Assembly (NCBI RefSeq): GCF_001512285.1
Contig: NZ_LNUV01000001.1
Coordinates: forward strand, 230,015-294,014
DNA length: 64,000 bases
DNA from: Arthrobacter sp. EpRS71
GTDB taxonomy: Bacteria; Actinomycetota; Actinomycetes; Actinomycetales; Micrococcaceae
Direction of reading: 5' to 3'
Under the pieces are notes generated by a model. It did not search any database. It was not told the DNA's origin and saw only the letters and a list, made by a program, of their open reading frames with translations. Of the stretch, positions 1 to 64,000 are shown in pieces; the first letter of the stretch is position 1, and every line of letters starts with the position of its first letter. A program made the translations under genes and the position numbers.

Positions 1-1734
1 GCCACCCAACTCATCGAACAACTCCAGGCTGCCGGGGTGCAGCGCATCTACGGAATTGTGGGCGACAGCCTGAATCCAATCGTGGACGCTGTCCGGCAAA
101 CAGGAGGCTCCGCGAAGGGCGGTATCGACTGGATCCATGTACGCCATGAGGAAGCTGCTGCCTTTGCTGCTGCTGCAGAGGCTCAACTGACGGGAAAGCT
201 GGCGGTCTGCGCGGGCTCATGCGGCCCCGGCAACCTGCACCTGATCAATGGGCTGTATGACGCCAACCGCACCGGAGCGCCGGTGCTTGCCATCGCCTCA
301 CACATCCCCAGCAAGCAGATTGGCAGTGGCTTCTTCCAGGAAACCCATCCGGACCGCTTGTTCAACGAGTGCTCTGTGTATTCGGAAATGATCAGTACCG
401 CCGAGCAAGCACCGCGGGTGATGCACAGCGCCATCCAGAACGCTATTGGTCTTGGGGGAGTCGCGGTGGTCACCTTGCCTGGCGACATCGCCGGGCTTGA
501 GGCTACGGCCCCAACTCCGCTTCCGGCCACGTTCCGACCGGCCGCCTTGATTCCGGACCCGGCAAGCGTCCGCGAACTGGCGGACGCCATTAACGACGCC
601 GGAAAGGTCGCCATTTTCGCCGGGGCAGGTGTTGCGGGCGCCCATGATGAACTGATCGCCCTGGCTGAACGTATTAACGCCCCTATCGGCCATTCCCTGC
701 GGGGCAAGGACTTTGTCCAGTACAGCAACCCTTTCGATATTGGGATGACCGGGCTGCTGGGCTATGGTGCCGCGGCTGAGGGCATTGAAGACGCGGACCT
801 GCTGATCATGCTTGGCACCGACTTTCCCTACGACCAATTCCTCCCGGACACCCGGACGGCCCAGGTTGACCGCGCCGCACAGCGGTTGGGGAGGCGGACC
901 GACGTCGACATTGCAGTCCATGGCGACGTCCTGCCAACGTTGACGGCACTGCTGCCGCTGGTGACGCCGAAGAAGAACCGGCGCTTCCTTGACCAGATGC
1001 TGAAGAAGCATGACCGTCTGATGAACAAAGCTGTGGGCGCCTACACGCGCAAGGTGGAGAAAAAGCAGCCCATCCACCCGGAGTACGCTGCGTCGCTGCT
1101 TGACCAGGTTGCGGCCGAGGATGCCGTCTTCACGGCTGATACCGGCATGTGCAACGTCTGGACGGCGCGCTACATCAATCCGCTGGGAACGCGTCGGCTG
1201 ATCGGCTCGTACCTCCACGGATCCATGGCCAATGCACTCCCGCACGCGATCGGCGCGCAGCTTGCCTATCCCGGACGGCAGGTCATTTCCGTTTCCGGAG
1301 ACGGGGGACTGTCCATGTTGCTGGGCGAGCTGATCACCGTGGCCGCGCACCGGCTGCCGGTGAACGTTGTGGTCTTCAACAACTCAACCCTGGGCATGGT
1401 CAAGCTGGAGATGCTGGTGGACGGCCTTCCCGACTTCGGAGTGGACGTACCGGACGCCAACTATGCGGCGGTGGCCAAGGCCTTGGGTTTCCACGCTGTC
1501 CGCGTTACGGATCCCGCTGACGTCGAAGCGGCGTACCGGGCCGCGTTTGCTCATCCTGGTCCGTCACTGGTGGAGCTCATTACCGACCCCAACGCGTTGT
1601 CCATCCCACCGAAGATTTCCGGGTCCCAGGTCATCGGCTTTGCGACCGCCATGTCCAAAGTGGTGCTGAACCGCGGCGCCGGGGAGGCTGTCAGCATGGC
1701 GCGCAGCAACCTGCGGAATATTCCCCGGCGCTAG
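1..1734 (+). CDS. poxB: Pyruvate oxidase / quinone-dependent pyruvate dehydrogenase (5' partial)
   Basis: A thiamine-diphosphate and FAD flavoenzyme of the PoxB family, expected to decarboxylate pyruvate to acetate and CO2 and pass electrons to membrane quinone. The frame is open from base 1, so the true start lies left of the window; the GTG at 37 is internal. Visible features are the N-terminal TPP glutamate in HVRHEEAAAF (about residue 50 of the visible part), the central FAD-type domain, and the TPP/Mg motif beginning GDGGLSM (about residue 433) and ending FNNSTLGM. The C-terminal basic tail is consistent with the PoxB membrane-contact region. Its stop directly abuts the stop of the convergent UvrA2 gene. 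Acetolactate synthase or another TPP enzyme is the main alternative, but the whole length fits PoxB better. Confidence 0.9.
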   Translation, partial: ATQLIEQLQAAGVQRIYGIVGDSLNPIVDAVRQTGGSAKGGIDWIHVRHEEAAAFAAAAEAQLTGKLAVCAGSCGPGNLHLINGLYDANRTGAPVLAIASHIPSKQIGSGFFQETHPDRLFNECSVYSEMISTAEQAPRVMHSAIQNAIGLGGVAVVTLPGDIAGLEATAPTPLPATFRPAALIPDPASVRELADAINDAGKVAIFAGAGVAGAHDELIALAERINAPIGHSLRGKDFVQYSNPFDIGMTGLLGYGAAAEGIEDADLLIMLGTDFPYDQFLPDTRTAQVDRAAQRLGRRTDVDIAVHGDVLPTLTALLPLVTPKKNRRFLDQMLKKHDRLMNKAVGAYTRKVEKKQPIHPEYAASLLDQVAAEDAVFTADTGMCNVWTARYINPLGTRRLIGSYLHGSMANALPHAIGAQLAYPGRQVISVSGDGGLSMLLGELITVAAHRLPVNVVVFNNSTLGMVKLEMLVDGLPDFGVDVPDANYAAVAKALGFHAVRVTDPADVEAAYRAAFAHPGPSLVELITDPNALSIPPKISGSQVIGFATAMSKVVLNRGAGEAVSMARSNLRNIPRR

Positions 1735-4314
1735 CTACAGCTGGCGGGCGGCGGCCAGGTAGGGTGCTGTCCGGCTCGTTTCGGAACGCTCGACGACGGC
1801 TGGCGGGCCTGCGACCATCACCCTGCCGCCGGCGTCGCCGCCGCCGGGGCCTAGATCGATCACCCAGTCGGCGCCTGCGACAACGTCCATCTCATGCTCC
1901 ACCACGATCACCGTGTTGCCGGCGTCCACCAGCCTGTGCAATTGGGCCATCAGAAGTTGAACATCGGCAGGGTGCAATCCGGTGGTGGGCTCGTCCAGCA
2001 AATAAAGGGTGTGGCCGCGTTGGATGCGCTGCAGCTCGGAGGCGAGTTTGATGCGCTGTGCTTCGCCCCCGGAAAGTTCCGTGGCGGGTTGGCCCAGCCG
2101 GAGATAGCCCAAGCCCACCTCGCGAAGGGTTTGGAGGCTACGGGCAACGCCGGGGAGATCAGCCAGGAATTCGGACGCTGCGTTCACCGTCATGCCCAGG
2201 ACTTCGGCAATATTGCGTCCACGGTAGGTGACTTCCAAGGTTTCCGGATTGAATCGTGAGCCGTGGCATTCGGGGCAGGGACCGTAACTCCCCGGCAGGA
2301 ACAGAAGTTCTACTGCAACAAAGCCTTCTCCTTGGCAGGTTTCGCAGCGGCCGCCAGCCACGTTGAAGGAGAACCGTCCAGCCCCGAAACCTCGTGAACG
2401 GGCGTCCGGAGTGGCGGCGAATTCCTTCCGGACTCCGTCGAAGAGCCCTGTGTAGGTGGCCAGGTTGGAGCGGGGGGTCCGGCCGATGGGCTTCTGATCG
2501 ACCTTCACGAGCCGATCCAACTGGTGCAGCCCGGAAATGAGTCCCACAGCGTCCGGCATCGGCGGGATGTCTGCATCGAGGGCCTCCGGATGCAGCGCAG
2601 CCCCCACCACCTCCGCAAGAACGTGGCTGACCAGGGTGGACTTACCCGATCCGGACACCCCTGTCACTGCTGTGAGGACGCCCAGCGGGAACTCTGCATG
2701 GACGTCGCGAAGGTTGTGCCTGTTGACGTTGTGTAAGGTGAGCCATTCCTTCGGTGGCCTGGGCGAGGCTGGACCGGTTCCGGCGGCCACCACACCGTCG
2801 TCGTGAGTTGCCTCGGCACTTTCGGCGCCAAGACTACGGTCAGGAAACAAGAAGGGGCGCGTCACGGACTCCTGGACATCCGCCAGTCCGCTTACAGGGC
2901 CGCTGTAGAGGATTTCTCCTCCACCCTCGCCTGCGTGCGGCCCAACATCCACCAACCAGTCGGCCGCCCTGACCAAGTCCATGTTGTGCTCCACCACGAA
3001 CACCGAGTTACCGGAGCTTTTGAGCTGATCCAGCACAGCCAGGAGCGGCTCGGCATCGGCTGGATGAAGTCCGGCAGATGGTTCATCAAGTACGTAGATG
3101 ACACCGAACAGCCCGGACCGCAGCTGCGTGGCGATCCGGAGTCGTTGCATCTCACCGGGGGAGAGCGTTGGTGTTGGGCGACCCAGCGCCAGGTAGCCCA
3201 GCCCCAGCTCAAGGAGTACGTTGACCCGGCCCAGGAGATCGCGGGTGATGGCGAGGGCTACCTCGTTGACTTCCCCGGAGGTCTGGGTACGCGAGGCTGT
3301 GCTGGCCGCTGTCAATTGCGTGGTGGGGCGGATGATGTCGGCCAGTTCTGTCATCGGCAGGGAGTTGAGCTCGGCGATGGTTTTTCCGGCGAAGGTAACG
3401 GCCAGTGCTTCCGGCCGGAGCCCGCTGCCACCACATCGCGGGCACTGCCCCGTTTCCATGAAGCGCAATACCCTGTCACGCATCGAGGAGCTTTTCGAGT
3501 CGGCCAGGGTGTGGAGCACATAGCTTTTGGCGCTCCAGAACCGACCCTTGTACGGTTTGGCGACTCGGTCGCGTTGCGGTGTCACTTCCACGACGGGCTG
3601 CTCTTCGGTGAAGAGGATCCAGTCGCGGTCCTTCCTGGGGAGCTTCCGCCACGGCGTGTCGACGTCATAGCCCAGGTGAGTGAGGATGTCACGGAGGTTC
3701 TTGCCTTGCCAGGCGCCGGGCCACGCGGCGATCGCACCATCCCGGATGCTGAGTGAAGGGTCCGGAACCAGGGACTCTTCGGTGACCGTGTGGGCAACAC
3801 CGAGTCCGTGGCACTCGGGGCAGGCGCCAGCTGCAGTGTTGGGGGAGAATGCATCAGAGTCCAGCTGGCTGGCCCCTTCGGGATAACTTCCGGCTCGGGA
3901 GAAGAGCATGCGTAGTGAGTTGGATAGTGTGGTCAGCGTGCCAACACTGGAACGTGCGGTTGCCGTGCCGCGGCGCTGTTGAAGGGCGACGGCGGGAGGC
4001 AGCCCCGTGATGGATTCCACCTTGGGGTTGTGGCCCTGTTGGATGAGGCGCCGGGCGTAAGGTGCCACGGATTCGAAGTAGCGGCGTTGGGCTTCGGCAA
4101 AAATGGTGCCGAACGCCAGAGACGATTTTCCGGAGCCTGAGACTCCGGTGAACGCGACGATTGCATCGCGGGGCACGTCCACGTCCACGTTTCGGAGGTT
4201 GTTTTCGCGGGCTCCGCGGACTCTGACGAATCCGTCCTCGGACTCTGCCGACTGTGGTGTCGGCTGGATGCTGCCGGGCTGCCGGGCGATTGTCAGTTCA
4301 CTGTCCATTGACAT
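1735..4314 (-). CDS. UvrA2-type excinuclease ATPase lacking the UvrB-binding domain
   Basis: An 859-residue UvrA paralogue with two ABC ATPase halves. Visible are Walker [10 protein letters not shown] (residues 57-65), zinc-binding pairs CPEC (165-168) and CPRC, signature [20 protein letters not shown], a second Walker [11 protein letters not shown], a second zinc module [17 protein letters not shown] and [11 protein letters not shown]. Only about 100 residues separate the first Walker A from the first zinc cysteines, against about 215 in housekeeping UvrA; the missing stretch is where the UvrB-binding domain sits. That is the UvrA2/DrrC architecture, linked in other bacteria to DNA-damage tolerance or self-resistance to DNA-binding drugs. 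It should bind DNA and hydrolyse ATP without recruiting UvrB in the usual way. No drug biosynthesis gene adjoins it. Monocistronic and convergent with poxB. Confidence 0.93.
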
Positions 4315-4515
4315 GACTCTATCGGCCCCACGAGCCGGCGCGCTTCGGCGAGCCCGGTCAGGGATGATCCCATGGCGCGGAATTCATGCTCCCCGGCCGC
4401 TGCCGCGTAACGTGTTCCGTCCGGCATGTCGACCCCGGCCGTGACCCCTTCCGGAATGTCGAGCCGCAGAATGAACTTCCACCTTCCGTAGCGCGGGCCT
4501 CCACCCAGGAGGACA

Positions 4516-4911
4516 ATGCGGTTTATGGCAGATCAAAGTGGCAATGAAAACGTGGTCAAGCGGCTGATCGACTGCATCAACGAACGCCGTATTGACGTCA
4601 TGGATGAGCTGTTCCATGATGACGCGGTGATGCACTGGCCGCAGTCCGGGGAAATTGTGCTCGGCGCCGGGAATCGCCGGGGGATTTACAACGCTTTTCC
4701 GCAGTTGCCCACCATCACGCCCCGCCGACTACTCAGCGGCGGGGATCTAGTGGTGGCAGAAGCGCTGCTGGATTACGACGGACCTCAGTACCAGACGGTG
4801 TTCATCTTCGAGTTCCGGGACGGCAGGATTGCCAAGGAGACGGCGTACTGGAGCGAGCCCTTCCCAGCTCCGCAGTGGCGCGCCGAGTGGGTGGAGATCA
4901 GCGGCGGCTAG
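4516..4911 (+). CDS. SnoaL-like / NTF2-fold protein
   Basis: A 131-residue protein of the SnoaL-like polyketide cyclase / NTF2 superfamily: an N-terminal helix with the typical NVVKRLIDCIN pattern, DELFHDDAVMHWP, and a C-terminal beta-sheet with FEFRDGRIAKETAYWSEPF, the usual ending of this fold. Such proteins are often small, poorly characterised isomerases or stress-associated proteins, so substrate and role cannot be read here. An AGGAGG ribosome site at 4507-4512 precedes both ATG 4516 and ATG 4525; spacing is short for the first and long for the second, so the start is uncertain by three codons. The stop overlaps the convergent arfB stop by four bases. Confidence 0.75.
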   Translation: MRFMADQSGNENVVKRLIDCINERRIDVMDELFHDDAVMHWPQSGEIVLGAGNRRGIYNAFPQLPTITPRRLLSGGDLVVAEALLDYDGPQYQTVFIFEFRDGRIAKETAYWSEPFPAPQWRAEWVEISGG

Positions 4912-5327
4912 TCGACCGCGGGCCGGCGTCGTTGCTGTTTGGTTGCCGACCTGTGCTCCTTTGCCACGCGGTGGCGCCGGGCAGAGCCCTTGGTCGGCTT
5001 GGAGGGGCGGCGGACGGTTTCCGGGACCAGGCCATTGCTGATGAGCCGGGCCAGCTTGGCCAAGGCAAGCTCGCGGTTACGAAGTTGGGACCGTTCCTCG
5101 GAGGCTGTGACTGTGATGACTCCCGCCACCAGTTTTGCTCCGAGGCGCCTGAGCAGCAGCAGCCTTTGCTCATCTGTCAGCGCGGAGGAATCGGCGACAT
5201 TCCACAGCAATTCTGCGCGGCTGTCGGTGGTGTTGACGTGTTGACCGCCCGGACCCGACGAACGCGAAAAGCGCCAGCCAAGCTCCGACGCGGGAATCGT
5301 CAGCAAGGGCGGGATTTCCAGGTCCAT
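4908..5327 (-). CDS. arfB: Alternative ribosome-rescue factor ArfB (YaeJ-type peptidyl-tRNA hydrolase)
   Basis: A 139-residue release-factor-like protein. It carries the catalytic GGQ tripeptide (residues 27-29, in SSGPGGQHVNTTDS) and lacks the codon-recognition domains of RF1 and RF2. The C-terminal tail is rich in Lys and Arg (KGSARRHRVAKEHRS), as expected for the ArfB tail that enters the empty mRNA channel of stalled ribosomes. Its role is hydrolysis of peptidyl-tRNA on non-stop ribosomes. Length matches the family (about 140). It overlaps the end of the convergent SnoaL-like gene by four bases and starts about 100 bp from the oppositely oriented iron operon, so the two share an intergenic region. 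Confidence 0.92.
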   Translation of the reverse strand: MDLEIPPLLTIPASELGWRFSRSSGPGGQHVNTTDSRAELLWNVADSSALTDEQRLLLLRRLGAKLVAGVITVTASEERSQLRNRELALAKLARLISNGLVPETVRRPSKPTKGSARRHRVAKEHRSATKQQRRRPAVD

Positions 5328-5401
5328 GGAACAAGCCTCGCACGTCCCGGACGTTCATGGGGGCATCCATGCGAGGACATCCACAGACACGTTTTTAGGA
5401 A

Positions 5402-5420
5402 TTAGGTAAGCCTAAGCTAA
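5402..5420. promoter_or_regulatory. DtxR/IdeR-type iron box
   Basis: The 19-bp sequence TTAGGTAAGCCTAAGCTAA matches the actinobacterial DtxR/IdeR operator consensus (TTAGGTTAGSCTAACCTAA) at 17 of 19 positions. It lies 11 bp before the GTG of the siderophore ABC ATPase. Iron-loaded repressor bound here would block the promoter, giving induction under iron starvation. The short distance suggests a leaderless or very short-leader transcript. Confidence 0.88.
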
Positions 5421-5431
5421 TCTTTCATTTT

Positions 5432-6256
5432 GTGATTGAACTGAACGAACTCTCCGGCCTTGAAGCCGCGGACCTCGTCCTCCGTTACGGGGACAAGGAC
5501 GTGGTGCACGGCGCGGGCCTCAGGCTGGAACCGGGCCGCATCGTAGCCCTGGTGGGTCCGAATGGCAGCGGCAAGTCCACACTTCTGCGGGCCCTGGCCC
5601 GTTTGCACGAGGCATCATCCGGTTCTGTGACGGTTCGACCCGCTGACGGTGAAGCCAGTGACGCCCTCATGATGAAGCGCAGCGATTTCGCCCGGCATGT
5701 GACGTTGCTATCCCAGAGCCGTCCCGTGCCGCACGGCCTGAGTGTTCGTGATGTTGTCGAGTTCGGCCGCCATCCGTACCGCGGACGGTGGCGTGCCGCC
5801 GATCCGGAGGGCCCGGCCGCCGTCCACCGCGCCATGGAGCTGACGGGTGTTGCTGAGCTTGGGAGCCGTGGCGTCCACGAACTGTCCGGAGGGCAGCTTC
5901 AGCGCGTGTGGCTGGCAAGCTGCCTCGCGCAGGACACGTCCGTCCTGCTGCTCGACGAGCCGACAAACCACCTGGACCTGCGCTACAAGGTGGAGATTTT
6001 CGACCTCGTGCACGACCTCGCCCGCGTTCATGGCGTGGCCATTGGTGTTGTTCTGCACGATCTCGATGAGGCCGCCGCATTGGCCGATCACGTGGTGGTG
6101 CTCTCCGAAGGCCGCATCGCAGCCGCCGGGCCGGCTCATGAGGCCCTCGACGCAGCGCTCCTGAGCGAGGTCTACTCCATCCCCATCGTCACCCACACAG
6201 ACCCGCTGACCGGCCGGCTGCGCACTCGCGCGGTGGGTCGGCACAGCAATAGCTAG
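5432..6256 (+). CDS. Ferric-siderophore ABC transporter ATP-binding protein
   Basis: A 274-residue FecE/FepC-type ATPase that powers ferric siderophore (or cobalamin/haem) import through the FecCD permease two genes downstream. Walker A is VGPNGSGKST (41-50), signature LSGGQLQR (151-158), Walker B VLLLDEP (171-177), and the switch histidine is in VVLHD (about 209). The GTG start at 5432 has no Shine-Dalgarno sequence and follows the iron box by 11 bp, consistent with leaderless translation. It is unusual that the ATPase gene comes first and the binding protein second in the operon. Repression by an IdeR/DtxR protein is inferred from the box. Confidence 0.92.
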   Translation: MIELNELSGLEAADLVLRYGDKDVVHGAGLRLEPGRIVALVGPNGSGKSTLLRALARLHEASSGSVTVRPADGEASDALMMKRSDFARHVTLLSQSRPVPHGLSVRDVVEFGRHPYRGRWRAADPEGPAAVHRAMELTGVAELGSRGVHELSGGQLQRVWLASCLAQDTSVLLLDEPTNHLDLRYKVEIFDLVHDLARVHGVAIGVVLHDLDEAAALADHVVVLSEGRIAAAGPAHEALDAALLSEVYSIPIVTHTDPLTGRLRTRAVGRHSNS

Positions 6257-6312
6257 ACCCCCAAGCGTCACCACAACGAGTCAATCCCCACCACGAAAGG
6301 GACCCCGCGTCC

Positions 6313-7287
6313 ATGAAGATCCACAAGGCCCTTGCGGCCACTGCCGCACTGGCAGTCCTGCTCACCGGCTGCGGCACCACCGAAGGCCCCGCAAGCTCGG
6401 CATCAAACACCGCCGCTGCCGGAGGAGCCATCACCGTGACCGATGCCCGCGGCACTGAAGTAAAGCTCGACGGCCCTGCCAAGCGTGTAGTGGGCACTGA
6501 ATGGAACGTGGTGGAGAACCTGACCACTCTCGGCGTCATGCCAGTGGGCGTCGCAGACGTCAAGGGTTACAGCGCGTGGGTTACCGCCGGCAAGCTGGAC
6601 AGCACCCCCACGGACATCGGAACCCGCAACGAGCCCAGCTTCGATACCATCGCGTCGTTGGATCCTGACCTGATCGTCGCCACCACCGACCTCGCCGAGC
6701 CCGTCATCAAACAACTCGAAGAGTTGGCTCCTGTGGTTGTAGTGAAGTCCGCCGATGGCAGCCGCCAGATTGCGCAGGCCGAGGACAACCTGAAGCTCGT
6801 CGCCAAGGCAACCGGCACCGAGAAAAAGGCCGACGACGCCATCGCCGCATTCGATGCCGCCGTCGCCAAGGGCAAAGCTGACCTTGAGAAGGCCGGACTC
6901 GGCGGATCCCGCGTAGCTTTCGCCGATGGCTGGGTAGCTGACGGCAAGGTCTCCATCCGCCCGTTCACCAAGGGTTCCCTGCTGGCCGATATCAACACTG
7001 AACTTGGCCTCGTGAACCCGTGGACGGTTCAAGGCGATCCGGCTTACGGCCTGGGCTCCACCGACGTCGAAGGCCTGACCGCTGTCACCGCCGACCACTT
7101 CGTGTACATCACCAACAGTGCCGACGGCGATTTCACCGAACAGTTGACCGACAACGCTGTCTGGAAATCCCTCCCCTTCGTCTCAGCCGGCAAGGTGCAC
7201 CGCCTTTCTGACGGCATCTGGATGTTCGGCGGCCCTGCCTCGATGACCCAGTACGTCGACGCGATCGTCGCGTCCCTGACCAAGTAG
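6313..7287 (+). CDS. Siderophore-binding lipoprotein (FecB/FepB-type)
   Basis: A 324-residue extracytoplasmic substrate-binding protein. The signal peptide ends in the lipobox LLTGC with the lipidated cysteine at residue 20, so it should be anchored to the outer face of the membrane. The body follows the class III periplasmic-binding fold: an early TDARGTEVKLDGPAKRVV segment, EPSFDTIASLDPDLIV, a long connecting helix and a C-terminal lobe ending in GPASMTQYVDAIV. Its role is delivery of a ferric siderophore to the permease. An AAAGGGA ribosome site precedes the ATG; the gene is 56 bp after the ATPase and 10 bp before the permease, so the three are cotranscribed. The ligand cannot be inferred from sequence. 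Confidence 0.9.
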   Translation: MKIHKALAATAALAVLLTGCGTTEGPASSASNTAAAGGAITVTDARGTEVKLDGPAKRVVGTEWNVVENLTTLGVMPVGVADVKGYSAWVTAGKLDSTPTDIGTRNEPSFDTIASLDPDLIVATTDLAEPVIKQLEELAPVVVVKSADGSRQIAQAEDNLKLVAKATGTEKKADDAIAAFDAAVAKGKADLEKAGLGGSRVAFADGWVADGKVSIRPFTKGSLLADINTELGLVNPWTVQGDPAYGLGSTDVEGLTAVTADHFVYITNSADGDFTEQLTDNAVWKSLPFVSAGKVHRLSDGIWMFGGPASMTQYVDAIVASLTK

Positions 7288-7297
7288 TCCCACCCGC

Positions 7298-9436
7298 ATG
7301 ACCGACACTGTGAAGAGGCCCGCCATGACCGTACCCACGGCCGTGGCAGGTGCTCCCGTACCAACCTCGCCGTCCGGACGAGGTGGCCGCTTTCGTTCCG
7401 GCCCAGCCGTGGTGGCTGGCGTTGGAGTAGTTATTCTGGCCCTGTTTTCCATGATTCACCTGACTCAAGGAACGGCCGACGTCGGCCCTTTCCAGTTGTT
7501 GGGGCTTCTCGCCGGAGACGGAACAGACCAGGAAACCGCAGTGTTGCTTGCCTCGCGGGTGCCGCGCCTTTTCGCCGGCCTGCTGGTCGGTATCGCGTTG
7601 GGGGTGGCCGGCGCAGCCTTGCAGTCGGCCACCCGCAACGTCCTTGCTTCCCCTGACACGCTGGCTGTCAACGCCGGCGCACATTTCGCGATTGTTGCTG
7701 TGGCCGCGTTCGGCCTGACACTTCCGGCCGTCTTGTCCGGTGGCATCGCGTTCATCGGCGGCCTCGCCGCGGCAGTGCTGGTGCTTGCCTTGTCCGGCGG
7801 TGGTGCGAACGGAAATGGCGGTCCCATCCGTTTGGTGCTGGCCGGTACGGCACTTGCCCTGGGGTTGCATTCAGCCACCAGTGCCCTCCTTCTGTTGTTC
7901 AGCCAGGAGACAACTGGCCTTTACGCCTGGGGCCAAGGCAGCCTCGCGCAGTCACGCACCGACGAACTGATCCAGTTCACACCGGTGGTTCTTCTGGCCA
8001 TCGCCGGCCTCTTTCTCTTGGCCCGACGGATGGATCTTTTGGGTCTGGGCGACGACGCCTCGAGGCTGGCCGGTGCGGATCCGCGCCTGGCCCGGGTCGG
8101 CGCCGTCGTGCTTGCCGTGGTCCTGTCCGCTGCTGCTGTGACCATCGCCGGTCCGATCGGTTTCGTGGGCCTGTGCGCGCCTGCCATCGTGCGCCTGCTG
8201 GCCTCCCGACTTCGCGGACTGGGCCGGCACAGAACACTGCTGCCCATCTCCGGCTTGGCCGGTGCAGTGGTTGTGATCGGCGCGGACGTGCTGGTTCGTG
8301 GACTTTTCGGCGCCCAGGCGGGGGTTGAAGTGCCCACCGGCGCGGTCACCACAGTCTTCGGCGCCGTATTCCTTGTCATCCTGGCCATGCGGATGTCCGA
8401 CGCCGGATTGAGTGGTGCCGGTGACGCCCTGGCAAAGCTTCGATCCCGCAGGTTCTTCCTTGGCGTGGTGATCGGGCTCTTGGTTTTGCTCACCGGTTTG
8501 CTGGTGGCCGGAGCACTGCTGGGCGACGCGAAGCTGCTCCTGGGGGATCTGGTCAATTGGCTCACAGGTCAATCCGGAAACCGCGTCAGCGCTGTACTGG
8601 GCACCCGGATGCCGCGTGTCCTTGCCGCCGTACTCGCCGGAGCTGCTTTGGCTCTGGCCGGCGCCTTGATTCAAGCGGTGTCCCGCAATTCCCTGGCCGA
8701 GCCCGGAATCCTTGGCGTCTCCGGCGGTGGCGGCCTCGCAGCAATCATCGTCATCACCACTGTCCCCACAGCAGGGTCCTGGGTGATTACCGGCTCCGCG
8801 CTCGGGGGAGCGGCATTGTCCGCGCTGCTGGTCTTCGGACTGGCTTTCCGGGGCGGGCTTCAACAGAACAAGCTGGTCTTGATCGGCATTGGCATTTCCG
8901 CAGGGCTGGCAGCCGCCATCACTGTTCTTCTGGTGACCACTGACCCGTTCAACCAGACAAAAGCCCTGACCTGGCTGTCTGGCTCTACCTACGGCCGCAA
9001 CTTCGCCTCAGTTCTGCCCCCGCTGCTGGCCTTGGTGCTTGCCCTGCCCGTGCTCGCGGGCATGCGCCGTGATCTGGACCTGATTGCAGTGGATGACGAC
9101 TCTCCCCGTGTGCTGGGAATCGGGCTGTCCGGGTCCCGGCTGCTCCTCCTTTCCGTGGCGGTACTCTTGACCGCTGGAGCCGTCTCTTCGGTAGGCGTCA
9201 TTGCCTTCGTTGGGCTTGTGGCACCGCATGCGGCCCGCACTTTGGTTGGCGCACGACACTCCCGTGTCCTGCCGGTTGCCGCACTGATTGGCGCCTCCAC
9301 GGTGGTGCTGGCTGACACCATCGGCCGCACGCTGATCGCACCGGCGCAGATACCCGCTGGAATCATGACGGCGTTGGTGGGTGCGCCCTACTTCGTGTAT
9401 TTGCTGTGGCGTTCCCGCGTGGACCGCACCGTCTGA
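7298..9436 (+). CDS. Fused FecCD-family siderophore permease (FhuB-like, two domains)
   Basis: A 712-residue integral membrane protein made of two tandem FecCD permease domains, roughly residues 50-370 and 385-705, as in FhuB. Each half has the typical LGTRMPRVLAAVLAGAALA or ASRVPRLFAGLLVGIALG segment, a GGGG-rich helix, and the conserved cytoplasmic ATPase-contact region near GPIGFVGLCAPAIVRLL (first half) and GVIAFVGLVAPHAARTL (second half). About 18-20 membrane helices are expected. It forms the complete translocation channel alone, working with the ATPase and the lipoprotein upstream. The ATG at 7298 is 10 bp after the preceding stop; a second in-frame ATG at 7325 is possible. Confidence 0.93.
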   Translation: MTDTVKRPAMTVPTAVAGAPVPTSPSGRGGRFRSGPAVVAGVGVVILALFSMIHLTQGTADVGPFQLLGLLAGDGTDQETAVLLASRVPRLFAGLLVGIALGVAGAALQSATRNVLASPDTLAVNAGAHFAIVAVAAFGLTLPAVLSGGIAFIGGLAAAVLVLALSGGGANGNGGPIRLVLAGTALALGLHSATSALLLLFSQETTGLYAWGQGSLAQSRTDELIQFTPVVLLAIAGLFLLARRMDLLGLGDDASRLAGADPRLARVGAVVLAVVLSAAAVTIAGPIGFVGLCAPAIVRLLASRLRGLGRHRTLLPISGLAGAVVVIGADVLVRGLFGAQAGVEVPTGAVTTVFGAVFLVILAMRMSDAGLSGAGDALAKLRSRRFFLGVVIGLLVLLTGLLVAGALLGDAKLLLGDLVNWLTGQSGNRVSAVLGTRMPRVLAAVLAGAALALAGALIQAVSRNSLAEPGILGVSGGGGLAAIIVITTVPTAGSWVITGSALGGAALSALLVFGLAFRGGLQQNKLVLIGIGISAGLAAAITVLLVTTDPFNQTKALTWLSGSTYGRNFASVLPPLLALVLALPVLAGMRRDLDLIAVDDDSPRVLGIGLSGSRLLLLSVAVLLTAGAVSSVGVIAFVGLVAPHAARTLVGARHSRVLPVAALIGASTVVLADTIGRTLIAPAQIPAGIMTALVGAPYFVYLLWRSRVDRTV

Positions 9437-9567
9437 TCGTTTAGCGACGTCCGGATACGGGTTGGCGAGAGGAGGCACGCGCTGGAGCCGGAGTCATTTC
9501 CTGACTTCCTGGCCATAGCCCTGAAAGAGAGTCTCGATCCGCGTCGCCAGCCGCATAGGATCGAGTC

Positions 9568-9963
9568 ATGGCCGGTTCCCTGGATGTCCTTGGCCCCATC
9601 CTGGAAATGATGACGTGGGTGGGGTTCGTTCCGGGCGTGCCATTGTTGATCAGCGCATGGATCATTGCCAAGCGTCGTTGCGTCTGGGCCACCGCAGATG
9701 GAAAACAATTCGCCGCAGGCGGCTTCCTGGGACTGCAGTGGCAGGATCAGTCGAACGAGGAACAAAAAGTCCTCCTGGACATTCCTGCTCGGGAGGACAG
9801 CATTGATCCCGGCACCGTGGTGGTCCACTATGACCTCTGCCATCCGTCCCGGTGCTCGCTCAGGCCGCCCCGCCACGACAACACGGTGTTGATTCTGGGC
9901 TGGATCCTCACTGGGGTTGGGATACTCAGCACCCTCGGAGGATTCGTACTTCTCCTCCTCTAG
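9568..9963 (+). CDS. Small membrane protein of unknown function
   Basis: A 131-residue protein that I do not recognise. It has a hydrophobic segment near residues 12-34, a polar middle region with several acidic residues and two cysteines (DLCHPSRC), and a second strongly hydrophobic helix at residues 106-131 ending in LLLL at the C-terminus. Two membrane passes with the middle on one side are likely. No ribosome site of note precedes ATG 9568, so the start is uncertain. It stands alone between the iron operon and the RibD-like gene. Confidence 0.6.
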   Translation: MAGSLDVLGPILEMMTWVGFVPGVPLLISAWIIAKRRCVWATADGKQFAAGGFLGLQWQDQSNEEQKVLLDIPAREDSIDPGTVVVHYDLCHPSRCSLRPPRHDNTVLILGWILTGVGILSTLGGFVLLLL

Positions 9964-10064
9964 CCCGGATCTTCCTCCAGCCAGGGCCTCTTGAACAGCT
10001 GATCGCTCAGGACTAGCGTTTCCCGCGCGCGGTCAACGCGCACGGCTAAATGGAGGAGGCTGCT

Positions 10065-10685
10065 ATGAGTGAGACCACCGCAACGTTGATGGTGGACTTG
10101 ATCATTTCCCTGGACGGCTACGCTTCTGCCGAAGGGTGGCCAGGCTGGTGGGGGTTGGAAGGCCCGGAATACTTGGCCTGGCTTGATGAGGAGGGAAGGA
10201 AAGAATTCACCACCATCATGGGGGCCACCACGTATCGGGTGATGTCCAGCATGTCGGAGCAAGCGTCTGAAGACAGCTCCGGGTTTTCGGAGGAAGAGGG
10301 TGCCAGCTTGGGCGGTTTGGCCGCCATGCCCAAGATCATCTTTTCCTCCACGTTGAAAGAACCCTTGGTGTGGCCAAACTCGGAGCTGATTTCCGGTGAC
10401 GCTGTGGAGGCCGTTCGGGAATTGAAGAGGACCAGATCCGGTACCTTCAGCACGCTGGGCAGTCCGAGCCTCTGCCGTTCCCTGCTGATGGCCGGGCTGG
10501 TGGACAGATATCGCCTGGTGATCTTTCCCGTGATCACCGGCAGGACCGGAAGCGAGCGGATCTTCGACGGGTACCCGGACGTTTCCCTGGAGCTGGTGGA
10601 GAGCCGGACGTTCGATGGCAGGTCTCAGTTGCTGGAGTACGTTCCCACTGTGATTGATGGGCCGCCGCCGGCAAGGCAGGGCTGA
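10065..10685 (+). CDS. RibD C-terminal domain / dihydrofolate-reductase-like protein
   Basis: A 206-residue protein of the RibD_C (bacterial bifunctional deaminase-reductase C-terminal, DHFR-fold) family. The N-terminal strand-loop LMVDLIISLDGYA, the segment GATTYRVM, and the later LGSPSLCRSLLMAGLVDRYRL followed by FPVITG are the family hallmarks. Members are presumed NADPH-dependent reductases but most have no known substrate; many are general stress genes in actinobacteria. A strong GGAGGAGG site at 10052-10059 points to ATG 10065 rather than the in-frame ATG 10050. No operon partner. Confidence 0.82.
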   Translation: MSETTATLMVDLIISLDGYASAEGWPGWWGLEGPEYLAWLDEEGRKEFTTIMGATTYRVMSSMSEQASEDSSGFSEEEGASLGGLAAMPKIIFSSTLKEPLVWPNSELISGDAVEAVRELKRTRSGTFSTLGSPSLCRSLLMAGLVDRYRLVIFPVITGRTGSERIFDGYPDVSLELVESRTFDGRSQLLEYVPTVIDGPPPARQG

Positions 10686-10775
10686 TTACCTGTGAGTCCA
10701 CGTCCAAGTCAACGCCGGAAACTCCTTAAGTACCCTCCACAGGAGAAGCGGTATTGGGCAAGCTGGAGTGCTGGG

Positions 10776-11216
10776 CTACCTGGCGTATTGCGTCTGCTGG
10801 CCACTGGCGTGTTCGAGCAGCGGTGCCATGCACTCTGCGTAGTACGTCATGACTTCGGCGAAAGTGAGCAACTCCGGTCCTTCGGCAGCGGTGCCTTCAG
10901 CGTGCTGCGGGACAGTCGGGTCCATTCGGCAGAGGACCGGTTCGCGGCTGACACCGTTGGCCGTCAGGGTTGCAATTCCCCAGGGTCGGCTGTGGTCGGT
11001 CACGGAAATACCTGCTGCATCGAAAGTATCCCGCAGGACGTAGTGGGTGACTGTTCGCCATGACTGGAGAAATGGCGGCTGCAGCTGCTCTATGAGGTCG
11101 TCGTCCTGGCGGCGGTAGGCGTCCGCGAGGGCAGCTGTCAGTCCGTCCCACTCGTTGGCGTCCCGGACCATAAGATGCGCGGTCCTCAGGCGGTCAATGG
11201 TTTCGCTTAACGTCAT
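10776..11216 (-). CDS. Conserved hypothetical protein
   Basis: A 146-residue soluble protein starting MTLSETIDRLRTAH. I do not recognise a named family. It is helix-rich at the N-terminus (RLRTAHLMVRDANEWDGLTAALADAYRRQ), followed by a mixed region and an acidic C-terminal helix (LLTFAEVMTYYAECMAPLLEHA). There are no membrane segments or metal motifs. The ORF extends upstream to 11315, but that extension is Arg-rich, low-complexity and unlike the rest; ATG 11216 gives a more convincing N-terminus. It is divergent from the stress flavoprotein gene at 11468. Confidence 0.55.
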   Translation of the reverse strand: MTLSETIDRLRTAHLMVRDANEWDGLTAALADAYRRQDDDLIEQLQPPFLQSWRTVTHYVLRDTFDAAGISVTDHSRPWGIATLTANGVSREPVLCRMDPTVPQHAEGTAAEGPELLTFAEVMTYYAECMAPLLEHASGQQTQYAR

Positions 11217-11467
11217 GGCAGTCCCCAAACTTCCCGTCGTTTTTCCTGCCCCGCGGCGCAGGCCTGACCTCCGTCGGCAGGTCACTATCAAAGAGAACGG
11301 ATGAAGCCACAGCATGATTCCCTGAAAACCACGCGCTCTGCTTTTTGGCCTGCCAGCGACATTCCTCGTCCGCCTAGCAAATCAGTAGCCTTACTAATAG
11401 GGTAGCTATGGGGAACGACCCCTAGGACGCGAAGTTGAGTCCAGGCACGAGGAGAAGTGAGGCCCGT

Positions 11468-11950
11468 ATGACTGAAGAACAAGCCATCAGCAAAGTCACC
11501 GACATCATCAACGACTCCAAGATCGGAATGCTGACCACCGTCAACGAGTCCGGCGCATTGGTCAGCCGGCCCTTGGCCGTTCAGGAAGTCAAGGACGACG
11601 GCGACATGTGGTTCTTTACGGGACTGGGAACATCGCAGGTTGCCCACGTACGCCAGGATCCGCGAGTCAACGTTTCCTTCGGCAAGAAGACCGAGTGGGT
11701 CTCCGTGGCAGGAACAGCGGAGGTTGTCACAGATCGGCAGAAGATCCACGAGATGTGGAACCAGGTGGTGGAGGCGTGGTTCCCCGATGGCCCTGACACC
11801 CCTGAGGTTTGCCTGCTGCGCGTTGACTCGGACTCAGCAGAGTACTGGACCAGCCCGGGCGGAACGGCTGCTACCGTTCTTCAATGGGTCAAGTCCAAGG
11901 TCACAAATTCGCGTTTCAGCGTGGGCGAGAGCGGCACCGTGGAATTATAA
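11468..11950 (+). CDS. General stress protein, pyridoxamine 5'-phosphate oxidase fold
   Basis: A 160-residue split-barrel flavin-binding protein of the YzzA/general stress protein 26 type. Visible are KIGMLTTVNESGALVSRPLAVQ, a central MWFFTGLGTSQVAHVR and NVSFGKKTEWVSVAGTAEVV, the arrangement seen in the family. Members bind FMN, FAD or F420 and are induced by stress; the reaction here is unknown. A GAGGAGAAG ribosome site precedes ATG 11468, preferred to the TTG at 11435. The next gene starts 6 bp downstream, so the two are probably cotranscribed. Confidence 0.82.
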   Translation: MTEEQAISKVTDIINDSKIGMLTTVNESGALVSRPLAVQEVKDDGDMWFFTGLGTSQVAHVRQDPRVNVSFGKKTEWVSVAGTAEVVTDRQKIHEMWNQVVEAWFPDGPDTPEVCLLRVDSDSAEYWTSPGGTAATVLQWVKSKVTNSRFSVGESGTVEL

Positions 11951-11956
11951 GCCGCC

Positions 11957-12313
11957 GTGGTTGATGCCGAGCGGTTTCGGGTTCTCCTGGAGGACGAACG
12001 GAATCGCAAACTCGAACTGCTGAAGGCGCTGCGAAGCGACATTACCTCCGTCAGTCTCGCCCGGCAGGACTCCAACGTGGACGATGAACACGATCCCGAG
12101 GGCAGCACCATAGCGTTCGAGCTATCTCAGGCATCTGCCCTCATGGGCCAAAGCCGGGTTGGATTGGAGCAGATCGAAGAGGCGCTGGCCAGGATAGCGG
12201 ACGGAACCTACGGGCAGTGTGCGGTTTGCGGCGTAGCCATTCCCGAGGGCAGGCTTGAGGCCAGGCCATGGACTCCCTTTTGCGTCGACCATGCCTCAGG
12301 TAAGCGACATTGA
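11957..12313 (+). CDS. TraR/DksA-type zinc-finger protein
   Basis: A 118-residue DksA/TraR-family protein: an N-terminal coiled-coil-forming region (residues 1-80, VDAERFRVLLEDERNRKLE), then the family signature ADGTYGQCAVCGVAIPEGRL, followed by ARPWTPFCVDHA. Such proteins can bind in the RNA polymerase secondary channel and modulate stress transcription. The usual second CxxC pair is C-V-D-H here, so the fourth zinc ligand would be histidine. The GTG start is 6 bp after the stress-protein stop, indicating an operon. The polymerase role is inferred from the family, not shown. Confidence 0.82.
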   Translation: MVDAERFRVLLEDERNRKLELLKALRSDITSVSLARQDSNVDDEHDPEGSTIAFELSQASALMGQSRVGLEQIEEALARIADGTYGQCAVCGVAIPEGRLEARPWTPFCVDHASGKRH

Positions 12314-12330
12314 CTGACGAAGACGTTGGT

Positions 12331-12591
12331 TCAGCTGGACATGCCCGGTGACACCGGAACGAATTCAATGCCCTGCTGGACCTTCTTCTTGGGTCCCCGG
12401 TCAAAGCCCTTGGCGTCCAGATGATTCGCCGCCCGGTAGCTCGCCAGTGCTTCGTCATAGATTTCGTTCAGCCGCCGTGCGGTGAAGACCTCCTCGGTCC
12501 CGTCGGAAAAAACCACGGACACCTCGGCGCTGGCGGGAAAGTGCCGTTTCATCCGGATGAATCCTTGGGCGTCCTGGTGCAGGGAGATCAC
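12331..12591 (-). CDS. Small conserved hypothetical protein
   Basis: An 86-residue soluble protein that I do not recognise. It has a beta-rich N-terminus (AEVSVVFSDGTEEVFTARRL) followed by an amphipathic helix (LNEIYDEALASYRAANHLD) and a basic tail (GPKKKVQQG). There are no transmembrane or metal motifs. It is convergent with the DksA-like gene 18 bp away and lies about 115 bp beyond the MFS gene end. Reading quality and codon pattern look like a real gene, but no function can be given. Confidence 0.5.
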   Translation of the reverse strand: MISLHQDAQGFIRMKRHFPASAEVSVVFSDGTEEVFTARRLNEIYDEALASYRAANHLDAKGFDRGPKKKVQQGIEFVPVSPGMSS

Positions 12592-12704
12592 GTGGCAACC
12601 GCGCTTTCAGTAGTGGTGGTACATGCCAGTCTTCCGTACCATCGGCGCATTCGCAGCAATGAGCGGCGTTCGAGTCGGAGACTCGCCGGTTCCGAACACC
12701 ATGC

Positions 12705-14147
12705 TCAAGGCAGGGAGTCCTTGTCTGATGCGGTTTCGGCCGTGCTGGCCCGGTCGGCCGCTGCGCCCTGCTTCCTGCTGGCCAGCAGGAACGGAACAGC
12801 TATGAGCTCGACGACGCCCGATATTGCCAGTGATGCCGGATAACCGTAAAGATCAGCTCCCCGGCCCAAGGCAGGCTGGATCACTACGCCGCCGCTGGAA
12901 CCCATCAGCGAATCAAAACTCAGGACGGTGGCTCGCTGCTTGGACGGGATCATGTCGTTCACGTACGCTTGCCGGACGGGCGTGGCCGCGGAACCCACAA
13001 CGGCCCACAATGCGAGCAGAACCAGGGCCACCCAGAAGATCCGCGTGAATCCCAAGACCAGCAGGATGAGGGCGCTCACCACTGCGCTGAGGATGAGCAC
13101 GGATGTTCGCTTGTGGAACATTTGCCGTGCGTGCGGGGCGAGCCAGCCCCCAAGGATCTGCGAACCGGCGACTATCGCAGCAGCCAAACCAGCGATGGAA
13201 TACGCTTTGGGGTCGCCAAAAAGGTCCAGCAGGTACGGCTGCAGTGCGTAGAAGACATAGAACCCGACGCCAGCGCTGAAGGGCGCTGCCAACATCACGT
13301 AGCGGACGGGCGGGTTCTTCAATCCGTTCTCGATCGATGCCGACAGCACCGCGCGCGTGGCGCGGAGGGGGTGCGTTGAACGCTCAGGTGAGAACCCGAC
13401 GTCGTGCATGAGTCCGAAAGCGACAGCAAACATGCCAAGCAGCACCAACACGCGAAGGAGGAACGGCACGCCAAGGTTGGTTGCCTGGGCTATCACCCCG
13501 CCGGCCACTGAACCAAGCAGCATCGCTACACCCTGGACCATCTGCCCGCGGCCCAGCACCGGTTCCAATCCGCCGTGGTAGCCCGAAAAGCGCAGGGCAT
13601 CGACGAGCCACGCCTCCACAGCGCCGGAAAAGAACGTGAAGCCGAGGCCCAGGAGGACAGAGACAACGGCCCACATCCAGAACGGCGCGGAGATCTGCCA
13701 CATCACGAAATAAAGGTAGGTGGATACGGCCAACGTCACCGTCCCCAGCAGGAACGAGACACGACGCCCCCAGCCGTCTGCTATAACGCCCGTGGGAACT
13801 TCGAAAAGAACCATGCCAACAGTGAAGAAGGCATTGGCGGCAAACGCCTCCAGATTACTCAGGCCAGCGTCCAGGAGGAAAAGGGTGTTGATACCCCATA
13901 TGAAGGACGCCGCCACGGTATTGCCAAGCGTCAATGTCAGGTAGACGCGTTGGATCTTTCGGGCGGCATCATTCAGGGTGTCGCCGCCCTCACCGGTGCC
14001 GGGAGTGACCACCAGCCAATTCTCGTCCCGTGTCCCGTACTCCGCCAGGGATTCCGGTGACTGCCGGCTAATTTTCGTGACTGGCTGCGGTGTCAGGGGA
14101 GGCTGCCCCCTCGCTGACATCCCGGCGCTCAATGGCCCAGCCATCAT
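12705..14147 (-). CDS. MFS transporter
   Basis: A 480-residue major facilitator superfamily transporter with 12 expected helices. The A-motif-like loop is near GVIADGWGRRVSFLLG, and the first helix begins around residue 75 (VYLTLTLGNTVAASFIWG). The 70 residues before it are polar and unusual for MFS proteins, and no good ribosome site precedes ATG 14147, so the real start may be internal, for example near residue 59. The substrate is unknown; MFS proteins with this GVIADGWGRR pattern often act in drug or solute efflux. Its 5' end lies just beyond the remnant of a VWA gene on the same strand. Confidence 0.82.
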   Translation of the reverse strand: MMAGPLSAGMSARGQPPLTPQPVTKISRQSPESLAEYGTRDENWLVVTPGTGEGGDTLNDAARKIQRVYLTLTLGNTVAASFIWGINTLFLLDAGLSNLEAFAANAFFTVGMVLFEVPTGVIADGWGRRVSFLLGTVTLAVSTYLYFVMWQISAPFWMWAVVSVLLGLGFTFFSGAVEAWLVDALRFSGYHGGLEPVLGRGQMVQGVAMLLGSVAGGVIAQATNLGVPFLLRVLVLLGMFAVAFGLMHDVGFSPERSTHPLRATRAVLSASIENGLKNPPVRYVMLAAPFSAGVGFYVFYALQPYLLDLFGDPKAYSIAGLAAAIVAGSQILGGWLAPHARQMFHKRTSVLILSAVVSALILLVLGFTRIFWVALVLLALWAVVGSAATPVRQAYVNDMIPSKQRATVLSFDSLMGSSGGVVIQPALGRGADLYGYPASLAISGVVELIAVPFLLASRKQGAAADRASTAETASDKDSLP

Positions 14148-14168
14148 GTCCGGGAAAAGATCCGGAGT

Positions 14169-14489
14169 TCACGCGAACGCGGGAACACCGAAGCCTGCAA
14201 GCGGCACGGCGCAGCAATTCTTCCGCGATCCTGCCGTATCAAAGACCACCAACCTGGCGCCCACCGACTTGAGCGAGCTGAGGACATTGGAAAAACCACT
14301 GATTCAGCCTTGGCTGAGTCGTGCGTGTCCATGGAGCCGCTCGAGCACCACCGTCCGGTATTCGGGCTGGTAATGCTTGAGGTTAGTGGCGATGGTCCTG
14401 TTCCAGTCGATATCTCTATCCCGTGGCCGGCGGATCCTTGCCGGCAAATGCCGGGAAACCCCACTGGGGCTCCCCGGCACTCCTGCCAA
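14169..14489 (-). pseudogene. Remnant of a VWA/CoxE-like protein gene
   Basis: One reading frame from 14489 to 14169, interrupted by an in-frame TGA at 14304-14306, still shows pieces of the CoxE-like von Willebrand A protein family. Before the stop is RDRDIDWNRTIATNLKHYQP followed by EYRTVVLERLHGHARLSQ, the segment that normally precedes the VWA domain. After the stop is FSNVLSSLKSVGARLVVFDTA, the second strand of that domain. The stretch that should lie between them, including the MIDAS DxSGS motif, is missing, and the frame ends soon after. The gene thus appears truncated at both ends with an internal deletion. Identification rests on remembered family motifs. Confidence 0.65.
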
Positions 14490-14492
14490 TCC

Positions 14493-16442
14493 CTACGCCT
14501 GGTTGCTCACCAAGCCGGCAGTTACGTCCATACCCGCTGTCGGTTTCCTGCCCTCGCGCTGCATCGACAGCAACGGCGAGAAGAACCGTCCAAGTTCCGC
14601 CGTCGCTGTCAAAGGCAACACGTTGGCGACGTACTGGTCCGGGCGTACCACGACCACGACGCCGCCGCGGCTGATGCCCCGGAGGTCGAAGATGTCAGCG
14701 TTGGGGTCGGTGCCAAACACCTTTTCAAGGTAGGTGAGCTTGAACGGTCCAACGGTGGGCTTAAACGCCGCGGGTACGGCGTTGATGTCCACGGTGGTGT
14801 GGTCCTGTTGGTAGATCACCTTCACGTCGAACCAGGCGTCACGGTCAGCGTCCGACGGCGCCGCGGCCAGCGGCGAGTCCGGCGAGTTCGCGATCCACTC
14901 GGCGAAGTCCGCCACAGGGCCGTCGGCGCCTGCTTGCGCTGCGTCGGCAAAGACATAGATGCGCCAGCGTCCGTCTGCTTTGGCATGGTGGCCCAGGTGC
15001 ATGGGGTTGGTGTCGCAAACCCTCTGGACCGGCGCCGATTTGAAGCGCTTACCCACGGGGAAGCCGGTGGCGAGGTCCTGGTGCTGCGCCTCGGCAACGA
15101 GCATTGAAGGCGCGTATTGGGTCATGAAGCCGGCCGGGAACTCGGCGGTGCTGGTGTAGAACGTTTCCAGTTCAGCTGGGTCTTCGAACTCTTCGGGCTT
15201 CTTCGCCATCAACGTGGACCACTGCTTGTCGAAATCGATGAGGTTCTTGGCCACCACCTGGCGCTCGGCCGAGTACGTGTCCAGCAGGCTTTCAGGGCTG
15301 CGGCCCTCCAGCACGTGGCCGAGCTTCCAGCCGATGTTGAAACCGTCCTGCATGGACACGTTCATCCCTTGCCCCGCTTTGGCGCTGTGGGTGTGGCATG
15401 CATCGCCGGTGATGAACACTCGCGGGGTGCGCGTACCGCGCTCCTCCGGCAGGACGTCGTCGAACCTGTCCGTGAGCCGGTGACCTACCTCGTACACGCT
15501 GTGCCACGCCACGTTGCGAACATCCAATGTGTACGGGTGGAGGATGTCGTTGGCTTTTTGGATGATTTGCTCAATGGTGGTCTGGCGCACGGCGCCCTTG
15601 TCATTGGGGTTGACTTCGCCCAGGTCCACGTACATGCGGAACAGGTGTCCACCCTCGCGGGGGATTAACAAGATGCTGCCGCCCGTGCCGGACTGGATTG
15701 CACATTTGGTGCGGATATCCGGAAAATCGGTCACCGCGAGCACATCCATGACGCCCCAGGCGTGGTTGGCCTGATCGCCGGCCAGGTGACAGCCGATCGA
15801 TTCACGAACCTTGCTGCGCGCGCCGTCGGCACCCACCACGTACTTGGCGCGGATGATGCGCTGCTGGCCTTCGTTGGGCCCGGAGGTGCGACCCAGGGTC
15901 ACCTCAACCGGGTAGTCACCCTCGCCTGTGACGTTGAGACCGTGAAACTCGTAGCCATAATCCGGCGTCATGCGTGCGGGGGAGTTGGCCATGAATTCAG
16001 CGAAGTAGTCCAGTACCCGGGCCTGGTTCACGATCAAGTGTGGGAATTCGCTGATTCCAGCGGGGTCATCCACAGCTCGTGCTGCCCGGACAATCCGGGA
16101 ATGATCGGCCGGATCCGGCTTCCAGAACGCCATCTCCGTGATCCGGTACGCCTCCGCGATGATGCGCTCGGCAAATCCGAAGGCTTGGAATGTCTCCACG
16201 CTGCGGGCCTGAATGCCGTCAGCCTGACCGATGGCCAGACGCCCGGGGCGACGTTCAATGATTCGCGTGGTGATGTCCGGGAACTGTGAGAGCTGCGCCG
16301 CCGTGAGCATGCCCGCAGGGCCGGTGCCCACGATGAGAACATCAACCTCGTCAGGAAGCTCGGCCGGGCGGTCAATTCCTACGCCGGCGGCTGGCTCAAC
16401 TCGCGGGTCACCGGATACATAACCGTGATGGTGAAACTGCAC
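14493..16442 (-). CDS. FAD-dependent aromatic hydroxylase, MobA/phenol 2-monooxygenase type
   Basis: A 649-residue class A flavoprotein monooxygenase, about the length of 3-hydroxybenzoate 4-monooxygenase (MobA) and phenol hydroxylase. The FAD-binding GTGPAGM (residues 39-45), the DG motif in VVGADGARSKVRESIG, and GDACHTHSAKAGQGMN are all visible. A C-terminal thioredoxin-like domain (about residues 465-640) is typical of this subclass. It should hydroxylate a phenolic ring, often a hydroxybenzoate, using NAD(P)H and O2. It stands alone; a perfect inverted repeat 46 bp upstream (16488-16514) probably regulates it, but no dedicated regulator gene adjoins. The exact substrate is inferred from similarity only. 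Confidence 0.88.
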   Translation of the reverse strand: MQFHHHGYVSGDPRVEPAAGVGIDRPAELPDEVDVLIVGTGPAGMLTAAQLSQFPDITTRIIERRPGRLAIGQADGIQARSVETFQAFGFAERIIAEAYRITEMAFWKPDPADHSRIVRAARAVDDPAGISEFPHLIVNQARVLDYFAEFMANSPARMTPDYGYEFHGLNVTGEGDYPVEVTLGRTSGPNEGQQRIIRAKYVVGADGARSKVRESIGCHLAGDQANHAWGVMDVLAVTDFPDIRTKCAIQSGTGGSILLIPREGGHLFRMYVDLGEVNPNDKGAVRQTTIEQIIQKANDILHPYTLDVRNVAWHSVYEVGHRLTDRFDDVLPEERGTRTPRVFITGDACHTHSAKAGQGMNVSMQDGFNIGWKLGHVLEGRSPESLLDTYSAERQVVAKNLIDFDKQWSTLMAKKPEEFEDPAELETFYTSTAEFPAGFMTQYAPSMLVAEAQHQDLATGFPVGKRFKSAPVQRVCDTNPMHLGHHAKADGRWRIYVFADAAQAGADGPVADFAEWIANSPDSPLAAAPSDADRDAWFDVKVIYQQDHTTVDINAVPAAFKPTVGPFKLTYLEKVFGTDPNADIFDLRGISRGGVVVVVRPDQYVANVLPLTATAELGRFFSPLLSMQREGRKPTAGMDVTAGLVSNQA

Positions 16443-16487
16443 GGGCTTTCCTCACTTCTTTGTGGGCTGCTGCATTGGGGTATGTTC

Positions 16488-16514
16488 GATAATAGAACAC
16501 CATGTTCTATTATC
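16488..16514. promoter_or_regulatory. Perfect 12-bp inverted repeat upstream of the hydroxylase
   Basis: GATAATAGAACA, spacer CCA, TGTTCTATTATC: arms are identical over 12 bp. The left arm is also part of an overlapping imperfect palindrome, TGTTCGATAATAGAACA (16483-16499). It lies 46 bp before the hydroxylase start and about 100 bp before the divergent exonuclease start. The size and symmetry suit an operator for an IclR-, MarR- or GntR-type regulator encoded elsewhere. Confidence 0.75.
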
Positions 16515-16611
16515 GCTCCACCAATCGTAATGCGGCTCACATCCGTGGACAAGTCATTGACGCGTCTTAAGCAGGAACCTTGTACTACTTGCTGCGGTTC
16601 GGACTCCTGAC

Positions 16612-17562
16612 ATGTCAGGATCAGGTATGCCGCGACTGATGCTCTTGGACACTGCCTCCTTGTATTTCCGCGCCTTCTACGGCGTACCCGATTCCATCCG
16701 CCGGGCCGACGGAACGCCGGTGAACGCCGTGCGGGGATTAATGGACATGATCGCCAGACTCACCACCGACTACGAGGCCACGCATTTGGTGGCCTGCTGG
16801 GACAACGATTGGCGCCCGCAGTGGCGCGTGGAGCTCATCCCCAGCTACAAGCAGCACAGGGTCGCTGAGCTCGTCCCACATGGCCCGGATGTAGAAGTTG
16901 TCCCGGATCCGCTTGAGGCGCAGATTCCCATGATCCGCCGGGTCTTGGACCTCGCCGGGATCGCTGTAGTGGGTGTTGACGAGCACGAGGCGGATGACGT
17001 GATTGGCACCTACGCGAGCCTGGCGACCTTCCCGACGGACGTGGTCACCGGTGACCGTGACCTCTTCCAGCTCGTTGATGATGACCGCGGCGTGCGTGTC
17101 ATCTACACCGCGCGTGGCATGAAGAACCTGGAAGTTCTCACCGACGTCGTAGTGGTGGGCAAGTACCGTGTCCTGCCCCAGCAATACGCTGACTTCGCAA
17201 CACTTCGCGGCGATTCCTCCGACGGACTTCCGGGCGTTGCCGGCATCGGCGAAAAGACGGCGGCGTCGTTGCTGGGTACCCATGGATCGCTGGAAGGGCT
17301 CCTTGAGGCGGCAGAAGCTTCCGACGGCGATGTGTCGGCTTCGGTGAGGGCCAAGCTGTCCGCGGCGGCTGACTATCTCAAGGTGGCCCCCACAGTGGTC
17401 AATGTTGTGCGTGACCTGCAAGTTCCGACACTTGACGAAGCGGGCGCTGAGCTGCGCCCCGTCACCGGCGAGGCGCGAACTGAACTTGAGCAGCTGGCCA
17501 CCGAGTGGAACTTGGGCGGCTCGGTCAAAAGGCTGCTGGATGCGCTGGACCGCTTCCGTTAG
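16612..17562 (+). CDS. 5'-3' exonuclease (Pol I N-terminal / FEN-like)
   Basis: A 316-residue stand-alone 5'-nuclease related to the N-terminal domain of DNA polymerase I. Metal-binding motifs MLLDTASLYFRAFYG, HEADDVIGTYA and VTGDRDLFQLV are present, followed by the H3TH DNA-binding segment LRGDSSDGLPGVAGIGEKTA. It should remove RNA primers or 5' flaps. Many actinobacteria carry such a paralogue beside polA. The start may be ATG 16612 or ATG 16627; the first sits inside a 16-bp perfect palindrome. It is divergent from the aromatic hydroxylase, with the operator between them. Confidence 0.9.
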   Translation: MSGSGMPRLMLLDTASLYFRAFYGVPDSIRRADGTPVNAVRGLMDMIARLTTDYEATHLVACWDNDWRPQWRVELIPSYKQHRVAELVPHGPDVEVVPDPLEAQIPMIRRVLDLAGIAVVGVDEHEADDVIGTYASLATFPTDVVTGDRDLFQLVDDDRGVRVIYTARGMKNLEVLTDVVVVGKYRVLPQQYADFATLRGDSSDGLPGVAGIGEKTAASLLGTHGSLEGLLEAAEASDGDVSASVRAKLSAAADYLKVAPTVVNVVRDLQVPTLDEAGAELRPVTGEARTELEQLATEWNLGGSVKRLLDALDRFR

Positions 17563-17734
17563 AGGGACCCGCTTCCACCAGGGCTCCACGCACAGAATCC
17601 GGTTCACTTTCACAGCCGAATGACAGGTTCGAAACAGCCAGGGCTGTGGTGCGTCTTCCATCGTGTTAAGAGGACGGAACCAATAACCGTCCCTCAGACG
17701 CCAGCCGCATCAACGGCTCATTGAGGAGAGGCAT

Positions 17735-18310
17735 ATGTCGAAAACCAAGAGAATCACCCTGGGAGTTGCAGCCGGAGCACTGGCACTGGGCGCAGGCCTG
17801 GGTGCAACCGGTATCGCGACGGCGGCCACCACACCGTCGCCGAGCGCTACCTCGTCACCCGGCACCACGTCGTCTACAGATGCGGGCACCCCGTCCGATC
17901 GTGGGTCAAAGCCAGGCGGACACGGCCCTGGCCGCGATCGGGGGCAGATAGCTGCTGAGTTGGCCACCAAGCTGGGCGTGGACGAAGCCAAGGTCACTGA
18001 AGCCTTGAAAGCGTTCCGTGAGGCGAACAAACCCACCACGCCTCCTGCCGAAGGTACGGAAGGAACCAGGCCGGACCGCACAGCGCAAGACGCTGCCCTG
18101 GCCAAGTCTCTCGCTGAATCATTGGGCGTTGACGAAGCCAAGGTCACCACGGCCCTGGAAGAAATCCGGGCCGCAGGCCAGGCGGAACGTTCGGCCGCCT
18201 TGAAAACCAAGTTGGACCAAGCGGTAACGGATGGCAAGTTGACCCAAGCCGAGGCTGACGCCGTGACCAAAGCTGTTGAAGCAGGGGTCATAGGAGGAGG
18301 CGGCCGCTAG
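17735..18310 (+). CDS. Secreted protein with duplicated GVDEAKV helix motif
   Basis: A 191-residue exported protein of unknown function. A signal peptide (residues 1-31, hydrophobic GVAAGALALGAGLGATGIA ending in ATA-A) is followed by a Ser/Thr/Pro-rich linker (32-70). Two copies of a helical motif follow, LATKLGVDEAKVTEAL (about 76-91) and LAESLGVDEAKVTTAL (126-141), and a C-terminal amphipathic region ends in Gly-rich GVIGGGGR. The linker suggests cell-wall passage or surface display. A strong TTGAGGAGAG ribosome site supports ATG 17735. It is monocistronic, followed by a clear terminator. I know similar small secreted proteins in Arthrobacter-like genomes but no assigned function. Confidence 0.75.
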   Translation: MSKTKRITLGVAAGALALGAGLGATGIATAATTPSPSATSSPGTTSSTDAGTPSDRGSKPGGHGPGRDRGQIAAELATKLGVDEAKVTEALKAFREANKPTTPPAEGTEGTRPDRTAQDAALAKSLAESLGVDEAKVTTALEEIRAAGQAERSAALKTKLDQAVTDGKLTQAEADAVTKAVEAGVIGGGGR

Positions 18311-18333
18311 GCGACCCGGAAGTCGATTGCACC

Positions 18334-18370
18334 AAAAGGGTCTCCCGGGATACAACCGGGGGACCCTTTT
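18334..18370 (+). terminator. Rho-independent terminator of the secreted-protein gene
   Basis: Stem GGGTCTCCCGG pairs with CCGGGGGACCC (11 bp with one G-T pair), loop GATACAA, followed by TTTT and preceded by AAAA, so it could work in both directions. It starts 24 bp after the stop at 18310. Confidence 0.85.
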
Positions 18371-18773
18371 CGTGTCGCCGGCAGTTGGTCTTACCGCCCA
18401 GAGCGGAACTGGCCTGTCCTCCGGGTAGCGGCGAAGCGGCTTGCCCTCGTAATGGGGGTAATCGGGGGCAAGCCATCGAGAAACCGAACATGCCCCCTTG
18501 ACCTGCGCGAACGAGAGATTGGTAGACAGCCGCAGGGGTAACAGCAGTAGTGAGAGCCAAGACTGTTAACACGGGGACAGAGAACACAGGGACAGACGCC
18601 GCCAGTAGTCGCACACCTTTTGGTCCCACGGCCCTTCCCCGCCCCCGCGGCAGACTAAGTTTCACGAGGCCACTCAGTGGGTTCCACGCGTCAACTCACT
18701 TCCTGGGCCGCCTTTGACATGCGCTGCGTTGTTCCTTGCGTTCCGGGCCGCACTCAGAAACCGACCGCGAAGA
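18371..18773. other. Non-coding stretch
   Basis: About 400 bp with no convincing gene. ORFs here are short, Pro/Arg-rich and overlapping. It joins the terminator of the secreted protein to the truncated dehydrogenase stub and may represent a deletion or recombination scar. Confidence 0.4.
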
Positions 18774-18989
18774 TCACTTCACATCCGACGTCCGAGCACA
18801 GTCCCGCAGCACCCAGCCCCTCTGGGTGGGGCTGATGTACTTTGTGTTTTCTATGTTCTGGGGGGTGTGTGGTGGTGGTTGCGTCGGGGTGTTTGTTGGG
18901 GGTCGATGTGGGGTGGACGCGGGAACGATTTCCGGGCCGATGCCATCGCCGTTCAGAACGGCCAGTCGGTACTGCTTGGATGTAGTCAC
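18774..18989 (-). pseudogene. Truncated isopropylmalate/tartrate dehydrogenase-like gene (N-terminal stub)
   Basis: The first 25 codons encode the N-terminus of an isocitrate/isopropylmalate/tartrate dehydrogenase: YRLAVLNGDGIGPEIVP matches the conserved GDGIGPEIV strand and loop. After about 18915 the frame becomes low-complexity Pro/Thr-rich sequence unlike that family and stops at 18774. The GTG start at 18989 has a proper AAGGAAA site and lies about 47 bp after the ABC ATPase stop, as if it were the fourth gene of the transport operon. The rest of the gene has been lost, by deletion or replacement. Confidence 0.7.
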
Positions 18990-19035
18990 GGTATTTCCTT
19001 TTCTTTATAACCAGGTCTCTTTGACGGACCAGGAA

Positions 19036-20166
19036 CTAGTGAATGACTGCCATGAGTTCGGCGGCGTCGGCTGAGACCACATTGGCTCGGGGGTAGAGAC
19101 GCAAGGCCTCAATGGGAACGATCAGCATCAAGTCGCCCCGATAAGTGTTGCTCTTGCTGTCTACGGCCAAGGTGCGTGCACCGTAGCGAAGCTCGTACTC
19201 ATAGCGGGAACCGACGTACGACGTCGTGAGGATTTCCACGGGAAGCCCCACATGGCCGGACGGTACAGAGTCGTCCACCGGTGCGAGGGAGGCCTTCTCC
19301 GGACGGAACGCTACGGTGACCGAGTCGCCGTCGTGCATTTCGCCGGTCAGAACGGCGGTGACCGTTTCGCCGGTGTCTTCAAGCCGGACCACCGCCCGGT
19401 CCCCGATGGTTGAGGTAATGGTGCCGTCGAGGAAGTTGGAGCGGCCGATGAAGGCGGCGACCTCGGCAGTGGCGGGGCGTTCATAGATTTCCTCGGGCGG
19501 GGCCACCTGAAGCATGTTGCCATTGGACATGACCGCGATGCGGTCACTCATGGCCAAGGCTTCCTCTTGGTCATGGGTGACGTAAACGGTGGTGATGCCG
19601 AGCTCCGACTGGAGGCGTTTGAGCCAGACCCGGGCTTGCTCGCGCAGCTTGGCGTCGAGGTTGGACAAGGGTTCGTCCAGCAGCAGGACCTTGGGTGAGT
19701 AGACAAGAGCCCGGGCCAGGGCCACGCGTTGCTGTTGGCCACCGGAGAGTTGGTGCGGGTACCTTTGCGCCAGATGCGCCAAGCCCACTTTGTCCAACGC
19801 GTCGCGGATCAGGGTTTTCTGCTCAGCCTTGGGGACCTTGCGGATGTTCAGCGGCATCGCCAGGTTCTCAGCCAGCGTCATGTGAGGCCAGAGGGCGTAG
19901 GACTGGAACACCATGCCCAGGTTGCGCTCTTCCGGTGGAACAAACTTATTGGAGGAATCGTCCACCAGGACGGTGGTACCAACGGCGATGGATCCCGACG
20001 TGGGTTGTTCCAAGCCTGCCAGACAAGACAATGTAGTGGACTTGCCACAGCCTGAGGGGCCAAGGAGGGTGAAGAACTCCCCGTCCTTGATGGTGAAGCT
20101 CACTTCGTGGAGGACAGTGATGCCTCCGAAGTCTTTGCGGAGATTCTTGACTACGACGTCAGGCAT
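19036..20166 (-). CDS. ABC transporter ATP-binding protein (PotA/FbpC-type)
   Basis: A 376-residue ATPase with a C-terminal TOBE regulatory domain. Walker A GPSGCGKST (about 36-44), signature LSGGQQQRVALARAL, Walker B VLLLDEPLSNLDAKL and the switch histidine in TVYVTHD are visible, followed from about residue 285 by the TOBE-like barrel (VTVAFRPEKASL). It energises the FbpB-type double permease encoded directly upstream; the two genes overlap by 8 bp. The set resembles iron(III), 2-aminoethylphosphonate or organophosphate importers. The substrate is not readable from sequence. Confidence 0.92.
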   Translation of the reverse strand: MPDVVVKNLRKDFGGITVLHEVSFTIKDGEFFTLLGPSGCGKSTTLSCLAGLEQPTSGSIAVGTTVLVDDSSNKFVPPEERNLGMVFQSYALWPHMTLAENLAMPLNIRKVPKAEQKTLIRDALDKVGLAHLAQRYPHQLSGGQQQRVALARALVYSPKVLLLDEPLSNLDAKLREQARVWLKRLQSELGITTVYVTHDQEEALAMSDRIAVMSNGNMLQVAPPEEIYERPATAEVAAFIGRSNFLDGTITSTIGDRAVVRLEDTGETVTAVLTGEMHDGDSVTVAFRPEKASLAPVDDSVPSGHVGLPVEILTTSYVGSRYEYELRYGARTLAVDSKSNTYRGDLMLIVPIEALRLYPRANVVSADAAELMAVIH

Positions 20167-21955
20167 CTTTCTTACCTTTCATGAGCAGGCCGGCGATGCC
20201 GACGAAGGCTGCGGTGATAGCGATTTGAATGGTGGCCAGGGCGGCCACTGATCCGGTGTTGCCCTGGACCCAGAGCTCGAGCATCGTGGTGCCAATGATG
20301 TTCGTGTCGGCAGATCCAAGGAAGATCGCCGGGGAGTATTCCTTCATCATGACCACGAAGGTCAGCACCATGGCGGCGACGAAGGCGGGGGTGAGGAGCT
20401 TGGCCAGGACGCGGATGAACATGCGCATCCAGTCCGCTCCGTTGACGCGGGCTGCGTTGTCCAGTTCTTCACCGATTTGCATGACGGCCGGGGAGATGGA
20501 ACCGAAGGCACTGGGTAGGGCGCGGAGGCCGAAGCCGATGATGATCGCCCAGATGGTGCCTTGGACGAAGGACCCCATGTTGAACGGCAGGAACGAGAAC
20601 GCCCAGAAGAGGCCAATGCCGATGATCAGGCCGGGCATGGCTTGCGGGGCCAGGGCCAAATACTCGATGACCTTGCGGTACCGGAACGTGGACCGCTTGG
20701 CGACCACCACCGCCACTACGGCCAGGACGCTGACCAGAACGGCGCCGACGCCGGCTACGATCAGGCTGTTGCGAATGGAGGCCAGGTAAACGGGGAATTC
20801 GAAGATGCGCTGGTAGTTGCCCATGGTGAGGGACTGCAAGGGGTTCTGCAGGGGCGTGAAGACCTTGGTGAAGGAGCGCATCACCAAGCCCAGGATCGGA
20901 ACCAGGGCGCCGATGACGACGTAGACGGAGATGAAGGCGACCGAGAGCCACTTGATCCAGCCCAGGTCCAGCAGACGGGGCCGGGTTGCCTTGCCACGCA
21001 CGGAGACGAACCGCTTGGCGTCCTTGAGGAGCTTGGCCTGCACGGCGACAAGGAGGATGGTCACGAGCAGGATGATGACCGACGCGGCGCCCAGGATTCC
21101 GTAGTCCGGGTCGATGGACTGGAGCCCGTTCTTGTAGAGGAACGTCGCGAAGACGGTGATGCCGACCGGCTGTCCGTAAAGCAACGGGATGGACAGGGTT
21201 TCGATGGACATGCTGAACACCAGGACCGAGCTGTAGACCATGGGTGGGCGAAGCATCGGAATAATGACTGACCAGAGGATCCTGAAGGGTCCGGCGCCTA
21301 CGGTTTGTGCCGCGCCTTCGAGCGAAGCGTCGGAGTTACGCAGGGCATTGGCGCAGAAAACGTAGGCTATCGGAGCCAGGGCCACCGCTTCAGTGATCGC
21401 CATTCCCGGGATCGTGTAGAGATCCCATGGGAGGAAACCCAGGACCCGCTTGACCTGGACACTGGCGAAGCCGGCCGGGCCATACATAGTGATCCAGCCG
21501 AACCCGAGGATCAGTGACGAGATGAAGAACGGCCACTGCATCGCGGTTCCGAAGAATTTCCGGCCGGGGATGTTAGTTCGAACGACGACGATGGCCATCG
21601 GCACTGCGATCAGCAGCGTCATAACGGTTGTCAGGACTGCGAACATTAGTGTGTTCAGTGCAACCTGGCCGAAGCCGCCTTCAGTGAAGAGCCTGGTGAA
21701 GTTCTCTGTGGTGAACAGACCGCCCTCCTCGTACAGAGGACGGTCCATCACCGACTGGTACAGCGTGGGGACCACAGGTGCAAGGACAAGGAGCGCGAGA
21801 ATGACTATCGTCGCCCAGTAGAGCAGCTGGCTGCGGTCCGCACCGAGAATCCTGCGGTACTTCGGTGCCGGGAATTCAGTTCGCGCCGGCGTCTGCGTCG
21901 GCACCTCGGCGACTTCGGGGAGTGTTTTCATGGTCTTGGTTCCAGATCCTTGCAC
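20159..21955 (-). CDS. Fused ABC permease (FbpB-type, two BPD domains)
   Basis: A 598-residue permease containing two binding-protein-dependent transport domains, about residues 90-300 and 370-590, with roughly 12 membrane helices. The ATPase-contact EAA-like loops lie near LRNSDASLEGAAQTVGAGP in the first half and GEELDNAARVNGADWMRMF in the second. This single-chain arrangement is typical of FbpB/AfuB/PhnV-like importers. It overlaps the ATPase gene by 8 bp and begins 6 bp after the binding-protein gene, so translation is coupled within one operon driven from about 23.2 kb. Confidence 0.92.
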   Translation of the reverse strand: MQGSGTKTMKTLPEVAEVPTQTPARTEFPAPKYRRILGADRSQLLYWATIVILALLVLAPVVPTLYQSVMDRPLYEEGGLFTTENFTRLFTEGGFGQVALNTLMFAVLTTVMTLLIAVPMAIVVVRTNIPGRKFFGTAMQWPFFISSLILGFGWITMYGPAGFASVQVKRVLGFLPWDLYTIPGMAITEAVALAPIAYVFCANALRNSDASLEGAAQTVGAGPFRILWSVIIPMLRPPMVYSSVLVFSMSIETLSIPLLYGQPVGITVFATFLYKNGLQSIDPDYGILGAASVIILLVTILLVAVQAKLLKDAKRFVSVRGKATRPRLLDLGWIKWLSVAFISVYVVIGALVPILGLVMRSFTKVFTPLQNPLQSLTMGNYQRIFEFPVYLASIRNSLIVAGVGAVLVSVLAVVAVVVAKRSTFRYRKVIEYLALAPQAMPGLIIGIGLFWAFSFLPFNMGSFVQGTIWAIIIGFGLRALPSAFGSISPAVMQIGEELDNAARVNGADWMRMFIRVLAKLLTPAFVAAMVLTFVVMMKEYSPAIFLGSADTNIIGTTMLELWVQGNTGSVAALATIQIAITAAFVGIAGLLMKGKKDA

Positions 21956-21961
21956 AGCGGG

Positions 21962-23140
21962 TTACTTGAGGAGGCTCTGCCAGCGGTCGGTGAATGCCTT
22001 CACCTTGTCCGCGGGGACCGACTCGTACGGGGCCATGATCACGTTGTCTTCGCCGACCTTGGACACGACGTCCTGGTAGGTGAGGGCGAACTGGACCGAC
22101 TTGACGCCATCGCGGTAGGAGGACAAACCGCCTTCAAGAACAGCCTGCTGTCCTTCCTGGGAGATGACGAAGTCCTGGAAGAGCTTGGCGGTTGCCGGGT
22201 GGGGCGCGTCAGCGGAAATACCGAGTCCACGAGGGATAACCACCGTGCCGTCCTTCGGAAGGGCGATGTCGAACAAGCCGTTGCTGTTCTTCACCACTGG
22301 GAACGCCGGAGCTGCGGTGACCAGAACCCCGGCCTTGTACTCGCCTGCAAGGACCTTTTCAGACAAGGTACCCGAGGATGTTTCCGGTCGGGAGGCAGAA
22401 AGGATGGTCTCGATGGACTCCCATGACTTCGGCTTGGCCTCGGTCAGGTTGTAGAACATCGTGAACCCGAAGGCGCCGGTAGTATCCCGGACGCCAATCA
22501 TGTTCGTGAAGTCCGCAGGCTTTGCCTTGATCTGTGCGGCCAGGCCTTCCATGCTCTCGGGCTTCTCAGTAAGGAGCGAGGTGTTGAAGGCGATGGTCTG
22601 CGGGTCCGCGGACATCGCCACCACCCCCGGAAGCAGGGAAGCGAATTCGGGAACCTTGGCCAGCTCCGGCGAGGTGTACTTGGCCAACATGCCGTCACGT
22701 GCGGCGAAGTCCGCCCACGCGCCGGCGGCGTTGGAGACGAAGACATCGGCACTGGAGGCGTTAGTAGCCTTCTCGCTCAAGGCCTTCTGGAAGACCTCAT
22801 CACTGTCCAAATTGTTCGCCGCGATCTTGGTGACGAAGGGGTACTTCTTCTTGAAGTCCCGCAGAATCGGATCCCAGTTCTCCTGATCCGTATTGGAGTA
22901 AATGGTCAGTTCGCCGCCTTCCTTCTCGGCTGCTGCCACCAGGTCCTTGTAATCGGCCGGGTAGTAATCCGGGTACTGGCCTACGGCGATGGAGTTCTCC
23001 GGGGCCGGCGTCTGTGCCGTCTCAGATCCTCCACCGCAGGCAGTCAGGCCCATCACGGCGGCGATCGCTGCTGCTGCGCCGACGGTCATGACCGTACGGC
23101 GACGGGGCCCGGTAGGCAGGGCCTTCTTGAATTCAGTCAT
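21962..23140 (-). CDS. Extracellular solute-binding lipoprotein (AfuA/FbpA-type)
   Basis: A 392-residue lipoprotein. Counting from ATG 23140, the signal peptide carries RRR at 13-15 and the lipobox GLTAC with Cys at residue 35. The mature part shows the bacterial solute-binding pattern ELTIYSNTDQENWDPILRDF, ADVFVSNAAGAWADF and a C-terminal PHPATAKLFQDFVIS. The fold is that of type II binding proteins for iron(III), phosphonates or sugar phosphates. A GGGAGAG site precedes ATG 23140, preferred to the upstream start at 23164. It is the first gene of the operon with the permease and ATPase, under the duplicated operator at 23236-23335. Confidence 0.9.
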   Translation of the reverse strand: MTEFKKALPTGPRRRTVMTVGAAAAIAAVMGLTACGGGSETAQTPAPENSIAVGQYPDYYPADYKDLVAAAEKEGGELTIYSNTDQENWDPILRDFKKKYPFVTKIAANNLDSDEVFQKALSEKATNASSADVFVSNAAGAWADFAARDGMLAKYTSPELAKVPEFASLLPGVVAMSADPQTIAFNTSLLTEKPESMEGLAAQIKAKPADFTNMIGVRDTTGAFGFTMFYNLTEAKPKSWESIETILSASRPETSSGTLSEKVLAGEYKAGVLVTAAPAFPVVKNSNGLFDIALPKDGTVVIPRGLGISADAPHPATAKLFQDFVISQEGQQAVLEGGLSSYRDGVKSVQFALTYQDVVSKVGEDNVIMAPYESVPADKVKAFTDRWQSLLK

Positions 23141-23224
23141 TGCTTCTCTCCCTTGAGGCTGCACGGCTGGTAGTGAATGGTTCCCCGTGACTAGTGATGC
23201 TCAGCCAGTGAGGCTGCTCACATA

Positions 23225-23253
23225 ATCATGAGGCTAAGTGGTCGGCCAGTCAA
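23225..23253 (-). promoter_or_regulatory. Probable promoter of the ABC importer operon
   Basis: On the minus strand, TTGACT (23253-23248) followed 17 bp later by CATGAT (23230-23225) resembles -35 and -10 hexamers. It lies 85 bp before the binding-protein start. The operator copy at 23236-23260 covers the -35 and the spacer, which suits a repressor. Confidence 0.55.
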
Positions 23254-23260
23254 CCACTTT
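23236..23260. promoter_or_regulatory. Operator copy 1, AAGTGGT-N10-ACCACTT
   Basis: A 25-bp element with inverted arms AAGTGGT and ACCACTT containing the core TGGTCGGCCA (23239-23248). It is identical to the element at 23311-23335, 75 bp away. It overlaps the probable promoter of the ABC operon and probably binds the FadR-type regulator encoded at 23433-24227. Confidence 0.75.
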
Positions 23261-23310
23261 ATTGCGGGAAGTTCTGATTGAATTTGCCTCGCACACCAAG
23301 CATGCGGCAA

Positions 23311-23335
23311 AAGTGGTCGGCCAGTCAACCACTTT
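23311..23335. promoter_or_regulatory. Operator copy 2, AAGTGGT-N10-ACCACTT
   Basis: An exact 25-bp repeat of the element at 23236-23260. Centre-to-centre distance is 75 bp, about seven helical turns, so cooperative binding or looping is possible. Confidence 0.75.
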
Positions 23336-23378
23336 GCTTGATTCGTCGGCTGTAATGCTGAAACGTGGGTTTGGGCAC

Positions 23379-23411
23379 AAAAAAGCGGGGAAGCATATGC
23401 GCTTCCCCGCT
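23379..23411 (-). terminator. Rho-independent terminator of the GntR gene
   Basis: On the minus strand: stem AGCGGGGAAGC / GCTTCCCCGCT, 11 bp perfect, 6-base loop, followed by a run of six T. It lies 22 bp after the GntR stop and separates that gene from the ABC operon. Confidence 0.9.
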
Positions 23412-23432
23412 CGGTCGGTGTCGCTGTGTCGG

Positions 23433-24227
23433 CTACTCAGCAGACTTCAGAGTGGCCATGAGGCGGCCGCTGGCGGCATCCATGTGCTCGGCCATCGAGC
23501 CCGAAGCCCCCTCGGCGTCTCCAGCAAGGATCGCCTCGTACACGGGCGTGTGCTCCGCGTGCGAACCGTCGAAAGACGTTTCAGCATCCATCACGCGATG
23601 GATCCACACACGCAATAGCGCTGCAATATTCTTGAGCATGTTCGCCAGGACCGTGTTACCCGAGGCGTCGGCGACGGCGAGGTGGAAGTCTACGTCAGCG
23701 GAGACGAAGTCCTCAGTCGTCCTGGCAACTCCCATGGCGTCAAGCGCCTTCTTGATGCGCTTGAGGTCCGCATCCGTCCTTCGAGTCGCTGCCAGGCCCG
23801 CAGTAACGCGCTCAATGTGCTGGCGGGCCTCCACGAGGTCCGACGTTCGCCGCTCGCCGAGCATCAGCCCCCACTCGATCACCCTGGGGAGGAGCTCCGA
23901 ATTGGCGTTCCGAAGGAATGTTCCCCCACCATGCCGGAATTCCACCAGCCCCAGAAGGCCCAGTGACTTGATCCCTTCGCGGACAACGGAACGCCCCACA
24001 CCAAAGGACTCGCTGAGTTGACGCTCCGACGGCAACTTTTCCCCAGGCGCCACTTGCCCCGAAAAAATGTAATCCAGTAGAGCCTTGGCCACTTCGGACG
24101 AAGCCGGCTCGGCATGAACCACACTGACGGGCTTTAGCCCGGTAACTGAGGGCGCCGCCCGCTTACGGCGGGTGGCGCGAGGGGTCGGCTCGGCAACGGC
24201 TGGGTCAGCGCTCAACGAGAACTCCAT
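23433..24227 (-). CDS. FadR-type GntR transcriptional regulator
   Basis: A regulator of about 264 residues with an N-terminal winged HTH (SGQVAPGEKLPSERQLSESF, then GVGRSVVREGIKSLGLLGLV) and a C-terminal FCD ligand-binding domain whose metal or acid-binding histidines appear in VDFHLAVADASGN and AEHMDAASGRL. FCD regulators sense organic acids. ATG 24227 overlaps the end of rraA by 23 bp; the ORF extends to 24275 but those residues lie inside the rraA frame. Operators with core TGGTCGRCCA upstream of rraA and of the ABC operon are its probable targets, giving autoregulation and control of transport. Confidence 0.88.
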   Translation of the reverse strand: MEFSLSADPAVAEPTPRATRRKRAAPSVTGLKPVSVVHAEPASSEVAKALLDYIFSGQVAPGEKLPSERQLSESFGVGRSVVREGIKSLGLLGLVEFRHGGGTFLRNANSELLPRVIEWGLMLGERRTSDLVEARQHIERVTAGLAATRRTDADLKRIKKALDAMGVARTTEDFVSADVDFHLAVADASGNTVLANMLKNIAALLRVWIHRVMDAETSFDGSHAEHTPVYEAILAGDAEGASGSMAEHMDAASGRLMATLKSAE

Positions 24228-24681
24228 CTGGATCGCAGTACACCATGGCGCCCGGCTTGATGATGACGCCAGCAAGCGTCAGCTCGACGTCAGTCTCACC
24301 TGCACCGGTTTTGGTACTTTTTCTTGGGTTGCTGCCTAATGCTTTCACACCGAGAGGAAGGCTGGAAATCGCTTCACGATCGCGGATTGCTCCATTGATG
24401 ATCACTCCGGACCAGCCATTCGAAACGGCGATCTCGGCGATCATATCGCCCATGAGCGCCCGTGAGAGCGAGCCACCCCCGTCGACCACCAAGACGGCGC
24501 CTTCGCCGGGTCCTGATACGACAGATTTGAGCAGAGCATTGTCTTCAAAGCAACGGACCGTTCTGGCCGGTCCGCTGAAGTGGGTTCTGGCGCCGAGCGA
24601 TTGGAACTGAATGGCGACGGACTGAATGTCCTCACCAAGCTCATCGTAAAGGTCGGCTGTGTTGACGGATGGTGCAGTCAT
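24205..24681 (-). CDS. rraA: RraA-family protein (RNase E regulator / 2-oxoacid aldolase fold)
   Basis: A 158-residue RraA-family protein: NTADLYDELGEDIQ, AVLVVDGGGSLSRALMGD, SGVIINGAIRDREAI and LGSNPRKSTKTGAGETDV are all conserved. E. coli RraA inhibits RNase E, while many relatives are 4-hydroxy-4-methyl-2-oxoglutarate/oxaloacetate aldolases using GDMIA and the RD motif. Given its operon with a GntR-FCD regulator and linkage to a transport operon with a 2-hydroxyacid dehydrogenase stub, an organic-acid aldolase role is at least as likely as RNA metabolism. Start ATG 24681 has an AAGGGA site. The operator TGGTCGACCA lies 49 bp upstream. Confidence 0.85.
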   Translation of the reverse strand: MTAPSVNTADLYDELGEDIQSVAIQFQSLGARTHFSGPARTVRCFEDNALLKSVVSGPGEGAVLVVDGGGSLSRALMGDMIAEIAVSNGWSGVIINGAIRDREAISSLPLGVKALGSNPRKSTKTGAGETDVELTLAGVIIKPGAMVYCDPDGVLVER

Positions 24682-24729
24682 GGATAATCCCTTCAAGTCT
24701 TACGGCCATGGTACTCCGCGATCGCTAAC

Positions 24730-24739
24730 TGGTCGACCA
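24730..24739. promoter_or_regulatory. Operator TGGTCGACCA upstream of rraA
   Basis: A perfect 10-bp palindrome that differs by one base from the TGGTCGGCCA core of the two operators before the ABC operon. It lies 49 bp before the rraA start. Confidence 0.65.
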
Positions 24740-24761
24740 CATAATGACGAAAACTTAGGAG

Positions 24762-25214
24762 TCACAGTGGTAGCGGTCGGTTCTCCACGACGTTCTTCAT
24801 GACCAGAGTGGAGCTGAGCCGCTGCACTCCCGGCAGGGCCGAGAGTTGCTCGTCGTACAGCCCCTGGAATTCCCGTACGTCCTTTGCGACGACTTGTAGC
24901 AAATAGTCAGGGTCCCCGAAGAGACGTTGCGCCCTCAGTACGTGACGGATCTCGGCGACAGCTTCTTCGAAGGCCGCCACCGTAGCCCGATCCCCGTCAC
25001 GCATGGTCACGAACACGAGTGCTTCAAACGTCAGGCCAAGGGTCCCTGCATCCAACTGCGCCCGGTATCCGCTAATGGCTTGCGACTCCTCCAAAGCACG
25101 CAACCTTCGGTGGCACGGGGAGAGGCTCAAACCCACGCGCTCAGCCAGATCCGTCAGGGACAGACGACCGTCCAACTGCAGCTCAGCAAGAATCTTCCTA
25201 TCAACCTTGTCCAT
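24762..25214 (-). CDS. Lrp/AsnC-family transcriptional regulator
   Basis: A 150-residue Lrp/AsnC protein: N-terminal HTH (MDKVDRKILAELQLDGRLSL, then TDLAERVGLSLSPCHRRLRAL) and C-terminal RAM effector domain (TFEALVFVTMRD and AVAEIRHVLRAQRLFGDPDY). It is expected to sense an amino acid and to control the divergent LysE-type exporter gene 125 bp away, a frequent pairing. The ATG at 25214 starts exactly at the conserved MDKVDRKIL, preferred to the upstream 25265. Confidence 0.92.
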   Translation of the reverse strand: MDKVDRKILAELQLDGRLSLTDLAERVGLSLSPCHRRLRALEESQAISGYRAQLDAGTLGLTFEALVFVTMRDGDRATVAAFEEAVAEIRHVLRAQRLFGDPDYLLQVVAKDVREFQGLYDEQLSALPGVQRLSSTLVMKNVVENRPLPL

Positions 25215-25338
25215 AGAGAAAATTATCGCCGCATTGGGCATCAAAGCCAAAGAACTTGGAAGCACATTCCAGTCTTACTTCCGTAAACTTCTTTGTGAAG
25301 TCCCAGACACCCGGGATTTTTACACCAGAGGAGTACGG

Positions 25339-25962
25339 ATGCCGCTTGGGACCATGGCCGCGTTTTGGGCGGTCTCTTTCCTGTTCGTGGTGACACCCGG
25401 AGCGGACTGGGCCTACGCGATCTCAGCAGGCCTCCGTCACCGGACCGTCATTCCCGCCGTTGCGGGACTGCTCACCGGACACCTCGCCGCAACCCTCATT
25501 GTGGCAGCGGGGGTTGGGGCGCTACTTGCAGGATCACCCCTGGTACTGAGCGCTCTCACTGTTGCGGGGTCCGCTTACCTGGTGTGGCTGGGACTGGGCA
25601 TGCTCAGGAACCCATCCGTCCCGCAAGCCGGCGAAAGCATCGATGGCAGCTGGGCCCGCCAGGCCATCAAGGGCGCGGGGATCAGCGGCCTGAACCCCAA
25701 AGTCTTCCTCCTGTTCCTGGCGCTCCTCCCCCAGTTCACCAATACCCACAACGCCTGGCCTATGTGGGCCCAGATTATTGTCCTTGGACTGATCCACGTC
25801 GCAAGCTGCGCGGTCATCTACATCTGCGTGGGAACCGGAGCACGCGCCGTGCTAAGGACCCGACCCAGCGCAGCCCGTTGGGTCACCCGCATATCGGGAG
25901 CCGCGATGATCCTGATCGGGATGTTCCTGCTGATCGAACAAGTCCTGCACTGGAACTCATAA
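25339..25962 (+). CDS. LysE-family amino-acid exporter
   Basis: A 207-residue LysE/RhtB-type translocator with about six membrane helices. The N-terminal FLFVVTPGADWAYAISAGLR carries the family's P-G-x-D/N motif, and GLNPKVFLLFLALLPQF is the conserved central segment. It probably exports an amino acid or analogue. The GAGGAG site at 25328-25333 points to ATG 25339; the longer open frame from 25003 runs antisense through the Lrp gene. Regulation by the divergent Lrp protein is inferred. Confidence 0.92.
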   Translation: MPLGTMAAFWAVSFLFVVTPGADWAYAISAGLRHRTVIPAVAGLLTGHLAATLIVAAGVGALLAGSPLVLSALTVAGSAYLVWLGLGMLRNPSVPQAGESIDGSWARQAIKGAGISGLNPKVFLLFLALLPQFTNTHNAWPMWAQIIVLGLIHVASCAVIYICVGTGARAVLRTRPSAARWVTRISGAAMILIGMFLLIEQVLHWNS

Positions 25963-26071
25963 AGCCCTTCCGGCAATCACCCATCATGACGAGAAAACGG
26001 AGACAATGGCAACGACGGCAGGATGAGGCGTGCGTCGGAGAGTTTCCGCCCTTGAATCAAGGCGGGCCGGA

Positions 26072-26848
26072 CTACCGGCCTTTATAGACTGGTGGTCGCT
26101 TCTCGACGAAGGCGGTGAATCCTTCTTCGGCGTCCTCCGTCCGTACGGCGGCGATGAAGTGCCGGAATTCGTTTTCAAGTGCCTCTATCTCCGGACGGCC
26201 TGTTCCTTCAAGGGTGGAGGCTCGGGCTGCCCGAACGGCGATTGGTCCACGCTCGGCAATTGTCTTGGCCAAGGCAACAGCCTCCCTTAAGAGCTTGTCA
26301 GAGTCGATCAGCCTGTTGACCAAGCCCACCCGGTACGCCTCGGCCGCATCAATCGGGTCCCCCGTGAGGATCATCTCCATCGCCAGGCCCAAGGGAACTG
26401 CCCTTGGCAGCCGAACAGTTCCACCTCCACCGGGGATGATTGCCCACTTCGTCTCCGCCAAGCCGATCGTGGCGTTGGGCGAGGCCAGCCGGATGTCACA
26501 GGCAAGCGCCATTTCGCACCCTCCGGCCAGTGCATGCCCGTTGATCGCCGCGATCATCGGTTTAGTGCGTTGGATGGTGGTGAATCCACCGAAGTTCCAT
26601 TCTGGTGATTCGCCGGCACGGACACGCGCATGATAGGCCGGCAGAAGCTGCTTTAGATCGGCGCCCGCCGAGAATGCAACTTCCCCGGCTCCGACCAGCA
26701 CCGCGACGTACTGGTCGTCATCGGCTTCGAAGGCGGCAACTGCCTCACCCAGGGCTTTATTGTGTTGCGGGTCGAGTGCGTTTCTTGCCTCGGGCCTGTT
26801 GATGGTGATGACGGTGACGTGGCCTTCTGTCGTTACATCGATCGACAT
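26072..26848 (-). CDS. Enoyl-CoA hydratase/isomerase family protein
   Basis: A 258-residue crotonase-fold enzyme. The oxyanion-hole segments are AFSAGADLKQL and GHALAGGCEMALACDIRLA; the acid residue position is in IGLAETKWAIIPGGGG, which keeps one of the two hydratase glutamates. It should hydrate an enoyl-CoA made by the CoA-ligase branch upstream. It is the last gene of the operon acyl-CoA ligase, crotonase, crotonase, beginning 63 bp after the second gene. An AGAAGGAA site supports ATG 26848 over ATG 26854. The specific acyl chain is unknown. Confidence 0.88.
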   Translation of the reverse strand: MSIDVTTEGHVTVITINRPEARNALDPQHNKALGEAVAAFEADDDQYVAVLVGAGEVAFSAGADLKQLLPAYHARVRAGESPEWNFGGFTTIQRTKPMIAAINGHALAGGCEMALACDIRLASPNATIGLAETKWAIIPGGGGTVRLPRAVPLGLAMEMILTGDPIDAAEAYRVGLVNRLIDSDKLLREAVALAKTIAERGPIAVRAARASTLEGTGRPEIEALENEFRHFIAAVRTEDAEEGFTAFVEKRPPVYKGR

Positions 26849-26911
26849 GAGCATTTCCTTCTTCTCAGGTATCTGGGGTCGTTTCTAGCACAATGACGGT
26901 GGTAAGTGGCC

Positions 26912-27733
26912 TTAGCTACTGGCCGTGCCGGCACCGACGCGCCCTTGGTCCGTTCTGACATGGAACGCTTCAAGTCGCTCCTTGACGGCGGGGTTTGATG
27001 CGACGAGCGCATACCCGACGAGGGCATCGACCTGCAAAGCGTCATCCAGTTGCCGGCCGATGACATCGTGTGCGGTGGTTTTGACGGTTTCAACCGCAAC
27101 CCGGTCGTTCCGGAGTATGGCTGCCACGACGTCGTCCGTTGTCGCGGCAAGATCTTCGGGGGCTACCACTCTGGAGATGAGCTGCCAGCGCTGCGCCTGT
27201 TCGGCGTCGAAGGCGTTGCCCGTAAGGAGGATGTCCAGTGCGGTGCCAAGCCCGCACATGTTGACCAGACGTACGATCCCACCGTCCATGGGGTTCAGGC
27301 CACGCCGAACCTCAAAGCAGCCGAATTGGGCATTGGTGGTGGCGATGCGGATGTCGCACGCAAGAGCAATCTCAAAGCCGCCTGCAAGCGCCCACCCGTT
27401 GACGGCTGCGACAATGGGTTTCTTGATGCGGTGCAACCCGCGGGTGATCCCACCGAAGCCGTCGTTGAGCTTGCGAAGTGGCAGACCTGCGTCGGCTTCA
27501 GCCCACATGGGTAGATGGGTCTTCAGGTCCGCACCCGCGCAGAAGGCATCGCCTGCGCCTGTAATGACGGCAACCCTCAGGTTGTCGTCGTCACGGAAGT
27601 CTTCCCAGATCTCGATTAAGCGCTCGTGCATTTCCAGATCGAGAGCGTTTTTCGCTTCAGGCCGGTTCAGGATGATGAAAGCTACCTGATCTCGCTTCTC
27701 GTAGAGAACTTTGGTCGTGGGATTATGGGCCAT
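26912..27733 (-). CDS. Enoyl-CoA hydratase/isomerase family protein
   Basis: A 273-residue crotonase-fold enzyme with FCAGADLKTHLP and GWALAGGFEIALACDIRIA forming the oxyanion hole, then FGCFEVRRGLNPMDGG with a Glu at the first catalytic position. It is paralogous to the next gene but differs in the active-site loop (MDGG against GGGG), so a different step or substrate is likely. It lies 30 bp after the CoA ligase stop in the same operon and has a GAGGAC site. Expected control by the TATAGA operator at 29625. Confidence 0.88.
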   Translation of the reverse strand: MAHNPTTKVLYEKRDQVAFIILNRPEAKNALDLEMHERLIEIWEDFRDDDNLRVAVITGAGDAFCAGADLKTHLPMWAEADAGLPLRKLNDGFGGITRGLHRIKKPIVAAVNGWALAGGFEIALACDIRIATTNAQFGCFEVRRGLNPMDGGIVRLVNMCGLGTALDILLTGNAFDAEQAQRWQLISRVVAPEDLAATTDDVVAAILRNDRVAVETVKTTAHDVIGRQLDDALQVDALVGYALVASNPAVKERLEAFHVRTDQGRVGAGTASS

Positions 27734-27763
27734 GTCGGCTGTCGTCCTCTCTGGTTTCGGGGC

Positions 27764-29398
27764 CTAGGCAGTGACTATCGAGTCGTCGAGGCCCAGCTCC
27801 CGGATGCTCTGCTCACGCATTTCCGTCTTACGGATTTTCCCGTTGGCAGTCATGGGGAACTCGGCAGCGATATGGACATAGCGAGGCACCTTAAAATGGG
27901 CGAGCTTGCCTTTGCAGAACTCGCGGAGGCGCTCCTCAGTTATTGGAGGGCGCCCGTCCTTTACCCTGATCCAGGCACAAAGCTCTTCGCCGAGCCGCGG
28001 ATCCGGAACCCCGACGACCTGGACGTCGGCAATGTCGGGGTGGGTGTAGAGAAACTCTTCGATCTCACGCGGGAAAAGATTTTCACCGCCCCGGATCACC
28101 ATGTCTTTCAGTCGACCTACGATGTTGATGTATCCCTCGGAGTCCATCGTGGCAAGATCACCGCTGTGCATCCAGCCATCGGCGTCAATAGCTTCAGCTG
28201 TTTTGTCGGGCTGGTTCCAGTAGCCGCGCATGACCGAGTATCCGCGGGTGCAGAATTCTCCGGAGACCCCGCGGGGCATTGTGGCGCCCGTGACCGGATC
28301 CACGATCTTCACCTCAAGGTGCGGCAACACTGTTCCGACGGTGGTGGTGCGACGTTCGAAAGATGCGTCAAGACGGGTGTGTGTCGAAATGGGTGATGTC
28401 TCCGTCATGCCGTAGGCGATGGTGATGTCGCGAAGGTTCATTTCCGAGACGACACGCTTCATGTATTCAATGGGGCAGGGCGAGCCAGCCATGACCCCGG
28501 TGCGAAGACTCGTCAGGGTAGATGAGTCGAAAGTGGGGTGTTCGAGCATGCCTATGAACATGGTTGGCACACCATACAGCGCGGTACAGCTCTCTGCCTC
28601 TATTGCCCTCAGGGACGCTGCCGCGTCGTATGAGGGCGAAGGGAGAACGATGCAGGCCCCGTGGGTCAGTGCGCCCAGGTTTGCCATGACCATCCCGAAG
28701 CAGTGGTAGAACGGAACTTGAACGCAGACCCGGTCGTCGGCGGTAAATCGCTGAACCTCAGTCACCCAGAAGCCGTTGTTCAGGATGTTGTGGTGGGTAA
28801 GTGTCGCTCCCTTAGGGAACCCGGTGGTGCCGGATGTGTACTGGATGTTGATGGGATCAGTGGGGTTCAGCTGCGCCATCCTTCCGCGGACCGAGTCCGC
28901 GTCGATTGGCGTTGCGGCCAGGTCGAGCCACTCCGTTGAACCCAGCATCACCACCTTGCGCAGGTTCGGTACGTCCTCGCGCACCTCGGCCACCATGGCG
29001 GCGTAGTCGGAGCTTTTGAAGCGGGAGGCTGCGACCAGCATGGAGATCCCTGCCTGCCGCAGCGCGTAGGTGAGCTCGGACTTCCGGTAACCGGGATTGA
29101 GCGTCACTAGAATGGCGCCAACTTTTGCAGTGGCGTACTGGATCAAGACCCATTCAGGGACGTTTGGTGCCCAGATACCGACTCGGTCGCCTTTCTCGAC
29201 ACCGAGGCGGAGAAGCCCGGTTGCCAGGCTGTCTACCGCGTCGTTGAGTTGCCGATAGGTCCAGCGCCGGCCGGACGGCATGTCCACCATGGCGTCGTGG
29301 TCAGGGTAGCGAACGGCGGCCGCCTCGACCTGCTCACCGATGGTCAGGCCGATCAATGGGATATCCGATCGCTCGTTGGCGTAGCTGAGGTCTGACAT
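27764..29398 (-). CDS. Acyl-CoA synthetase (AMP-forming)
   Basis: A 544-residue member of the adenylate-forming family. Visible are the P-loop-like YTSGTTGFPKGATLTHHN, the adenylate motif YGMTETSP, the hinge GDLATMDSEGYINIVGRLKD and the C-terminal catalytic Lys in TANGKIRKTEM. It should activate a fatty or alicyclic carboxylic acid to its CoA thioester, feeding the two crotonases downstream. An AAAGGAG site precedes the start. It is divergent from the LuxR/GAF gene, with the perfect TATAGATTCTATA palindrome between them. The substrate cannot be read; cyclohexane- or medium-chain carboxylates are typical of close families. Confidence 0.92.
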   Translation of the reverse strand: MSDLSYANERSDIPLIGLTIGEQVEAAAVRYPDHDAMVDMPSGRRWTYRQLNDAVDSLATGLLRLGVEKGDRVGIWAPNVPEWVLIQYATAKVGAILVTLNPGYRKSELTYALRQAGISMLVAASRFKSSDYAAMVAEVREDVPNLRKVVMLGSTEWLDLAATPIDADSVRGRMAQLNPTDPINIQYTSGTTGFPKGATLTHHNILNNGFWVTEVQRFTADDRVCVQVPFYHCFGMVMANLGALTHGACIVLPSPSYDAAASLRAIEAESCTALYGVPTMFIGMLEHPTFDSSTLTSLRTGVMAGSPCPIEYMKRVVSEMNLRDITIAYGMTETSPISTHTRLDASFERRTTTVGTVLPHLEVKIVDPVTGATMPRGVSGEFCTRGYSVMRGYWNQPDKTAEAIDADGWMHSGDLATMDSEGYINIVGRLKDMVIRGGENLFPREIEEFLYTHPDIADVQVVGVPDPRLGEELCAWIRVKDGRPPITEERLREFCKGKLAHFKVPRYVHIAAEFPMTANGKIRKTEMREQSIRELGLDDSIVTA

Positions 29399-29624
29399 CG
29401 TTGTCTCTCCTTTGTCCTAGTGCTCGCAGTTCCCCTCCCCTGTGGTACTCGGCGAGTTGCCTTGGAGCTGCGGTTGACTTGATCGTACGTGTCGGCAGTC
29501 ACACCCACTACGCGCAAAAGTTGGTATTCCGCCGGATATCTTTTGGTCTGTCATAACAAATCCGCTACTGCTGACGGGGGGAATTCGGAGTCGCAGGATG
29601 TGACTGGTGACCTTTCATTCGGGG

Positions 29625-29637
29625 TATAGATTCTATA
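29625..29637. promoter_or_regulatory. Operator A, TATAGATTCTATA
   Basis: A perfect 13-bp palindrome with 6-bp arms and central T. A perfect -10 hexamer TATAAT at 29636-29641 overlaps its right edge, so bound protein would cover the LuxR-gene promoter. The same palindrome is at 46961 and, with central A, at 44344. Confidence 0.8.
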
Positions 29638-29678
29638 TAATGTTTGTAGGATAGAGAGTGGATGAGGGGTGAACAGCG

Positions 29679-30575
29679 ATGTCAGCGCAGAGTGCCATTC
29701 CTTCCAGCGAGTACAACGGCGACACCAATGCCGCCCATAATGAATATGGCGAAAAGAGGTTTGAGTCGCTCCTTGGCGCGCGGCTTCAGGAATTTCAGAA
29801 AGCTTCTGGATTGCCGGTCGCGCTCGGAGGAATCGCGGACCGGAATCCTGGGGGGCGTCGTCTCCGAATCACCAAGCTCGTCGGCACACTGACCCACTCC
29901 CTGCTCGGTTTCGAGATTGCCGGAGGTCAAGGGGTGGGTGGGATCGTGATAACGCGAGCCAATCCCATCCGGGTAGATGACTACGTCTCGGCAAAGACCA
30001 TCACCCACGACTTCGATGACATCATCGTCCGGCGGGAGAGGATCCGATCATTGTTTGCAGTACCGGTGGTTGTCGACGGTGTGGTTCGAGGCGCGATCTA
30101 TGGTGCCACGCGCGACGGGCACTCCATTGGCGATGCCGTGATGCGGCGGGCAAGCCTGATAGCCTCATCACTGGCCGCCGATCTTGAAAAGCTCTCAGCA
30201 GTGCGCCCGCCGGCCGGTCCGAGCGATCTGACTCTCACGAGAAGCAGACAGGCGCTGCGAGATCTGGCCGAACTGGCGAAAACGACCACCGACCCCAAAG
30301 TGCAGAGCCGGCTGGCCCGAATTATCGCGGACCTCGGGGGCACCGCCTGGATCGGTCCCACCGACGATGGCAGCCCTTCCAATGTCACGCTCGCCCCGCG
30401 TGAGCTGGATGTTCTGCGCCTGATGGAGCTCGGAGCGAGCAACATCCAGATTGCCGACGAGCTTGGTCTCAGCATCCAGACCGTCAAGGCGTACAACAGT
30501 TCGGCAATGCGAAGGCTTGGGGTCCGCAACCGCACATCGGCCATCCACTCCGCCCGCGCGCTCGGATTCCTCTAA
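29679..30575 (+). CDS. LuxR-family regulator with GAF domain
   Basis: A 298-residue regulator: a GAF-like sensory domain at about residues 30-175 (VPVVVDGVVRGAIYGATRDG is its typical strand-turn) and a C-terminal LuxR/NarL HTH at about 235-295 (LAPRELDVLRLMELGASNIQ, then IADELGLSIQTVK). No receiver domain is present, so it is not a two-component regulator and probably binds a small ligand, perhaps an acyl-CoA or aromatic acid. It is divergent from the acyl-CoA ligase operon, sharing operator A, and presumably activates that operon. This is inferred from position. Confidence 0.88.
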   Translation: MSAQSAIPSSEYNGDTNAAHNEYGEKRFESLLGARLQEFQKASGLPVALGGIADRNPGGRRLRITKLVGTLTHSLLGFEIAGGQGVGGIVITRANPIRVDDYVSAKTITHDFDDIIVRRERIRSLFAVPVVVDGVVRGAIYGATRDGHSIGDAVMRRASLIASSLAADLEKLSAVRPPAGPSDLTLTRSRQALRDLAELAKTTTDPKVQSRLARIIADLGGTAWIGPTDDGSPSNVTLAPRELDVLRLMELGASNIQIADELGLSIQTVKAYNSSAMRRLGVRNRTSAIHSARALGFL

Positions 30576-30650
30576 GAGCAACTAATTCCCGTCTCCCATG
30601 CACGGCTCGTTCACAACGGCTTCGACACGTATGGACCGAAGTTCTCCGCC

Positions 30651-30872
30651 CTACTGGACTGAGAACTCGCCCAGTTCAGACCAGCCGTCGACCTTAGCGT
30701 TGACGATGTCCGGGGCGTGGCGGAGAAGGGCAGGCAACTCGGCCATGGCTTGCTTGAAATGTGCTGATTGAACATACACACAGCTTCTTGCATCGGCGGA
30801 ATGCTTTCCGAGCGGGCACGGGAGCCCTACGCTGTGCATCCGCACACAGCGGGGGGGCAGACCAAAATCCAT
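30651..30872 (-). pseudogene. Possible C-terminal gene remnant
   Basis: The last 45 codons (SCVYVQSAHFKQAMAELP onwards to DGWSELGEFSVQ) have strongly G/C-ending third positions and look like genuine protein, whereas the N-terminal part is compositionally odd and lacks a ribosome site. I read it as the tail of a lost gene; the family is not recognised. It lies between the convergent LuxR and ilvE genes. Confidence 0.35.
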
Positions 30873-30935
30873 AGGGTGGTGCCTTTAGAGGCTCACGGGC
30901 GGATTCCCCACCCGGAGTCCTGAGGCGGAGATAGT

Positions 30936-32045
30936 TCAGTCGCGGAGCTTGACCATCCAGCCTCGAGTGTCCTCAATGTGGCCATACTGAATTCCTGTGA
31001 GACGTTCCTTCAAGGCTTGGGTGACCTCCCCTCCGGTGTGGCGGGCCGGTGGGATGTCGAAGTTACGTGCCTTCAAGATGCCAATGGGCGTGATTACCGC
31101 CGCCGTGCCGCAAGCAAAGACTTCGGAAAAGGAGCCGTCGGCCACACGTTCGCGCCATTCGGTGACACTGACTCGGCGCTCTTCAACGGTCATGCCCAGG
31201 TCCTCCGCGGCGATCTGCAGCAATGAGGCCCGGGTAATGCCGTGGAGGATGGTGCCTGACAGATCAGGGGTCACGAGGTGGCCGTCGGAGGTGACAAACA
31301 AGACGTTCATGGAGGTGAATTCCTCAACATACGTGCGGGTTTCTGCATCCAGGAACAATGTCTGCTGGCAGCCGTTGGCTTTTGCCTCGGCATGAGCGCC
31401 CAGGCCGGCAGCATAGTTTCCCCCGCATTTAGCCTCTCCAGTTCCTCCAATGGTCGCCCTCACGTGCTCTTCACTCAGCCATACATTGACGGGGTTACCA
31501 AGGCCGCCCACGTATATGCCGGAGGGGCCGGCTATCAACCCGAAGGTCACCGTCTTGGAGGGTCGTACGCCAAGAAATTGTTCCGTTCCGATGATGAAGG
31601 GCCGGAGGTAGAGGCTCTTTTCGCCGTCCGGTTGTGGCACCCATTCGTGGTCGACGGCCACCAATGAGCGCAGCGACTCGACGAACAACGCGTCATCGGG
31701 CGCGGTCAGGTAAAACCGCTCGGCAGTAGCCCTGAGTCGGGCGGCGTTGCGTTCAGGCCGGAAGGTCCACACACTGCCATCGGCATGGCGGTATGCCTTG
31801 ATCCCTTCAAATCCTTGTTGTCCGTACTGGAGGGCCGATGCGCCAGGAAGGATCGGCAATGGCCCGAATGGCTGCACACGGGCAGCATGCCAGCCCTGTT
31901 CCTCGGACCAGTCAATGGTGATCATGTGATCCGTGAACTGCGTTCCGAAGCCTGGCTGCTCCAGCGCACGTTCGCGGTCTGCATCCGATATGGGTGCCGA
32001 TGTCGTCTCAACCTCAAAGGAGGGAACAGTATTTCTAGATGTCAT
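30936..32045 (-). CDS. ilvE: Branched-chain amino-acid aminotransferase
   Basis: A 369-residue class IV PLP enzyme. The catalytic lysine is K206 in EAKCGGNYAAGLGAHAEAK; the substrate-binding segment YLRPFIIGTEQFLGVRP and the LHGITRASLL and VFACGTAAVITPIG phosphate-contact regions are present. It converts 2-oxoacids of Val, Leu and Ile to amino acids or the reverse, with glutamate. The open frame extends to 32246 but those residues are implausible; ATG 32045 or 32051 begins the conserved part. It is divergent from an Lrp/AsnC regulator, which may control it. Placed within a catabolic island, it may serve branched-chain degradation. Confidence 0.93.
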   Translation of the reverse strand: MTSRNTVPSFEVETTSAPISDADRERALEQPGFGTQFTDHMITIDWSEEQGWHAARVQPFGPLPILPGASALQYGQQGFEGIKAYRHADGSVWTFRPERNAARLRATAERFYLTAPDDALFVESLRSLVAVDHEWVPQPDGEKSLYLRPFIIGTEQFLGVRPSKTVTFGLIAGPSGIYVGGLGNPVNVWLSEEHVRATIGGTGEAKCGGNYAAGLGAHAEAKANGCQQTLFLDAETRTYVEEFTSMNVLFVTSDGHLVTPDLSGTILHGITRASLLQIAAEDLGMTVEERRVSVTEWRERVADGSFSEVFACGTAAVITPIGILKARNFDIPPARHTGGEVTQALKERLTGIQYGHIEDTRGWMVKLRD

Positions 32046-32175
32046 ATCCATATCTTGTCGAACATTGCGTCGAATGCGATTGCCCAATTGTGCGTTATGG
32101 CCTTGCTGCGGCAACTGGATTGCGTAGAATCTGATCCATGCCGAACATTTCACCATCCGGAGTTGGAAGCACATC

Positions 32176-32637
32176 ATGAAAGAGTTGGACCGTATCGACC
32201 GGAGAATCCTTCGGGTATTGCAGGGACAGGGGCGTATCCCCAACAACGAGCTTGCCGACGCCGTTGGCCTTTCGCCCTCCGCGTGCCTGCGCCGCGTTCG
32301 TATGCTGGAGGAAACCGGGGTTATAGATCGTTACGTCGCTCTGCTCAACGCCGCGAAGATCGGCATGGGATTTACCGTGTACGCACGGGTCCAGCTCAAC
32401 CGGCAGGATGGGGATACGATCGACCACTTCACCGAGCAGGTTCTTCTGCTGCCCGAGATCGTGGAGTGCAACCTGATGGTTGGTGAGACTGACTTTCTCC
32501 TGCGCATTGTCGCTTCCGATCTTGATGCCTATCGCCAGTTCCAAGTTGAGCACCTCACAAGAATCAAAGGCGTTCAGAGCATCAAGTCAGAGATCCCCAT
32601 GCAACGAATAAAGCTCACATCGGAGATCCCTCTGTGA
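32176..32637 (+). CDS. Lrp/AsnC-family transcriptional regulator
   Basis: A 153-residue Lrp-family protein: N-terminal HTH (MKELDRIDRRILRVLQGQGR, NNELADAVGLSPSACLRRVR) and a C-terminal RAM domain (VYARVQLNRQDGDTIDHFTE, VECNLMVGETDFLLRIVASD). It is expected to bind an amino acid or 2-oxoacid and to act on the divergent ilvE gene across a 130-bp gap. Close relatives include BkdR and Lrp regulators of branched-chain metabolism, but the effector is not determined by sequence. Confidence 0.92.
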   Translation: MKELDRIDRRILRVLQGQGRIPNNELADAVGLSPSACLRRVRMLEETGVIDRYVALLNAAKIGMGFTVYARVQLNRQDGDTIDHFTEQVLLLPEIVECNLMVGETDFLLRIVASDLDAYRQFQVEHLTRIKGVQSIKSEIPMQRIKLTSEIPL

Positions 32638-32807
32638 GCTGTTACCCCTCCGCCAGGCAAAGGCGGCGCGATCGCCTTAATTCCGCACGGGATTTCAGAG
32701 CCAATCTGTAGTGGGTGACCTCGCGCCTCCGATTGTTCCGCAACGGGCTGTTCCCGTCTCTCCCACCCCATTCGGAATTGCCGAAATGGCTGCGCCGGTC
32801 ACCGGGA

Positions 32808-32844
32808 GTGCGGGCAGCTGACGGTGGTTTTCAGCTGCCCGCAC
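32808..32844 (-). terminator. Hairpin after the MHS transporter
   Basis: A 14-bp perfect stem GTGCGGGCAGCTGA / TCAGCTGCCCGCAC with a 9-base loop, just after the transporter stop at 32852 on the minus strand. It has no U-tract, which is common in high-GC actinobacteria. It could also serve the Lrp gene from the other side. Confidence 0.65.
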
Positions 32845-32851
32845 ATAAGGT

Positions 32852-34231
32852 TCAGCTGATGTTGTCGTTGTAGGCGACGTCTTTGGTTTCACGGCTGACC
32901 AATAGAGCGATCAGGGAGATGACGCACATTCCGCTAAGGTACAACCCGACCAGGACAGGGCTTCCTTGGGCGACGCTCCACAAAGCAACAGCTATCAGGG
33001 GCGCGAGTGCTCCGCCCAGGATTGAGGAGATGTTGAAGCTCAGGGCGGAACCGGTGTAGCGGACGTTGGCGGGGAATAGCTCGGGTTGGAACGCACCCAT
33101 TGGTCCGTAGCTGAGCCCGAGGAGGGCAAACCCGACCAGCAACAGTGTCATGACGCCCGGCGTTCCTCCGGAGAGCAGCGGGACGAACAGGAGCCCCAGT
33201 GCGATGATCAACACCATTGACACGATCAGGACGCGGCGGCGGCCGAACCGTTCAGCGAAGGGTCCTGCGATCAGGGTGAAGGCGGCGAACGCGACGGCGC
33301 CTACAACGATCATGAGCATGAAGGTTGGGCGGTCGTATCCCAGACCCGGTACGGCGGCTGTGGTGGGCGTGGTGCCGTAGCTGAGGGTGAAGGTGCTGAG
33401 GATGAACACCAGACTGAAGAGGGAGACCATCGAGAACGTACCGATGATGATTGCCTTCCAGCTTGTTTTGAAGACTCGTGCGAGGGGAAGCTTGGCGACC
33501 TCGCCTTCCTCTACGACCTTCTTGAAGGCCGTTGACTCCACCAAGGACAGACGTACCCACAATCCCACTATTACCATGAGGGCGCTTGCGAGGAACGGGA
33601 TGCGCCACCCCCATGCGAGGAAAGCCTCAGCGCTCAACATTGCTGTAAGCAGCAAAAACAAGCCGTTGGCAATAATGAACCCGAAAGCGGTGCCGAGCTG
33701 GGGGAACGAACCATAAATGGCACGCTTGCCCTCCGGTGCGTTTTCGGTCGCCAGTAGTACCGCGCCGCTCCATTCACCCCCGAGCCCCAGTCCCTGTGCG
33801 AAGCGCATGAGCACGAGCAGTGCGGGTGCCAAGAACTCCCATCCGGGCGTGGTTGCACTGGGGATCAACCCGATCGCGAAGGTTCCGAGGCCCATCGTCA
33901 GCAATGAAGCAACGAGCGTTCCTTTTCGTCCGATCCGGTCACCGAAATGGCCGAAGAGGACGCCTCCGATGGGACGGGCAAAAAACGCGACACCGAACGA
34001 GGCCAGCGAAGCGAGCAGGGCGGTGGACGGTGACGATGTGATGAAGAACAAGTAAGGGAAAACCACGACAGCGGCGGTGGCATAGATGTAGAAGTCGTAG
34101 TACTCGATCGTTGTGCCGATCAGGCTTGCGAAGAGAACCTTTCCGCGGCTGTTCGTCGGTGCGGTGCTGGCCGTGATGGAGCGTTCGACTTCGCCCGGGG
34201 CTCCCTTGAGGGATGGTTCATGTATGGACAT
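32852..34231 (-). CDS. MHS-family MFS metabolite:H+ symporter
   Basis: A 459-residue transporter of the metabolite:H+ symporter family with about 12 helices. Diagnostic segments are LIGTTIEYYDFYIYATAAVV at the first helix, FFARPIGGVLFGHFGDRIGR as motif A, and RFAQGLGLGGEWSGAVLLA. This family imports organic acids such as shikimate, proline betaine, alpha-ketoglutarate or aromatic acids. It lies 91 bp beyond the alcohol dehydrogenase gene on the same strand, so it may be the last gene of the amidohydrolase-DUF59-ADH transcription unit. A close paralogue is at 47102. Confidence 0.92.
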   Translation of the reverse strand: MSIHEPSLKGAPGEVERSITASTAPTNSRGKVLFASLIGTTIEYYDFYIYATAAVVVFPYLFFITSSPSTALLASLASFGVAFFARPIGGVLFGHFGDRIGRKGTLVASLLTMGLGTFAIGLIPSATTPGWEFLAPALLVLMRFAQGLGLGGEWSGAVLLATENAPEGKRAIYGSFPQLGTAFGFIIANGLFLLLTAMLSAEAFLAWGWRIPFLASALMVIVGLWVRLSLVESTAFKKVVEEGEVAKLPLARVFKTSWKAIIIGTFSMVSLFSLVFILSTFTLSYGTTPTTAAVPGLGYDRPTFMLMIVVGAVAFAAFTLIAGPFAERFGRRRVLIVSMVLIIALGLLFVPLLSGGTPGVMTLLLVGFALLGLSYGPMGAFQPELFPANVRYTGSALSFNISSILGGALAPLIAVALWSVAQGSPVLVGLYLSGMCVISLIALLVSRETKDVAYNDNIS

Positions 34232-34322
34232 GGGATTCGCTTTCGAGCAGCTGGCGGCCGACGATTTGTGGGCGGCCAGGCAAGGTTGGGGTGTGCGAAG
34301 CAGAGTAGAATCAGTTGCCTCG

Positions 34323-35357
34323 TTAAGGGATCAGAATGGCGCGTCCACGCACTTTGCCTGCGTCGAGGTCGCTGAGGGCCTTTTGAAATTCGTCCAGCGC
34401 GTATTTCTGCGTATGCAGGGTAACTGCTCCGCGTGCGGCGAGGGCCATGAGGTCCTGCAGGTCGTTGTAGGAGCCCACAAGGTTTCCGATGATGTTGATT
34501 TCGCTGGAAACGATGTCGATGGTGGGTACGTCCATGTTTTCTCCGTATCCGACGACGTAGTAGTTGCCGGCGTTGCGCAGCATGGCGATGCCCTCGGCGG
34601 TCGCGCCACCTTCGCCGACGAAGTCGATGAGGACTTCGGCGCCATCACCGGATGTGAGCTCCCGGACCTGATCTACCTGGGTTCCGTCAGCTAGGACTCC
34701 GTGGTCAGCTCCGATGGACTTGGCAAGTTCCAAGGCTGCGGGGTTACGGTCCACGACGACGACGCGGGCCGGGGTGAGAGCCTTCAGTACCTGGATGCCG
34801 ATATGTCCCAGTCCGCCTGCGCCTATGACCACACAGACATCCCGCGGGGTAAGCTGCTTGGCTGCCCTTGCGGCGGCGTGATAGGCCGTCAGCCCGGCGT
34901 CGGCCAGGGCGGCCACGTCCGAGGGCTCGAGTGCGGCATCGAGCTTGACCACCGCGCGGGCTGAGGTGCGGAGGTATTCCGCGTACCCGCCGTGAGAATC
35001 GATACCCGGGAAGTTGCTGGTTTGGCAGTGCACATCGTTGCCCGACCGGCAGGCCCTGCACAGTCCGCACGTGACGAGCGGGTGGAGTATGACTTTGTCT
35101 CCTATTTTTACGTTGCTGACGGCGGTGCCAATATCGTGGACCCATCCTGCGTTTTCATGGCCAATGGTGTAAGGAAGGTGGACTTGGGATTTCTCAGCCC
35201 ACTGGCCATCAAGGATGTGCAGGTCGGTCCGGCAAACCCCTGCTCCGCCGACTTTGACGATGACGTCCCAGGGGCCGGTAACTTCGGGGATTGGTACTTC
35301 GGACATTTTGAGGCCTTCGTGGTAGCCGACCACCTGGACGGCTCGCATGGTGTTCAC
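34323..35357 (-). CDS. Zinc-dependent alcohol dehydrogenase
   Basis: A 344-residue medium-chain alcohol dehydrogenase. Catalytic zinc ligands C42, H67 and E68 (VCRTDLH, GHENAG), structural zinc cysteines C97, C100, C103 and C111, and the NAD fold GAGGLGHIG (179-187) are all present. It oxidises an alcohol to an aldehyde or ketone. Its start overlaps the DUF59 stop by four bases. In mycobacterial and rhodococcal binuclear-iron propane/phenol monooxygenase loci an ADH of this type follows an amidohydrolase and a DUF59 gene, so oxidation of the monooxygenase product (2-propanol or similar) is a plausible original role. No monooxygenase is encoded here. Confidence 0.93.
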   Translation of the reverse strand: MNTMRAVQVVGYHEGLKMSEVPIPEVTGPWDVIVKVGGAGVCRTDLHILDGQWAEKSQVHLPYTIGHENAGWVHDIGTAVSNVKIGDKVILHPLVTCGLCRACRSGNDVHCQTSNFPGIDSHGGYAEYLRTSARAVVKLDAALEPSDVAALADAGLTAYHAAARAAKQLTPRDVCVVIGAGGLGHIGIQVLKALTPARVVVVDRNPAALELAKSIGADHGVLADGTQVDQVRELTSGDGAEVLIDFVGEGGATAEGIAMLRNAGNYYVVGYGENMDVPTIDIVSSEINIIGNLVGSYNDLQDLMALAARGAVTLHTQKYALDEFQKALSDLDAGKVRGRAILIP

Positions 35358-36172
35358 GGGTGGTGCTCCTTGACGGTGAAGGGAAGAAATCGATGGCGGT
35401 CGCTGGTTTCAGCGCCTTCGGGGCGTTCCACTTGGTCAGCGCCCGAGCCTGCGTAGCGGGTGCGCAACAGACCGCGGCAAAAATGGGCGTTCCCATCGAT
35501 GGAGATGCGCGTGGACCGCGCGCGGCGCAGGGCCATGGGGATGTCTTGGACGGCGAAGGGGTATCCCGCATGGTTGACCATGACCAGGGCATCCTCACTG
35601 ATGGAAAGGTCCAGGGTTTCCCTTCTGCGCAACAGTGACTCGACGTTCCTCCCGGGCAGCAGGTCCCGGACGTGAACAGTTGCGAGATCGTTTTCCGAAA
35701 AGGACGGGTCCGAACGCAGCAGTTCCGTGAGGCAGCGCTCCATGGCGGCGGTGTGGGCCTTTCGCTGGAATGTCAATCGGAGCTCGTCGAGGCTGTCGTC
35801 CGCCTCGTGGCCGAAGGTTCCGCGGTAGCCGGCGTCGGCCGCCAGCCCAGCGTTGATGAGGTCAGAGTCGTGGTGGTCGTCCAGCTCAACAACCACGGAC
35901 CCCACGCCCGTCACTGCTGTGATGGCATCCTTGGAATCGGATGCCATCAAGTAGGCGAAATTAGGCGAACAGAACGACGTTGGCAGCCGCAGATGAACGT
36001 GAACGTCCGTCCCGGCATCGCCGGCGGCCACGGACACGGAACGAACAAAGCCCAGATCGGTGATCGGCTCGTCCAATTCAGGATCAAAGACACCTCCCAG
36101 CACCCGGAGGATGTCGTGCTTCCCGATCAGGGCAGGATCCTGCCGCTGGTCTTCCGCCCACGTGGCCTTCAT
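35354..36172 (-). CDS. DUF59/MIP18 domain protein (monooxygenase-cluster accessory)
   Basis: A 272-residue protein whose N-terminal half is a DUF59 (MIP18/PaaD-like) domain: VFDPELDEPITDLGFVRSV (residues 28-46) and a cysteine at 68 in TSFCSPNF. DUF59 proteins help assemble or insert metal clusters. The C-terminal half has no domain I recognise but ends in a region rich in basic and aromatic residues. It overlaps the amidohydrolase stop and the alcohol-dehydrogenase start by four bases each, so the three are translationally coupled. Such a gene is known next to Prm/Mim-type di-iron monooxygenases, where it presumably supports metal-site maturation. Confidence 0.85.
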   Translation of the reverse strand: MKATWAEDQRQDPALIGKHDILRVLGGVFDPELDEPITDLGFVRSVSVAAGDAGTDVHVHLRLPTSFCSPNFAYLMASDSKDAITAVTGVGSVVVELDDHHDSDLINAGLAADAGYRGTFGHEADDSLDELRLTFQRKAHTAAMERCLTELLRSDPSFSENDLATVHVRDLLPGRNVESLLRRRETLDLSISEDALVMVNHAGYPFAVQDIPMALRRARSTRISIDGNAHFCRGLLRTRYAGSGADQVERPEGAETSDRHRFLPFTVKEHHP

Positions 36173-37215
36173 CGAATGCCTGCCAGGTCGGCGCGTTCCG
36201 GTTCCCGAGGACCGGTCGTAGTCTCGTCGGCATCAGGGAGCTGGAGTTCCTTCGGTACCGGGATGTCGTACATCTTTGCCGCGTTGAGTCCGAGGATCTT
36301 CTTTTTCTGCGCGGTGGTCAGCGGCCCGTATTCGGTCATGTCTGCAGGGATTTGGAAGTCCACGAAACGTTCAATAAGCCACTTCGGCGTCCACAGGGCG
36401 TAGTCGCTGGCGAACTGGATCCGATCCTCTCCGATCCAGTAGATGAGTTCGCCGATGATCTGGGCGAAGTAGCGCGGGCGGGTGTGGATGAACGGCATCG
36501 CTACAGCAAGTCCGCCGTAGACGTTGGGTTCCTGCGTGGCGATCCAGCAGAAGTCCTCAAGGCGGGGCAGCCCCACATGCTCGACAATGAAGTTCAGGTC
36601 AGTAAAGTCCGAAGCCACGTGGTCAACGTCTGCGACGTCGAAGGCGTCCCTGTCGAGAGGCCGGATGGTTGGGCCCTTATGGACATGGATGTTCTTGATG
36701 CCGAGCTCCCGGCACTCCTCAAAGTACCGGTAGGACCATTTGTCCGAGAGCTTGTAGCCCCGGGATTCTCCGTGCCATTCGGCGGTGTAGAGTTTGACGC
36801 CCTTGAAGCCCATCTTCTCGTGGTCGGCACGGAGCCGGTCCAGCCCGGCCTCGCCGTAACGGGGGTCGAAATTGTGGTTGTACGTCAGCCTCTCAGGATT
36901 CGCTGCTGCCAGTCCGTAGGCCTCCTCAGTTTGCCCGAAACCCGTCTTGTAAAACTCACCAAGGTGGGCCGGCTGGAAAATGGCGTGGTCGACGTAGCCG
37001 TCCTCGAAGACATCCTTCATCAGACGCTGACCCCCCTGGTAGAGGTATTCGTCGTAGGACCACTGTTCCTTTTCCGGGGAAAGGTTGCGGTGGTAATCGT
37101 AGAAGCAGTCGATGAACTGCTTGCCGTGGATGTTGCGCTGGTTCTCCGGGCGGGCGTCCCACAGTGCGATGTGGGAGTCAACGATGAAGTAGTTCTCGCC
37201 GTCTTTGGTGTACAT
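36169..37215 (-). CDS. Amidohydrolase-family protein (monooxygenase-cluster accessory)
   Basis: A 348-residue amidohydrolase (metal-dependent hydrolase, TIM barrel). Metal-site features are VDSHIALWD near the N-terminus (H15), VKLYTAEWHGE, HVHKGPTIRPLD, VEHVGLPRL and FASDYALW near the C-terminus. Homologues occur as a conserved, little-understood gene beside binuclear-iron propane/phenol monooxygenases, and have been suggested to support monooxygenase activity rather than hydrolyse a metabolite. A strong AAAAGGAG site precedes the start. It is the first gene of the operon; the palindrome CTGTCTCA-TTAT-TGAGACAG lies 80 bp upstream. Confidence 0.9.
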   Translation of the reverse strand: MYTKDGENYFIVDSHIALWDARPENQRNIHGKQFIDCFYDYHRNLSPEKEQWSYDEYLYQGGQRLMKDVFEDGYVDHAIFQPAHLGEFYKTGFGQTEEAYGLAAANPERLTYNHNFDPRYGEAGLDRLRADHEKMGFKGVKLYTAEWHGESRGYKLSDKWSYRYFEECRELGIKNIHVHKGPTIRPLDRDAFDVADVDHVASDFTDLNFIVEHVGLPRLEDFCWIATQEPNVYGGLAVAMPFIHTRPRYFAQIIGELIYWIGEDRIQFASDYALWTPKWLIERFVDFQIPADMTEYGPLTTAQKKKILGLNAAKMYDIPVPKELQLPDADETTTGPREPERADLAGIR

Positions 37216-37294
37216 GGTCTTCTCCTTTTCACGACTGCCATAGTCGCGACATCCTCGACAGTACGGCCGTTCTGAAGGCCTAAACGTGTGGTCC

Positions 37295-37314
37295 CTGTCT
37301 CATTATTGAGACAG
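37295..37314. promoter_or_regulatory. Operator CTGTCTCA-TTAT-TGAGACAG
   Basis: A perfect inverted repeat with 8-bp arms and 4-bp spacer, 80 bp before the amidohydrolase start and 159 bp after the AcoR/MimR-like regulator stop. Symmetry and position suit a binding site for that Fis-type regulator. Confidence 0.75.
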
Positions 37315-37472
37315 CCGCCGCCCGAAGGTGGCGTCTCCTCGGGTGTCGGTCCGAGGGCAGCAATACGGTAATTGGAAGCCGGACGTGGGGCTCCCATTCG
37401 TCTCCGGCCAGGCCTGTGTGGGTGCACCGGAAAATGGGCGGCTCCGTCGGTGTGCCGATAAGCTCCCGTCAA

Positions 37473-38978
37473 TCACGTGGAGGACTTGGGCACGCTGATA
37501 CCCAGGCGTGCCATACGACGGTAGATCGTGGCGCGGCTGACGCCCAGCTCTACCGCAACGATGGCGGCCGTCATACCTGGTTTCGACAGAAGCCGGTCGA
37601 TTTCCTCGCGTTCTATCGTTTCCATGTGAGTAAGACGTCGGGATGGTCGCTGCGAAAGTGAGGCCGGAAGATGCTGTACGTCGATGACTTCGGTCCGTAG
37701 CGCTGCCGCGTGCACCACGCGGTTCAGCTCATCGATGTTCCCTGGCCACTCGTGCCCTGTAAGAACCCGCTCCGCTGCGGGAGTGAAGTCGATGGCCCGC
37801 AGCCGGGTTTGTCTGGCCGCGTGTCGGGCCAGTGGAACGATGTCCTCGGGACGTTCCCGCAACGCTGGTACGGCGACCACTGTCCCAACGGCAGCTGCCA
37901 AAGGTTGTGGAATGGTAGACAACTCTTCAGCGGTTAGGGCCAATGACGGCAGGCTGGCGTGAGCAGACGCCCGACGCAATCTGAGGGCGGCTTCGGTCCT
38001 GAAATTCAGATCGCGAGCCGCCCACGCCGGCAAGGTATCACAGTTCTCCACGATGACCGCTGTCCCTGCTTTGGCCAGTTCGGGGGTCCATAGAGAAAGC
38101 CATGCGTCAACATCCGCTGGCGCGGGTGCTGCGGCGCAAAGAATACGGATACGCGGATGGACTTGCCTCAGCGCCTGACCCAATAATGTTGACCGTCCTG
38201 ACCCTTGTTCGCCGAGCGCCGCGACGACGCGTCCTGCCGACAATGCCGCTGCTGTTTTTTCGAGCGCTCGAGTCCAGGAAGTCGAGGTGGCTCGCCACGT
38301 TCCGGCGCCCGGTTCGAGTTTTCCGTGAACACGGAAAACCACGCCCCTCGGCCCGGGCTTGGCCACCAGTCCCTGTGAGCGGGCGAGCATGAGGGATGAG
38401 GTATGGCTAGCAGCTGATTGTGCCAGAGCCAACAACAGCTCAGGTGATGAGCTGGTGTAAGTGGTGATATTGACGCAGCCCTCCAGCCGGCCGCTCAGTG
38501 GTTCGAAGACAGGGACCGCCGCGCAAGTGAACATGCGCAGGCTCGCAGAGTAGTGCTCCTCAGCTCTCACCAGACTTGGTACCCGATCTGCCAGCGCGAG
38601 GCCCAGACCATTTGTCCCGGCTTCCCTTTCCGAAAAGGCAAAGCCCGGGGCCAGATGAACCTTGTCCAGCGCCTGAAGGAGAGATGAATCGCCGCTGAAC
38701 CGGTTCAGGACCATGCCATCGGCGTCGGTAAGCATCAGGCCCAGCGGTTCGTTGGCCAGGGTCTGGTGCATGGCGGTGAGTACTTCCTGACCGCATTGGA
38801 AGAAGAGTGAATCCGAACTGATTTGGCCAGCCCAGGCCGGGTCCACCCCCTCGGCCGAAACCCCGTAGTCCTGACTGCGCTGCCATGATGCCAACAGGCG
38901 CTTGGTCATTGTGATCACTTGATATTCAGGCGCCTCGTGAGCGGCTGGGGGAAAGAGGGGATTGTGCTGCTTCGGCAT
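37473..38978 (-). CDS. AcoR/MimR-like Fis-type transcriptional activator, degenerate AAA domain
   Basis: A 501-residue regulator built like a sigma-54 activator: an N-terminal GAF sensory domain (about 60-200, with EREAGTNGLGLAL), a central AAA-like domain with Walker-A-like GEQGSGRST (256-264), and a C-terminal Fis HTH (MTAAIVAVELGVSRATIYRR). The GAFTGA loop needed to contact sigma-54 is absent, as in other actinobacterial AcoR/MimR proteins, so it probably acts with an ordinary sigma factor. An AAGGAGG site precedes the start. It is followed by the amidohydrolase-DUF59-ADH operon, which it presumably activates. Its ligand may be an alkane, ketone or phenol. Confidence 0.9.
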   Translation of the reverse strand: MPKQHNPLFPPAAHEAPEYQVITMTKRLLASWQRSQDYGVSAEGVDPAWAGQISSDSLFFQCGQEVLTAMHQTLANEPLGLMLTDADGMVLNRFSGDSSLLQALDKVHLAPGFAFSEREAGTNGLGLALADRVPSLVRAEEHYSASLRMFTCAAVPVFEPLSGRLEGCVNITTYTSSSPELLLALAQSAASHTSSLMLARSQGLVAKPGPRGVVFRVHGKLEPGAGTWRATSTSWTRALEKTAAALSAGRVVAALGEQGSGRSTLLGQALRQVHPRIRILCAAAPAPADVDAWLSLWTPELAKAGTAVIVENCDTLPAWAARDLNFRTEAALRLRRASAHASLPSLALTAEELSTIPQPLAAAVGTVVAVPALRERPEDIVPLARHAARQTRLRAIDFTPAAERVLTGHEWPGNIDELNRVVHAAALRTEVIDVQHLPASLSQRPSRRLTHMETIEREEIDRLLSKPGMTAAIVAVELGVSRATIYRRMARLGISVPKSST

Positions 38979-39082
38979 CTTTGCCGTCCTCCTTGTATTA
39001 GCCTTTCAAGATTTCCCCGCCGAAGATCGACTGCTATTCACAGGACTTAGTCGGGTGCCCCAAAAAGGCGGCTTAAGTCCAT

Positions 39083-39109
39083 GGCCTGGTCGTGGCCGGC
39101 GACCAGGCC
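39083..39109. terminator. Hairpin between permease and regulator genes
   Basis: A perfect 10-bp stem GGCCTGGTCG / CGACCAGGCC with 7-base loop, about 120 bp beyond the permease stop and 105 bp before the regulator start. No U-tract. It may end the permease transcript. Confidence 0.4.
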
Positions 39110-39230
39110 GTGGGGAAAGGACGATGGCTTCCCTGTCGACCCCCAAGAATGATGTCGAGCATGACTTCAAAACCTAGGCCTAGGGCGCCCGGATCGATAA
39201 AGGCACGGTATCCCCCGATAGTGCCTGGCG

Positions 39231-40745
39231 TTACTTGTCAGGGTCATTCCGTAGGGGCCGATTGGCCACAACAGGGGCGGTTCCGGTGAATCCTTCACGG
39301 ACGGGGGCGAGCTCCCGGATCCGTTTGCGGCACAGGAACCAGCCCACCACCATAAGGGCACATGCGACTGCCGTGACCAGCATCGTCAGCGGAGAATCGA
39401 TGAACACCAGGACCAGCACCCCAATAATGAACAACAACGCGAGGTAGTTGGTATAGGGGGCGCCAGGCATCCGGAACGCCGGCCGCTTGACCCAGCCCTT
39501 GGCGGCCCATCGTTGCAGCTGGACCTGGCAGAGGAGGATGGTCGCCCAGGTGGTGATGATCCCGACGGCGGCAATGTTCAGCACGATTTCGAAGGCCTCG
39601 GCCGGGACATAGTAGTTCAAGGGAACGCCAAGAAGGGAAACTCCGGCGGTGATGGCGATGCCTCCGTAGGGCACACCTGCTTTATTCATATGCTGGGCGA
39701 ACTTCGGGGCAGACCCGGCGACGGACATCGAACGCAGGATGCGGCCGGTGGAGTATAGTCCTGCGTTCAAGGACGAGAGCGCAGCGGTGAGGACCACGAG
39801 ATTCATGATGACGTCCACACCTTGGATGCCGATGGACCCGAAGAACGTCACAAAGGGGCTGACGCCCTTTTCGTAGGAAGTGTAGGGCAGGAGCAGGGCC
39901 AGCAGGAGTACAGAGCCAACGTAGAAGACTGCGATACGGAACACCACGGAGTTGATGGCCTTGGGCATGATCTTCTCTGGGTTTTTGGTTTCGCCGGCGG
40001 CCGTGCCGACGAGTTCAATGGCGCCGTAGGCGAAGAGCACACCCTGCATAAGGAGGATCATAGGAAGAACGCCATTGGGGAAGAGTCCGCCATTGTCCGT
40101 GATGAGGCTGAAACCGACTTCCTGGCCGGCGACAGGGGTACCGAAGATGACGAAGTAGATGCCGACTAGGAGGAAGGCTACTAGTGCGCCGACCTTGATG
40201 AGGGCGAACCAGAATTCCATTTCACCGAACACTTTAACGGAAACCACGTTCAGGCTGAGCACCACGACCAGTGCGATCAGAGCCCATGCCCACTGTGGAA
40301 CTGCGCCCATCCAAGGGACGTATTTACCGAAGAAGTTCATGTAAAGGGCGCACGCGGTGATGTCCACGATGGTGATGGTTGCCCACGCGATCCAGTAGAA
40401 CCAGCCAGACACGAAGGCAGCCTTCTCGCCGAAGAATTCGCGTGCGTAGGAGACGAAGGATCCCGACGAAGGGCGATGCATCACCAGCTCGCCCAGGGCT
40501 CGCAGGATGAGGAAAGCGATGAAACCGCAGATCGCGTAGGAGAAAACCAGGGATGGTCCAGCGGCGTTAAGCCGGCCACCCGCTCCCAAAAACAGGCCGG
40601 TGCCGATGGCGCCGCCGATGGCGATCATTTGGATTTGACGGGGTTTGAGGTCTTTGTGGTACCCGGCATCCTCGGTGTGAAGGTCTTTCTCGCTGGCGTG
40701 CGCCTGGGGCGGGACCGTGTGGTCCGTGATGGGTGCGTCGGTCAT
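39231..40745 (-). CDS. Amino-acid permease (APC superfamily, AAT/GabP type)
   Basis: A 504-residue amino-acid:H+ symporter with 12 expected helices. The diagnostic first segment QMIAIGGAIGTGLFLGAG, the FVSYAREFFGEKAAFVSGW loop, and GTAAGETKNPEKIMPKAINS mark the AAT family (GabP, ProY, AnsP). An AAGGA site precedes ATG 40745, which starts at the conserved part; the longer frame to 40808 adds only 21 unusual residues. It is not tightly linked to the neighbouring genes. The substrate may be GABA, proline or an aromatic amino acid. Confidence 0.9.
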   Translation of the reverse strand: MTDAPITDHTVPPQAHASEKDLHTEDAGYHKDLKPRQIQMIAIGGAIGTGLFLGAGGRLNAAGPSLVFSYAICGFIAFLILRALGELVMHRPSSGSFVSYAREFFGEKAAFVSGWFYWIAWATITIVDITACALYMNFFGKYVPWMGAVPQWAWALIALVVVLSLNVVSVKVFGEMEFWFALIKVGALVAFLLVGIYFVIFGTPVAGQEVGFSLITDNGGLFPNGVLPMILLMQGVLFAYGAIELVGTAAGETKNPEKIMPKAINSVVFRIAVFYVGSVLLLALLLPYTSYEKGVSPFVTFFGSIGIQGVDVIMNLVVLTAALSSLNAGLYSTGRILRSMSVAGSAPKFAQHMNKAGVPYGGIAITAGVSLLGVPLNYYVPAEAFEIVLNIAAVGIITTWATILLCQVQLQRWAAKGWVKRPAFRMPGAPYTNYLALLFIIGVLVLVFIDSPLTMLVTAVACALMVVGWFLCRKRIRELAPVREGFTGTAPVVANRPLRNDPDK

Positions 40746-40955
40746 GGGAATCCTTAGATGGAAGCGTCCTGTTGGGAAGGTAACGCGAAGAGTGGGAAGG
40801 CGCGCCAAGGGCCAGCCTGGGCGATGTGGGCTGCAGGTTCTGTCGACATAACGGGGGCTATGGCATGTCCATGACCGCGGTTTGTGGACGTGCCGGCTAA
40901 AGGAGGCAGCCGGCCTAGGGACGCTGGCTGCCCAGAGGTCTCGTCGGCTTCGGGG

Positions 40956-40992
40956 GGACTGCTGGGGCGGTTGCAGTGCGCCCCAGCAGTCC
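40956..40992 (-). terminator. Terminator-like hairpin after the RraA-family gene
   Basis: A perfect 14-bp stem GGACTGCTGGGGCG / CGCCCCAGCAGTCC with a 9-base loop, immediately beyond the stop at 40997 on the minus strand. No U-tract. Confidence 0.7.
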
Positions 40993-40996
40993 GCTC

Positions 40997-41704
40997 TTAT
41001 TCTTCGATCTCTCCGCCGAAGGCACGAAGGTGCTGCCGGAAAGTGAAGTCAGGGTCCGCGCTGCGGGCTTCCAGGTAATCACCTAGGCGGGCTTGTGTCC
41101 GGAACGTTGTGCCGTGGTGCATGCGGGCTGCCTGGGTTCGTTCAGTGTCCCGGATCGTGGTTGCCACGGCCGCCACCTCCGCGGCGTGCTCGAGGGGGAT
41201 AAACAGGACCCCGTCGTCGTCTGCGAGGACGAAATCCGCGCTTGAAACGCAGTGCTCGCCGCTTCTGGCCGCTGTTAGCGCGTCTTCGCCGCGGGCGTCA
41301 AGTCGCTGTGGTCCCACAGGCGATGCCCCGAGACTGAAGACGGGAAGCCGGATGCTGGTGAGCTCCCCGGTGTCCCGGTGCAGACCCCAGATCAGGATGC
41401 CGGACAAGCCTGCATTCTTTGTCTCCAGTGTCACCAGGTCTCCGACGCATGCTTCGTCCAGACGTCCGCCGTTATCGACGACCAAAACGTCTCCGGGAGA
41501 TGCGATGTCGATGGCTTCAAGGAAAACATCAACACTGCCAACGTGTCGGGCAGGGGCAACGCGTCCGACAAGATGTGTTCCGTTCCAAAGCGGCACCGTC
41601 CCCGGAGGGGCTGTGCGAACCGGAACGCCGACGCGCATGCACGCGTCAGCTACGTGGGGCGTTGTCAGATCAAGGTAGATCCGGTGCAGCTGTTCTGATT
41701 CCAC
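40997..41704 (-). CDS. RraA-family 4-hydroxy-4-methyl-2-oxoglutarate aldolase-like protein
   Basis: A 235-residue member of the RraA/HMG-aldolase family, longer than RraA itself. Conserved segments are TPHVADACMRVGVP, GDVLVVDNGGRLDEACVGD, GILIWGLHRDTGEL and FVLADDDGVLFIP. The usual GxxxRD motif reads GLHRDT, keeping the Arg-Asp pair. Such enzymes cleave 4-hydroxy-2-oxo acids to pyruvate and another 2-oxoacid, or decarboxylate oxaloacetate. GTG start with a GGAGAAG site, 2 bp after the acetoacetate-decarboxylase-like gene, so the two form an operon. Confidence 0.8.
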   Translation of the reverse strand: MESEQLHRIYLDLTTPHVADACMRVGVPVRTAPPGTVPLWNGTHLVGRVAPARHVGSVDVFLEAIDIASPGDVLVVDNGGRLDEACVGDLVTLETKNAGLSGILIWGLHRDTGELTSIRLPVFSLGASPVGPQRLDARGEDALTAARSGEHCVSSADFVLADDDGVLFIPLEHAAEVAAVATTIRDTERTQAARMHHGTTFRTQARLGDYLEARSADPDFTFRQHLRAFGGEIEE

Positions 41705-41706
41705 GG

Positions 41707-42558
41707 TTACTTCTCCCCCACTGTCTGTAGTTGGTCCCCGTTGCGGTAGTCACGGAGCAGGTAGTTGTGGCGGTTGCTGATGCCGAGGGAGTAGCGCCAG
41801 CCGCGGCCTACGCGGACTGGCCGCAGGACGCTGAGGAGTTCGGATGGGGAGTCTTCGACGTTGATTTCGGCGCTGCCTTCCCAGATAGGTCCAGCGGTGA
41901 TATTTTCTGCCTGCAGCCGAACGAGTTCGAAGACTGCCGGCTCGTCTTCCTGTCCTTCGAACATTGACGGGAAGTGGCGAAGGGCCACAATCGGACGTGA
42001 CCCGAAAGTCACTGCCGATTCATCAGCAGGACCGCTGAGCTTGACGTGTCCTTCCGCCAGCCGGCGGTCCTTGACTGCGGCTGTTCCGGCAAAGACCGCT
42101 CCTGCTTCCAGAGCAGGTGACGCAATGTGATTCACGCCCATGGTCCGAGTAACCCAGATCGAACCGATCTTCTTGGGATAGCCCAGGGCCCAACCTCGTG
42201 CCATGGAGACGTCTTGATCGACGACGATGTACGGGCAGTACTGCATAAGCTTGCCTTCATACTGCACGCTGACAAGGACGATACATTCCCGGTACTGGGC
42301 CCGTATCGGATCGAGCAGTTCCCCGCCTTCGTCGGTGCAGGCCTGCCAATCCACAAAGGAGACGGTGACAAGGCCGGCTTCATCAGGATGAAGTGTCAGC
42401 CCGGGTGGGAGGAGTTCTTTGACGGCCGACGGATCGGCCCAGTATTCGATGGTCACGAAGTCGGCAGCGTAGTGCCATGGCGGATAGGGTGCCAGGCCGG
42501 CTTTCCCGTCGCGGGAGAAGGGGCCAACGAAGCCTTGGGCTCCAGCAAATCGTGTCAT
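41707..42558 (-). CDS. Acetoacetate decarboxylase-family protein
   Basis: A 283-residue protein of the acetoacetate decarboxylase (ADC) superfamily. The N-terminal WADPSAVKELLPPGL, the central RAQYRECIVLVSVQYEGKLM, and DQDVSMARGWALGYPKKIGS, which includes the lysine pair where the Schiff-base Lys of ADC lies, are visible. ADC-like proteins also include aldolase-dehydratases acting on 2-oxoacids, so decarboxylase activity is only one option. An AGAAGGA site precedes the start. The next gene, an RraA-type aldolase, follows 2 bp later, suggesting joint processing of an oxoacid. Confidence 0.82.
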   Translation of the reverse strand: MTRFAGAQGFVGPFSRDGKAGLAPYPPWHYAADFVTIEYWADPSAVKELLPPGLTLHPDEAGLVTVSFVDWQACTDEGGELLDPIRAQYRECIVLVSVQYEGKLMQYCPYIVVDQDVSMARGWALGYPKKIGSIWVTRTMGVNHIASPALEAGAVFAGTAAVKDRRLAEGHVKLSGPADESAVTFGSRPIVALRHFPSMFEGQEDEPAVFELVRLQAENITAGPIWEGSAEINVEDSPSELLSVLRPVRVGRGWRYSLGISNRHNYLLRDYRNGDQLQTVGEK

Positions 42559-42859
42559 GTGTGTCCTTCTAGAGAATTGGAACGGCGCTCTGCCACCGTG
42601 CGGACCAAGCCCACACCAGATCAGGGGATGTCCGCCGTTAATAGATCGACCGGGGCTTGCCTCACGAGCAGGGCCCGGTCGTTGTTGTCTGAATTTATCG
42701 TGTTACCTGTCGCACACGGCTGCGTTTTCACCCATCTTGAGGACTGTTATTGGCACAGGATTCTCCATTCCACCTTTTTCTTGAAATGTGATGCCATGAT
42801 GCTATCCCTGCGTGGTTTCGAGACGCTTTCGGCTTAGCTTGTACCCCGGTATCCGCGAC

Positions 42860-43708
42860 TCAGAAGGCGTGTTGCAGCCCGGGGAAGCTACCCCGTGCCA
42901 CGTCTCCAGCGAAGTCCACGGCGGCTTGCGTCAGCACAGAGTGCAGGTCCGCGTATTGTTTGACGAAGCGGGGCAGATTTCCGGTTCGCAGGCCCGCGAG
43001 ATCTTGCCAGACCAGGACTTGGGCGTCACAGCCGCTGCCGGCCCCGATGCCCACCGTGGGAATGGTCAGTTGGCTGGTCACTTCGGCGGCTACATCTCCG
43101 GGAACCATCTCGATCAAAACAGCGAAAGCCCCGGCTGCTTCCAGGATTTTGGCTGTGGAAATGAGTTTTTGGGCGCCGCCAACACGCCCCTGGACCCGGT
43201 AGCCGCCCAGACTGTGTTCAGATTGCGGAGTGAAGCCGATGTGAACCATCACTGGTATTCCGGCGCGGGACAGTAGCTCGACCTGGGGAGCGATCCCCTC
43301 GCCGCCTTCGATCTTCACGGCATGGGCATTTGCCTCCTTCATGAACCGTACCGCTGTGTGGAAGCACTGTTCTGCTGAGGCCTGATAGGACCCAAAGGGC
43401 AGGTCCGCGATAACGAGGGAATGCTGCGCCGAGCGGGTCACGGCCCGCACGAGCGGAATCAGTTCATCGACGGTAACGGGCAGGGTTGTTTCGTTGCCGA
43501 AGACATTGTTGGACGCCGAATCTCCAACCAGTAGCACGGGGATCCCGGCCGCGTCGAAGATCGCCGCCGTGTACATGTCGTAGGAAGTGAGCATCGCCCA
43601 TTTCTCGCCGCGGTCCTTCATGTCCTGCAGATGGTGAATCCGGACACGCTTTCGACGTTCAGTGATCGCCCGGACACCGCCGTAGGGTGCGGGTTGTTGG
43701 TCGCTCAA
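42860..43708 (-). CDS. panB: Ketopantoate hydroxymethyltransferase (PanB)
   Basis: A 282-residue PanB homologue. Counting from the start, D63-S64 (VGDS), D102 (ADLPF), K132 and E134 (VKIEGG), H156 (HIGFTPQS) and the base E200 (VLIEMVP) match the metal, substrate and catalytic residues of E. coli PanB. It transfers a hydroxymethyl group from methylene-tetrahydrofolate to 3-methyl-2-oxobutanoate, the first step of pantothenate synthesis. The loop after VGDS reads ASNNVFGNETTLP, unlike the usual LGM-type sequence. No panC or panD lies in this window. It is separated by 300 bp from the ADC-like gene, with no gene between. Confidence 0.92.
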   Translation of the reverse strand: MSDQQPAPYGGVRAITERRKRVRIHHLQDMKDRGEKWAMLTSYDMYTAAIFDAAGIPVLLVGDSASNNVFGNETTLPVTVDELIPLVRAVTRSAQHSLVIADLPFGSYQASAEQCFHTAVRFMKEANAHAVKIEGGEGIAPQVELLSRAGIPVMVHIGFTPQSEHSLGGYRVQGRVGGAQKLISTAKILEAAGAFAVLIEMVPGDVAAEVTSQLTIPTVGIGAGSGCDAQVLVWQDLAGLRTGNLPRFVKQYADLHSVLTQAAVDFAGDVARGSFPGLQHAF

Positions 43709-44005
43709 GGGTACTCCTCTGTGGATTGGTGGATGTCACTGCGGCAGTGACACTGAGTGTTAATGGCTTTTTCTGCGGGAGGATCGCCTCTATTGGATCA
43801 CCGCGCAGCAGGCCTCGAGGATCAACCCGAGCACGGGTATCTGGGCGGCTATAGGCCATGATGCCGTCGGGTTGGCGACGCATACCGGTTCACGATCAGG
43901 AACGCCAACGTCCGGAACGCGGCGACGGTAGCTACTGCCACGAATCCTCCTGTGCATGGAACTTTGATGGCACTCGAGTCCCATGCGAAAGCCTATTGAT
44001 TAAGC

Positions 44006-44024
44006 ATTGAAAGCCGCTTTCAAT
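44006..44024. promoter_or_regulatory. Palindrome ATTGAAAGC-C-GCTTTCAAT
   Basis: Perfect 9-bp arms around one central base, 298 bp upstream of panB and 373 bp upstream of the aldehyde dehydrogenase. It resembles LacI/GalR-type operators, which contain GAAAGC-GCTTTC, but no LacI-family gene lies in this window. Confidence 0.65.
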
Positions 44025-44343
44025 TTCTTCCACCAGAACCATCAATTGCGGGAGAATATTTCGCGGAAATGGCAATAGTCGCTGTATTCTTGCTGAGCTT
44101 CACGCTGATGACCGCATCTGACTCGCCGTTTTGGCCGATCGCCCAGGTTTAGACCCACCCCTCGCCACAGGCGAGAGAGTGCGTTGGAGCAGGCGGGCGC
44201 CATCAGTGGAGCGAATATCTCGTCTTCCCGGCGTTCACTAACTTAGTCCCACCCTGGTCATGAAAACTGTCGTGGACTAACGACGTTCTTCTTGGCAGGC
44301 GAACCGAGGCAATTGCCAGCTCATTGCCAGCAAGCAGATATTG

Positions 44344-44356
44344 TATAGAATCTATA
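44344..44356. promoter_or_regulatory. Operator B, TATAGAATCTATA
   Basis: A perfect 13-bp palindrome with central A, 41 bp before the aldehyde dehydrogenase start. Same arms as operators A and D. Confidence 0.8.
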
Positions 44357-44396
44357 GTAAGCCCATAAGGTGGCTGTATAACAGGACAGGTGAACC

Positions 44397-45818
44397 ATGA
44401 TGCGCAATCGCGACACCATTTACATCAACGGCCAGTGGGTGCCTACAAGCGGAGCTGAGGCCATCCCGGTCGAAAACCCCGCCACGCAGGAAATCCTGGG
44501 AACAGTCCCCGCGGGTACTGCCGATGACGTCAACAGAGCCGTTGCCGCGGCCCGAGCCGCCTTCCCGGCCTGGTCACAAACGTCGGCGGGGGAACGGGCC
44601 GGTTATCTTCGACTGCTTGAACAAGCGCTGGCAAAGCGGGAGGAGGAAATCGCCCTCACCGTGTCCCAGGAAATGGGGAGCCCCATCAGGCTCTCGTCCA
44701 AGGTCCAGGCGCCGCTTCCCCGAACCGTCATCAGCGCCTACGCGGACCTTGTCGAGAAGTATGAATTTGAAGAGACAGTGGCCAACACTTTGGTCACTCG
44801 GGAAGCGGCGGGTGTCGTCGGTGCGATCACCCCGTGGAATTATCCACTGCACCAGATCACCAACAAGCTCGCCCCTGCTCTCGCGGCTGGATGCACCTTT
44901 GTGCTTAAACCCAGCGAAGTCTCACCCTTTGTCGCCTATCTGCTGTTCGATGCCTTGGACGAAATCGGCCTGCCACCGGGCGTGGTCAACCTCGTCCCCG
45001 GCCACGGCCAGCCCGTAGGTGAAACCTTGGCAGGGCACCCGGATATCGACGTCATATCATTCACCGGATCGGAGCGCGCCGGTACACGCGTCGCGGAACT
45101 GGCTGCACGGAACGTCACCAGAGTGGCTCTGGAACTGGGTGGAAAATCGGCCAACGTCATTCTTGATGATGCTGATCTGAAGACGGCAGTAAAAGTTGGT
45201 GTGGCAAATGCCTTCATGAACGCCGGACAAACCTGTGTTGCACTGACCCGGATGCTCGTGCCGGTAAATCACTACGAAGAAGCGGTTGAACTGGCAGCAG
45301 ATTTTGCCAAAGGCTACACCATGGGCGACCCGCTTTCTCCGGACACCAAGCTTGGACCGGTCGTCAGCCAAGCCCAACGCGCCAGGATCTATTCCCTGAT
45401 CAACACCGCCGTCGCCGAAGGTGCACGACTGGTGACCGGCAGCACCCAGATCCCGGCAGAACCCGCCACGGGCTACTTCGTTGAACCAACCATCCTGGCA
45501 GATGTCCACCCCGACTCGACGATCGCTCAAGAGGAAGTCTTCGGTCCGGTTCTGTCGATCCTTAGCTACACCGATGATGACCATGCTGCCGAGATTGCGA
45601 ACAACTCACGGTTCGGTCTCTCCGGTGGCGTATGGTCAGCGGACACCGACAGGGCGCTGGCTTTTGCACGCCGGCTCCGCACAGGAAACGTCGACATCAA
45701 CGGCGCCAGGTACAACCCGATTGCGCCATTTGGCGGCTACAAGAAGTCTGGCCTCGGCCGCGAAATGGGCAAGGAGGGCCTTGAAGAGTTTCTCGAGGTG
45801 AAATCAATCCAGATCTAG
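44397..45818 (+). CDS. Aldehyde dehydrogenase
   Basis: A 473-residue NAD(P)-dependent aldehyde dehydrogenase. N148 (ITPWNYP), E246 (VALELGGK) and the nucleophile C280 (NAGQTCVA) are all present, plus the FTGS coenzyme loop and C-terminal PFGGYKKSGLGREMG. It oxidises an aldehyde intermediate to a carboxylic acid. It is preceded by operator B and followed by a GntR-FCD regulator gene. The substrate cannot be deduced from sequence, but regulon membership places it with acyl-CoA ligase and beta-oxidation genes. Confidence 0.93.
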   Translation: MMRNRDTIYINGQWVPTSGAEAIPVENPATQEILGTVPAGTADDVNRAVAAARAAFPAWSQTSAGERAGYLRLLEQALAKREEEIALTVSQEMGSPIRLSSKVQAPLPRTVISAYADLVEKYEFEETVANTLVTREAAGVVGAITPWNYPLHQITNKLAPALAAGCTFVLKPSEVSPFVAYLLFDALDEIGLPPGVVNLVPGHGQPVGETLAGHPDIDVISFTGSERAGTRVAELAARNVTRVALELGGKSANVILDDADLKTAVKVGVANAFMNAGQTCVALTRMLVPVNHYEEAVELAADFAKGYTMGDPLSPDTKLGPVVSQAQRARIYSLINTAVAEGARLVTGSTQIPAEPATGYFVEPTILADVHPDSTIAQEEVFGPVLSILSYTDDDHAAEIANNSRFGLSGGVWSADTDRALAFARRLRTGNVDINGARYNPIAPFGGYKKSGLGREMGKEGLEEFLEVKSIQI

Positions 45819-45855
45819 CAGGAACCAGAACAACTAGAGCCGCTGGACCCACCCC

Positions 45856-45895
45856 GAGTGGGCCGTCCGCCGACCCCCGACATGTCGGCCCACTC
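45856..45895 (+). terminator. Terminator-like hairpin after the aldehyde dehydrogenase
   Basis: A perfect 10-bp stem GAGTGGGCCG / CGGCCCACTC with a 20-base loop, 37 bp after the stop. No U-tract. Confidence 0.5.
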
Positions 45896-45969
45896 ACGGC
45901 TTGGGCCGGTATGCGCAGCAGACCCGAGCTCAACGCGGGGAGGCAGACCCAACATTTTATTCTGTGGAC

Positions 45970-45982
45970 TATAGAATAAGGA
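45970..45982. promoter_or_regulatory. Weak operator C (half-site), TATAGAATAAGGA
   Basis: Matches the first eight bases of the TATAGAATCTATA palindrome; the other half is lost. A second inverted half, TATTCT, occurs at 45958-45963. It lies 28 bp before the GntR start and may allow autoregulation. Confidence 0.45.
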
Positions 45983-46009
45983 CAAAAGTAAAACGAGGAG
46001 AGGTGCACA

Positions 46010-46735
46010 GTGGACCAGCAGCAGAGCCGCGGCAGGACACCACGCCGCGCCGACCTCGGTTCAGACCAGCAGTTGAGCAGCAAAGTCGCCGCCTATGTCC
46101 GCGAGGGCATCATGGTTGGCCAGTTCCGCGCCGGCGAGTATGTTCGCACAGAACGGCTCGCTGACGAGCTTGGCGTCAGCCCCACCCCGGTCCGCGAAGC
46201 ACTCATGCTTCTCGGCAGCGAGGGATCGGTCAAATGGGAACCACGCAAGGGTTATCGCGTTGTTCCCTTGACGCTCCAGGACGTCCGTGACCTATTCCAG
46301 GTGCAGGCCCACATCGCAGGTGAACTCGCCTTCCGCGCCGCCTCCAAACTCTCCGATGAAGCGATGAACGAACTGGAGGAGCTGCAGCGTCTCCTGGAAA
46401 AGGCTGAAGAACAGCAGGACTACGACCTTCTGGACGCGCTCAACCACAAGGTCCACTCAAGAATTAATAAGGCATCGAACTCAGGCCGTCTGGTCACTCT
46501 CCTCAACACCACGGTTGGCTATGTACCTTTGCGGTACCTATCGGCCATTCAAGGCTGGGCAGAAGCATCGGTCCATGACCACCAGCCCATACTCGTCGCG
46601 CTTCGGAACCGGGACGCCGACACTGCGCGGAAGGCCATGCATGAGCACATCGACCATGTGGGGCAACTCCTCGTGGAGCACCTTGTAAACAATCAGGTGC
46701 TGGCAGGCGACGCAGCGGTGCACGAACCAGCCTAA
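46010..46735 (+). CDS. GntR-family regulator with FCD domain
   Basis: A 241-residue regulator: winged HTH near residues 18-85 (VREGIMVGQFRAGEYVRTER, LADELGVSPTPVREALMLLG) and an FCD-type C-terminal domain (QDYDLLDALNHKVHSRI, AMHEHIDHVGQLLVEH) with histidines that may bind metal or ligand. FCD regulators respond to organic acids. It sits between the aldehyde dehydrogenase and an MHS transporter, and three of the five TATAGA sites (B, C and D) flank its gene cluster. It is therefore the best candidate regulator of that motif. GTG start with a GAGGAGAG site. Confidence 0.88.
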   Translation: MDQQQSRGRTPRRADLGSDQQLSSKVAAYVREGIMVGQFRAGEYVRTERLADELGVSPTPVREALMLLGSEGSVKWEPRKGYRVVPLTLQDVRDLFQVQAHIAGELAFRAASKLSDEAMNELEELQRLLEKAEEQQDYDLLDALNHKVHSRINKASNSGRLVTLLNTTVGYVPLRYLSAIQGWAEASVHDHQPILVALRNRDADTARKAMHEHIDHVGQLLVEHLVNNQVLAGDAAVHEPA

Positions 46736-46960
46736 CCCCATCTGAGTTACCGGGATTCCGGTGGACCACACGAATGCTCCAGATCTCTTTGGCTTTGAAG
46801 CCTGGGCCAGCTATCGGGGGCGCACGCGCGGCTCGCGCTACCAATTAGCCAGGGACCGCCTCTTCTGAAATGAGCATGCCCCATCCTGGCGGACCTCCCC
46901 CGGCTGAATCCGCAGAGGGGACGCCTTGAGGAAATTTTGACGAACCCCCTAGCATCCGAC

Positions 46961-46973
46961 TATAGATTCTATA
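46961..46973. promoter_or_regulatory. Operator D, TATAGATTCTATA
   Basis: A perfect palindrome identical to operator A, 128 bp before the second MHS transporter. A -10-like TATACT at 46972-46977 overlaps its right edge, the same arrangement as at operator A. Confidence 0.8.
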
Positions 46974-47101
46974 TACTATGTTGTGTAGATCACAGGAGGA
47001 TGCCGCAAGGCTCTCACCAAACGAGCGCTGAAGATTGAGGCGTTGTTCCTGCGGATCTTTCAGCCCCCAATGTAAGGCCACGTCTCAAAGAGGAGATTGT
47101 C

Positions 47102-48442
47102 ATGGAGACAAAGAAACCAACGCCTCGGGAGTTGCGCCGGGTCGCAGTTGCAAGTTGCGCCGGCACGACAATCGAATACTACGATTTCTTCATTTACGGG
47201 ACAGCTGCGGCCCTAGTGTTCCCGCAGGTCTTCTTCCCCGCCCTCGGCCCGGCAACGGCAACGGTTGCATCATTTGCCACCTTTGCCGTTGCCTTCCTCG
47301 CCCGCCCGATCGGTGCGATCTTCTTCGGCCACTTCGGCGACAAGCTTGGTCGCAAGAAAACGCTCGTTTCGACACTTCTGCTCATGGGTATCGCTACTGT
47401 CCTCATGGGTGTCGTCCCTGATTCGGCAACCATCGGCGTCGTAGCACCCATCGCCCTCATTGTTCTACGCGTAGCTCAAGGCCTTGCCCTCGGCGGGGAG
47501 TGGGCCGGCGCTACGTTGCTGGCCGCGGAGTATGCACCCAAGGAAAAACGGGGTCTTTACGGCGTCTTCCCCCAACTAGGTCCGGCTCTGGGCCTGCTTC
47601 TATCCAGCGGATCGTACCTTCTCACCCTCGCTTTCATGGGTAACTCCAACGAAGCCTTCCTCAGCTACGGATGGCGGATGCCGTTCCTTGCCTCCATTGT
47701 GTTGGTCCTCGTCGGACTCTACGTCCGGCTCAAGGTCGACGAAACACCGGCGTTCAAGGCCGCCCAGGCGGAGGCTAAGAACATCCCTTCCCGTCCGCCT
47801 TTGTTCGAAGTTTTGCGCTACCAGCCACGCGAAGTCCTCCTGGCCGGCGGTGCCTTGACCATGCTCTTCGCCTTCTTCTACATCGGCACTGCATACCTGA
47901 CCAGCTACGGCACCAGCCCAGAAGGTGCGGCCCTGTCCCGGCCCGTGGTCCTGGGCATCACCATGGGAGTCTCCGTCGTGTTCGGTATCGCAACGGTGAT
48001 CTCCGGAGCCCTTTCCGACCGATTCGGACGCCGGAAAGTCATCGTTTTCTCATGCCTCGTCGGTATGGTCTGGGGCTTGGCATTGTTCCCGGTCCTAGGT
48101 ACAGGTAACGCATTGATGTTCGCCATCGGACAGACTTTCACCATGGTCCTTTTTGCCGTTGGATACGGTCCGGCCGGGTCCTTCCTCCCGGAGTTGTTCT
48201 CGCCACGCCACCGTTACACGGGTGCCGGCCTGGGTTACAACCTGGCTGGCGTCCTCGGCGGCGGCTTGGCGCCCGTTCTGGCGCCAGGCCTGGCAGCCTC
48301 CTTCGGAGGTATCGGCATCGGCATCATGCTCTCCATCTGTGCATTACTTTCGCTGATTTGCACGCTGGCGCTGCGCGAAACACGCGGTGTCACTCTGGCT
48401 CACGAACAGGCAACAAATATCCCCCAAGACGCCGTTAGCTAA
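47102..48442 (+). CDS. MHS-family MFS metabolite:H+ symporter
   Basis: A 446-residue transporter closely resembling the one at 32852: CAGTTIEYYDFFIYGTAAAL, FLARPIGAIFFGHFGDKLGR and VLRVAQGLALGGEWAGATLL. About 12 helices. It should import an organic acid with protons, and its operator D and neighbouring GntR gene tie it to the acid-degradation regulon. An AAGAGGAGA site precedes ATG 47102. The enoyl-CoA hydratase gene follows after 120 bp with a hairpin between. Confidence 0.92.
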   Translation: METKKPTPRELRRVAVASCAGTTIEYYDFFIYGTAAALVFPQVFFPALGPATATVASFATFAVAFLARPIGAIFFGHFGDKLGRKKTLVSTLLLMGIATVLMGVVPDSATIGVVAPIALIVLRVAQGLALGGEWAGATLLAAEYAPKEKRGLYGVFPQLGPALGLLLSSGSYLLTLAFMGNSNEAFLSYGWRMPFLASIVLVLVGLYVRLKVDETPAFKAAQAEAKNIPSRPPLFEVLRYQPREVLLAGGALTMLFAFFYIGTAYLTSYGTSPEGAALSRPVVLGITMGVSVVFGIATVISGALSDRFGRRKVIVFSCLVGMVWGLALFPVLGTGNALMFAIGQTFTMVLFAVGYGPAGSFLPELFSPRHRYTGAGLGYNLAGVLGGGLAPVLAPGLAASFGGIGIGIMLSICALLSLICTLALRETRGVTLAHEQATNIPQDAVS

Positions 48443-48448
48443 TCACCA

Positions 48449-48480
48449 GCCGGGCGGCGCAGAAAACCGCTCCGCCCGGC
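48449..48480 (+). terminator. Hairpin after the MHS transporter
   Basis: A perfect 9-bp stem GCCGGGCGG / CCGCCCGGC with a 14-base loop, directly after the stop at 48442. No U-tract; may be a partial terminator before the enoyl-CoA hydratase gene. Confidence 0.5.
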
Positions 48481-48562
48481 AGGACCACCCGCAAACGGCC
48501 CTCTCGCCGTTTGGCCAGGGCCAATACGAACCCTTCAACTCAAGAAAATCCAGGAGACACCC

Positions 48563-49354
48563 TTGACCGTAAAGGAAGAAAACGACGGCGCGATCACCGT
48601 CCTGACAATCAACAGGCCCGAAGCCCGCAACGCAGTGAACTATGAGACCGCCTTGGCGCTGGCGGCGGCCATCGAGCGATTCAAGGACAACGACCAGTCT
48701 CACGTCCTTGTCATCACAGGCGAGGGAGACACCTCCTTTTGCGCCGGAGCAGACCTCAAAGACATCCCACAACTGCTCGGAGATGAAACATTCTGCAACG
48801 ACGTGGGACCGATGGGATTCGCCAAACTGGACCCAGGTAAGGTAACCATCGCTGCGATCAACGGCTACTGCTTCGCAGGCGGACTTGAACTTGCTGCCTG
48901 GTGTGACTTCCGCATCGCCGATGAGCACGCCGAATTCGGAGCACTTAACCGCCGGTGGGGTGTACCGTTTTTCGACGGTGGAACCATGCGCCTGCCCAGC
49001 ATCGTCGGTCTCAGCAACGCGCTGTGGCTCATGGAATCCGGCATCCGCATCGATGTCAACCGCGCAAGCCAGATCGGCTTCGTCCAGGAAATCGTTCCCC
49101 CCGGCCACGCACTCAAACGAGCCATCACCCTCGCGAAACACGTCGCCGCCTACCCGCAGGAGAGCCTCCGCGGCGACCGGCAGCTCGTTCTGGAATCCGG
49201 CGGATACGGGCTGGCCGAGGGCCTTCACCGTGAAGACAAAGGTCGCAGGAAATCACTTGCCAACGCAGAAATGATGGAGCGGCTCTCCGACTTCGCCAGC
49301 GGACAACGTCCGGAGCCACCGCGGCCGGAAGAAGTAATGACAGAGGACCAGTGA
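48563..49354 (+). CDS. Enoyl-CoA hydratase/isomerase family protein
   Basis: A 263-residue crotonase-fold enzyme with FCAGADLKDIPQL and GYCFAGGLELAAWCDFRIA forming the oxyanion hole, then AEFGALNRRWGVPFFDGG, where the usual Glu position is Ala-Leu-Asn, so it may not be a simple hydratase. TTG start with a CAGGAGA site, supported by the conserved MTVKEENDG start of this subfamily. It lies 120 bp after the MHS transporter on the same strand and belongs to the island's acyl-CoA degradation set. Confidence 0.85.
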   Translation: MTVKEENDGAITVLTINRPEARNAVNYETALALAAAIERFKDNDQSHVLVITGEGDTSFCAGADLKDIPQLLGDETFCNDVGPMGFAKLDPGKVTIAAINGYCFAGGLELAAWCDFRIADEHAEFGALNRRWGVPFFDGGTMRLPSIVGLSNALWLMESGIRIDVNRASQIGFVQEIVPPGHALKRAITLAKHVAAYPQESLRGDRQLVLESGGYGLAEGLHREDKGRRKSLANAEMMERLSDFASGQRPEPPRPEEVMTEDQ

Positions 49355-49359
49355 ATTCA

Positions 49360-49392
49360 CAGGGGGTCGGCACAGCTGGTGCCGGCCCCCTG
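49360..49392 (+). terminator. Terminator of the enoyl-CoA hydratase gene
   Basis: A 14-bp stem CAGGGGGTCGGCAC / GTGCCGGCCCCCTG with one G-T pair and 5-base loop, 6 bp after the stop. No long U-tract but very stable. Confidence 0.75.
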
Positions 49393-49536
49393 TTGCCGTT
49401 TGATGCCAAGTATCCAACCGCGCCGTACTGTGCCAAAGGATCCCGCCAGCGGCCGTCAGCCGCCGGCCGTCGAATCAGCATGTGTCGATGTTCGGTGTCA
49501 GGGCTTTTGTTGCGGCTGCAGGAGGCTCGGTGACGG

Positions 49537-49576
49537 CACTGAGGGCCGGCAGCATCAGTGCCGCCGGCCCTCAGTG
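49537..49576 (-). terminator. Terminator of the HIBYL-CoA hydrolase-like gene
   Basis: A perfect 14-bp stem CACTGAGGGCCGGC / GCCGGCCCTCAGTG with a 12-base loop, 42 bp beyond the stop at 49618 on the minus strand. Together with the hairpin at 49360 it separates two convergent genes. Confidence 0.75.
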
Positions 49577-49617
49577 TCCTTCGTCATCGCAGGCCCAACG
49601 CAACCCAGGGCTCCACT

Positions 49618-50682
49618 TCACAGTTCATTCACGGCGAAACCATCATTGACTGGGGTGAAATAGCTCTGGACCGTTTCTCGTGTTACCTCGCCAAGGGACG
49701 CCGGAACCCACACCGCGTTGCGGTCCTTGTCAATGACTTGGCTTCGCAGTCCTTCAATCAAGTCCGGAGCGGCTAAGCACCGGAGGGATACCTGGAATTC
49801 CTGCTCCAACACCTTTTCCAGTCCAGTCATGGACCTCGCCCGACGGATCGATTCGAGAGCGACCTTGACGCAGCTGGGAGACTTGAGCAGGATCTGCCTG
49901 GCGGCCTCCTTTGCACGGAGATCTTCAGCCGAAAGCAGCCGTGGGACGATCTCCTCGGCAGGAACCCCGGAATAGCACGCATCGATCCATCCCCGATCAC
50001 CAGACAGCGCACTACCAGGCCCGGGCACGGATACCTCCTGGAGGCACGATTCAACCGCAGCCGCGGTGTCCTCGCCGGCTTGGATCAATGTCAGTTCGTC
50101 AACCAGCCAGCCAACTTTGCCGCTGTCAACAAAAGCGTCGGCCATGCCCAATTCCAACGCATCCCCAGCGTCCAGACGTACCCCAGTGAGGGCCGCATGA
50201 ATGCCCAATTCCCCAGGAGCGTTCGCCAGCAGCCATGTACTCCCGACGTCGGGGACCAAGCCGAGGCCGGTTTCCGGAAATGCCATCCGAGTCCGTTCCG
50301 TCACCACCCTGTGGCTGGCATGGGCCGACAGCCCTATACCCCCACCCATCACCAACCCGTCCATCACTGCCACGAAAGGTTTCGGATAGCGGGCGATCAG
50401 GGCATTCAGGCGGAACTCGTCACGCCAAAAGTCCCGCGTACTTGTTCCCCCGACAACGGCATCTCGATAAATAGCGAGGATGTCAGCACCGGCGCACAGC
50501 CCCCGCTCCCCCGCACCTGTAAGCACGACAACCTGGATGCCATCGTCGATAGCCCATTTGCGCAGCACGTCCTCGATCTCCAGCACCATCCTATGAGTGA
50601 GGGCGTTGATCGCTGCGGGGCGATTGAGTATGACCTTGCCGATCAACCCTGTCCGTTGGAAGAGGACCTCGTTCATGCTCAC
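49618..50682 (-). CDS. 3-Hydroxyisobutyryl-CoA hydrolase-type crotonase
   Basis: A 354-residue crotonase-fold protein with the long form typical of 3-hydroxyisobutyryl-CoA hydrolase: GLCAGADILAIYRDAV, VAVMDGLVMGGGIGLSAHAS and MAFPETGLGLVPDVGSTW, which keep both catalytic glutamate/aspartate positions (PETGLGLVPDVG). In valine breakdown it releases 3-hydroxyisobutyrate. The C-terminal extension after residue 260 is characteristic. GTG start with an AAAGG site. It follows the acyl-CoA dehydrogenase gene on the same strand, with a strong hairpin between them. Confidence 0.88.
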   Translation of the reverse strand: MSMNEVLFQRTGLIGKVILNRPAAINALTHRMVLEIEDVLRKWAIDDGIQVVVLTGAGERGLCAGADILAIYRDAVVGGTSTRDFWRDEFRLNALIARYPKPFVAVMDGLVMGGGIGLSAHASHRVVTERTRMAFPETGLGLVPDVGSTWLLANAPGELGIHAALTGVRLDAGDALELGMADAFVDSGKVGWLVDELTLIQAGEDTAAAVESCLQEVSVPGPGSALSGDRGWIDACYSGVPAEEIVPRLLSAEDLRAKEAARQILLKSPSCVKVALESIRRARSMTGLEKVLEQEFQVSLRCLAAPDLIEGLRSQVIDKDRNAVWVPASLGEVTRETVQSYFTPVNDGFAVNEL

Positions 50683-50702
50683 CGTTGCCTTTCACTAGTA
50701 CG

Positions 50703-50732
50703 CGGAAGGCGGCGCACACGCGCCGCCTTCCG
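50703..50732 (-). terminator. Hairpin between acyl-CoA dehydrogenase and HIBYL-CoA hydrolase genes
   Basis: A perfect 12-bp stem CGGAAGGCGGCG / CGCCGCCTTCCG with 6-base loop, 30 bp after the dehydrogenase stop. No U-tract. It may reduce read-through into the next gene. Confidence 0.65.
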
Positions 50733-50761
50733 GTTCTCTTCTTTGGGGGACGTATTAGGAG

Positions 50762-51949
50762 TTAATAGGACCTGGGAAGGCCCAGAACCTTGGTGCCGAT
50801 GAATGCCTTGATCATGTTGTTGTTCACCGGGGCCACTTGGTACATGCGGGTCTCGCGGAATTTCCGTTCGACGTCATACTCGTCCACGAAGCCGTATCCA
50901 CCATGTGTGTTCAGCGCCGCGTTCGCCGCCTCCCAGCTGGCATCCGAGGCGAGGTGCTTAGCCATATTGGCTTCGGCCCCACATGGAAGTCCGGCGTCGA
51001 AGAGCCGGGCCGCTTCGAAGCGCATCAGGTCAGCTGCGCGGAGTTTCATGTAAGCGTCGACGATGGGGAACTGCACACCTTGGTTGGCTCCAATCTTCCG
51101 CCCAAAAACTTCCCGCGAATTGGCGTAATCCGTCGCGCGCTGGGTAAACCAATAGCCGTCACCGACCGCTTCGGCAGCGAGCAGGATGCGTTCGGCATTC
51201 CAGCCGTCAATGACATACTCAAATCCATTATCGACTTCGCCGATGACCGCCGACGCTGGTGCCCGCATGCCGTGGTAATGGATCTGGTTGGTTGCGTAAT
51301 TGAACATGGTGCGGACCTTGACCACTTCCAGGGACTCCGGCTGTTCAGCCCGGACTTCTCGCAGGTCCACGAGGAAAAGGGTGAGGCCTTTGGTCCTTTG
51401 CTGGCCCTTGGGAGAGGTACGGGCAAGGACCAAAGCCAGGTCTGACTCATCGATTCTGCTTGTCCAGCTCTTGTGTCCAGTGATGACGTAGTCGTCACCA
51501 TCACGTATGGCGATCGTTTCGATGCTGGTGGTATCCGAGCCGGCCTTGTCCTCTGTAATCGAGAACGCCTGCAGCCGCAGTCGCCCGGCAGCGATCTCGG
51601 GGAGGTACGCGTCCTTTTGCTCTTCACTGCCGTGACGTAGCAGCGCGCCCATGGTGTACATCTGCGCATGGCAGGCGGCAGAATGGCCTCCGGACCTGTT
51701 GATTTCCTCCATGATCACGCTCGCTGCCGTCAACCCATAGCCAAGCCCGCCGTAGGTCGCTGGAATCAAGGCCGCCAGCAGTCCTGAATTTGTCAGAGTG
51801 TCAACGAACTCCTGAGGGTACCGGCGATTTTGGTCCGTCTCACGCCAATACTCGTCCTCAAAACCCTCACATAGCGAACGGACTGTGCGGCGCAACGCTT
51901 CCAGGTCCGGCTGCACAAGAGACGAAACATCAATTGACTGGGTGCTCAT
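50762..51949 (-). CDS. Acyl-CoA dehydrogenase
   Basis: A 395-residue flavoprotein of the acyl-CoA dehydrogenase family: QAFSITEDKAGSDTTSIETI (FAD and substrate binding), SWTSRIDESDLALVLART and the C-terminal ALNTHGGYGFVDEYDVERKF with the usual FRETRMYQVAPVNNN ending. It introduces a double bond at C2-C3 of an acyl-CoA, short or branched by length. It is divergent from the MaoC-CitE genes with operator E between them. In M. tuberculosis a MaoC, a CitE-like lyase and an acyl-CoA dehydrogenase also cluster, in branched-chain or itaconate-type breakdown. Confidence 0.92.
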   Translation of the reverse strand: MSTQSIDVSSLVQPDLEALRRTVRSLCEGFEDEYWRETDQNRRYPQEFVDTLTNSGLLAALIPATYGGLGYGLTAASVIMEEINRSGGHSAACHAQMYTMGALLRHGSEEQKDAYLPEIAAGRLRLQAFSITEDKAGSDTTSIETIAIRDGDDYVITGHKSWTSRIDESDLALVLARTSPKGQQRTKGLTLFLVDLREVRAEQPESLEVVKVRTMFNYATNQIHYHGMRAPASAVIGEVDNGFEYVIDGWNAERILLAAEAVGDGYWFTQRATDYANSREVFGRKIGANQGVQFPIVDAYMKLRAADLMRFEAARLFDAGLPCGAEANMAKHLASDASWEAANAALNTHGGYGFVDEYDVERKFRETRMYQVAPVNNNMIKAFIGTKVLGLPRSY

Positions 51950-52009
51950 TTGGGGACCTCCTCGTCGCCAGGCGGGTCAATGCCCACCAAACTATGGCTT
52001 AATCTCCAC

Positions 52010-52022
52010 TCTACATTCTATA
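52010..52022. promoter_or_regulatory. Operator E (imperfect), TCTACATTCTATA
   Basis: Matches the TATAGATTCTATA palindrome at 11 of 13 positions, with an intact right arm. It lies in the 120-bp divergent region, 61 bp from the dehydrogenase start and 48 bp from the MaoC start, so it could control both. Confidence 0.65.
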
Positions 52023-52069
52023 TTGTATGTACATCAAGCATTTGCCTTTAAACACTCCGGAGGACGAGC

Positions 52070-52624
52070 ATGGCACAGGAAAGACAGGGCACCGAACGCG
52101 TTGTGGAAGGCTGGACGGGCCGACTCTTTGAGGACTTCGCCGTCGGCGACATCTACTACCACCCGTTTGGAAAGACTGTCACCCAGTCGGACAACCAGAC
52201 GTTCACACTCATGACGCAGAACGTGTCCAAGACCCATATTGATGCGAACTTCGCCGAGAAGACCAAATTCAGACGCCCTCTGGTCAACTCAACGTTCACG
52301 CTTGCCTTGGTGACAGGACAATCCACCATCGATTTGTCCATGAACGTTTTCGCGAATATGGGTTGGGACGAGGTCCGGATGCCGCACCCGGTCTACGAGG
52401 GGGACACCATTTACTCGCGGTCAAAAGTCCTCGCTATGCGACCCTCCAATTCGCGCCCCGGGTTGGGACTGGTGACGGTGGCCACAGAGGGTTTCAACCA
52501 GGACGGCATCATCGTCATTAGTTACCGGCGGACGTTCATGGTCTACCGAGTGGGCTACCTCCCAGGTATCGAGGGTTCCCGACCAGATGAATCATCCCTC
52601 CCAGCGGTGGAAGGACGGGCATGA
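52070..52624 (+). CDS. MaoC-family dehydratase (mesaconyl/itaconyl-CoA hydratase-like)
   Basis: A 184-residue hotdog-fold hydratase. The catalytic Asp/His dyad lies in the segment TVTQSDNQTF followed by NVSKTHIDANFAEKTKFRRP, and VNSTFTLALVTGQSTIDLS is conserved in this subfamily. It should hydrate an enoyl-CoA with a C4-C5 branched or dicarboxylic chain. Its stop overlaps the CitE-like lyase start by four bases (ATGA). Hydratase plus lyase is the pair used for itaconyl- or mesaconyl-CoA to citramalyl-CoA, then pyruvate or glyoxylate plus acetyl- or propionyl-CoA. Confidence 0.88.
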   Translation: MAQERQGTERVVEGWTGRLFEDFAVGDIYYHPFGKTVTQSDNQTFTLMTQNVSKTHIDANFAEKTKFRRPLVNSTFTLALVTGQSTIDLSMNVFANMGWDEVRMPHPVYEGDTIYSRSKVLAMRPSNSRPGLGLVTVATEGFNQDGIIVISYRRTFMVYRVGYLPGIEGSRPDESSLPAVEGRA

Positions 52625-53505
52625 CTACCGGCACGTTTTCGTCAGATGCAAATTCAGTCATCGGAACCGCACTCACGGCGCTCTTCGTACCTGGGGACAG
52701 GCCGGAACGCTTCGCAAAAGCCCTGGTCGCCGGGGCGGACGTCGTCATTCTTGATCTGGAGGATGCCGTCCAGCCTGCGAACAAGGAACAAGCCCGTGAG
52801 CAGGCACTGACGGCGCTCGGTTCGGGCGCGTCCAGCCCCATGCACGCGTTGGTGAGAATCAACCCTCCAGGGAGCCCCTGGTTTGACGCCGATCTCAAAG
52901 CACTTCAAGGACTTGCCCGCGCGCCGGGACACGGCCTTCTGGGTGTCATGATTCCTAAATCGGAAACTGCCGAGCACATCACGGCAATCGTCGACGTCAT
53001 TCCGACCGGCCTACCCATTGTTCCCCTCGTGGAAAGTGCCCTTGGAATCATCAATGCCTTCAACATAGCCACGCTTCCTGGAGTTTCCCGGCTGGCCTTC
53101 GGCGCCGTGGACTACACCCTCGACATTGCAGCCGGGCCCGGGTCGAGAGTTCTTGACTACCCCCGCTCAGTACTTGTCGTCGCTTCCCGGGCAGCCGGCA
53201 TCGCTCCGCCTTTGGACACTCCTTCCACGTCCATCCATGACCTGAACCGTGTAGCCGACGACGCAGGGACTGGGAAGATGCTGGGATTCGGTGGAAAGAT
53301 GTGCATCCACCCCGCGCAACTACCCATCGTCCGATCCGTATACATGCCAACCAAGGAAGAAACGGAATGGGCTAAAACTGTGCTGGCCGGCTCACGAAAC
53401 TCAGGCGCAGCTTCGCTTGGCGGCGAGATGATTGATCTTCCGGTTCTGGAGCGCGCCAAACGCCTTCTGGTGCGCTCAGGATCATCGACAGAACTTATGG
53501 AATAG
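52621..53505 (+). CDS. CitE-like acyl-CoA lyase (citramalyl/malyl-CoA lyase type)
   Basis: A 294-residue HpcH/HpaI-family TIM-barrel lyase: LFVPGDRPERFAKAL, VVILDLEDAVQPANK with the magnesium-binding Glu-Asp, a conserved Arg in LVRINPPGS, MIPKSE and VPLVESALGIINAFNI. The end KMCIHPAQLPIVRSVYMP is typical of CitE and citramalyl-CoA lyases. It should split a 3-hydroxyacyl-CoA by retro-aldol cleavage. ATG overlaps the MaoC stop by four bases, so translation is coupled. Substrate inferred from pairing with a MaoC hydratase. Confidence 0.9.
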   Translation: MTTGTFSSDANSVIGTALTALFVPGDRPERFAKALVAGADVVILDLEDAVQPANKEQAREQALTALGSGASSPMHALVRINPPGSPWFDADLKALQGLARAPGHGLLGVMIPKSETAEHITAIVDVIPTGLPIVPLVESALGIINAFNIATLPGVSRLAFGAVDYTLDIAAGPGSRVLDYPRSVLVVASRAAGIAPPLDTPSTSIHDLNRVADDAGTGKMLGFGGKMCIHPAQLPIVRSVYMPTKEETEWAKTVLAGSRNSGAASLGGEMIDLPVLERAKRLLVRSGSSTELME

Positions 53506-53835
53506 GTTCGCTGCCACGTTGTGCGGGGTCACGGATGACGCGGAAACCACTTCTGTCAGACTAGGTGATGAAGTACTGGGCTATGTGTCGACGAGTACGC
53601 TTGGAAACCATCCTGCGGTCCGGGTCTTTGCAAGGCGTCGGGATAGCCTAAGGTCCCAGTTCCACAGAAGTGCGGGAACCAAGGTCGCCGCGCGGAGCAT
53701 GTGGCAGGAAACTTCCTGAGCTAAGCACCAGCCTGCCATAGCCCGCCTGCCGGCTCCAGGGTACCCCCGGGGTTGCAGCGGGTTGATTCCGCGTGATGAC
53801 GTTCAGCTTCTGAAGTTGCCCGACCCGGAAGTCGC
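53506..53835. other. 330-bp convergent intergenic region
   Basis: Between the CitE-like gene and the LysR gene. I see no convincing gene; an ORF running into it from the CitE region is an out-of-frame shadow. No strong terminator hairpin was found. Confidence 0.5.
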
Positions 53836-54795
53836 TCACATGCCCGACGCGTCCTGGGCAATCAACTGCGGGTGCGTGCTCACTGGGAACAACTGATGGA
53901 GTTGCGAGCAAGCGCGCTGAACCACCGAACGCAACCAGACGTTGGCCGGATCTTCAGTTCGCGATGGGTGCCAGTACAGGGCCTCCACCAGGGACGCTTC
54001 GAGTTCTGCCTCGAACTCCAAGACCTTGATGTTCGCCCCTCGCTGGGCTCTGGCTGCCAGCATCCGCGGTACCAGCGCTACCAAGTCCGTTCCTTCAACC
54101 AAGAGCGGCAGCGAAAGGAAACCTGCCACCACAGCTGCCACACGGCGTCGAACTCCCCGCGACTCGAACAGCTTGTCCGCAGGGGTGCTGATTCCTTCCC
54201 CGAAATAGCCCACCGCATGCGGGACGGTCACCAGGTCTTGCAGGGTAATGCCCGGCAACTGCACAACAGGGTTTGCGGCGTCCATGATGGCCACAAAACT
54301 GTCCCTGAACAGCTGCTTTGTTTCCCCCTCCATCTTGTAGCCGGTAGGTCCAACAAGCAGGTCCAGCTTCGAGTACTCGGCCATGGTGCCGTGAAGCCCG
54401 GTCATCGGGACGATGTCCACGGTGATCTTGGGGGCCTCTTCCCGCAGGATTCCATGCAGTGGACCCACGATGAGAGCCGCCGCATAGTCCGAGGCCGCAA
54501 TCACGAATTCCCGTTCACTTGTGGTGGCGTCGAATCCTGATCGGACCAGGGTGGCCCTCTGGACGTGCACCATGGCCTCGTCCACCAGTGGGACGAGCGA
54601 CTGCGCAAACGGTGTGAGGACGTACGTTCGGCCGTTCCGGACCAAGAGTTCGTCGTCGAAATGCCGCCGCAACCTGGCCAGAGCGGCGCTCGTAGCAGGC
54701 TGGCTTAAACGGAGCCGTTCGGCGGCCTTGGAGACGTTGCGCAGTTCAAGCAGCACCTGAAGTTGGGGCAGCAGATTCAGGTCCAGAGTCTTCAT
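53836..54795 (-). CDS. LysR-family transcriptional regulator
   Basis: A 319-residue LysR regulator: N-terminal HTH (LNLLPQLQVLLELRNVSKAA, ERLRLSQPATSAALARLRRH) and a two-lobe ligand-binding domain from about residue 95. It resembles NodD/NahR-like regulators of aromatic catabolism. It is divergent from the six-gene meta-cleavage operon starting at 54936 and probably activates it in the presence of an aromatic inducer. Start ATG 54795 begins at MKTLDLNLLP, preferred to 54801. Confidence 0.9.
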   Translation of the reverse strand: MKTLDLNLLPQLQVLLELRNVSKAAERLRLSQPATSAALARLRRHFDDELLVRNGRTYVLTPFAQSLVPLVDEAMVHVQRATLVRSGFDATTSEREFVIAASDYAAALIVGPLHGILREEAPKITVDIVPMTGLHGTMAEYSKLDLLVGPTGYKMEGETKQLFRDSFVAIMDAANPVVQLPGITLQDLVTVPHAVGYFGEGISTPADKLFESRGVRRRVAAVVAGFLSLPLLVEGTDLVALVPRMLAARAQRGANIKVLEFEAELEASLVEALYWHPSRTEDPANVWLRSVVQRACSQLHQLFPVSTHPQLIAQDASGM

Positions 54796-54935
54796 GCCCA
54801 CAGCCTACCGGGTATCTGTCCAACAAATACGTCCTATCTAGAATCCTCTCTTCCCCAAATAAGTGACCTGCACCATTGTTGTTACAGGACCTGCAGATAA
54901 CTGTCCGAGCAACCGGCACTTAGAAGGAATTCATC

Positions 54936-55955
54936 GTGGAAACTCCCCTCTCCCATCTTGCCCACCTCGAGATCACCACTCCGGACGTCGAAGCCTCGGC
55001 GAGGTTCTACGAGGAAAAGTTCGGCATGCGCATCATCGACCGCGTGGATGGAAACGTGTACCTGCGCTGCTGGGGCGATTACTACCGCTACAGCCTGGTG
55101 ATTACCGAAGGCCCTGAAGCATCGCTCGGCCGGATGGCGTGGCGTACCAACACCCAGGAAGCCCTCGAAGCTGCAGCTGCCCGGGTAGAAGCAACCGGCG
55201 TGCAGGGCACGTGGACTGCCGGCGGTCACGGTTTCGGCAAAGCCTATGAGTTCACGGGTCCTTATGGACACCACATGCGGCTTTTCTATGACGTGGAGAA
55301 GTTCGTTGCCGAGCCCGGCTTCGAATCCAGCTACCCGGACCGTCCCGAGCGTCGCAGCAGCCACGCCGCCGCGCCGCGCTTCCTGGACCACGTCACGGTC
55401 GCTTCTTCCGACGTCCGGGGATTCGCCAAGTGGTACAACGAGGCCCTGGGCTTCCGCGTCATGGCGTTCGTGGACCTGGACGAAGCCCCCATCACCGTGT
55501 TCTCTGTACTGACCACCAACGAGAAGTCCCACGACCTCGGCGTCGTCTTGGACACCTCCAGCCGGGCCGGCCGCGTCAACCACATCGCTTTCTGGGTGGA
55601 CGCCACCGAGGACCTGCTCCGCACCGCCGACGTCATGATGGAAAACGGCACCCCCATGGAATACGGCCCCTCCATCCACGGCGTGGGCGAACAGAACTTC
55701 CTCTACTTCCGCGACCCGTCCGGGCTGCGCGTGGAACTGAACTCCGGCGGTTACCGCAACTACGTCCCGGACTGGGACGCCAACACCTGGAAGCCGTCCG
55801 AGGGTTCCAACAACTTCTACAAGAACGGCGCCATGCCGCACTCCATGACCGAGTCCTTCCCGCCAGCCGAAGGTTTCACCGCCACCGAGGAAGGTGCTTC
55901 CGCCGAAATGAAGGAAGCCCTCCTGAACCCCTACGCAAAGCAGGGCCGCGGCTAA
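54936..55955 (+). CDS. Type I extradiol dioxygenase (catechol 2,3-dioxygenase family)
   Basis: A 339-residue two-domain vicinal-oxygen-chelate dioxygenase. Iron ligands H152 (FLDHVTV), H216 (VNHIAFW) and E267 (GLRVELNS), together with active-site H199 (KSHD), H248 (PSIHGVG) and Y257, correspond closely to catechol 2,3-dioxygenase. It opens a catecholic ring next to the two hydroxyls. GTG start with a GAAGGAA site. First gene of the operon; its stop overlaps the following FAH gene start by one base. The ring substrate is probably made by the FAD hydroxylase at 57989. Confidence 0.93.
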   Translation: METPLSHLAHLEITTPDVEASARFYEEKFGMRIIDRVDGNVYLRCWGDYYRYSLVITEGPEASLGRMAWRTNTQEALEAAAARVEATGVQGTWTAGGHGFGKAYEFTGPYGHHMRLFYDVEKFVAEPGFESSYPDRPERRSSHAAAPRFLDHVTVASSDVRGFAKWYNEALGFRVMAFVDLDEAPITVFSVLTTNEKSHDLGVVLDTSSRAGRVNHIAFWVDATEDLLRTADVMMENGTPMEYGPSIHGVGEQNFLYFRDPSGLRVELNSGGYRNYVPDWDANTWKPSEGSNNFYKNGAMPHSMTESFPPAEGFTATEEGASAEMKEALLNPYAKQGRG

Positions 55956-56896
55956 TGACGAAGCCAAACTACGCGCTGGTCCGCTTCCAGGAACAGGGCA
56001 CAGACAAGGCACAGACCGGCCTGCTGGTCGGCGACCGTGTGCTGCCCCTGGACAGTGACATCAATTCCCTGATCCAGCACTGGGACACCACCGAGGCCGA
56101 ACTGGACTCACTGGCCGCCTCGGCCGGTGAGGAAACCGGGCTGGCGCTGTCCGGCGTCGAGGTTCTTGCCCCGGTTGAACCGGCGCAGGTCCTGCAGACC
56201 GGCGCCAACTACCGCAAGCACGTCATCGACCTGGCCGTGGCACACCGCGACGCCGGGCAAGACGCAGAGGAAGTACGCGCCAAGACCGCCGCGATGATGG
56301 ATGAGCGGGCAGGCCAGGGAACGCCGTACTTCTTCATAGGGCTCCCGACGGCGATCGCGTCGGCCACCGAGGAGCTCACCCTGCCCTCCTACAGCAAGAG
56401 CCACGACTGGGAGTTGGAGCTCGCAGCTGTCATCGGGAAGGAAGCATTCCGCGTCAGCCCCGAGGAGGCACTGGAATACGTCTTCGGATACACCATGGTC
56501 AACGACATCACCACCCGTGAGTTTGTCTTCCGCAAGGACATGCCGGCCATCGGTTCGGACTGGTACCGGGCCAAGAACGCCCCCGGATTCCTGCCCACCG
56601 GTCCCCTGCTGGTGCCAGCCAAATTCTTCGGAGACCCACAGGATGTCCAAGTCACGCTGAAACTCAACGGCAAGGCCATGCAGGACGAGTCCACGCAGGA
56701 CATGATCTTCGGGGTTGCCAAACTGGTCAGCGAAGCATCCCAGATCATGCCACTGCGTCCCGGAGATCTGGTCCTGACCGGAAGCCCCGCGGGCAACGGC
56801 CAGCACTGGGGACGACTCCTGCAAGACGGCGACGTCATGGAAGGCACCATCACCGGGCTGGGCACACAACTCATCCGCTGCAAGGACGAACAGTGA
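55955..56896 (+). CDS. Fumarylacetoacetate hydrolase-family protein
   Basis: A 313-residue FAH-family enzyme. The divalent-metal Glu cluster is seen in SHDWELELAAVIGKEAFR, with GFLPTGPLLVPA and LRPGDLVLTGSPAGNG at the conserved C-terminal region. Family members hydrolyse C-C bonds of ring-fission products or act as hydratases, decarboxylases or isomerases. The ATG at 55955 overlaps the dioxygenase stop (TAATG), so translation is coupled. Its end overlaps the cyclase-family gene start by four bases (GTGA). One of two FAH proteins in this operon. Confidence 0.9.
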   Translation: MTKPNYALVRFQEQGTDKAQTGLLVGDRVLPLDSDINSLIQHWDTTEAELDSLAASAGEETGLALSGVEVLAPVEPAQVLQTGANYRKHVIDLAVAHRDAGQDAEEVRAKTAAMMDERAGQGTPYFFIGLPTAIASATEELTLPSYSKSHDWELELAAVIGKEAFRVSPEEALEYVFGYTMVNDITTREFVFRKDMPAIGSDWYRAKNAPGFLPTGPLLVPAKFFGDPQDVQVTLKLNGKAMQDESTQDMIFGVAKLVSEASQIMPLRPGDLVLTGSPAGNGQHWGRLLQDGDVMEGTITGLGTQLIRCKDEQ

Positions 56897-57900
56897 CCAC
56901 AGAAGCCTCAAACGCTTCCCTGATCCAGCGTTCGGATCCGCTGGCGAGCATCGCTGCCGCCGCGGATCGGTACAACAACTGGGGTCGCTGGGGCGAAGAC
57001 GACGTCCTCGGGACACTGAACTTCATCGACGCCGCAAAAAGGGTCGAGGCAGCGGCACTGGTCACCACAGGCGAGGCGTTCTCCTTGTCACAGCCCTTCG
57101 ACACCAACGGCCCGCAGAAGGGGTGGCGACGCCGGACCAACCCCGTGCACGCCATGACCGACACCGGGGTGGACGCTGAGCGCGGCAACCAAGGGTTCCC
57201 GCACGGTTTCGGCGGCGCGGACGACGTGATTGCCATGCCGTTGCAGTGCTCCACGCAATGGGACGGACTGGGACACATCTTCGATCGCGGCAAAGCCTGG
57301 AACGGCAGGGCCGCCGGGGATGTAGTGACCTCGGAGGGTGACCTGGTCACAGGGATCGAGACCGCCGCGGCCAAGATCGTGACCCGCGGCGTACTCCTGG
57401 ACGTTGGGCGCGCGCTCGGGCCGGAACTGGGACGGACCGACGGTGAACTGCCTGACGGCTTCGCGATCACCCCGGAACACTTGCAGCGGACCATTGATCG
57501 CCAGGGTGCCAGCTCGGCTGTTCGTCGTGGTGACATTGTGGTGATCCGCACAGGGCAGTATGCCCGGGTCCGCCGCGACGGCTGGGGCGACTACGCCGGT
57601 GGATCCGCTCCGGGGTTGTCCTTCAGCACCGCTGCATGGCTGCACGAGTCGGAGATCGCTGGAATCGCAACTGACACGTGGGGCTTCGAAGTCCGGCCCA
57701 ATGAGTTTGAGGGCGCTTTCCAGCCACTGCACCAGATTGCCATCCCCAACCTCGGGTTGTTTCTGGGAGAAATGTGGGACCCGGACGCCTTGGCCCTGGC
57801 GTGCGCTGAAGATGGCAGGTATGACTTCATGCTGACCGCAGCGCCACTTCCCATCACCGGGGCCGTCGGTTCGCCGGTCAATCCCATCGCCGTCCGGTAG
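56893..57900 (+). CDS. Cyclase-family (kynurenine formamidase-like) metal hydrolase
   Basis: A 335-residue member of the putative cyclase/kynurenine formamidase superfamily. The usual HxGTHxDxPxH metal motif is represented by QCSTQWDGLGHIFDRG, the variant found in the long actinobacterial and proteobacterial branch. C-terminal IPNLGLFLGEMWDPDALA is conserved. Such enzymes hydrolyse amides, lactones or ring-fission products. GTG start overlapping the FAH stop by four bases. In a meta-cleavage operon lacking a canonical alpha/beta hydrolase, it may open a lactone or remove a side chain. Confidence 0.82.
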   Translation: MTTEASNASLIQRSDPLASIAAAADRYNNWGRWGEDDVLGTLNFIDAAKRVEAAALVTTGEAFSLSQPFDTNGPQKGWRRRTNPVHAMTDTGVDAERGNQGFPHGFGGADDVIAMPLQCSTQWDGLGHIFDRGKAWNGRAAGDVVTSEGDLVTGIETAAAKIVTRGVLLDVGRALGPELGRTDGELPDGFAITPEHLQRTIDRQGASSAVRRGDIVVIRTGQYARVRRDGWGDYAGGSAPGLSFSTAAWLHESEIAGIATDTWGFEVRPNEFEGAFQPLHQIAIPNLGLFLGEMWDPDALALACAEDGRYDFMLTAAPLPITGAVGSPVNPIAVR

Positions 57901-57988
57901 CCGGCCAGTCCCAGGGTTTGGGCCAACGAAGGCCCAACCCGGGACAACAGCACCATTGGCAGTAGCCGTCACACAAAGGAGTCTTCAG

Positions 57989-59113
57989 ATGGCAGCAGTA
58001 CAGAAGGTCGGAATTGTCGGAGCGGGGGCGGCGGGACTCGCCGCAGCCATTCTCCTTGCCGATGCGGGCATCGAGGTTGAGATTCTGGAGAAGGCCACCG
58101 AGCCGCAGACCCTTGGCTCCGGTATCACCCTCCAAGGCAACGCCCTGCGCATCTTGCGAGAACTCGGCGTCTGGGAAGAAGTTGAGGCCAGAGGGTACGG
58201 GTTCAGCACCCTCGGCCTGCGGGCACCCGACCCCGCCAGCACCGTGATCACCATGTTGGAAGACATCCGGACCGGTGGCGACGACCTCCCGGCCACCCTG
58301 GGAATGTATCGCCCGGACCTGACTGCCATCCTCCGCGAACGCGCCGGGCAGGCGGGCGCCCGGATCAGCTACGGCAAGGAGGTCACCGACATTAACGACG
58401 ACGGCGGCGGCGTCACCGTCAGCACTGCCGACGGTGCCACTACGCGCTACGACCTTCTGATCGGGGCGGACGGGCTTCATTCGGCCGTCCGCAAGGCGAT
58501 CGGCATCGACGTCGAGCCCAAGCCCACCGGCATGGGCATCTGGCGGGCCTTCGTGGACCGGCCGGAGGATGTTGTCCGGACCGACCTGACGTATGGCGGC
58601 CACTGCTTCATTGCCGGCTACTGCCCCACCGGCCCGGACACCATCTACGCCTACCTCGTGGAGAAGGCCCAGGAACGCAACCACGACGACGGGCCCCGCG
58701 TCATGGCAGAACTGGCTGCAGCCTATGGCGGCCCCTGGAACGAGATCCGCGCCAGCTTGGACCACGGTGCGCGCATCAACTACACGTGGTTTACCTCGCA
58801 TCTGGTGAACGGTCCCTGGGACCGCGGCCGCACCGTCATCATCGGCGACGCCGCCCACAGCTGCCCGCCGACTGTGGCCCAGGGTGCCGCCATGGCGCTG
58901 GAAGACGCCGCCGTGCTCGCAGAACTCCTCATCTCTGCCGACCATCTCACCGAGACTCTGTGGAAGAAGTTCACAGACCGCCGACTCGACAGGGCGACCG
59001 CAGTGGTTGAAGCATCCGTCCAGTTGGGCCAGTGGATGCTCGACGGCGTCCGCGATGCCAACGTGCCCGGCCTCATGAACTCGCTCTCCACCATGCTGAA
59101 GGAACCCGCATGA
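57989..59113 (+). CDS. FAD-dependent aromatic hydroxylase (salicylate/3-hydroxybenzoate hydroxylase type)
   Basis: A 374-residue class A flavoprotein monooxygenase. The dinucleotide fold GAGAAGLAAAILLADAGIEV, the DG motif LIGADGLHSAVRKAIG and the GD motif IIGDAAHSCPPTVAQGAAMA are complete. It probably hydroxylates an aromatic acid or phenol, making the catecholic substrate of the extradiol dioxygenase. An AAAGGA site at 57975-57980 precedes ATG 57989, preferred to the earlier open frame at 57956. Its stop overlaps the following amidohydrolase start by four bases. Confidence 0.92.
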   Translation: MAAVQKVGIVGAGAAGLAAAILLADAGIEVEILEKATEPQTLGSGITLQGNALRILRELGVWEEVEARGYGFSTLGLRAPDPASTVITMLEDIRTGGDDLPATLGMYRPDLTAILRERAGQAGARISYGKEVTDINDDGGGVTVSTADGATTRYDLLIGADGLHSAVRKAIGIDVEPKPTGMGIWRAFVDRPEDVVRTDLTYGGHCFIAGYCPTGPDTIYAYLVEKAQERNHDDGPRVMAELAAAYGGPWNEIRASLDHGARINYTWFTSHLVNGPWDRGRTVIIGDAAHSCPPTVAQGAAMALEDAAVLAELLISADHLTETLWKKFTDRRLDRATAVVEASVQLGQWMLDGVRDANVPGLMNSLSTMLKEPA

Positions 59114-60195
59114 ACCCCTCCGCTCCAAGCCAGCACCCCACCGTAGATGTCCACGCCCATGTCCTCATTCCGGCCCTGCAGCAGGCCGTAGCAGAGAATG
59201 ATCCGGAAGGATTCGCGGCCCTGCAGGCTCTGGAAGTCCTGCGCAATGGCCCCGAATCCATGGCCAATTCCGGCCTCATGATCAAGGAGCGCTGGCCACA
59301 GCTGACAGACCTGAACCGCCGTCTGGCGGACATGGATTCACAAGGTGTGGATGTACAACTTGTCTCACCTTCGCCGTCCCACTTCTACTACTTCGCCGCC
59401 GAGGAGCTTTCCCTGACACTGGCCCGGCAGGCTAACGAGGCTGTCCGGGATTACGTCAGCAACGCGCCCGAACGGCTCAACGGGCTCGGGCTGGCGCCCT
59501 TGCAGCATCCGCATCTCATGGTCGAGGCACTGGATCATGCCGTGGTGGAATGCGGCTTGCTCGGCGTGGAAATCGGTTCTTTCGCAGGGACACCCGGCGA
59601 CCTGGAGCGAACCACGGTAGAGCTCTCTGATCCGCGGCTGGAACCGTTCTGGAGCCGGGCCGAGGAACTGGGCGCCATCGTGTTCCTGCACCCCTTCGGC
59701 TGCTCCTTGGACGAACGGCTGGACCGTTTCTACTTGGCCAACACCGTCTCACAGCCCGCCGAAAACGCGGTCGCCCTGTCCCATCTCATCTTCAGCGGCG
59801 TGCTGGACCGGCACCCGGACCTCAAGATTCTCGCGGCCCACGGCGGCGGCTACCTGCCAACCACCATCGGACGATCCGACCACGCCTGGAAAGTGCGCCC
59901 CGAGGCGCAAAGGTGCGCCGAACCGCCGTCGTCATATCTGAAGAAGATCTTCTTCGACTCCCTGGTTCATAACCCCCGTGAGCTGCGTTCGCTCGTTGAG
60001 GCATCGGGTCCCGGACAGGTGCTGCTCGGTTCGGACTACCCCTTCGATATGGGATCAGAGAGGCCTGTTGACGACGTGCACGCCGCCGGGCTTCCCGCGG
60101 CCGATGCCGCCGCAATTCTCGCCGGCAATGCTTCTCGGTTGGGCATCACCGCCGCGGCAACGCTGAGCACCCGCGCTAAGGCCCAAGGAGCCTGA
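59110..60195 (+). CDS. Amidohydrolase-family decarboxylase (ACMSD-type)
   Basis: A 361-residue TIM-barrel amidohydrolase of the ACMSD family. Metal ligands are HxH at residues 15 and 17 (VDVHAHVLI), the His of ILAAHGGGYLP and the Asp of LLGSDYPFDMG. Relatives decarboxylate 2-amino-3-carboxymuconate semialdehyde, gamma-resorcylate or 5-carboxy-2-hydroxymuconate semialdehyde. Here it could remove a carboxyl group from the ring or the ring-fission product. ATG overlaps the hydroxylase stop by four bases. The next gene follows after 1 bp. Confidence 0.88.
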   Translation: MNPSAPSQHPTVDVHAHVLIPALQQAVAENDPEGFAALQALEVLRNGPESMANSGLMIKERWPQLTDLNRRLADMDSQGVDVQLVSPSPSHFYYFAAEELSLTLARQANEAVRDYVSNAPERLNGLGLAPLQHPHLMVEALDHAVVECGLLGVEIGSFAGTPGDLERTTVELSDPRLEPFWSRAEELGAIVFLHPFGCSLDERLDRFYLANTVSQPAENAVALSHLIFSGVLDRHPDLKILAAHGGGYLPTTIGRSDHAWKVRPEAQRCAEPPSSYLKKIFFDSLVHNPRELRSLVEASGPGQVLLGSDYPFDMGSERPVDDVHAAGLPAADAAAILAGNASRLGITAAATLSTRAKAQGA

Positions 60196-60196
60196 C

Positions 60197-61201
60197 ATGG
60201 TGAAGATTGCCCGCTGGAATCACGACGGCGGAACCCGGGAAGGGTTCGTCGACGACGGCAACTGCTTCGCGTTGCCCGCCGGATGCACAGTCAGCACTCT
60301 TCTAGCCGCAGGGCTGGAGGAGACCCTGGCCATCGCCGCGGAGACTCTCCGCAGCGTCCGCCCGGTATCCCTGCAAGACGTGCAGTTGCTGGCGCCGCTG
60401 GCACCTTCAACCATCCGGGACTTCGTCGCCTTTGAGGAACACGTTGAAGGTGTCCGCAAAAGCATCGACGGCGTCGCCGGCGTGGTGGCTGAATGGTACG
60501 AAGCACCCACGTTCTACTTCACGAATCCCCATACGGTGACCGGCACCGGCGAGGTGATAGGCATCCCCGCAGGCTGCGATGACCTGGACTTCGAAACCGA
60601 AGTAGCTGCCGTCGTCGGCCATGTCCCGGGCAGCGACGGCAGGAACCTGACGGCGGCCGAGGCGCACCGCCACATCTTCGGCTACACCATCCTCAACGAC
60701 TGGTCGGCACGCGACCTGCAGCGCCGCGAAATGAAAGTCAGCCTCGGTCCTTGCAAGGGCAAGGACTTCGCCAACACCCTGGGTCCTTGGATCGTCACCG
60801 CAGACGAGTTTGAGCATCTTCACGACCGCGAAGGCTTCTTGCCCATCTCCATGGCCGTGGAAGTCAACGGCGAGCCGATCGGCCAGGACCTGCTCTCCAA
60901 CATGGGCTGGCCGTTCGCCGAACTCGTCGCCTACGCATCCCAGGACTCCGTGGTGCGGCCCGGCGACGTCCTCGGATCCGGAACATGCGGCAGCGGCTGC
61001 CTCGCCGAGCTCTGGGGAAGGAACGGTTCCAAGACTCCCCCGCCGCTAAAGACGGGCGACATTGTGCGGATGACCGTGGAGGGAATCGGAACGATTGAGA
61101 ACACGGTAGGCGAACGCCGCGAAGCCGTGACGCGGGTGGCTGCACGGAACCGGCCACGGAACAGGTCTGTCTTTGAAGGCGAATCCGCTATGTCTGCGTA
61201 G
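60197..61201 (+). CDS. Fumarylacetoacetate hydrolase-family protein
   Basis: A 334-residue second FAH-family enzyme. It carries the acidic metal cluster DDLDFETEVAAVVG, ILNDWSARDLQRREM and FANTLGPWIVTADEF, then SMAVEVNGEPIGQDLLSNM; the conserved C-terminal GSGTCGSGCLAELWGR resembles fumarylacetoacetase proper more than the first FAH gene. It therefore may cleave the C-C bond of a fumarylpyruvate- or acylpyruvate-like intermediate. It is the last gene of the six-gene operon, 1 bp after the ACMSD-type gene, followed by a terminator hairpin. Confidence 0.88.
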   Translation: MVKIARWNHDGGTREGFVDDGNCFALPAGCTVSTLLAAGLEETLAIAAETLRSVRPVSLQDVQLLAPLAPSTIRDFVAFEEHVEGVRKSIDGVAGVVAEWYEAPTFYFTNPHTVTGTGEVIGIPAGCDDLDFETEVAAVVGHVPGSDGRNLTAAEAHRHIFGYTILNDWSARDLQRREMKVSLGPCKGKDFANTLGPWIVTADEFEHLHDREGFLPISMAVEVNGEPIGQDLLSNMGWPFAELVAYASQDSVVRPGDVLGSGTCGSGCLAELWGRNGSKTPPPLKTGDIVRMTVEGIGTIENTVGERREAVTRVAARNRPRNRSVFEGESAMSA

Positions 61202-61213
61202 GTGAAGGTGGGA

Positions 61214-61237
61214 CCAGCGCGGGAATCACCGCGCTGG
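61214..61237 (+). terminator. Terminator hairpin after the aromatic operon
   Basis: A perfect 9-bp stem CCAGCGCGG / CCGCGCTGG with a 6-base loop, 13 bp after the stop of the last FAH gene. No U-tract. Confidence 0.65.
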
Positions 61238-61340
61238 AGTACTCAGTTAACTCTTGAGGATTGCGGTCAGGAGTTAGATATCAGGTGCTATAAAATCTTG
61301 GCGCCCACCGAGTGAAGGCACGGCGACCACCACAAATTCG

Positions 61341-61381
61341 GCAGCCGCGTTGACGTGGGGTTTTGCGATCAACGCGGCTGC
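61341..61381 (-). terminator. Terminator hairpin after the alpha/beta hydrolase gene
   Basis: A perfect 13-bp stem GCAGCCGCGTTGA / TCAACGCGGCTGC with a 15-base loop, 9 bp beyond the hydrolase stop at 61390 on the minus strand. Confidence 0.7.
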
Positions 61382-61389
61382 CAGTGCTA

Positions 61390-62271
61390 CTAGCGGTTCA
61401 TGAGTTCGCGTAGCGCCGTTGTGACGGAATCGGGATCCTCCTCTGCCATGAAATGCCCGGCATTTAGCGTCCGGTGTTCAAGGTCGGACGCCCACTTGCT
61501 CCAGAGCGCGGCGGCGTCGTACCCAAGGACTGCACCCCAGTCTTGTTGTATGACAGTGACGGGCATGCCCAAAGTATGGCCTGATTCCCTGTCTGCGCGG
61601 TCGTGCTCAACGTCAATGCCGGCTGATGCCCGGTAGTCGGCAACGATGGAAGGCACGGCATTCGCTGATGCTGACAGGTAGTGGTGCCGGTAGTCGGCGG
61701 GAATGGCTTCGGGATTGGAGGTCCATCCGTCCAGGAAGGACGCGAAGAATGTATCGGCGGTCGCTTCAATCATGGGCTCCGCGACGCCGGCCGGCTGGGC
61801 CATCAGGTACAGATGCCACGCGACTTTTGCGTCTGCCCCGTGAAGAATGTCCCACATATCCAGCGTCGGCAGGACATCCAATGTCAACAGATGGCTCACA
61901 TTGTCGGGGTGATCAAGGCCCGCCCGGATTGCGACCAAGGCGCCGCGATCGTGGCCTGCCAAGGCAAAACGCTCGTGGCCGAGTGCTCGGGCAACGGCTA
62001 CCACATCGGCTGCCATGGTCCTCTTTGAGTAGGTGTGCTCGTTGGATTCTTTCGGTTTGTCACTGTCGCCGTAACCGCGCAGGTCGGGAACAATCACCGT
62101 GTGGTCTGCTGCCAGCTTCGCGGCAACATGGCGCCACATGTGATGTGTCTGCGGGAAGCCGTGCAGGAGCACTACAGCAGGTCCGCTTCCGACGACGGCG
62201 ACGTTGAGTTCTACGTGCGGCGCTGCAGGGACGCGGTAGTAGCTTGCTTCAGGGAGCAATTTCAGGGACAT
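61390..62271 (-). CDS. Alpha/beta hydrolase (haloacetate dehalogenase/epoxide hydrolase type)
   Basis: A 293-residue alpha/beta hydrolase. The oxyanion HGFP (37-40), the nucleophile elbow AGHDRG with Asp108, and the C-terminal His in GHFMAEEDPDSV are visible; an Asp nucleophile points to haloacetate dehalogenase or epoxide hydrolase rather than esterase. RGYGDSDKP is the conserved post-nucleophile loop of that group. A GGAG site precedes ATG 62271, preferred to the upstream ATG at 62301. It is divergent from the SARP gene 118 bp away. The true substrate is unknown. Confidence 0.88.
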   Translation of the reverse strand: MSLKLLPEASYYRVPAAPHVELNVAVVGSGPAVVLLHGFPQTHHMWRHVAAKLAADHTVIVPDLRGYGDSDKPKESNEHTYSKRTMAADVVAVARALGHERFALAGHDRGALVAIRAGLDHPDNVSHLLTLDVLPTLDMWDILHGADAKVAWHLYLMAQPAGVAEPMIEATADTFFASFLDGWTSNPEAIPADYRHHYLSASANAVPSIVADYRASAGIDVEHDRADRESGHTLGMPVTVIQQDWGAVLGYDAAALWSKWASDLEHRTLNAGHFMAEEDPDSVTTALRELMNR

Positions 62272-62389
62272 GATGTCTCCGTTCCTTGTTGGTGTCTCCA
62301 CTTTCCCGTGGGCGAATCAGTGCTGAATCAGTGGGGCGCCGCTTCCGCACGACATCGGGCAGGGCGCGGACTTTGATTACGATGAATTC

Positions 62390-64000
62390 GTGAGCTGCCC
62401 TCAATTCCGCGTCCTCGGTCCTATCCAAGTGACTGTTGACGGTGTAGTGCGGCAGTTGTCCAAGCGCCGGCACCGGGAGATCGTTGGGATACTTCTTTCT
62501 CTCCGGGGCGGGGTAATCTCCACCCAAGACCTCGTCGCGGAACTCTGGGATGACGCACCCCCGGCTGGTGCGGTGGGAGCCGTCCGAACGTTCGTGGGTG
62601 AGCTTCGCCGAATCATTGAACCGAATCGTCTGCCGCGGAGTCCAGCCACAGTCCTGGTAACTGTCGGCGATGGCTACTCATTGCGGTTGAGTGCCGACGC
62701 CGTTGATGCATGGCGCTTTGAAGCTGCGGTGGGATCAGCGGGAACAGCCCTGCCGGAGAAAGCAGACTCGTTGCTTTCGGCCGCGTTGGCTGAATGGCAA
62801 GGTGAGGCTTTCGAAGAGTTCGCTGAGCGGCCGTGGTCGCGTTCCGTGAGAACAAGATTGGGCGATCTGCGGTTCTCTGCCATTGAGCGCTGCGCAAACG
62901 CACGGCTCGCCGTTGGACGGGCGGACGAGGCCGTGCCACTGCTCGAAGGGCAGGTAACGGCCGCGCCGTGGCGTGAAGAAGGGTGGGCGTTGTTGGCATT
63001 GGCTCTCTACCGCAGCCAGCGCCAAGGGGACGCTTTGGCGGTCCTGCGCACTGCGAGGATGCACCTCAGACGCGATCTGGGGGTCGATCCCGGCCCGGCG
63101 CTTTCAGCTCTGGAGATTCAGATCCTGCGGCGGGACCCGAATCTGGAGCTGCCCGAACCGACAGGGCTGGGTTTGACGGCAGCCGCATATTCCCGGAGTG
63201 GCACCAGGGCTCAACTCGAGGCTTCAAACGCGGTGCTGGGCAGCCTTGCGGTCACGGGTGACGTGGAGACTGCCCAGACACAGCGAATCGCCACGATTCG
63301 CGCGGCACAGTCTGCCGACGATGCCGAACTTACTGCCCGGATCATTGGCGGTTATGACATTCCGGGAATATGGACGCGCTCCGACAACCGGGAGGCCGCA
63401 GAAGTCGTTGTTGCAGCTGCTGAACATGCACTCGCTTCAACCGCGCGAATTTCTGACAGGACACGCGCCCGCCTGCTGGCCACCATCGCCATGGAATCAC
63501 GCGGCACAGCCGACCGGCAGGCCGAAGCCCAAGAAGCAGAATCAATTGCCACGCGCCTCGGCGACGAACAACTTCATTGCTTCGCCCTCAGCGCCCGATT
63601 CATGCAGGAGTTCCACAGGACAGGCTTGGCAAAGGAGCGGGCTGACATTGGCGCCCAGCTGACAGCTCTAGCCATAAGCGCCGACTCACCCACCTTCGAA
63701 ATCAATGGCCGCCTCATCCGCATGCAGGCCCTCTGCGCTCTGGACGACATCCCTGCGGCCAACGCCGAAGCCTACGCCGTAGACGAACTCGCCGCACGAC
63801 ACGAAAGACCGCTCGCAGCCGTATTTACCGGCCGGTTTAGGTCGGCTTTCATCGAAAACAGCGACCCTCCGCTGCCAGATGCGATGCCTGGCTTCACTCA
63901 TGGCCTGGCTGCTTTGACCAGATTCACTCGAGAAATGACCCAGGGATCGGACATAAGTGACGGCGACTTCGGGCCCTATGAGCCGTGGGTGCGGCCACTA
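62390..64000 (+). CDS. SARP/BTAD-family transcriptional regulator (3' partial)
   Basis: At least 537 residues, running off the right edge. The N-terminus is an OmpR-type winged helix (VSCPQFRVLGPIQVTVDGVV, LSLRGGVISTQDLVAELWDD, and AVRTFVGELRRIIEP with VTVGDGYSLRL), followed by the bacterial transcriptional activator domain (ARLAVGRADEAVPLLEGQV, ALYRSQRQGDALAVLRTARM, LGVDPGPALSALEIQIL). The rest is helical with TPR-like character and no visible nucleotide-binding P-loop. AfsR/DnrI-type SARPs activate secondary-metabolite or catabolic genes. GTG 62390 is chosen because the conserved RVLGPIQV follows at once; the frame is open further upstream. Confidence 0.82.
   Translation, partial: MSCPQFRVLGPIQVTVDGVVRQLSKRRHREIVGILLSLRGGVISTQDLVAELWDDAPPAGAVGAVRTFVGELRRIIEPNRLPRSPATVLVTVGDGYSLRLSADAVDAWRFEAAVGSAGTALPEKADSLLSAALAEWQGEAFEEFAERPWSRSVRTRLGDLRFSAIERCANARLAVGRADEAVPLLEGQVTAAPWREEGWALLALALYRSQRQGDALAVLRTARMHLRRDLGVDPGPALSALEIQILRRDPNLELPEPTGLGLTAAAYSRSGTRAQLEASNAVLGSLAVTGDVETAQTQRIATIRAAQSADDAELTARIIGGYDIPGIWTRSDNREAAEVVVAAAEHALASTARISDRTRARLLATIAMESRGTADRQAEAQEAESIATRLGDEQLHCFALSARFMQEFHRTGLAKERADIGAQLTALAISADSPTFEINGRLIRMQALCALDDIPAANAEAYAVDELAARHERPLAAVFTGRFRSAFIENSDPPLPDAMPGFTHGLAALTRFTREMTQGSDISDGDFGPYEPWVRPL

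Follow-up and report, generated by a model that had tools for sequence, protein, structure and literature searches.

A regulated amidohydrolase, DUF59 and alcohol dehydrogenase cassette of Arthrobacter sp. EpRS71 recurs in genomes where no di-iron hydroxylase was found

The genes for a PF04909 'amidohydrolase' (AMH), a long DUF59 protein and an alcohol dehydrogenase (ADH) in Arthrobacter sp. EpRS71 form, together with the gene for an AcoR-type regulator, a cassette that is found regularly in genomes where no di-iron hydroxylase was detected, has a conserved operator and is under purifying selection. We lean towards reading it as a stand-alone module that is inducible, works with NAD and acts on small secondary alcohols or hydroxyketones, and not as the remains of a di-iron monooxygenase (SDIMO) locus. 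The DNA analysed, hereafter the window, is a stretch of 64,000 nucleotides (contig NZ_LNUV01000001.1, positions 230,015 to 294,014). A sequence-only reading of it had described accessory genes of a propane/phenol monooxygenase without the monooxygenase, which was either lost or located elsewhere, unless the trio had an independent job.

Results

Open reading frames and Pfam agreed with that reading on a regulator, an amidohydrolase, a DUF59 protein and a zinc ADH, all on the minus strand (Table 1), and the four-base overlaps that it described within the trio were found at 35354-35357 (ADH/DUF59) and 36169-36172 (DUF59/AMH). The local absence of monooxygenase genes also held, as the window gave no match to MimA, MimB, MimC or mim-type GroEL (E 1e-4). 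The hairpin-like repeat before AMH is present in most of the genus relatives among those listed as well.

Table 1. Features of the cassette and its surroundings in the window
Feature	Position	Strand	Basis
ADH (Adh1-type, 344 aa; third in trio)	34323..35357	-	Pfam ADH_N/ADH_zinc_N
Long DUF59/MIP18-fold protein (272 aa)	35354..36172	-	PF01883 50.4 bits, residues 19-94
AMH, PF04909 'amidohydrolase' (348 aa; first in trio)	36169..37215	-	Amidohydro_2 175.5 bits
Hairpin-like repeat directly ahead of AMH ribosome-binding site	37229..37249	-	inverted-repeat scan, AMH leaders
Predicted operator palindrome TGTCTCA-N4-TGAGACA	37296..37313	.	98 bp before AMH start
AcoR-type regulator (GAF, degenerate AAA+, Fis-type HTH)	37473..38978	-	Pfam
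MFS metabolite:H+ symporter-like gene	32852..34231	-	TIGR00883 396 bits, under its cut-off
Truncated ABM (PF03992-type) gene relic	30654..30794	-	tblastn 55% over 47 aa, E 2e-13; three-frame reading

The occurrence of the cassette carries most of the argument. No PF02332 hydroxylase match was found across the source genome, which speaks against an oxygenase lying elsewhere or just past a rearrangement point; the same family search, in separate runs, was positive in 3 of the 101 genus genomes and in all 12 named genomes with an SDIMO-linked locus. The long DUF59 protein (at least 160 bits) occurred in 18 of 101 genomes of the genus sample, the source genome included, and no PF02332 was found in 17 of these carriers. 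The class sample held 22 carriers among 296 genomes, 15 of them with no PF02332 found; in the other seven it was present, at a distance of about 10 kb or less in five and far off in two. Among named genomes with a stand-alone locus, PF02332 was lacking in 48 of 64 and present elsewhere in 16, where service of the cassette to a distant oxygenase is possible; these counts cover 64 stand-alone and 12 linked genomes (76, from the 78 of 80 named loci that were put to the search), of unstated completeness and including several MAGs, and some stretches end at contig ends. The stretch lacked mim genes in 68 of the 80 named loci, which are those closest to the window AMH, so that the sampling favours the stand-alone clade. 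The stand-alone form is kept across many actinomycete families, together with a divergent regulator of its own and an operator with a 3-bp spacer (N3). AMH-DUF59 pairs without nearby mim genes were also seen in Peribacillus and a Rhizobium; two haloarchaea and Thermomicrobium have the pair next to an ADH, again in stretches that gave no mim match. The idea that the trio has an independent job is supported by its regular occurrence in genomes without PF02332 in the genus, class and named samples; the link to another pathway that the sequence-only reading had also named as evidence against itself did not appear, as no single other pathway is constantly linked.

Beyond the four cassette genes, no constant pathway neighbour was found among 119 loci clustered; the extra genes were ABM (34), transketolase-like E1 (14), DUF1097 (10), DhaL (6) and DhaK (5), as called with a simple caller based on G+C by codon position that misses or misframes genes. 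Such neighbours bear on the possibility, which we regard as rather unlikely, that the cassette deals with C3 hydroxycarbonyl stress compounds (methylglyoxal, dihydroxyacetone) and not with 2-propanol or acetone. DhaK/DhaL neighbours in five to six Arthrobacter-type loci, glyoxalase-fold and 2-hydroxyacid dehydrogenase genes in Rhizobium N324 and DJ-1/PfpI in Peribacillus would fit this, as would DhaR being the best NCBIfam model for the regulator (113.5 bits, cut-off 551). However, each neighbour is confined to a small minority of loci, and it is chiefly the sensor part, within a broad family, that resembles DhaR.

The likeness to mim and prm loci is real: the gene order is the same, the ADH shares 64-76% identity with ADHs linked to actinobacterial mim genes, and 4 of the 15 mim loci scanned have a palindrome of the operator's form close to the start of MimA. 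The order amidohydrolase, protein of unknown function and ADH is described for prm of Gordonia TY-5 and mim of Mycobacterium smegmatis (MSMEG_1970-1979), the latter also with an ABM gene at MSMEG_1979, in the consulted parts of PMC5445863 and PMC6849523. Group 5 SDIMO loci have the same accessory block as the window, and the mim loci compared have an AcoR-type regulator, but the window lacks hydroxylase, reductase, coupling protein and GroEL. The stand-alone cassette further has its own divergent regulator subfamily, and its operator precedes AMH instead of lying near the hydroxylase gene. We propose that the shared block reflects common intermediates, into which both propane and acetone oxidation feed. 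Compared with the GroEL of a Rhodococcus mim-type locus, the two GroELs of the source genome show 50% and 52% identity; among 14 actinobacterial linked loci, 12 have a mim-type GroEL at 66-85%, L138 has one at 53% and the cut stretch L157 has none, and linked proteobacterial loci reach only 41-44%. According to the available part of PMC6849523, the first three downstream genes lie apart from the propane monooxygenase on the chromosome of Mycobacterium sp. AT1. This strain (our L115) displays the stand-alone cassette as the window does, but it keeps the monooxygenase (4 PF02332 matches), whereas the source genome has none. Apart from that remark, no mention of the stand-alone cassette was found in the consulted passages of the open-licence papers searched.

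If the cassette were what is left of a prm/mim locus after deletion of the oxygenase genes, in this strain or in recent ancestors of it, its gene order and ADH identity and the rearranged edges of the window copy would be explained. This reading is largely refuted and we hold it to be most improbable, and with it the suggestion that the oxygenase was lost, as distribution, regulator, operator, tree and selection all oppose it. Besides the conservation of the stand-alone form described above, identity of the regulator to its stand-alone counterparts is 45-71% in most loci, as against 35-42% to the regulators of mim loci. The AMH tree (116 rows; SH-aLRT the sole support measure, 44 of 113 inner branches open) does not group the window with SDIMO-linked copies but within a starred set of 20 stand-alone rows, and the stand-alone/SDIMO label required 7 changes where shuffles needed 20.4 (none of 500 went as low), a clustering that near-copies inflate. 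The label of L033 in this tree stands because its stretch holds a MimA match (92%). Against five relatives, dN was 0.06-0.09 for AMH, 0.09-0.12 for ADH and 0.21-0.25 for the DUF59 protein, with dS at 0.9-1.7, and such low dN/dS also counts against a remnant.

The regulator is, judged by its domains, of the AcoR/MimR type with a GAF sensor, an AAA+ module and a Fis-type HTH: GAF (25.1 bits) and AAA_lid_14 (50.5 bits) scored above cut-off, whereas HTH_50 (22.0, cut-off 27) and HTH_8 (19.7, cut-off 22) fell short. It lacks the GAFTGA motif, and no sigma-54 (PF04552) was found in the genome, with a search that was positive in 4 of 14 control genomes; because sigma-54 is absent, the regulator must use a non-sigma-54 polymerase. 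It was present in 67 of the 68 named loci whose stretch lacks mim genes and missing from 6 of 18 class-sample loci examined (L068, L069, L070, L071, L072, L078). Its gene and AMH point away from each other in 86 of the 87 rows compared (at least eight of these rows come from one contig entered twice), and the window is the one tandem case. The operator, called intact earlier, has both half-sites perfect at -98, and 0.01 such palindromes are expected by chance in the window. Its spacer is 4 bp, however, whereas relatives having the site show 3 (consensus YGTCTCA-N3-TGAGACR, about 97 bp before AMH). Within three mismatches the operator was found in 90 of 92 rows without mim genes in the stretch whose AMH has Ala at position 17 (spacer-length ties were assigned to 3, and exact sites needed none), and it was absent from all five His17 rows outside mim stretches (L054, L055, L068, L069, L071).

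Selection still acts on the cassette in the lineage of the window, but its edges are rearranged. The argument that the intact operator speaks against decay is weakened by the inverted regulator, the longer spacer and the truncated ABM relic, which lies 3.5 kb from the cassette and is recognisable only in its C-terminal part, residues 59-105 of 105. The 73-aa ORF of the relic had no Pfam match; its intact relative L050 is a PF03992 protein (72.6 bits), and an ABM gene follows ADH in many relatives. The MFS symporter-like gene lies 92 bp past ADH on the same strand and, by its position, may be co-transcribed with the trio, and it is not constant in the cassette. No convincing pair of inverted repeats was found flanking the regulator as a cause of its inversion. 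Similarity to relatives exceeded the best of 100 shuffles in 9 of 10 comparisons for the AMH leader and in 5 of 10, some narrowly, for the regulator leader.

The AF2 model of AMH (pLDDT 88.3) matched TIM barrels at Z 19-25 among the 50 matches listed, and a sequence profile of AMH run against solved structures gave 3irs as the only one with E < 0.01. AMH has fold and family in common with PF04909 decarboxylases and hydrolases (ACMSD, LigW, 2,3-dihydroxybenzoate decarboxylase, BB4693/3irs), but is about 11-18% identical to them in the aligned part, has an invariant Lys141 on strand 4 and carries Ala17 in place of the second His of HxH. Residues D13, H15, K141, H177, H179 and H213 are invariant in 72 of 72 aligned rows and D271 is found in 71. 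The earlier description of intact active-site residues is only partly right, as it falls short at the HxH motif; most of the aligned relatives, however, have Ala17 too (53 of 72 rows). A dihydroorotase-like binuclear ligand set consists of HxH, a strand-4 Lys, a strand-5 His, a strand-6 His and a strand-8 Asp. The window AMH has all of these save the second His, and 18 of 72 rows have the full six; dihydroorotase 4lfy aligns weakly (E 0.47). As a mark of the stand-alone form, Ala17 was rejected, being found also in 10 of the 14 AMH copies counted in mim stretches (His17 in 4); two of these 10 (L103 and the first copy of L138) are of stand-alone type beside a mim block; the remaining copies had Ala17 in 92 cases and His17 in 5, in a count that excludes L108, L111, L153 and L160 (no search motif). 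The listed AMH starts of L111, L153 and L160 show Ala.

The PF04909 family includes the dinuclear monooxygenases AibH2, PtmU3 and SfbO, according to the parts of PMC10811679 and PMC7782822 that were available. AMH could then be an amidohydrolase-fold dinuclear oxygenase itself, so that the cassette would bring its own oxygenase, but we consider this very unlikely. It shares with these enzymes the family, the fold (SfbO 8sm6, Z 19.2) and the strand-1 D-x-H (D13, H15; 72 of 72 rows). The metal ligands of AibH2 are Asp25, His27, His211, Glu265, Asp337 and His340 (PMC7782822, in part), and its strand-8 D-x-x-H (Asp337/His340) corresponds, by motif position and not by residue alignment, to D271-Y-A/G-L/I without His in 15 of 15 rows listed. 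A small Rieske protein adjoins such oxygenases with 90% co-occurrence (consulted part of PMC10401708), but no such partner was found among the nine window proteins scanned, and decarboxylases and hydrolases reached higher Z (20-25) than SfbO.

The AF2 model of the DUF59 protein (pLDDT 89.4) has a mostly helical extra C-terminal part. It shares the N-terminal DUF59 domain and fold with SufT, PaaD and MIP18 proteins, but differs from them in this extra part, which contains C232 and R239 (invariant, like C68, across 66 rows). The SufT/PaaD models all scored below cut-off (TIGR02945 30.5 against 143.4, TIGR03406 24.9 against 202.6, NF041868 19.5 against 180). Foldseek matched the model to DUF59 and CIAO2B structures, one match with E <= 0.001 over about 80 columns, which is no proof of a new C-terminal fold. 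Among plasmid records, the 17 with a DUF59 match were the same 17 with AMH above 50% identity. That AMH and the DUF59 protein are maturation or support factors of SDIMOs, kept in hosts without the oxygenase through other di-iron or Fe-S clients, seems unlikely to us. Their pairing in all 12 annotated plasmid stretches examined, their place beside SDIMO genes in both proteobacteria and actinobacteria and the role of DUF59 domains in Fe-S assembly agree with such a role, but the lack of PF02332 in 48 of 64 stand-alone genomes and the pairs beside ADH in haloarchaea and Thermomicrobium do not.

The ADH is, by its zinc motifs and its kinship to mim-linked ADHs, predicted to be an Adh1-type, zinc-dependent, NAD-type medium-chain alcohol dehydrogenase. 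The structural-zinc motif C-x2-C-x2-C-x7-C was found in every one of the 98 ADH cluster members, and the best solved relative is 1h2b (321 bits). In a mim strain, ADH and amidohydrolase were abundant on 2-hydroxyisobutyrate and similarly on acetone, as reported in the consulted part of PMC7176365.

Discussion

From these sequences we infer how a stand-alone module would work. In response to an inducer, the AcoR-type regulator would bind TGTCTCA...TGAGACA about 97 bp before AMH and, once bound, would turn on AMH, DUF59 and ADH, often with the gene for a small ABM protein behind. The ADH would most likely use NAD to oxidise a small secondary alcohol or a hydroxyketone, of the 2-propanol or acetol class. 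AMH would be a metal-dependent TIM-barrel enzyme to which its partner, the DUF59 protein, delivers metal or Fe-S, and the pair would probably act on the resulting carbonyl or on a sister C3-C4 carbonyl.

Cassette genes alone should not be used to predict propane or phenol oxidation. A free-standing, separately regulated unit without an oxygenase means that the function of AMH and DUF59 is separable from the monooxygenase, and Arthrobacter-type soil bacteria offer small model hosts where the unit can be cleanly deleted. A quite improbable, broader idea is that the AMH of both the cassette and the prm/mim loci is a metal-dependent enzyme so far unrecognised as such, an oxygenase or one that cleaves C-C bonds, and that its dedicated DUF59 partner matures it; propane loci would then carry two oxidising metalloenzymes, and the stand-alone cassette would never have lacked one.

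We also considered whether the operator is specific to the cassette regulon within the genome, and this was rejected, as a second site with an N3 spacer exists at G000:C1:351976. Read by eye, this site adjoins sugar/inositol-type genes, and a second broad-family regulator (30% over residues 230-490) lies about 14 kb from it.

Distribution with and without an oxygenase

ORF reading found the four genes of the cassette (an AcoR-type regulator, the amidohydrolase gene AMH, a DUF59 gene and the alcohol dehydrogenase gene ADH) on the minus strand at 34323-38978, where the sequence-only reading had placed them, and the four-base overlaps that it had described are exactly 4 bases long at both AMH/DUF59 and DUF59/ADH. 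NCBIfam gives none of the four a name, as all matches shown are under their cut-offs and AMH has no match. It had also been claimed that the hydroxylase is missing, and a family search of the whole genome (4.85 Mb, completeness score 100%) bore this out, PF02332, the hydroxylase family of the SDIMO oxygenases, being absent from it. Of the GroEL paralogues that the same reading had proposed to look for, this genome has two; their identity to the GroEL encoded at a mim-type plasmid locus in Rhodococcus is 50% and 52%.

Features of the locus and of compared stretches
Feature	Stretch	Position	Strand	Observation
ABM relic	window	30654-30794		C-terminal fragment matching the last 47 residues of the relatives' ABM at 55% identity
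ADH	window	34323-35357	minus	ADH_N 98.4 bits, ADH_zinc_N 80.4 bits
DUF59	window	35354-36172	minus	family scan 50.4 bits
AMH	window	36169-37215	minus	PF04909 175.5 bits
Hairpin-like repeat	window	37229-37249		nearly kept form of the relatives' repeat
Operator	window	37296-37313		spacer 4 bp
Regulator	window	37473-38978	minus	GAF and AAA-lid matches, AAA+ core unmatched by Pfam
Neighbouring gene set	window	39231-43708	one strand	PanB-type hydroxymethyltransferase, acetoacetate-decarboxylase-fold protein (best NCBIfam model MppR, under cut-off), RraA-like aldolase, amino-acid permease
ABM (PF03992)	L050	7863-8180		behind ADH
Second palindrome	L165 (window genome)	8977-8993 (G000:C1:351976-351992)		perfect TGTCTCA-N3-TGAGACA
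Stand-alone cassette beside mim-type block	L138 (Prauserella alba)	9.8-18.1 kb		two AMH copies, Ala17 and His17

The distribution was studied in samples of 101 genomes of the genus and 296 of the class, both including the window's own genome. A long DUF59 homologue (at least 160 bits) was found in 18 of the 101 genus genomes and PF02332 in three, only one of which (G030) is among the 18 carriers. In the class sample the long DUF59 occurs in 22 of 296 genomes, PF02332 in 25 and both in 7, the two lying no more than about 10 kb apart in G121, G184, G187, G238 and G381 and distant from each other in G277 and G324. A scan of named species with the AMH alignment gave the 80 loci nearest to the window among the matches listed, and marker proteins were run by tblastn against the fetched stretches to find mim genes, the regulator and ABM, a small PF03992-type protein gene. 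Mim genes were found in the fetched stretch of 12 of these loci (L103, L138, L141, L147, L150, L151, L153, L155, L157, L159, L160 and L162) and in none of the other 68, some stretches ending at contig ends; the regulator is present in 67 and the ABM gene in 26 of the 68.

PF02332 was also searched for in 76 whole named genomes, which have no completeness score and of which some are metagenome-assembled; two further locus copies in Arthrobacter liuii were left aside. It was not found in 48 and was present in 16 of the 64 genomes with a stand-alone locus from the nearest 80 (Arthrobacter globiformis and Pseudarthrobacter oxydans, for instance, carry the divergent form and gave no PF02332 match), and it was matched in all 12 genomes with an SDIMO-linked locus, which serve as the positive control because none of the 14 general control genomes matches. 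One explanation offered from the sequence, that the oxygenase was lost, is made unlikely by the carriers without PF02332 in the genus, class and named-genome sets. The window cassette is very probably not a leftover of an SDIMO locus.

That the trio is part of prm/mim loci is already known; an amidohydrolase and an iron-sulfur cluster assembly protein of SDIMO operons are named in a figure legend (PMC9213486), and PMC6849523 mentions one strain whose trio lies away from its oxygenase. The accessible portions of PMC9213486, PMC11057499, PMC13188929 and PMC8394569 hold nothing on the stand-alone form, and we found no earlier description in the open-licence literature of a free-standing, separately regulated trio in oxygenase-less genomes.

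Operator and regulator

The stand-alone cassette has a putative switch of its own. Among the 87 rows in which the caller found both genes, 86 have the regulator divergent from AMH and the window alone has it in tandem. A palindrome, YGTCTCA-N3-TGAGACR, lies about 97 bp upstream of AMH; when rows lacking mim genes were counted, it was found with at most three mismatches in 90 of 92 with Ala at AMH residue 17 (the window, with N4, included) and in none of five with His17, four rows without the N-terminal motif having been dropped and at least eight row pairs in both counts being one contig fetched twice. Of 15 mim stretches scanned, the palindrome is near the MimA start in four (L081, L141, L159, L162), before a stand-alone-type AMH in two (L103, L138) and absent in nine, among them L147, which ends at MimA. 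Regulators of stand-alone loci are mostly 45-71% identical to that of the window (L156 and L161, 35%) and those of mim loci 35-42%. No sigma-54 was found in the window genome by a search with positive controls.

The second palindrome of this genome sits between short-chain-dehydrogenase-like and inositol-dehydrogenase-like genes (read by eye), with a distant AcoR-type regulator about 14 kb away. Genus relatives carry a hairpin-like repeat, CGCGACT-ATGGC-AGTCGCG, directly before the AMH ribosome-binding site.

The regulator-less loci speak against a uniform picture of the cassette. The regulator is absent from 6 of 18 fetched class-sample loci (L068, L069, L070, L071, L072, L078), ADH precedes AMH in L068, L069 and L071, and the genus loci L054 and L055 also lack the regulator and have a divergent ADH. 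Loci L068-L072 and L078 make up a second stand-alone form, which has no operator, His17 where counted, ADH ahead of AMH in the loci read and, in several, an IclR-like gene (by reading) behind DUF59.

Descent, selection and the window copy

In a tree of 116 AMH sequences, labelled from the fetched stretch as stand-alone (94) or SDIMO-linked (22), the label changes 7 times, against a shuffle mean of 20.4, and none of 500 shuffles needed so few. The starred set that holds the window consists of 20 stand-alone rows from its own genus and other Micrococcaceae. This is a quick tree, supported by SH-aLRT alone, in which 44 of the 113 inner branches are open, and it does not distinguish capture by SDIMO loci from donation by them. 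Estimates of dN/dS (NG86, window versus five relatives, dS near or past saturation) are roughly 0.04-0.08 for AMH, 0.07-0.11 for ADH and 0.14-0.19 for DUF59; the regulator, where three comparisons had an estimable dS, gave 0.08-0.10.

The window copy is the odd one among its relatives. Its regulator is oriented opposite to their 86 rows, possibly through a local inversion or an assembly error, and its AMH leader is homologous to that of most relatives only up to the far edge of the operator. The ABM family is present in 34 of 119 loci, behind ADH in many relatives, and between ADH and the ABM relic of the window lie genes for an MFS transporter and an aminotransferase and, on the opposite strand, an Lrp-like gene (read by eye), which suggests a once longer operon broken by inserted genes. 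With the inverted regulator, the leader break, the N4 spacer and the ABM relic, the edges are thus reshuffled although the core genes are intact and under selection.

ABM lies behind ADH in many stand-alone loci, and the mim cluster of M. smegmatis also ends with it (MSMEG_1979). The gene set on the other side of the window cassette is unusual and catabolic-looking.

Function of the encoded proteins

Identity of the window ADH to the mim-linked ADHs of actinobacteria is 64-76%, and the Gordonia enzyme is, going by the title of a 2003 study, reportedly an NAD+-dependent secondary alcohol dehydrogenase. According to PMC6849523, an ADH of the mim-linked type is needed for propane metabolism in Gordonia. 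For A. chiangmaiensis DSM 45062 on 2-hydroxyisobutyrate, PMC7176365 gives the mim-cluster ADH (6.1%) and amidohydrolase (3.2%) as abundant proteins, 1.3-fold and 1.6-fold relative to acetone, its authors proposing a route from acetone through acetol to methylglyoxal; the DUF59 protein is not among the protein rows consulted there. In M. smegmatis, PMC5445863 lists nine genes of MSMEG_1970-1979 and the tenth (ABM) under the heading 'Carbon Limitation', their intensity ratios being 1.3-4.2. Kinship to the mim ADHs, together with the data from these two species, points to the cassette as a putative inducible unit that would act on small secondary alcohols or on hydroxyketones.

The AF2 model of AMH (pLDDT 88.3) matches PF04909 decarboxylases, hydratases and hydrolases with Z of 19-25, and the dinuclear oxygenase SfbO lower, with Z of 19.2. 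All 72 rows share D13, H15, K141, H177, H179 and H213, and 71 keep D271, the single exception coming from G030, where ADH is split in two frames; position 17 is Ala in 53 rows and His in 19. The strand-4 Lys recalls binuclear amidohydrolases, the sole supporting alignment having an E of 0.47. With the PF04909 oxygenases, as described in PMC10811679, PMC10401708 and PMC7782822, AMH shares the D-x-H on strand 1 but lacks their strand-8 D-x-x-H in the 15 rows compared, and no Rieske partner was found among the nine window proteins scanned. For the DUF59 model (pLDDT 89.4), the structural matches are DUF59 proteins and CIAO2B, with alignments of about 80-135 columns.

Occurrence beyond actinobacteria

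A DUF59 match was found in 17 plasmid records, and exactly these 17 have an AMH of more than 50% identity; 12 of them were read. The AMH-DUF59 pair occurs with SDIMO genes in Ponticoccus, Paracoccus, Aminobacter, Caballeronia, Gemmobacter and Bradyrhizobium, and in Rhodococcus aetherivorans it adjoins a MimA match and a mim-type GroEL. The pair was found with no mim match, in each case within the fetched stretch, in Peribacillus, where a true sigma-54 activator and a DJ-1/PfpI gene are nearby, in two haloarchaea and Thermomicrobium, there with ADH, and in Rhizobium N324, near glyoxalase-fold and 2-hydroxyacid dehydrogenase genes. These neighbour sets suggest that the pair is the core unit, with ADH as its usual partner. 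The DJ-1/PfpI neighbour in Peribacillus and the glyoxalase-fold and 2-hydroxyacid dehydrogenase neighbours in Rhizobium N324 (loci L034, L062) hint at alpha-ketoaldehyde chemistry.
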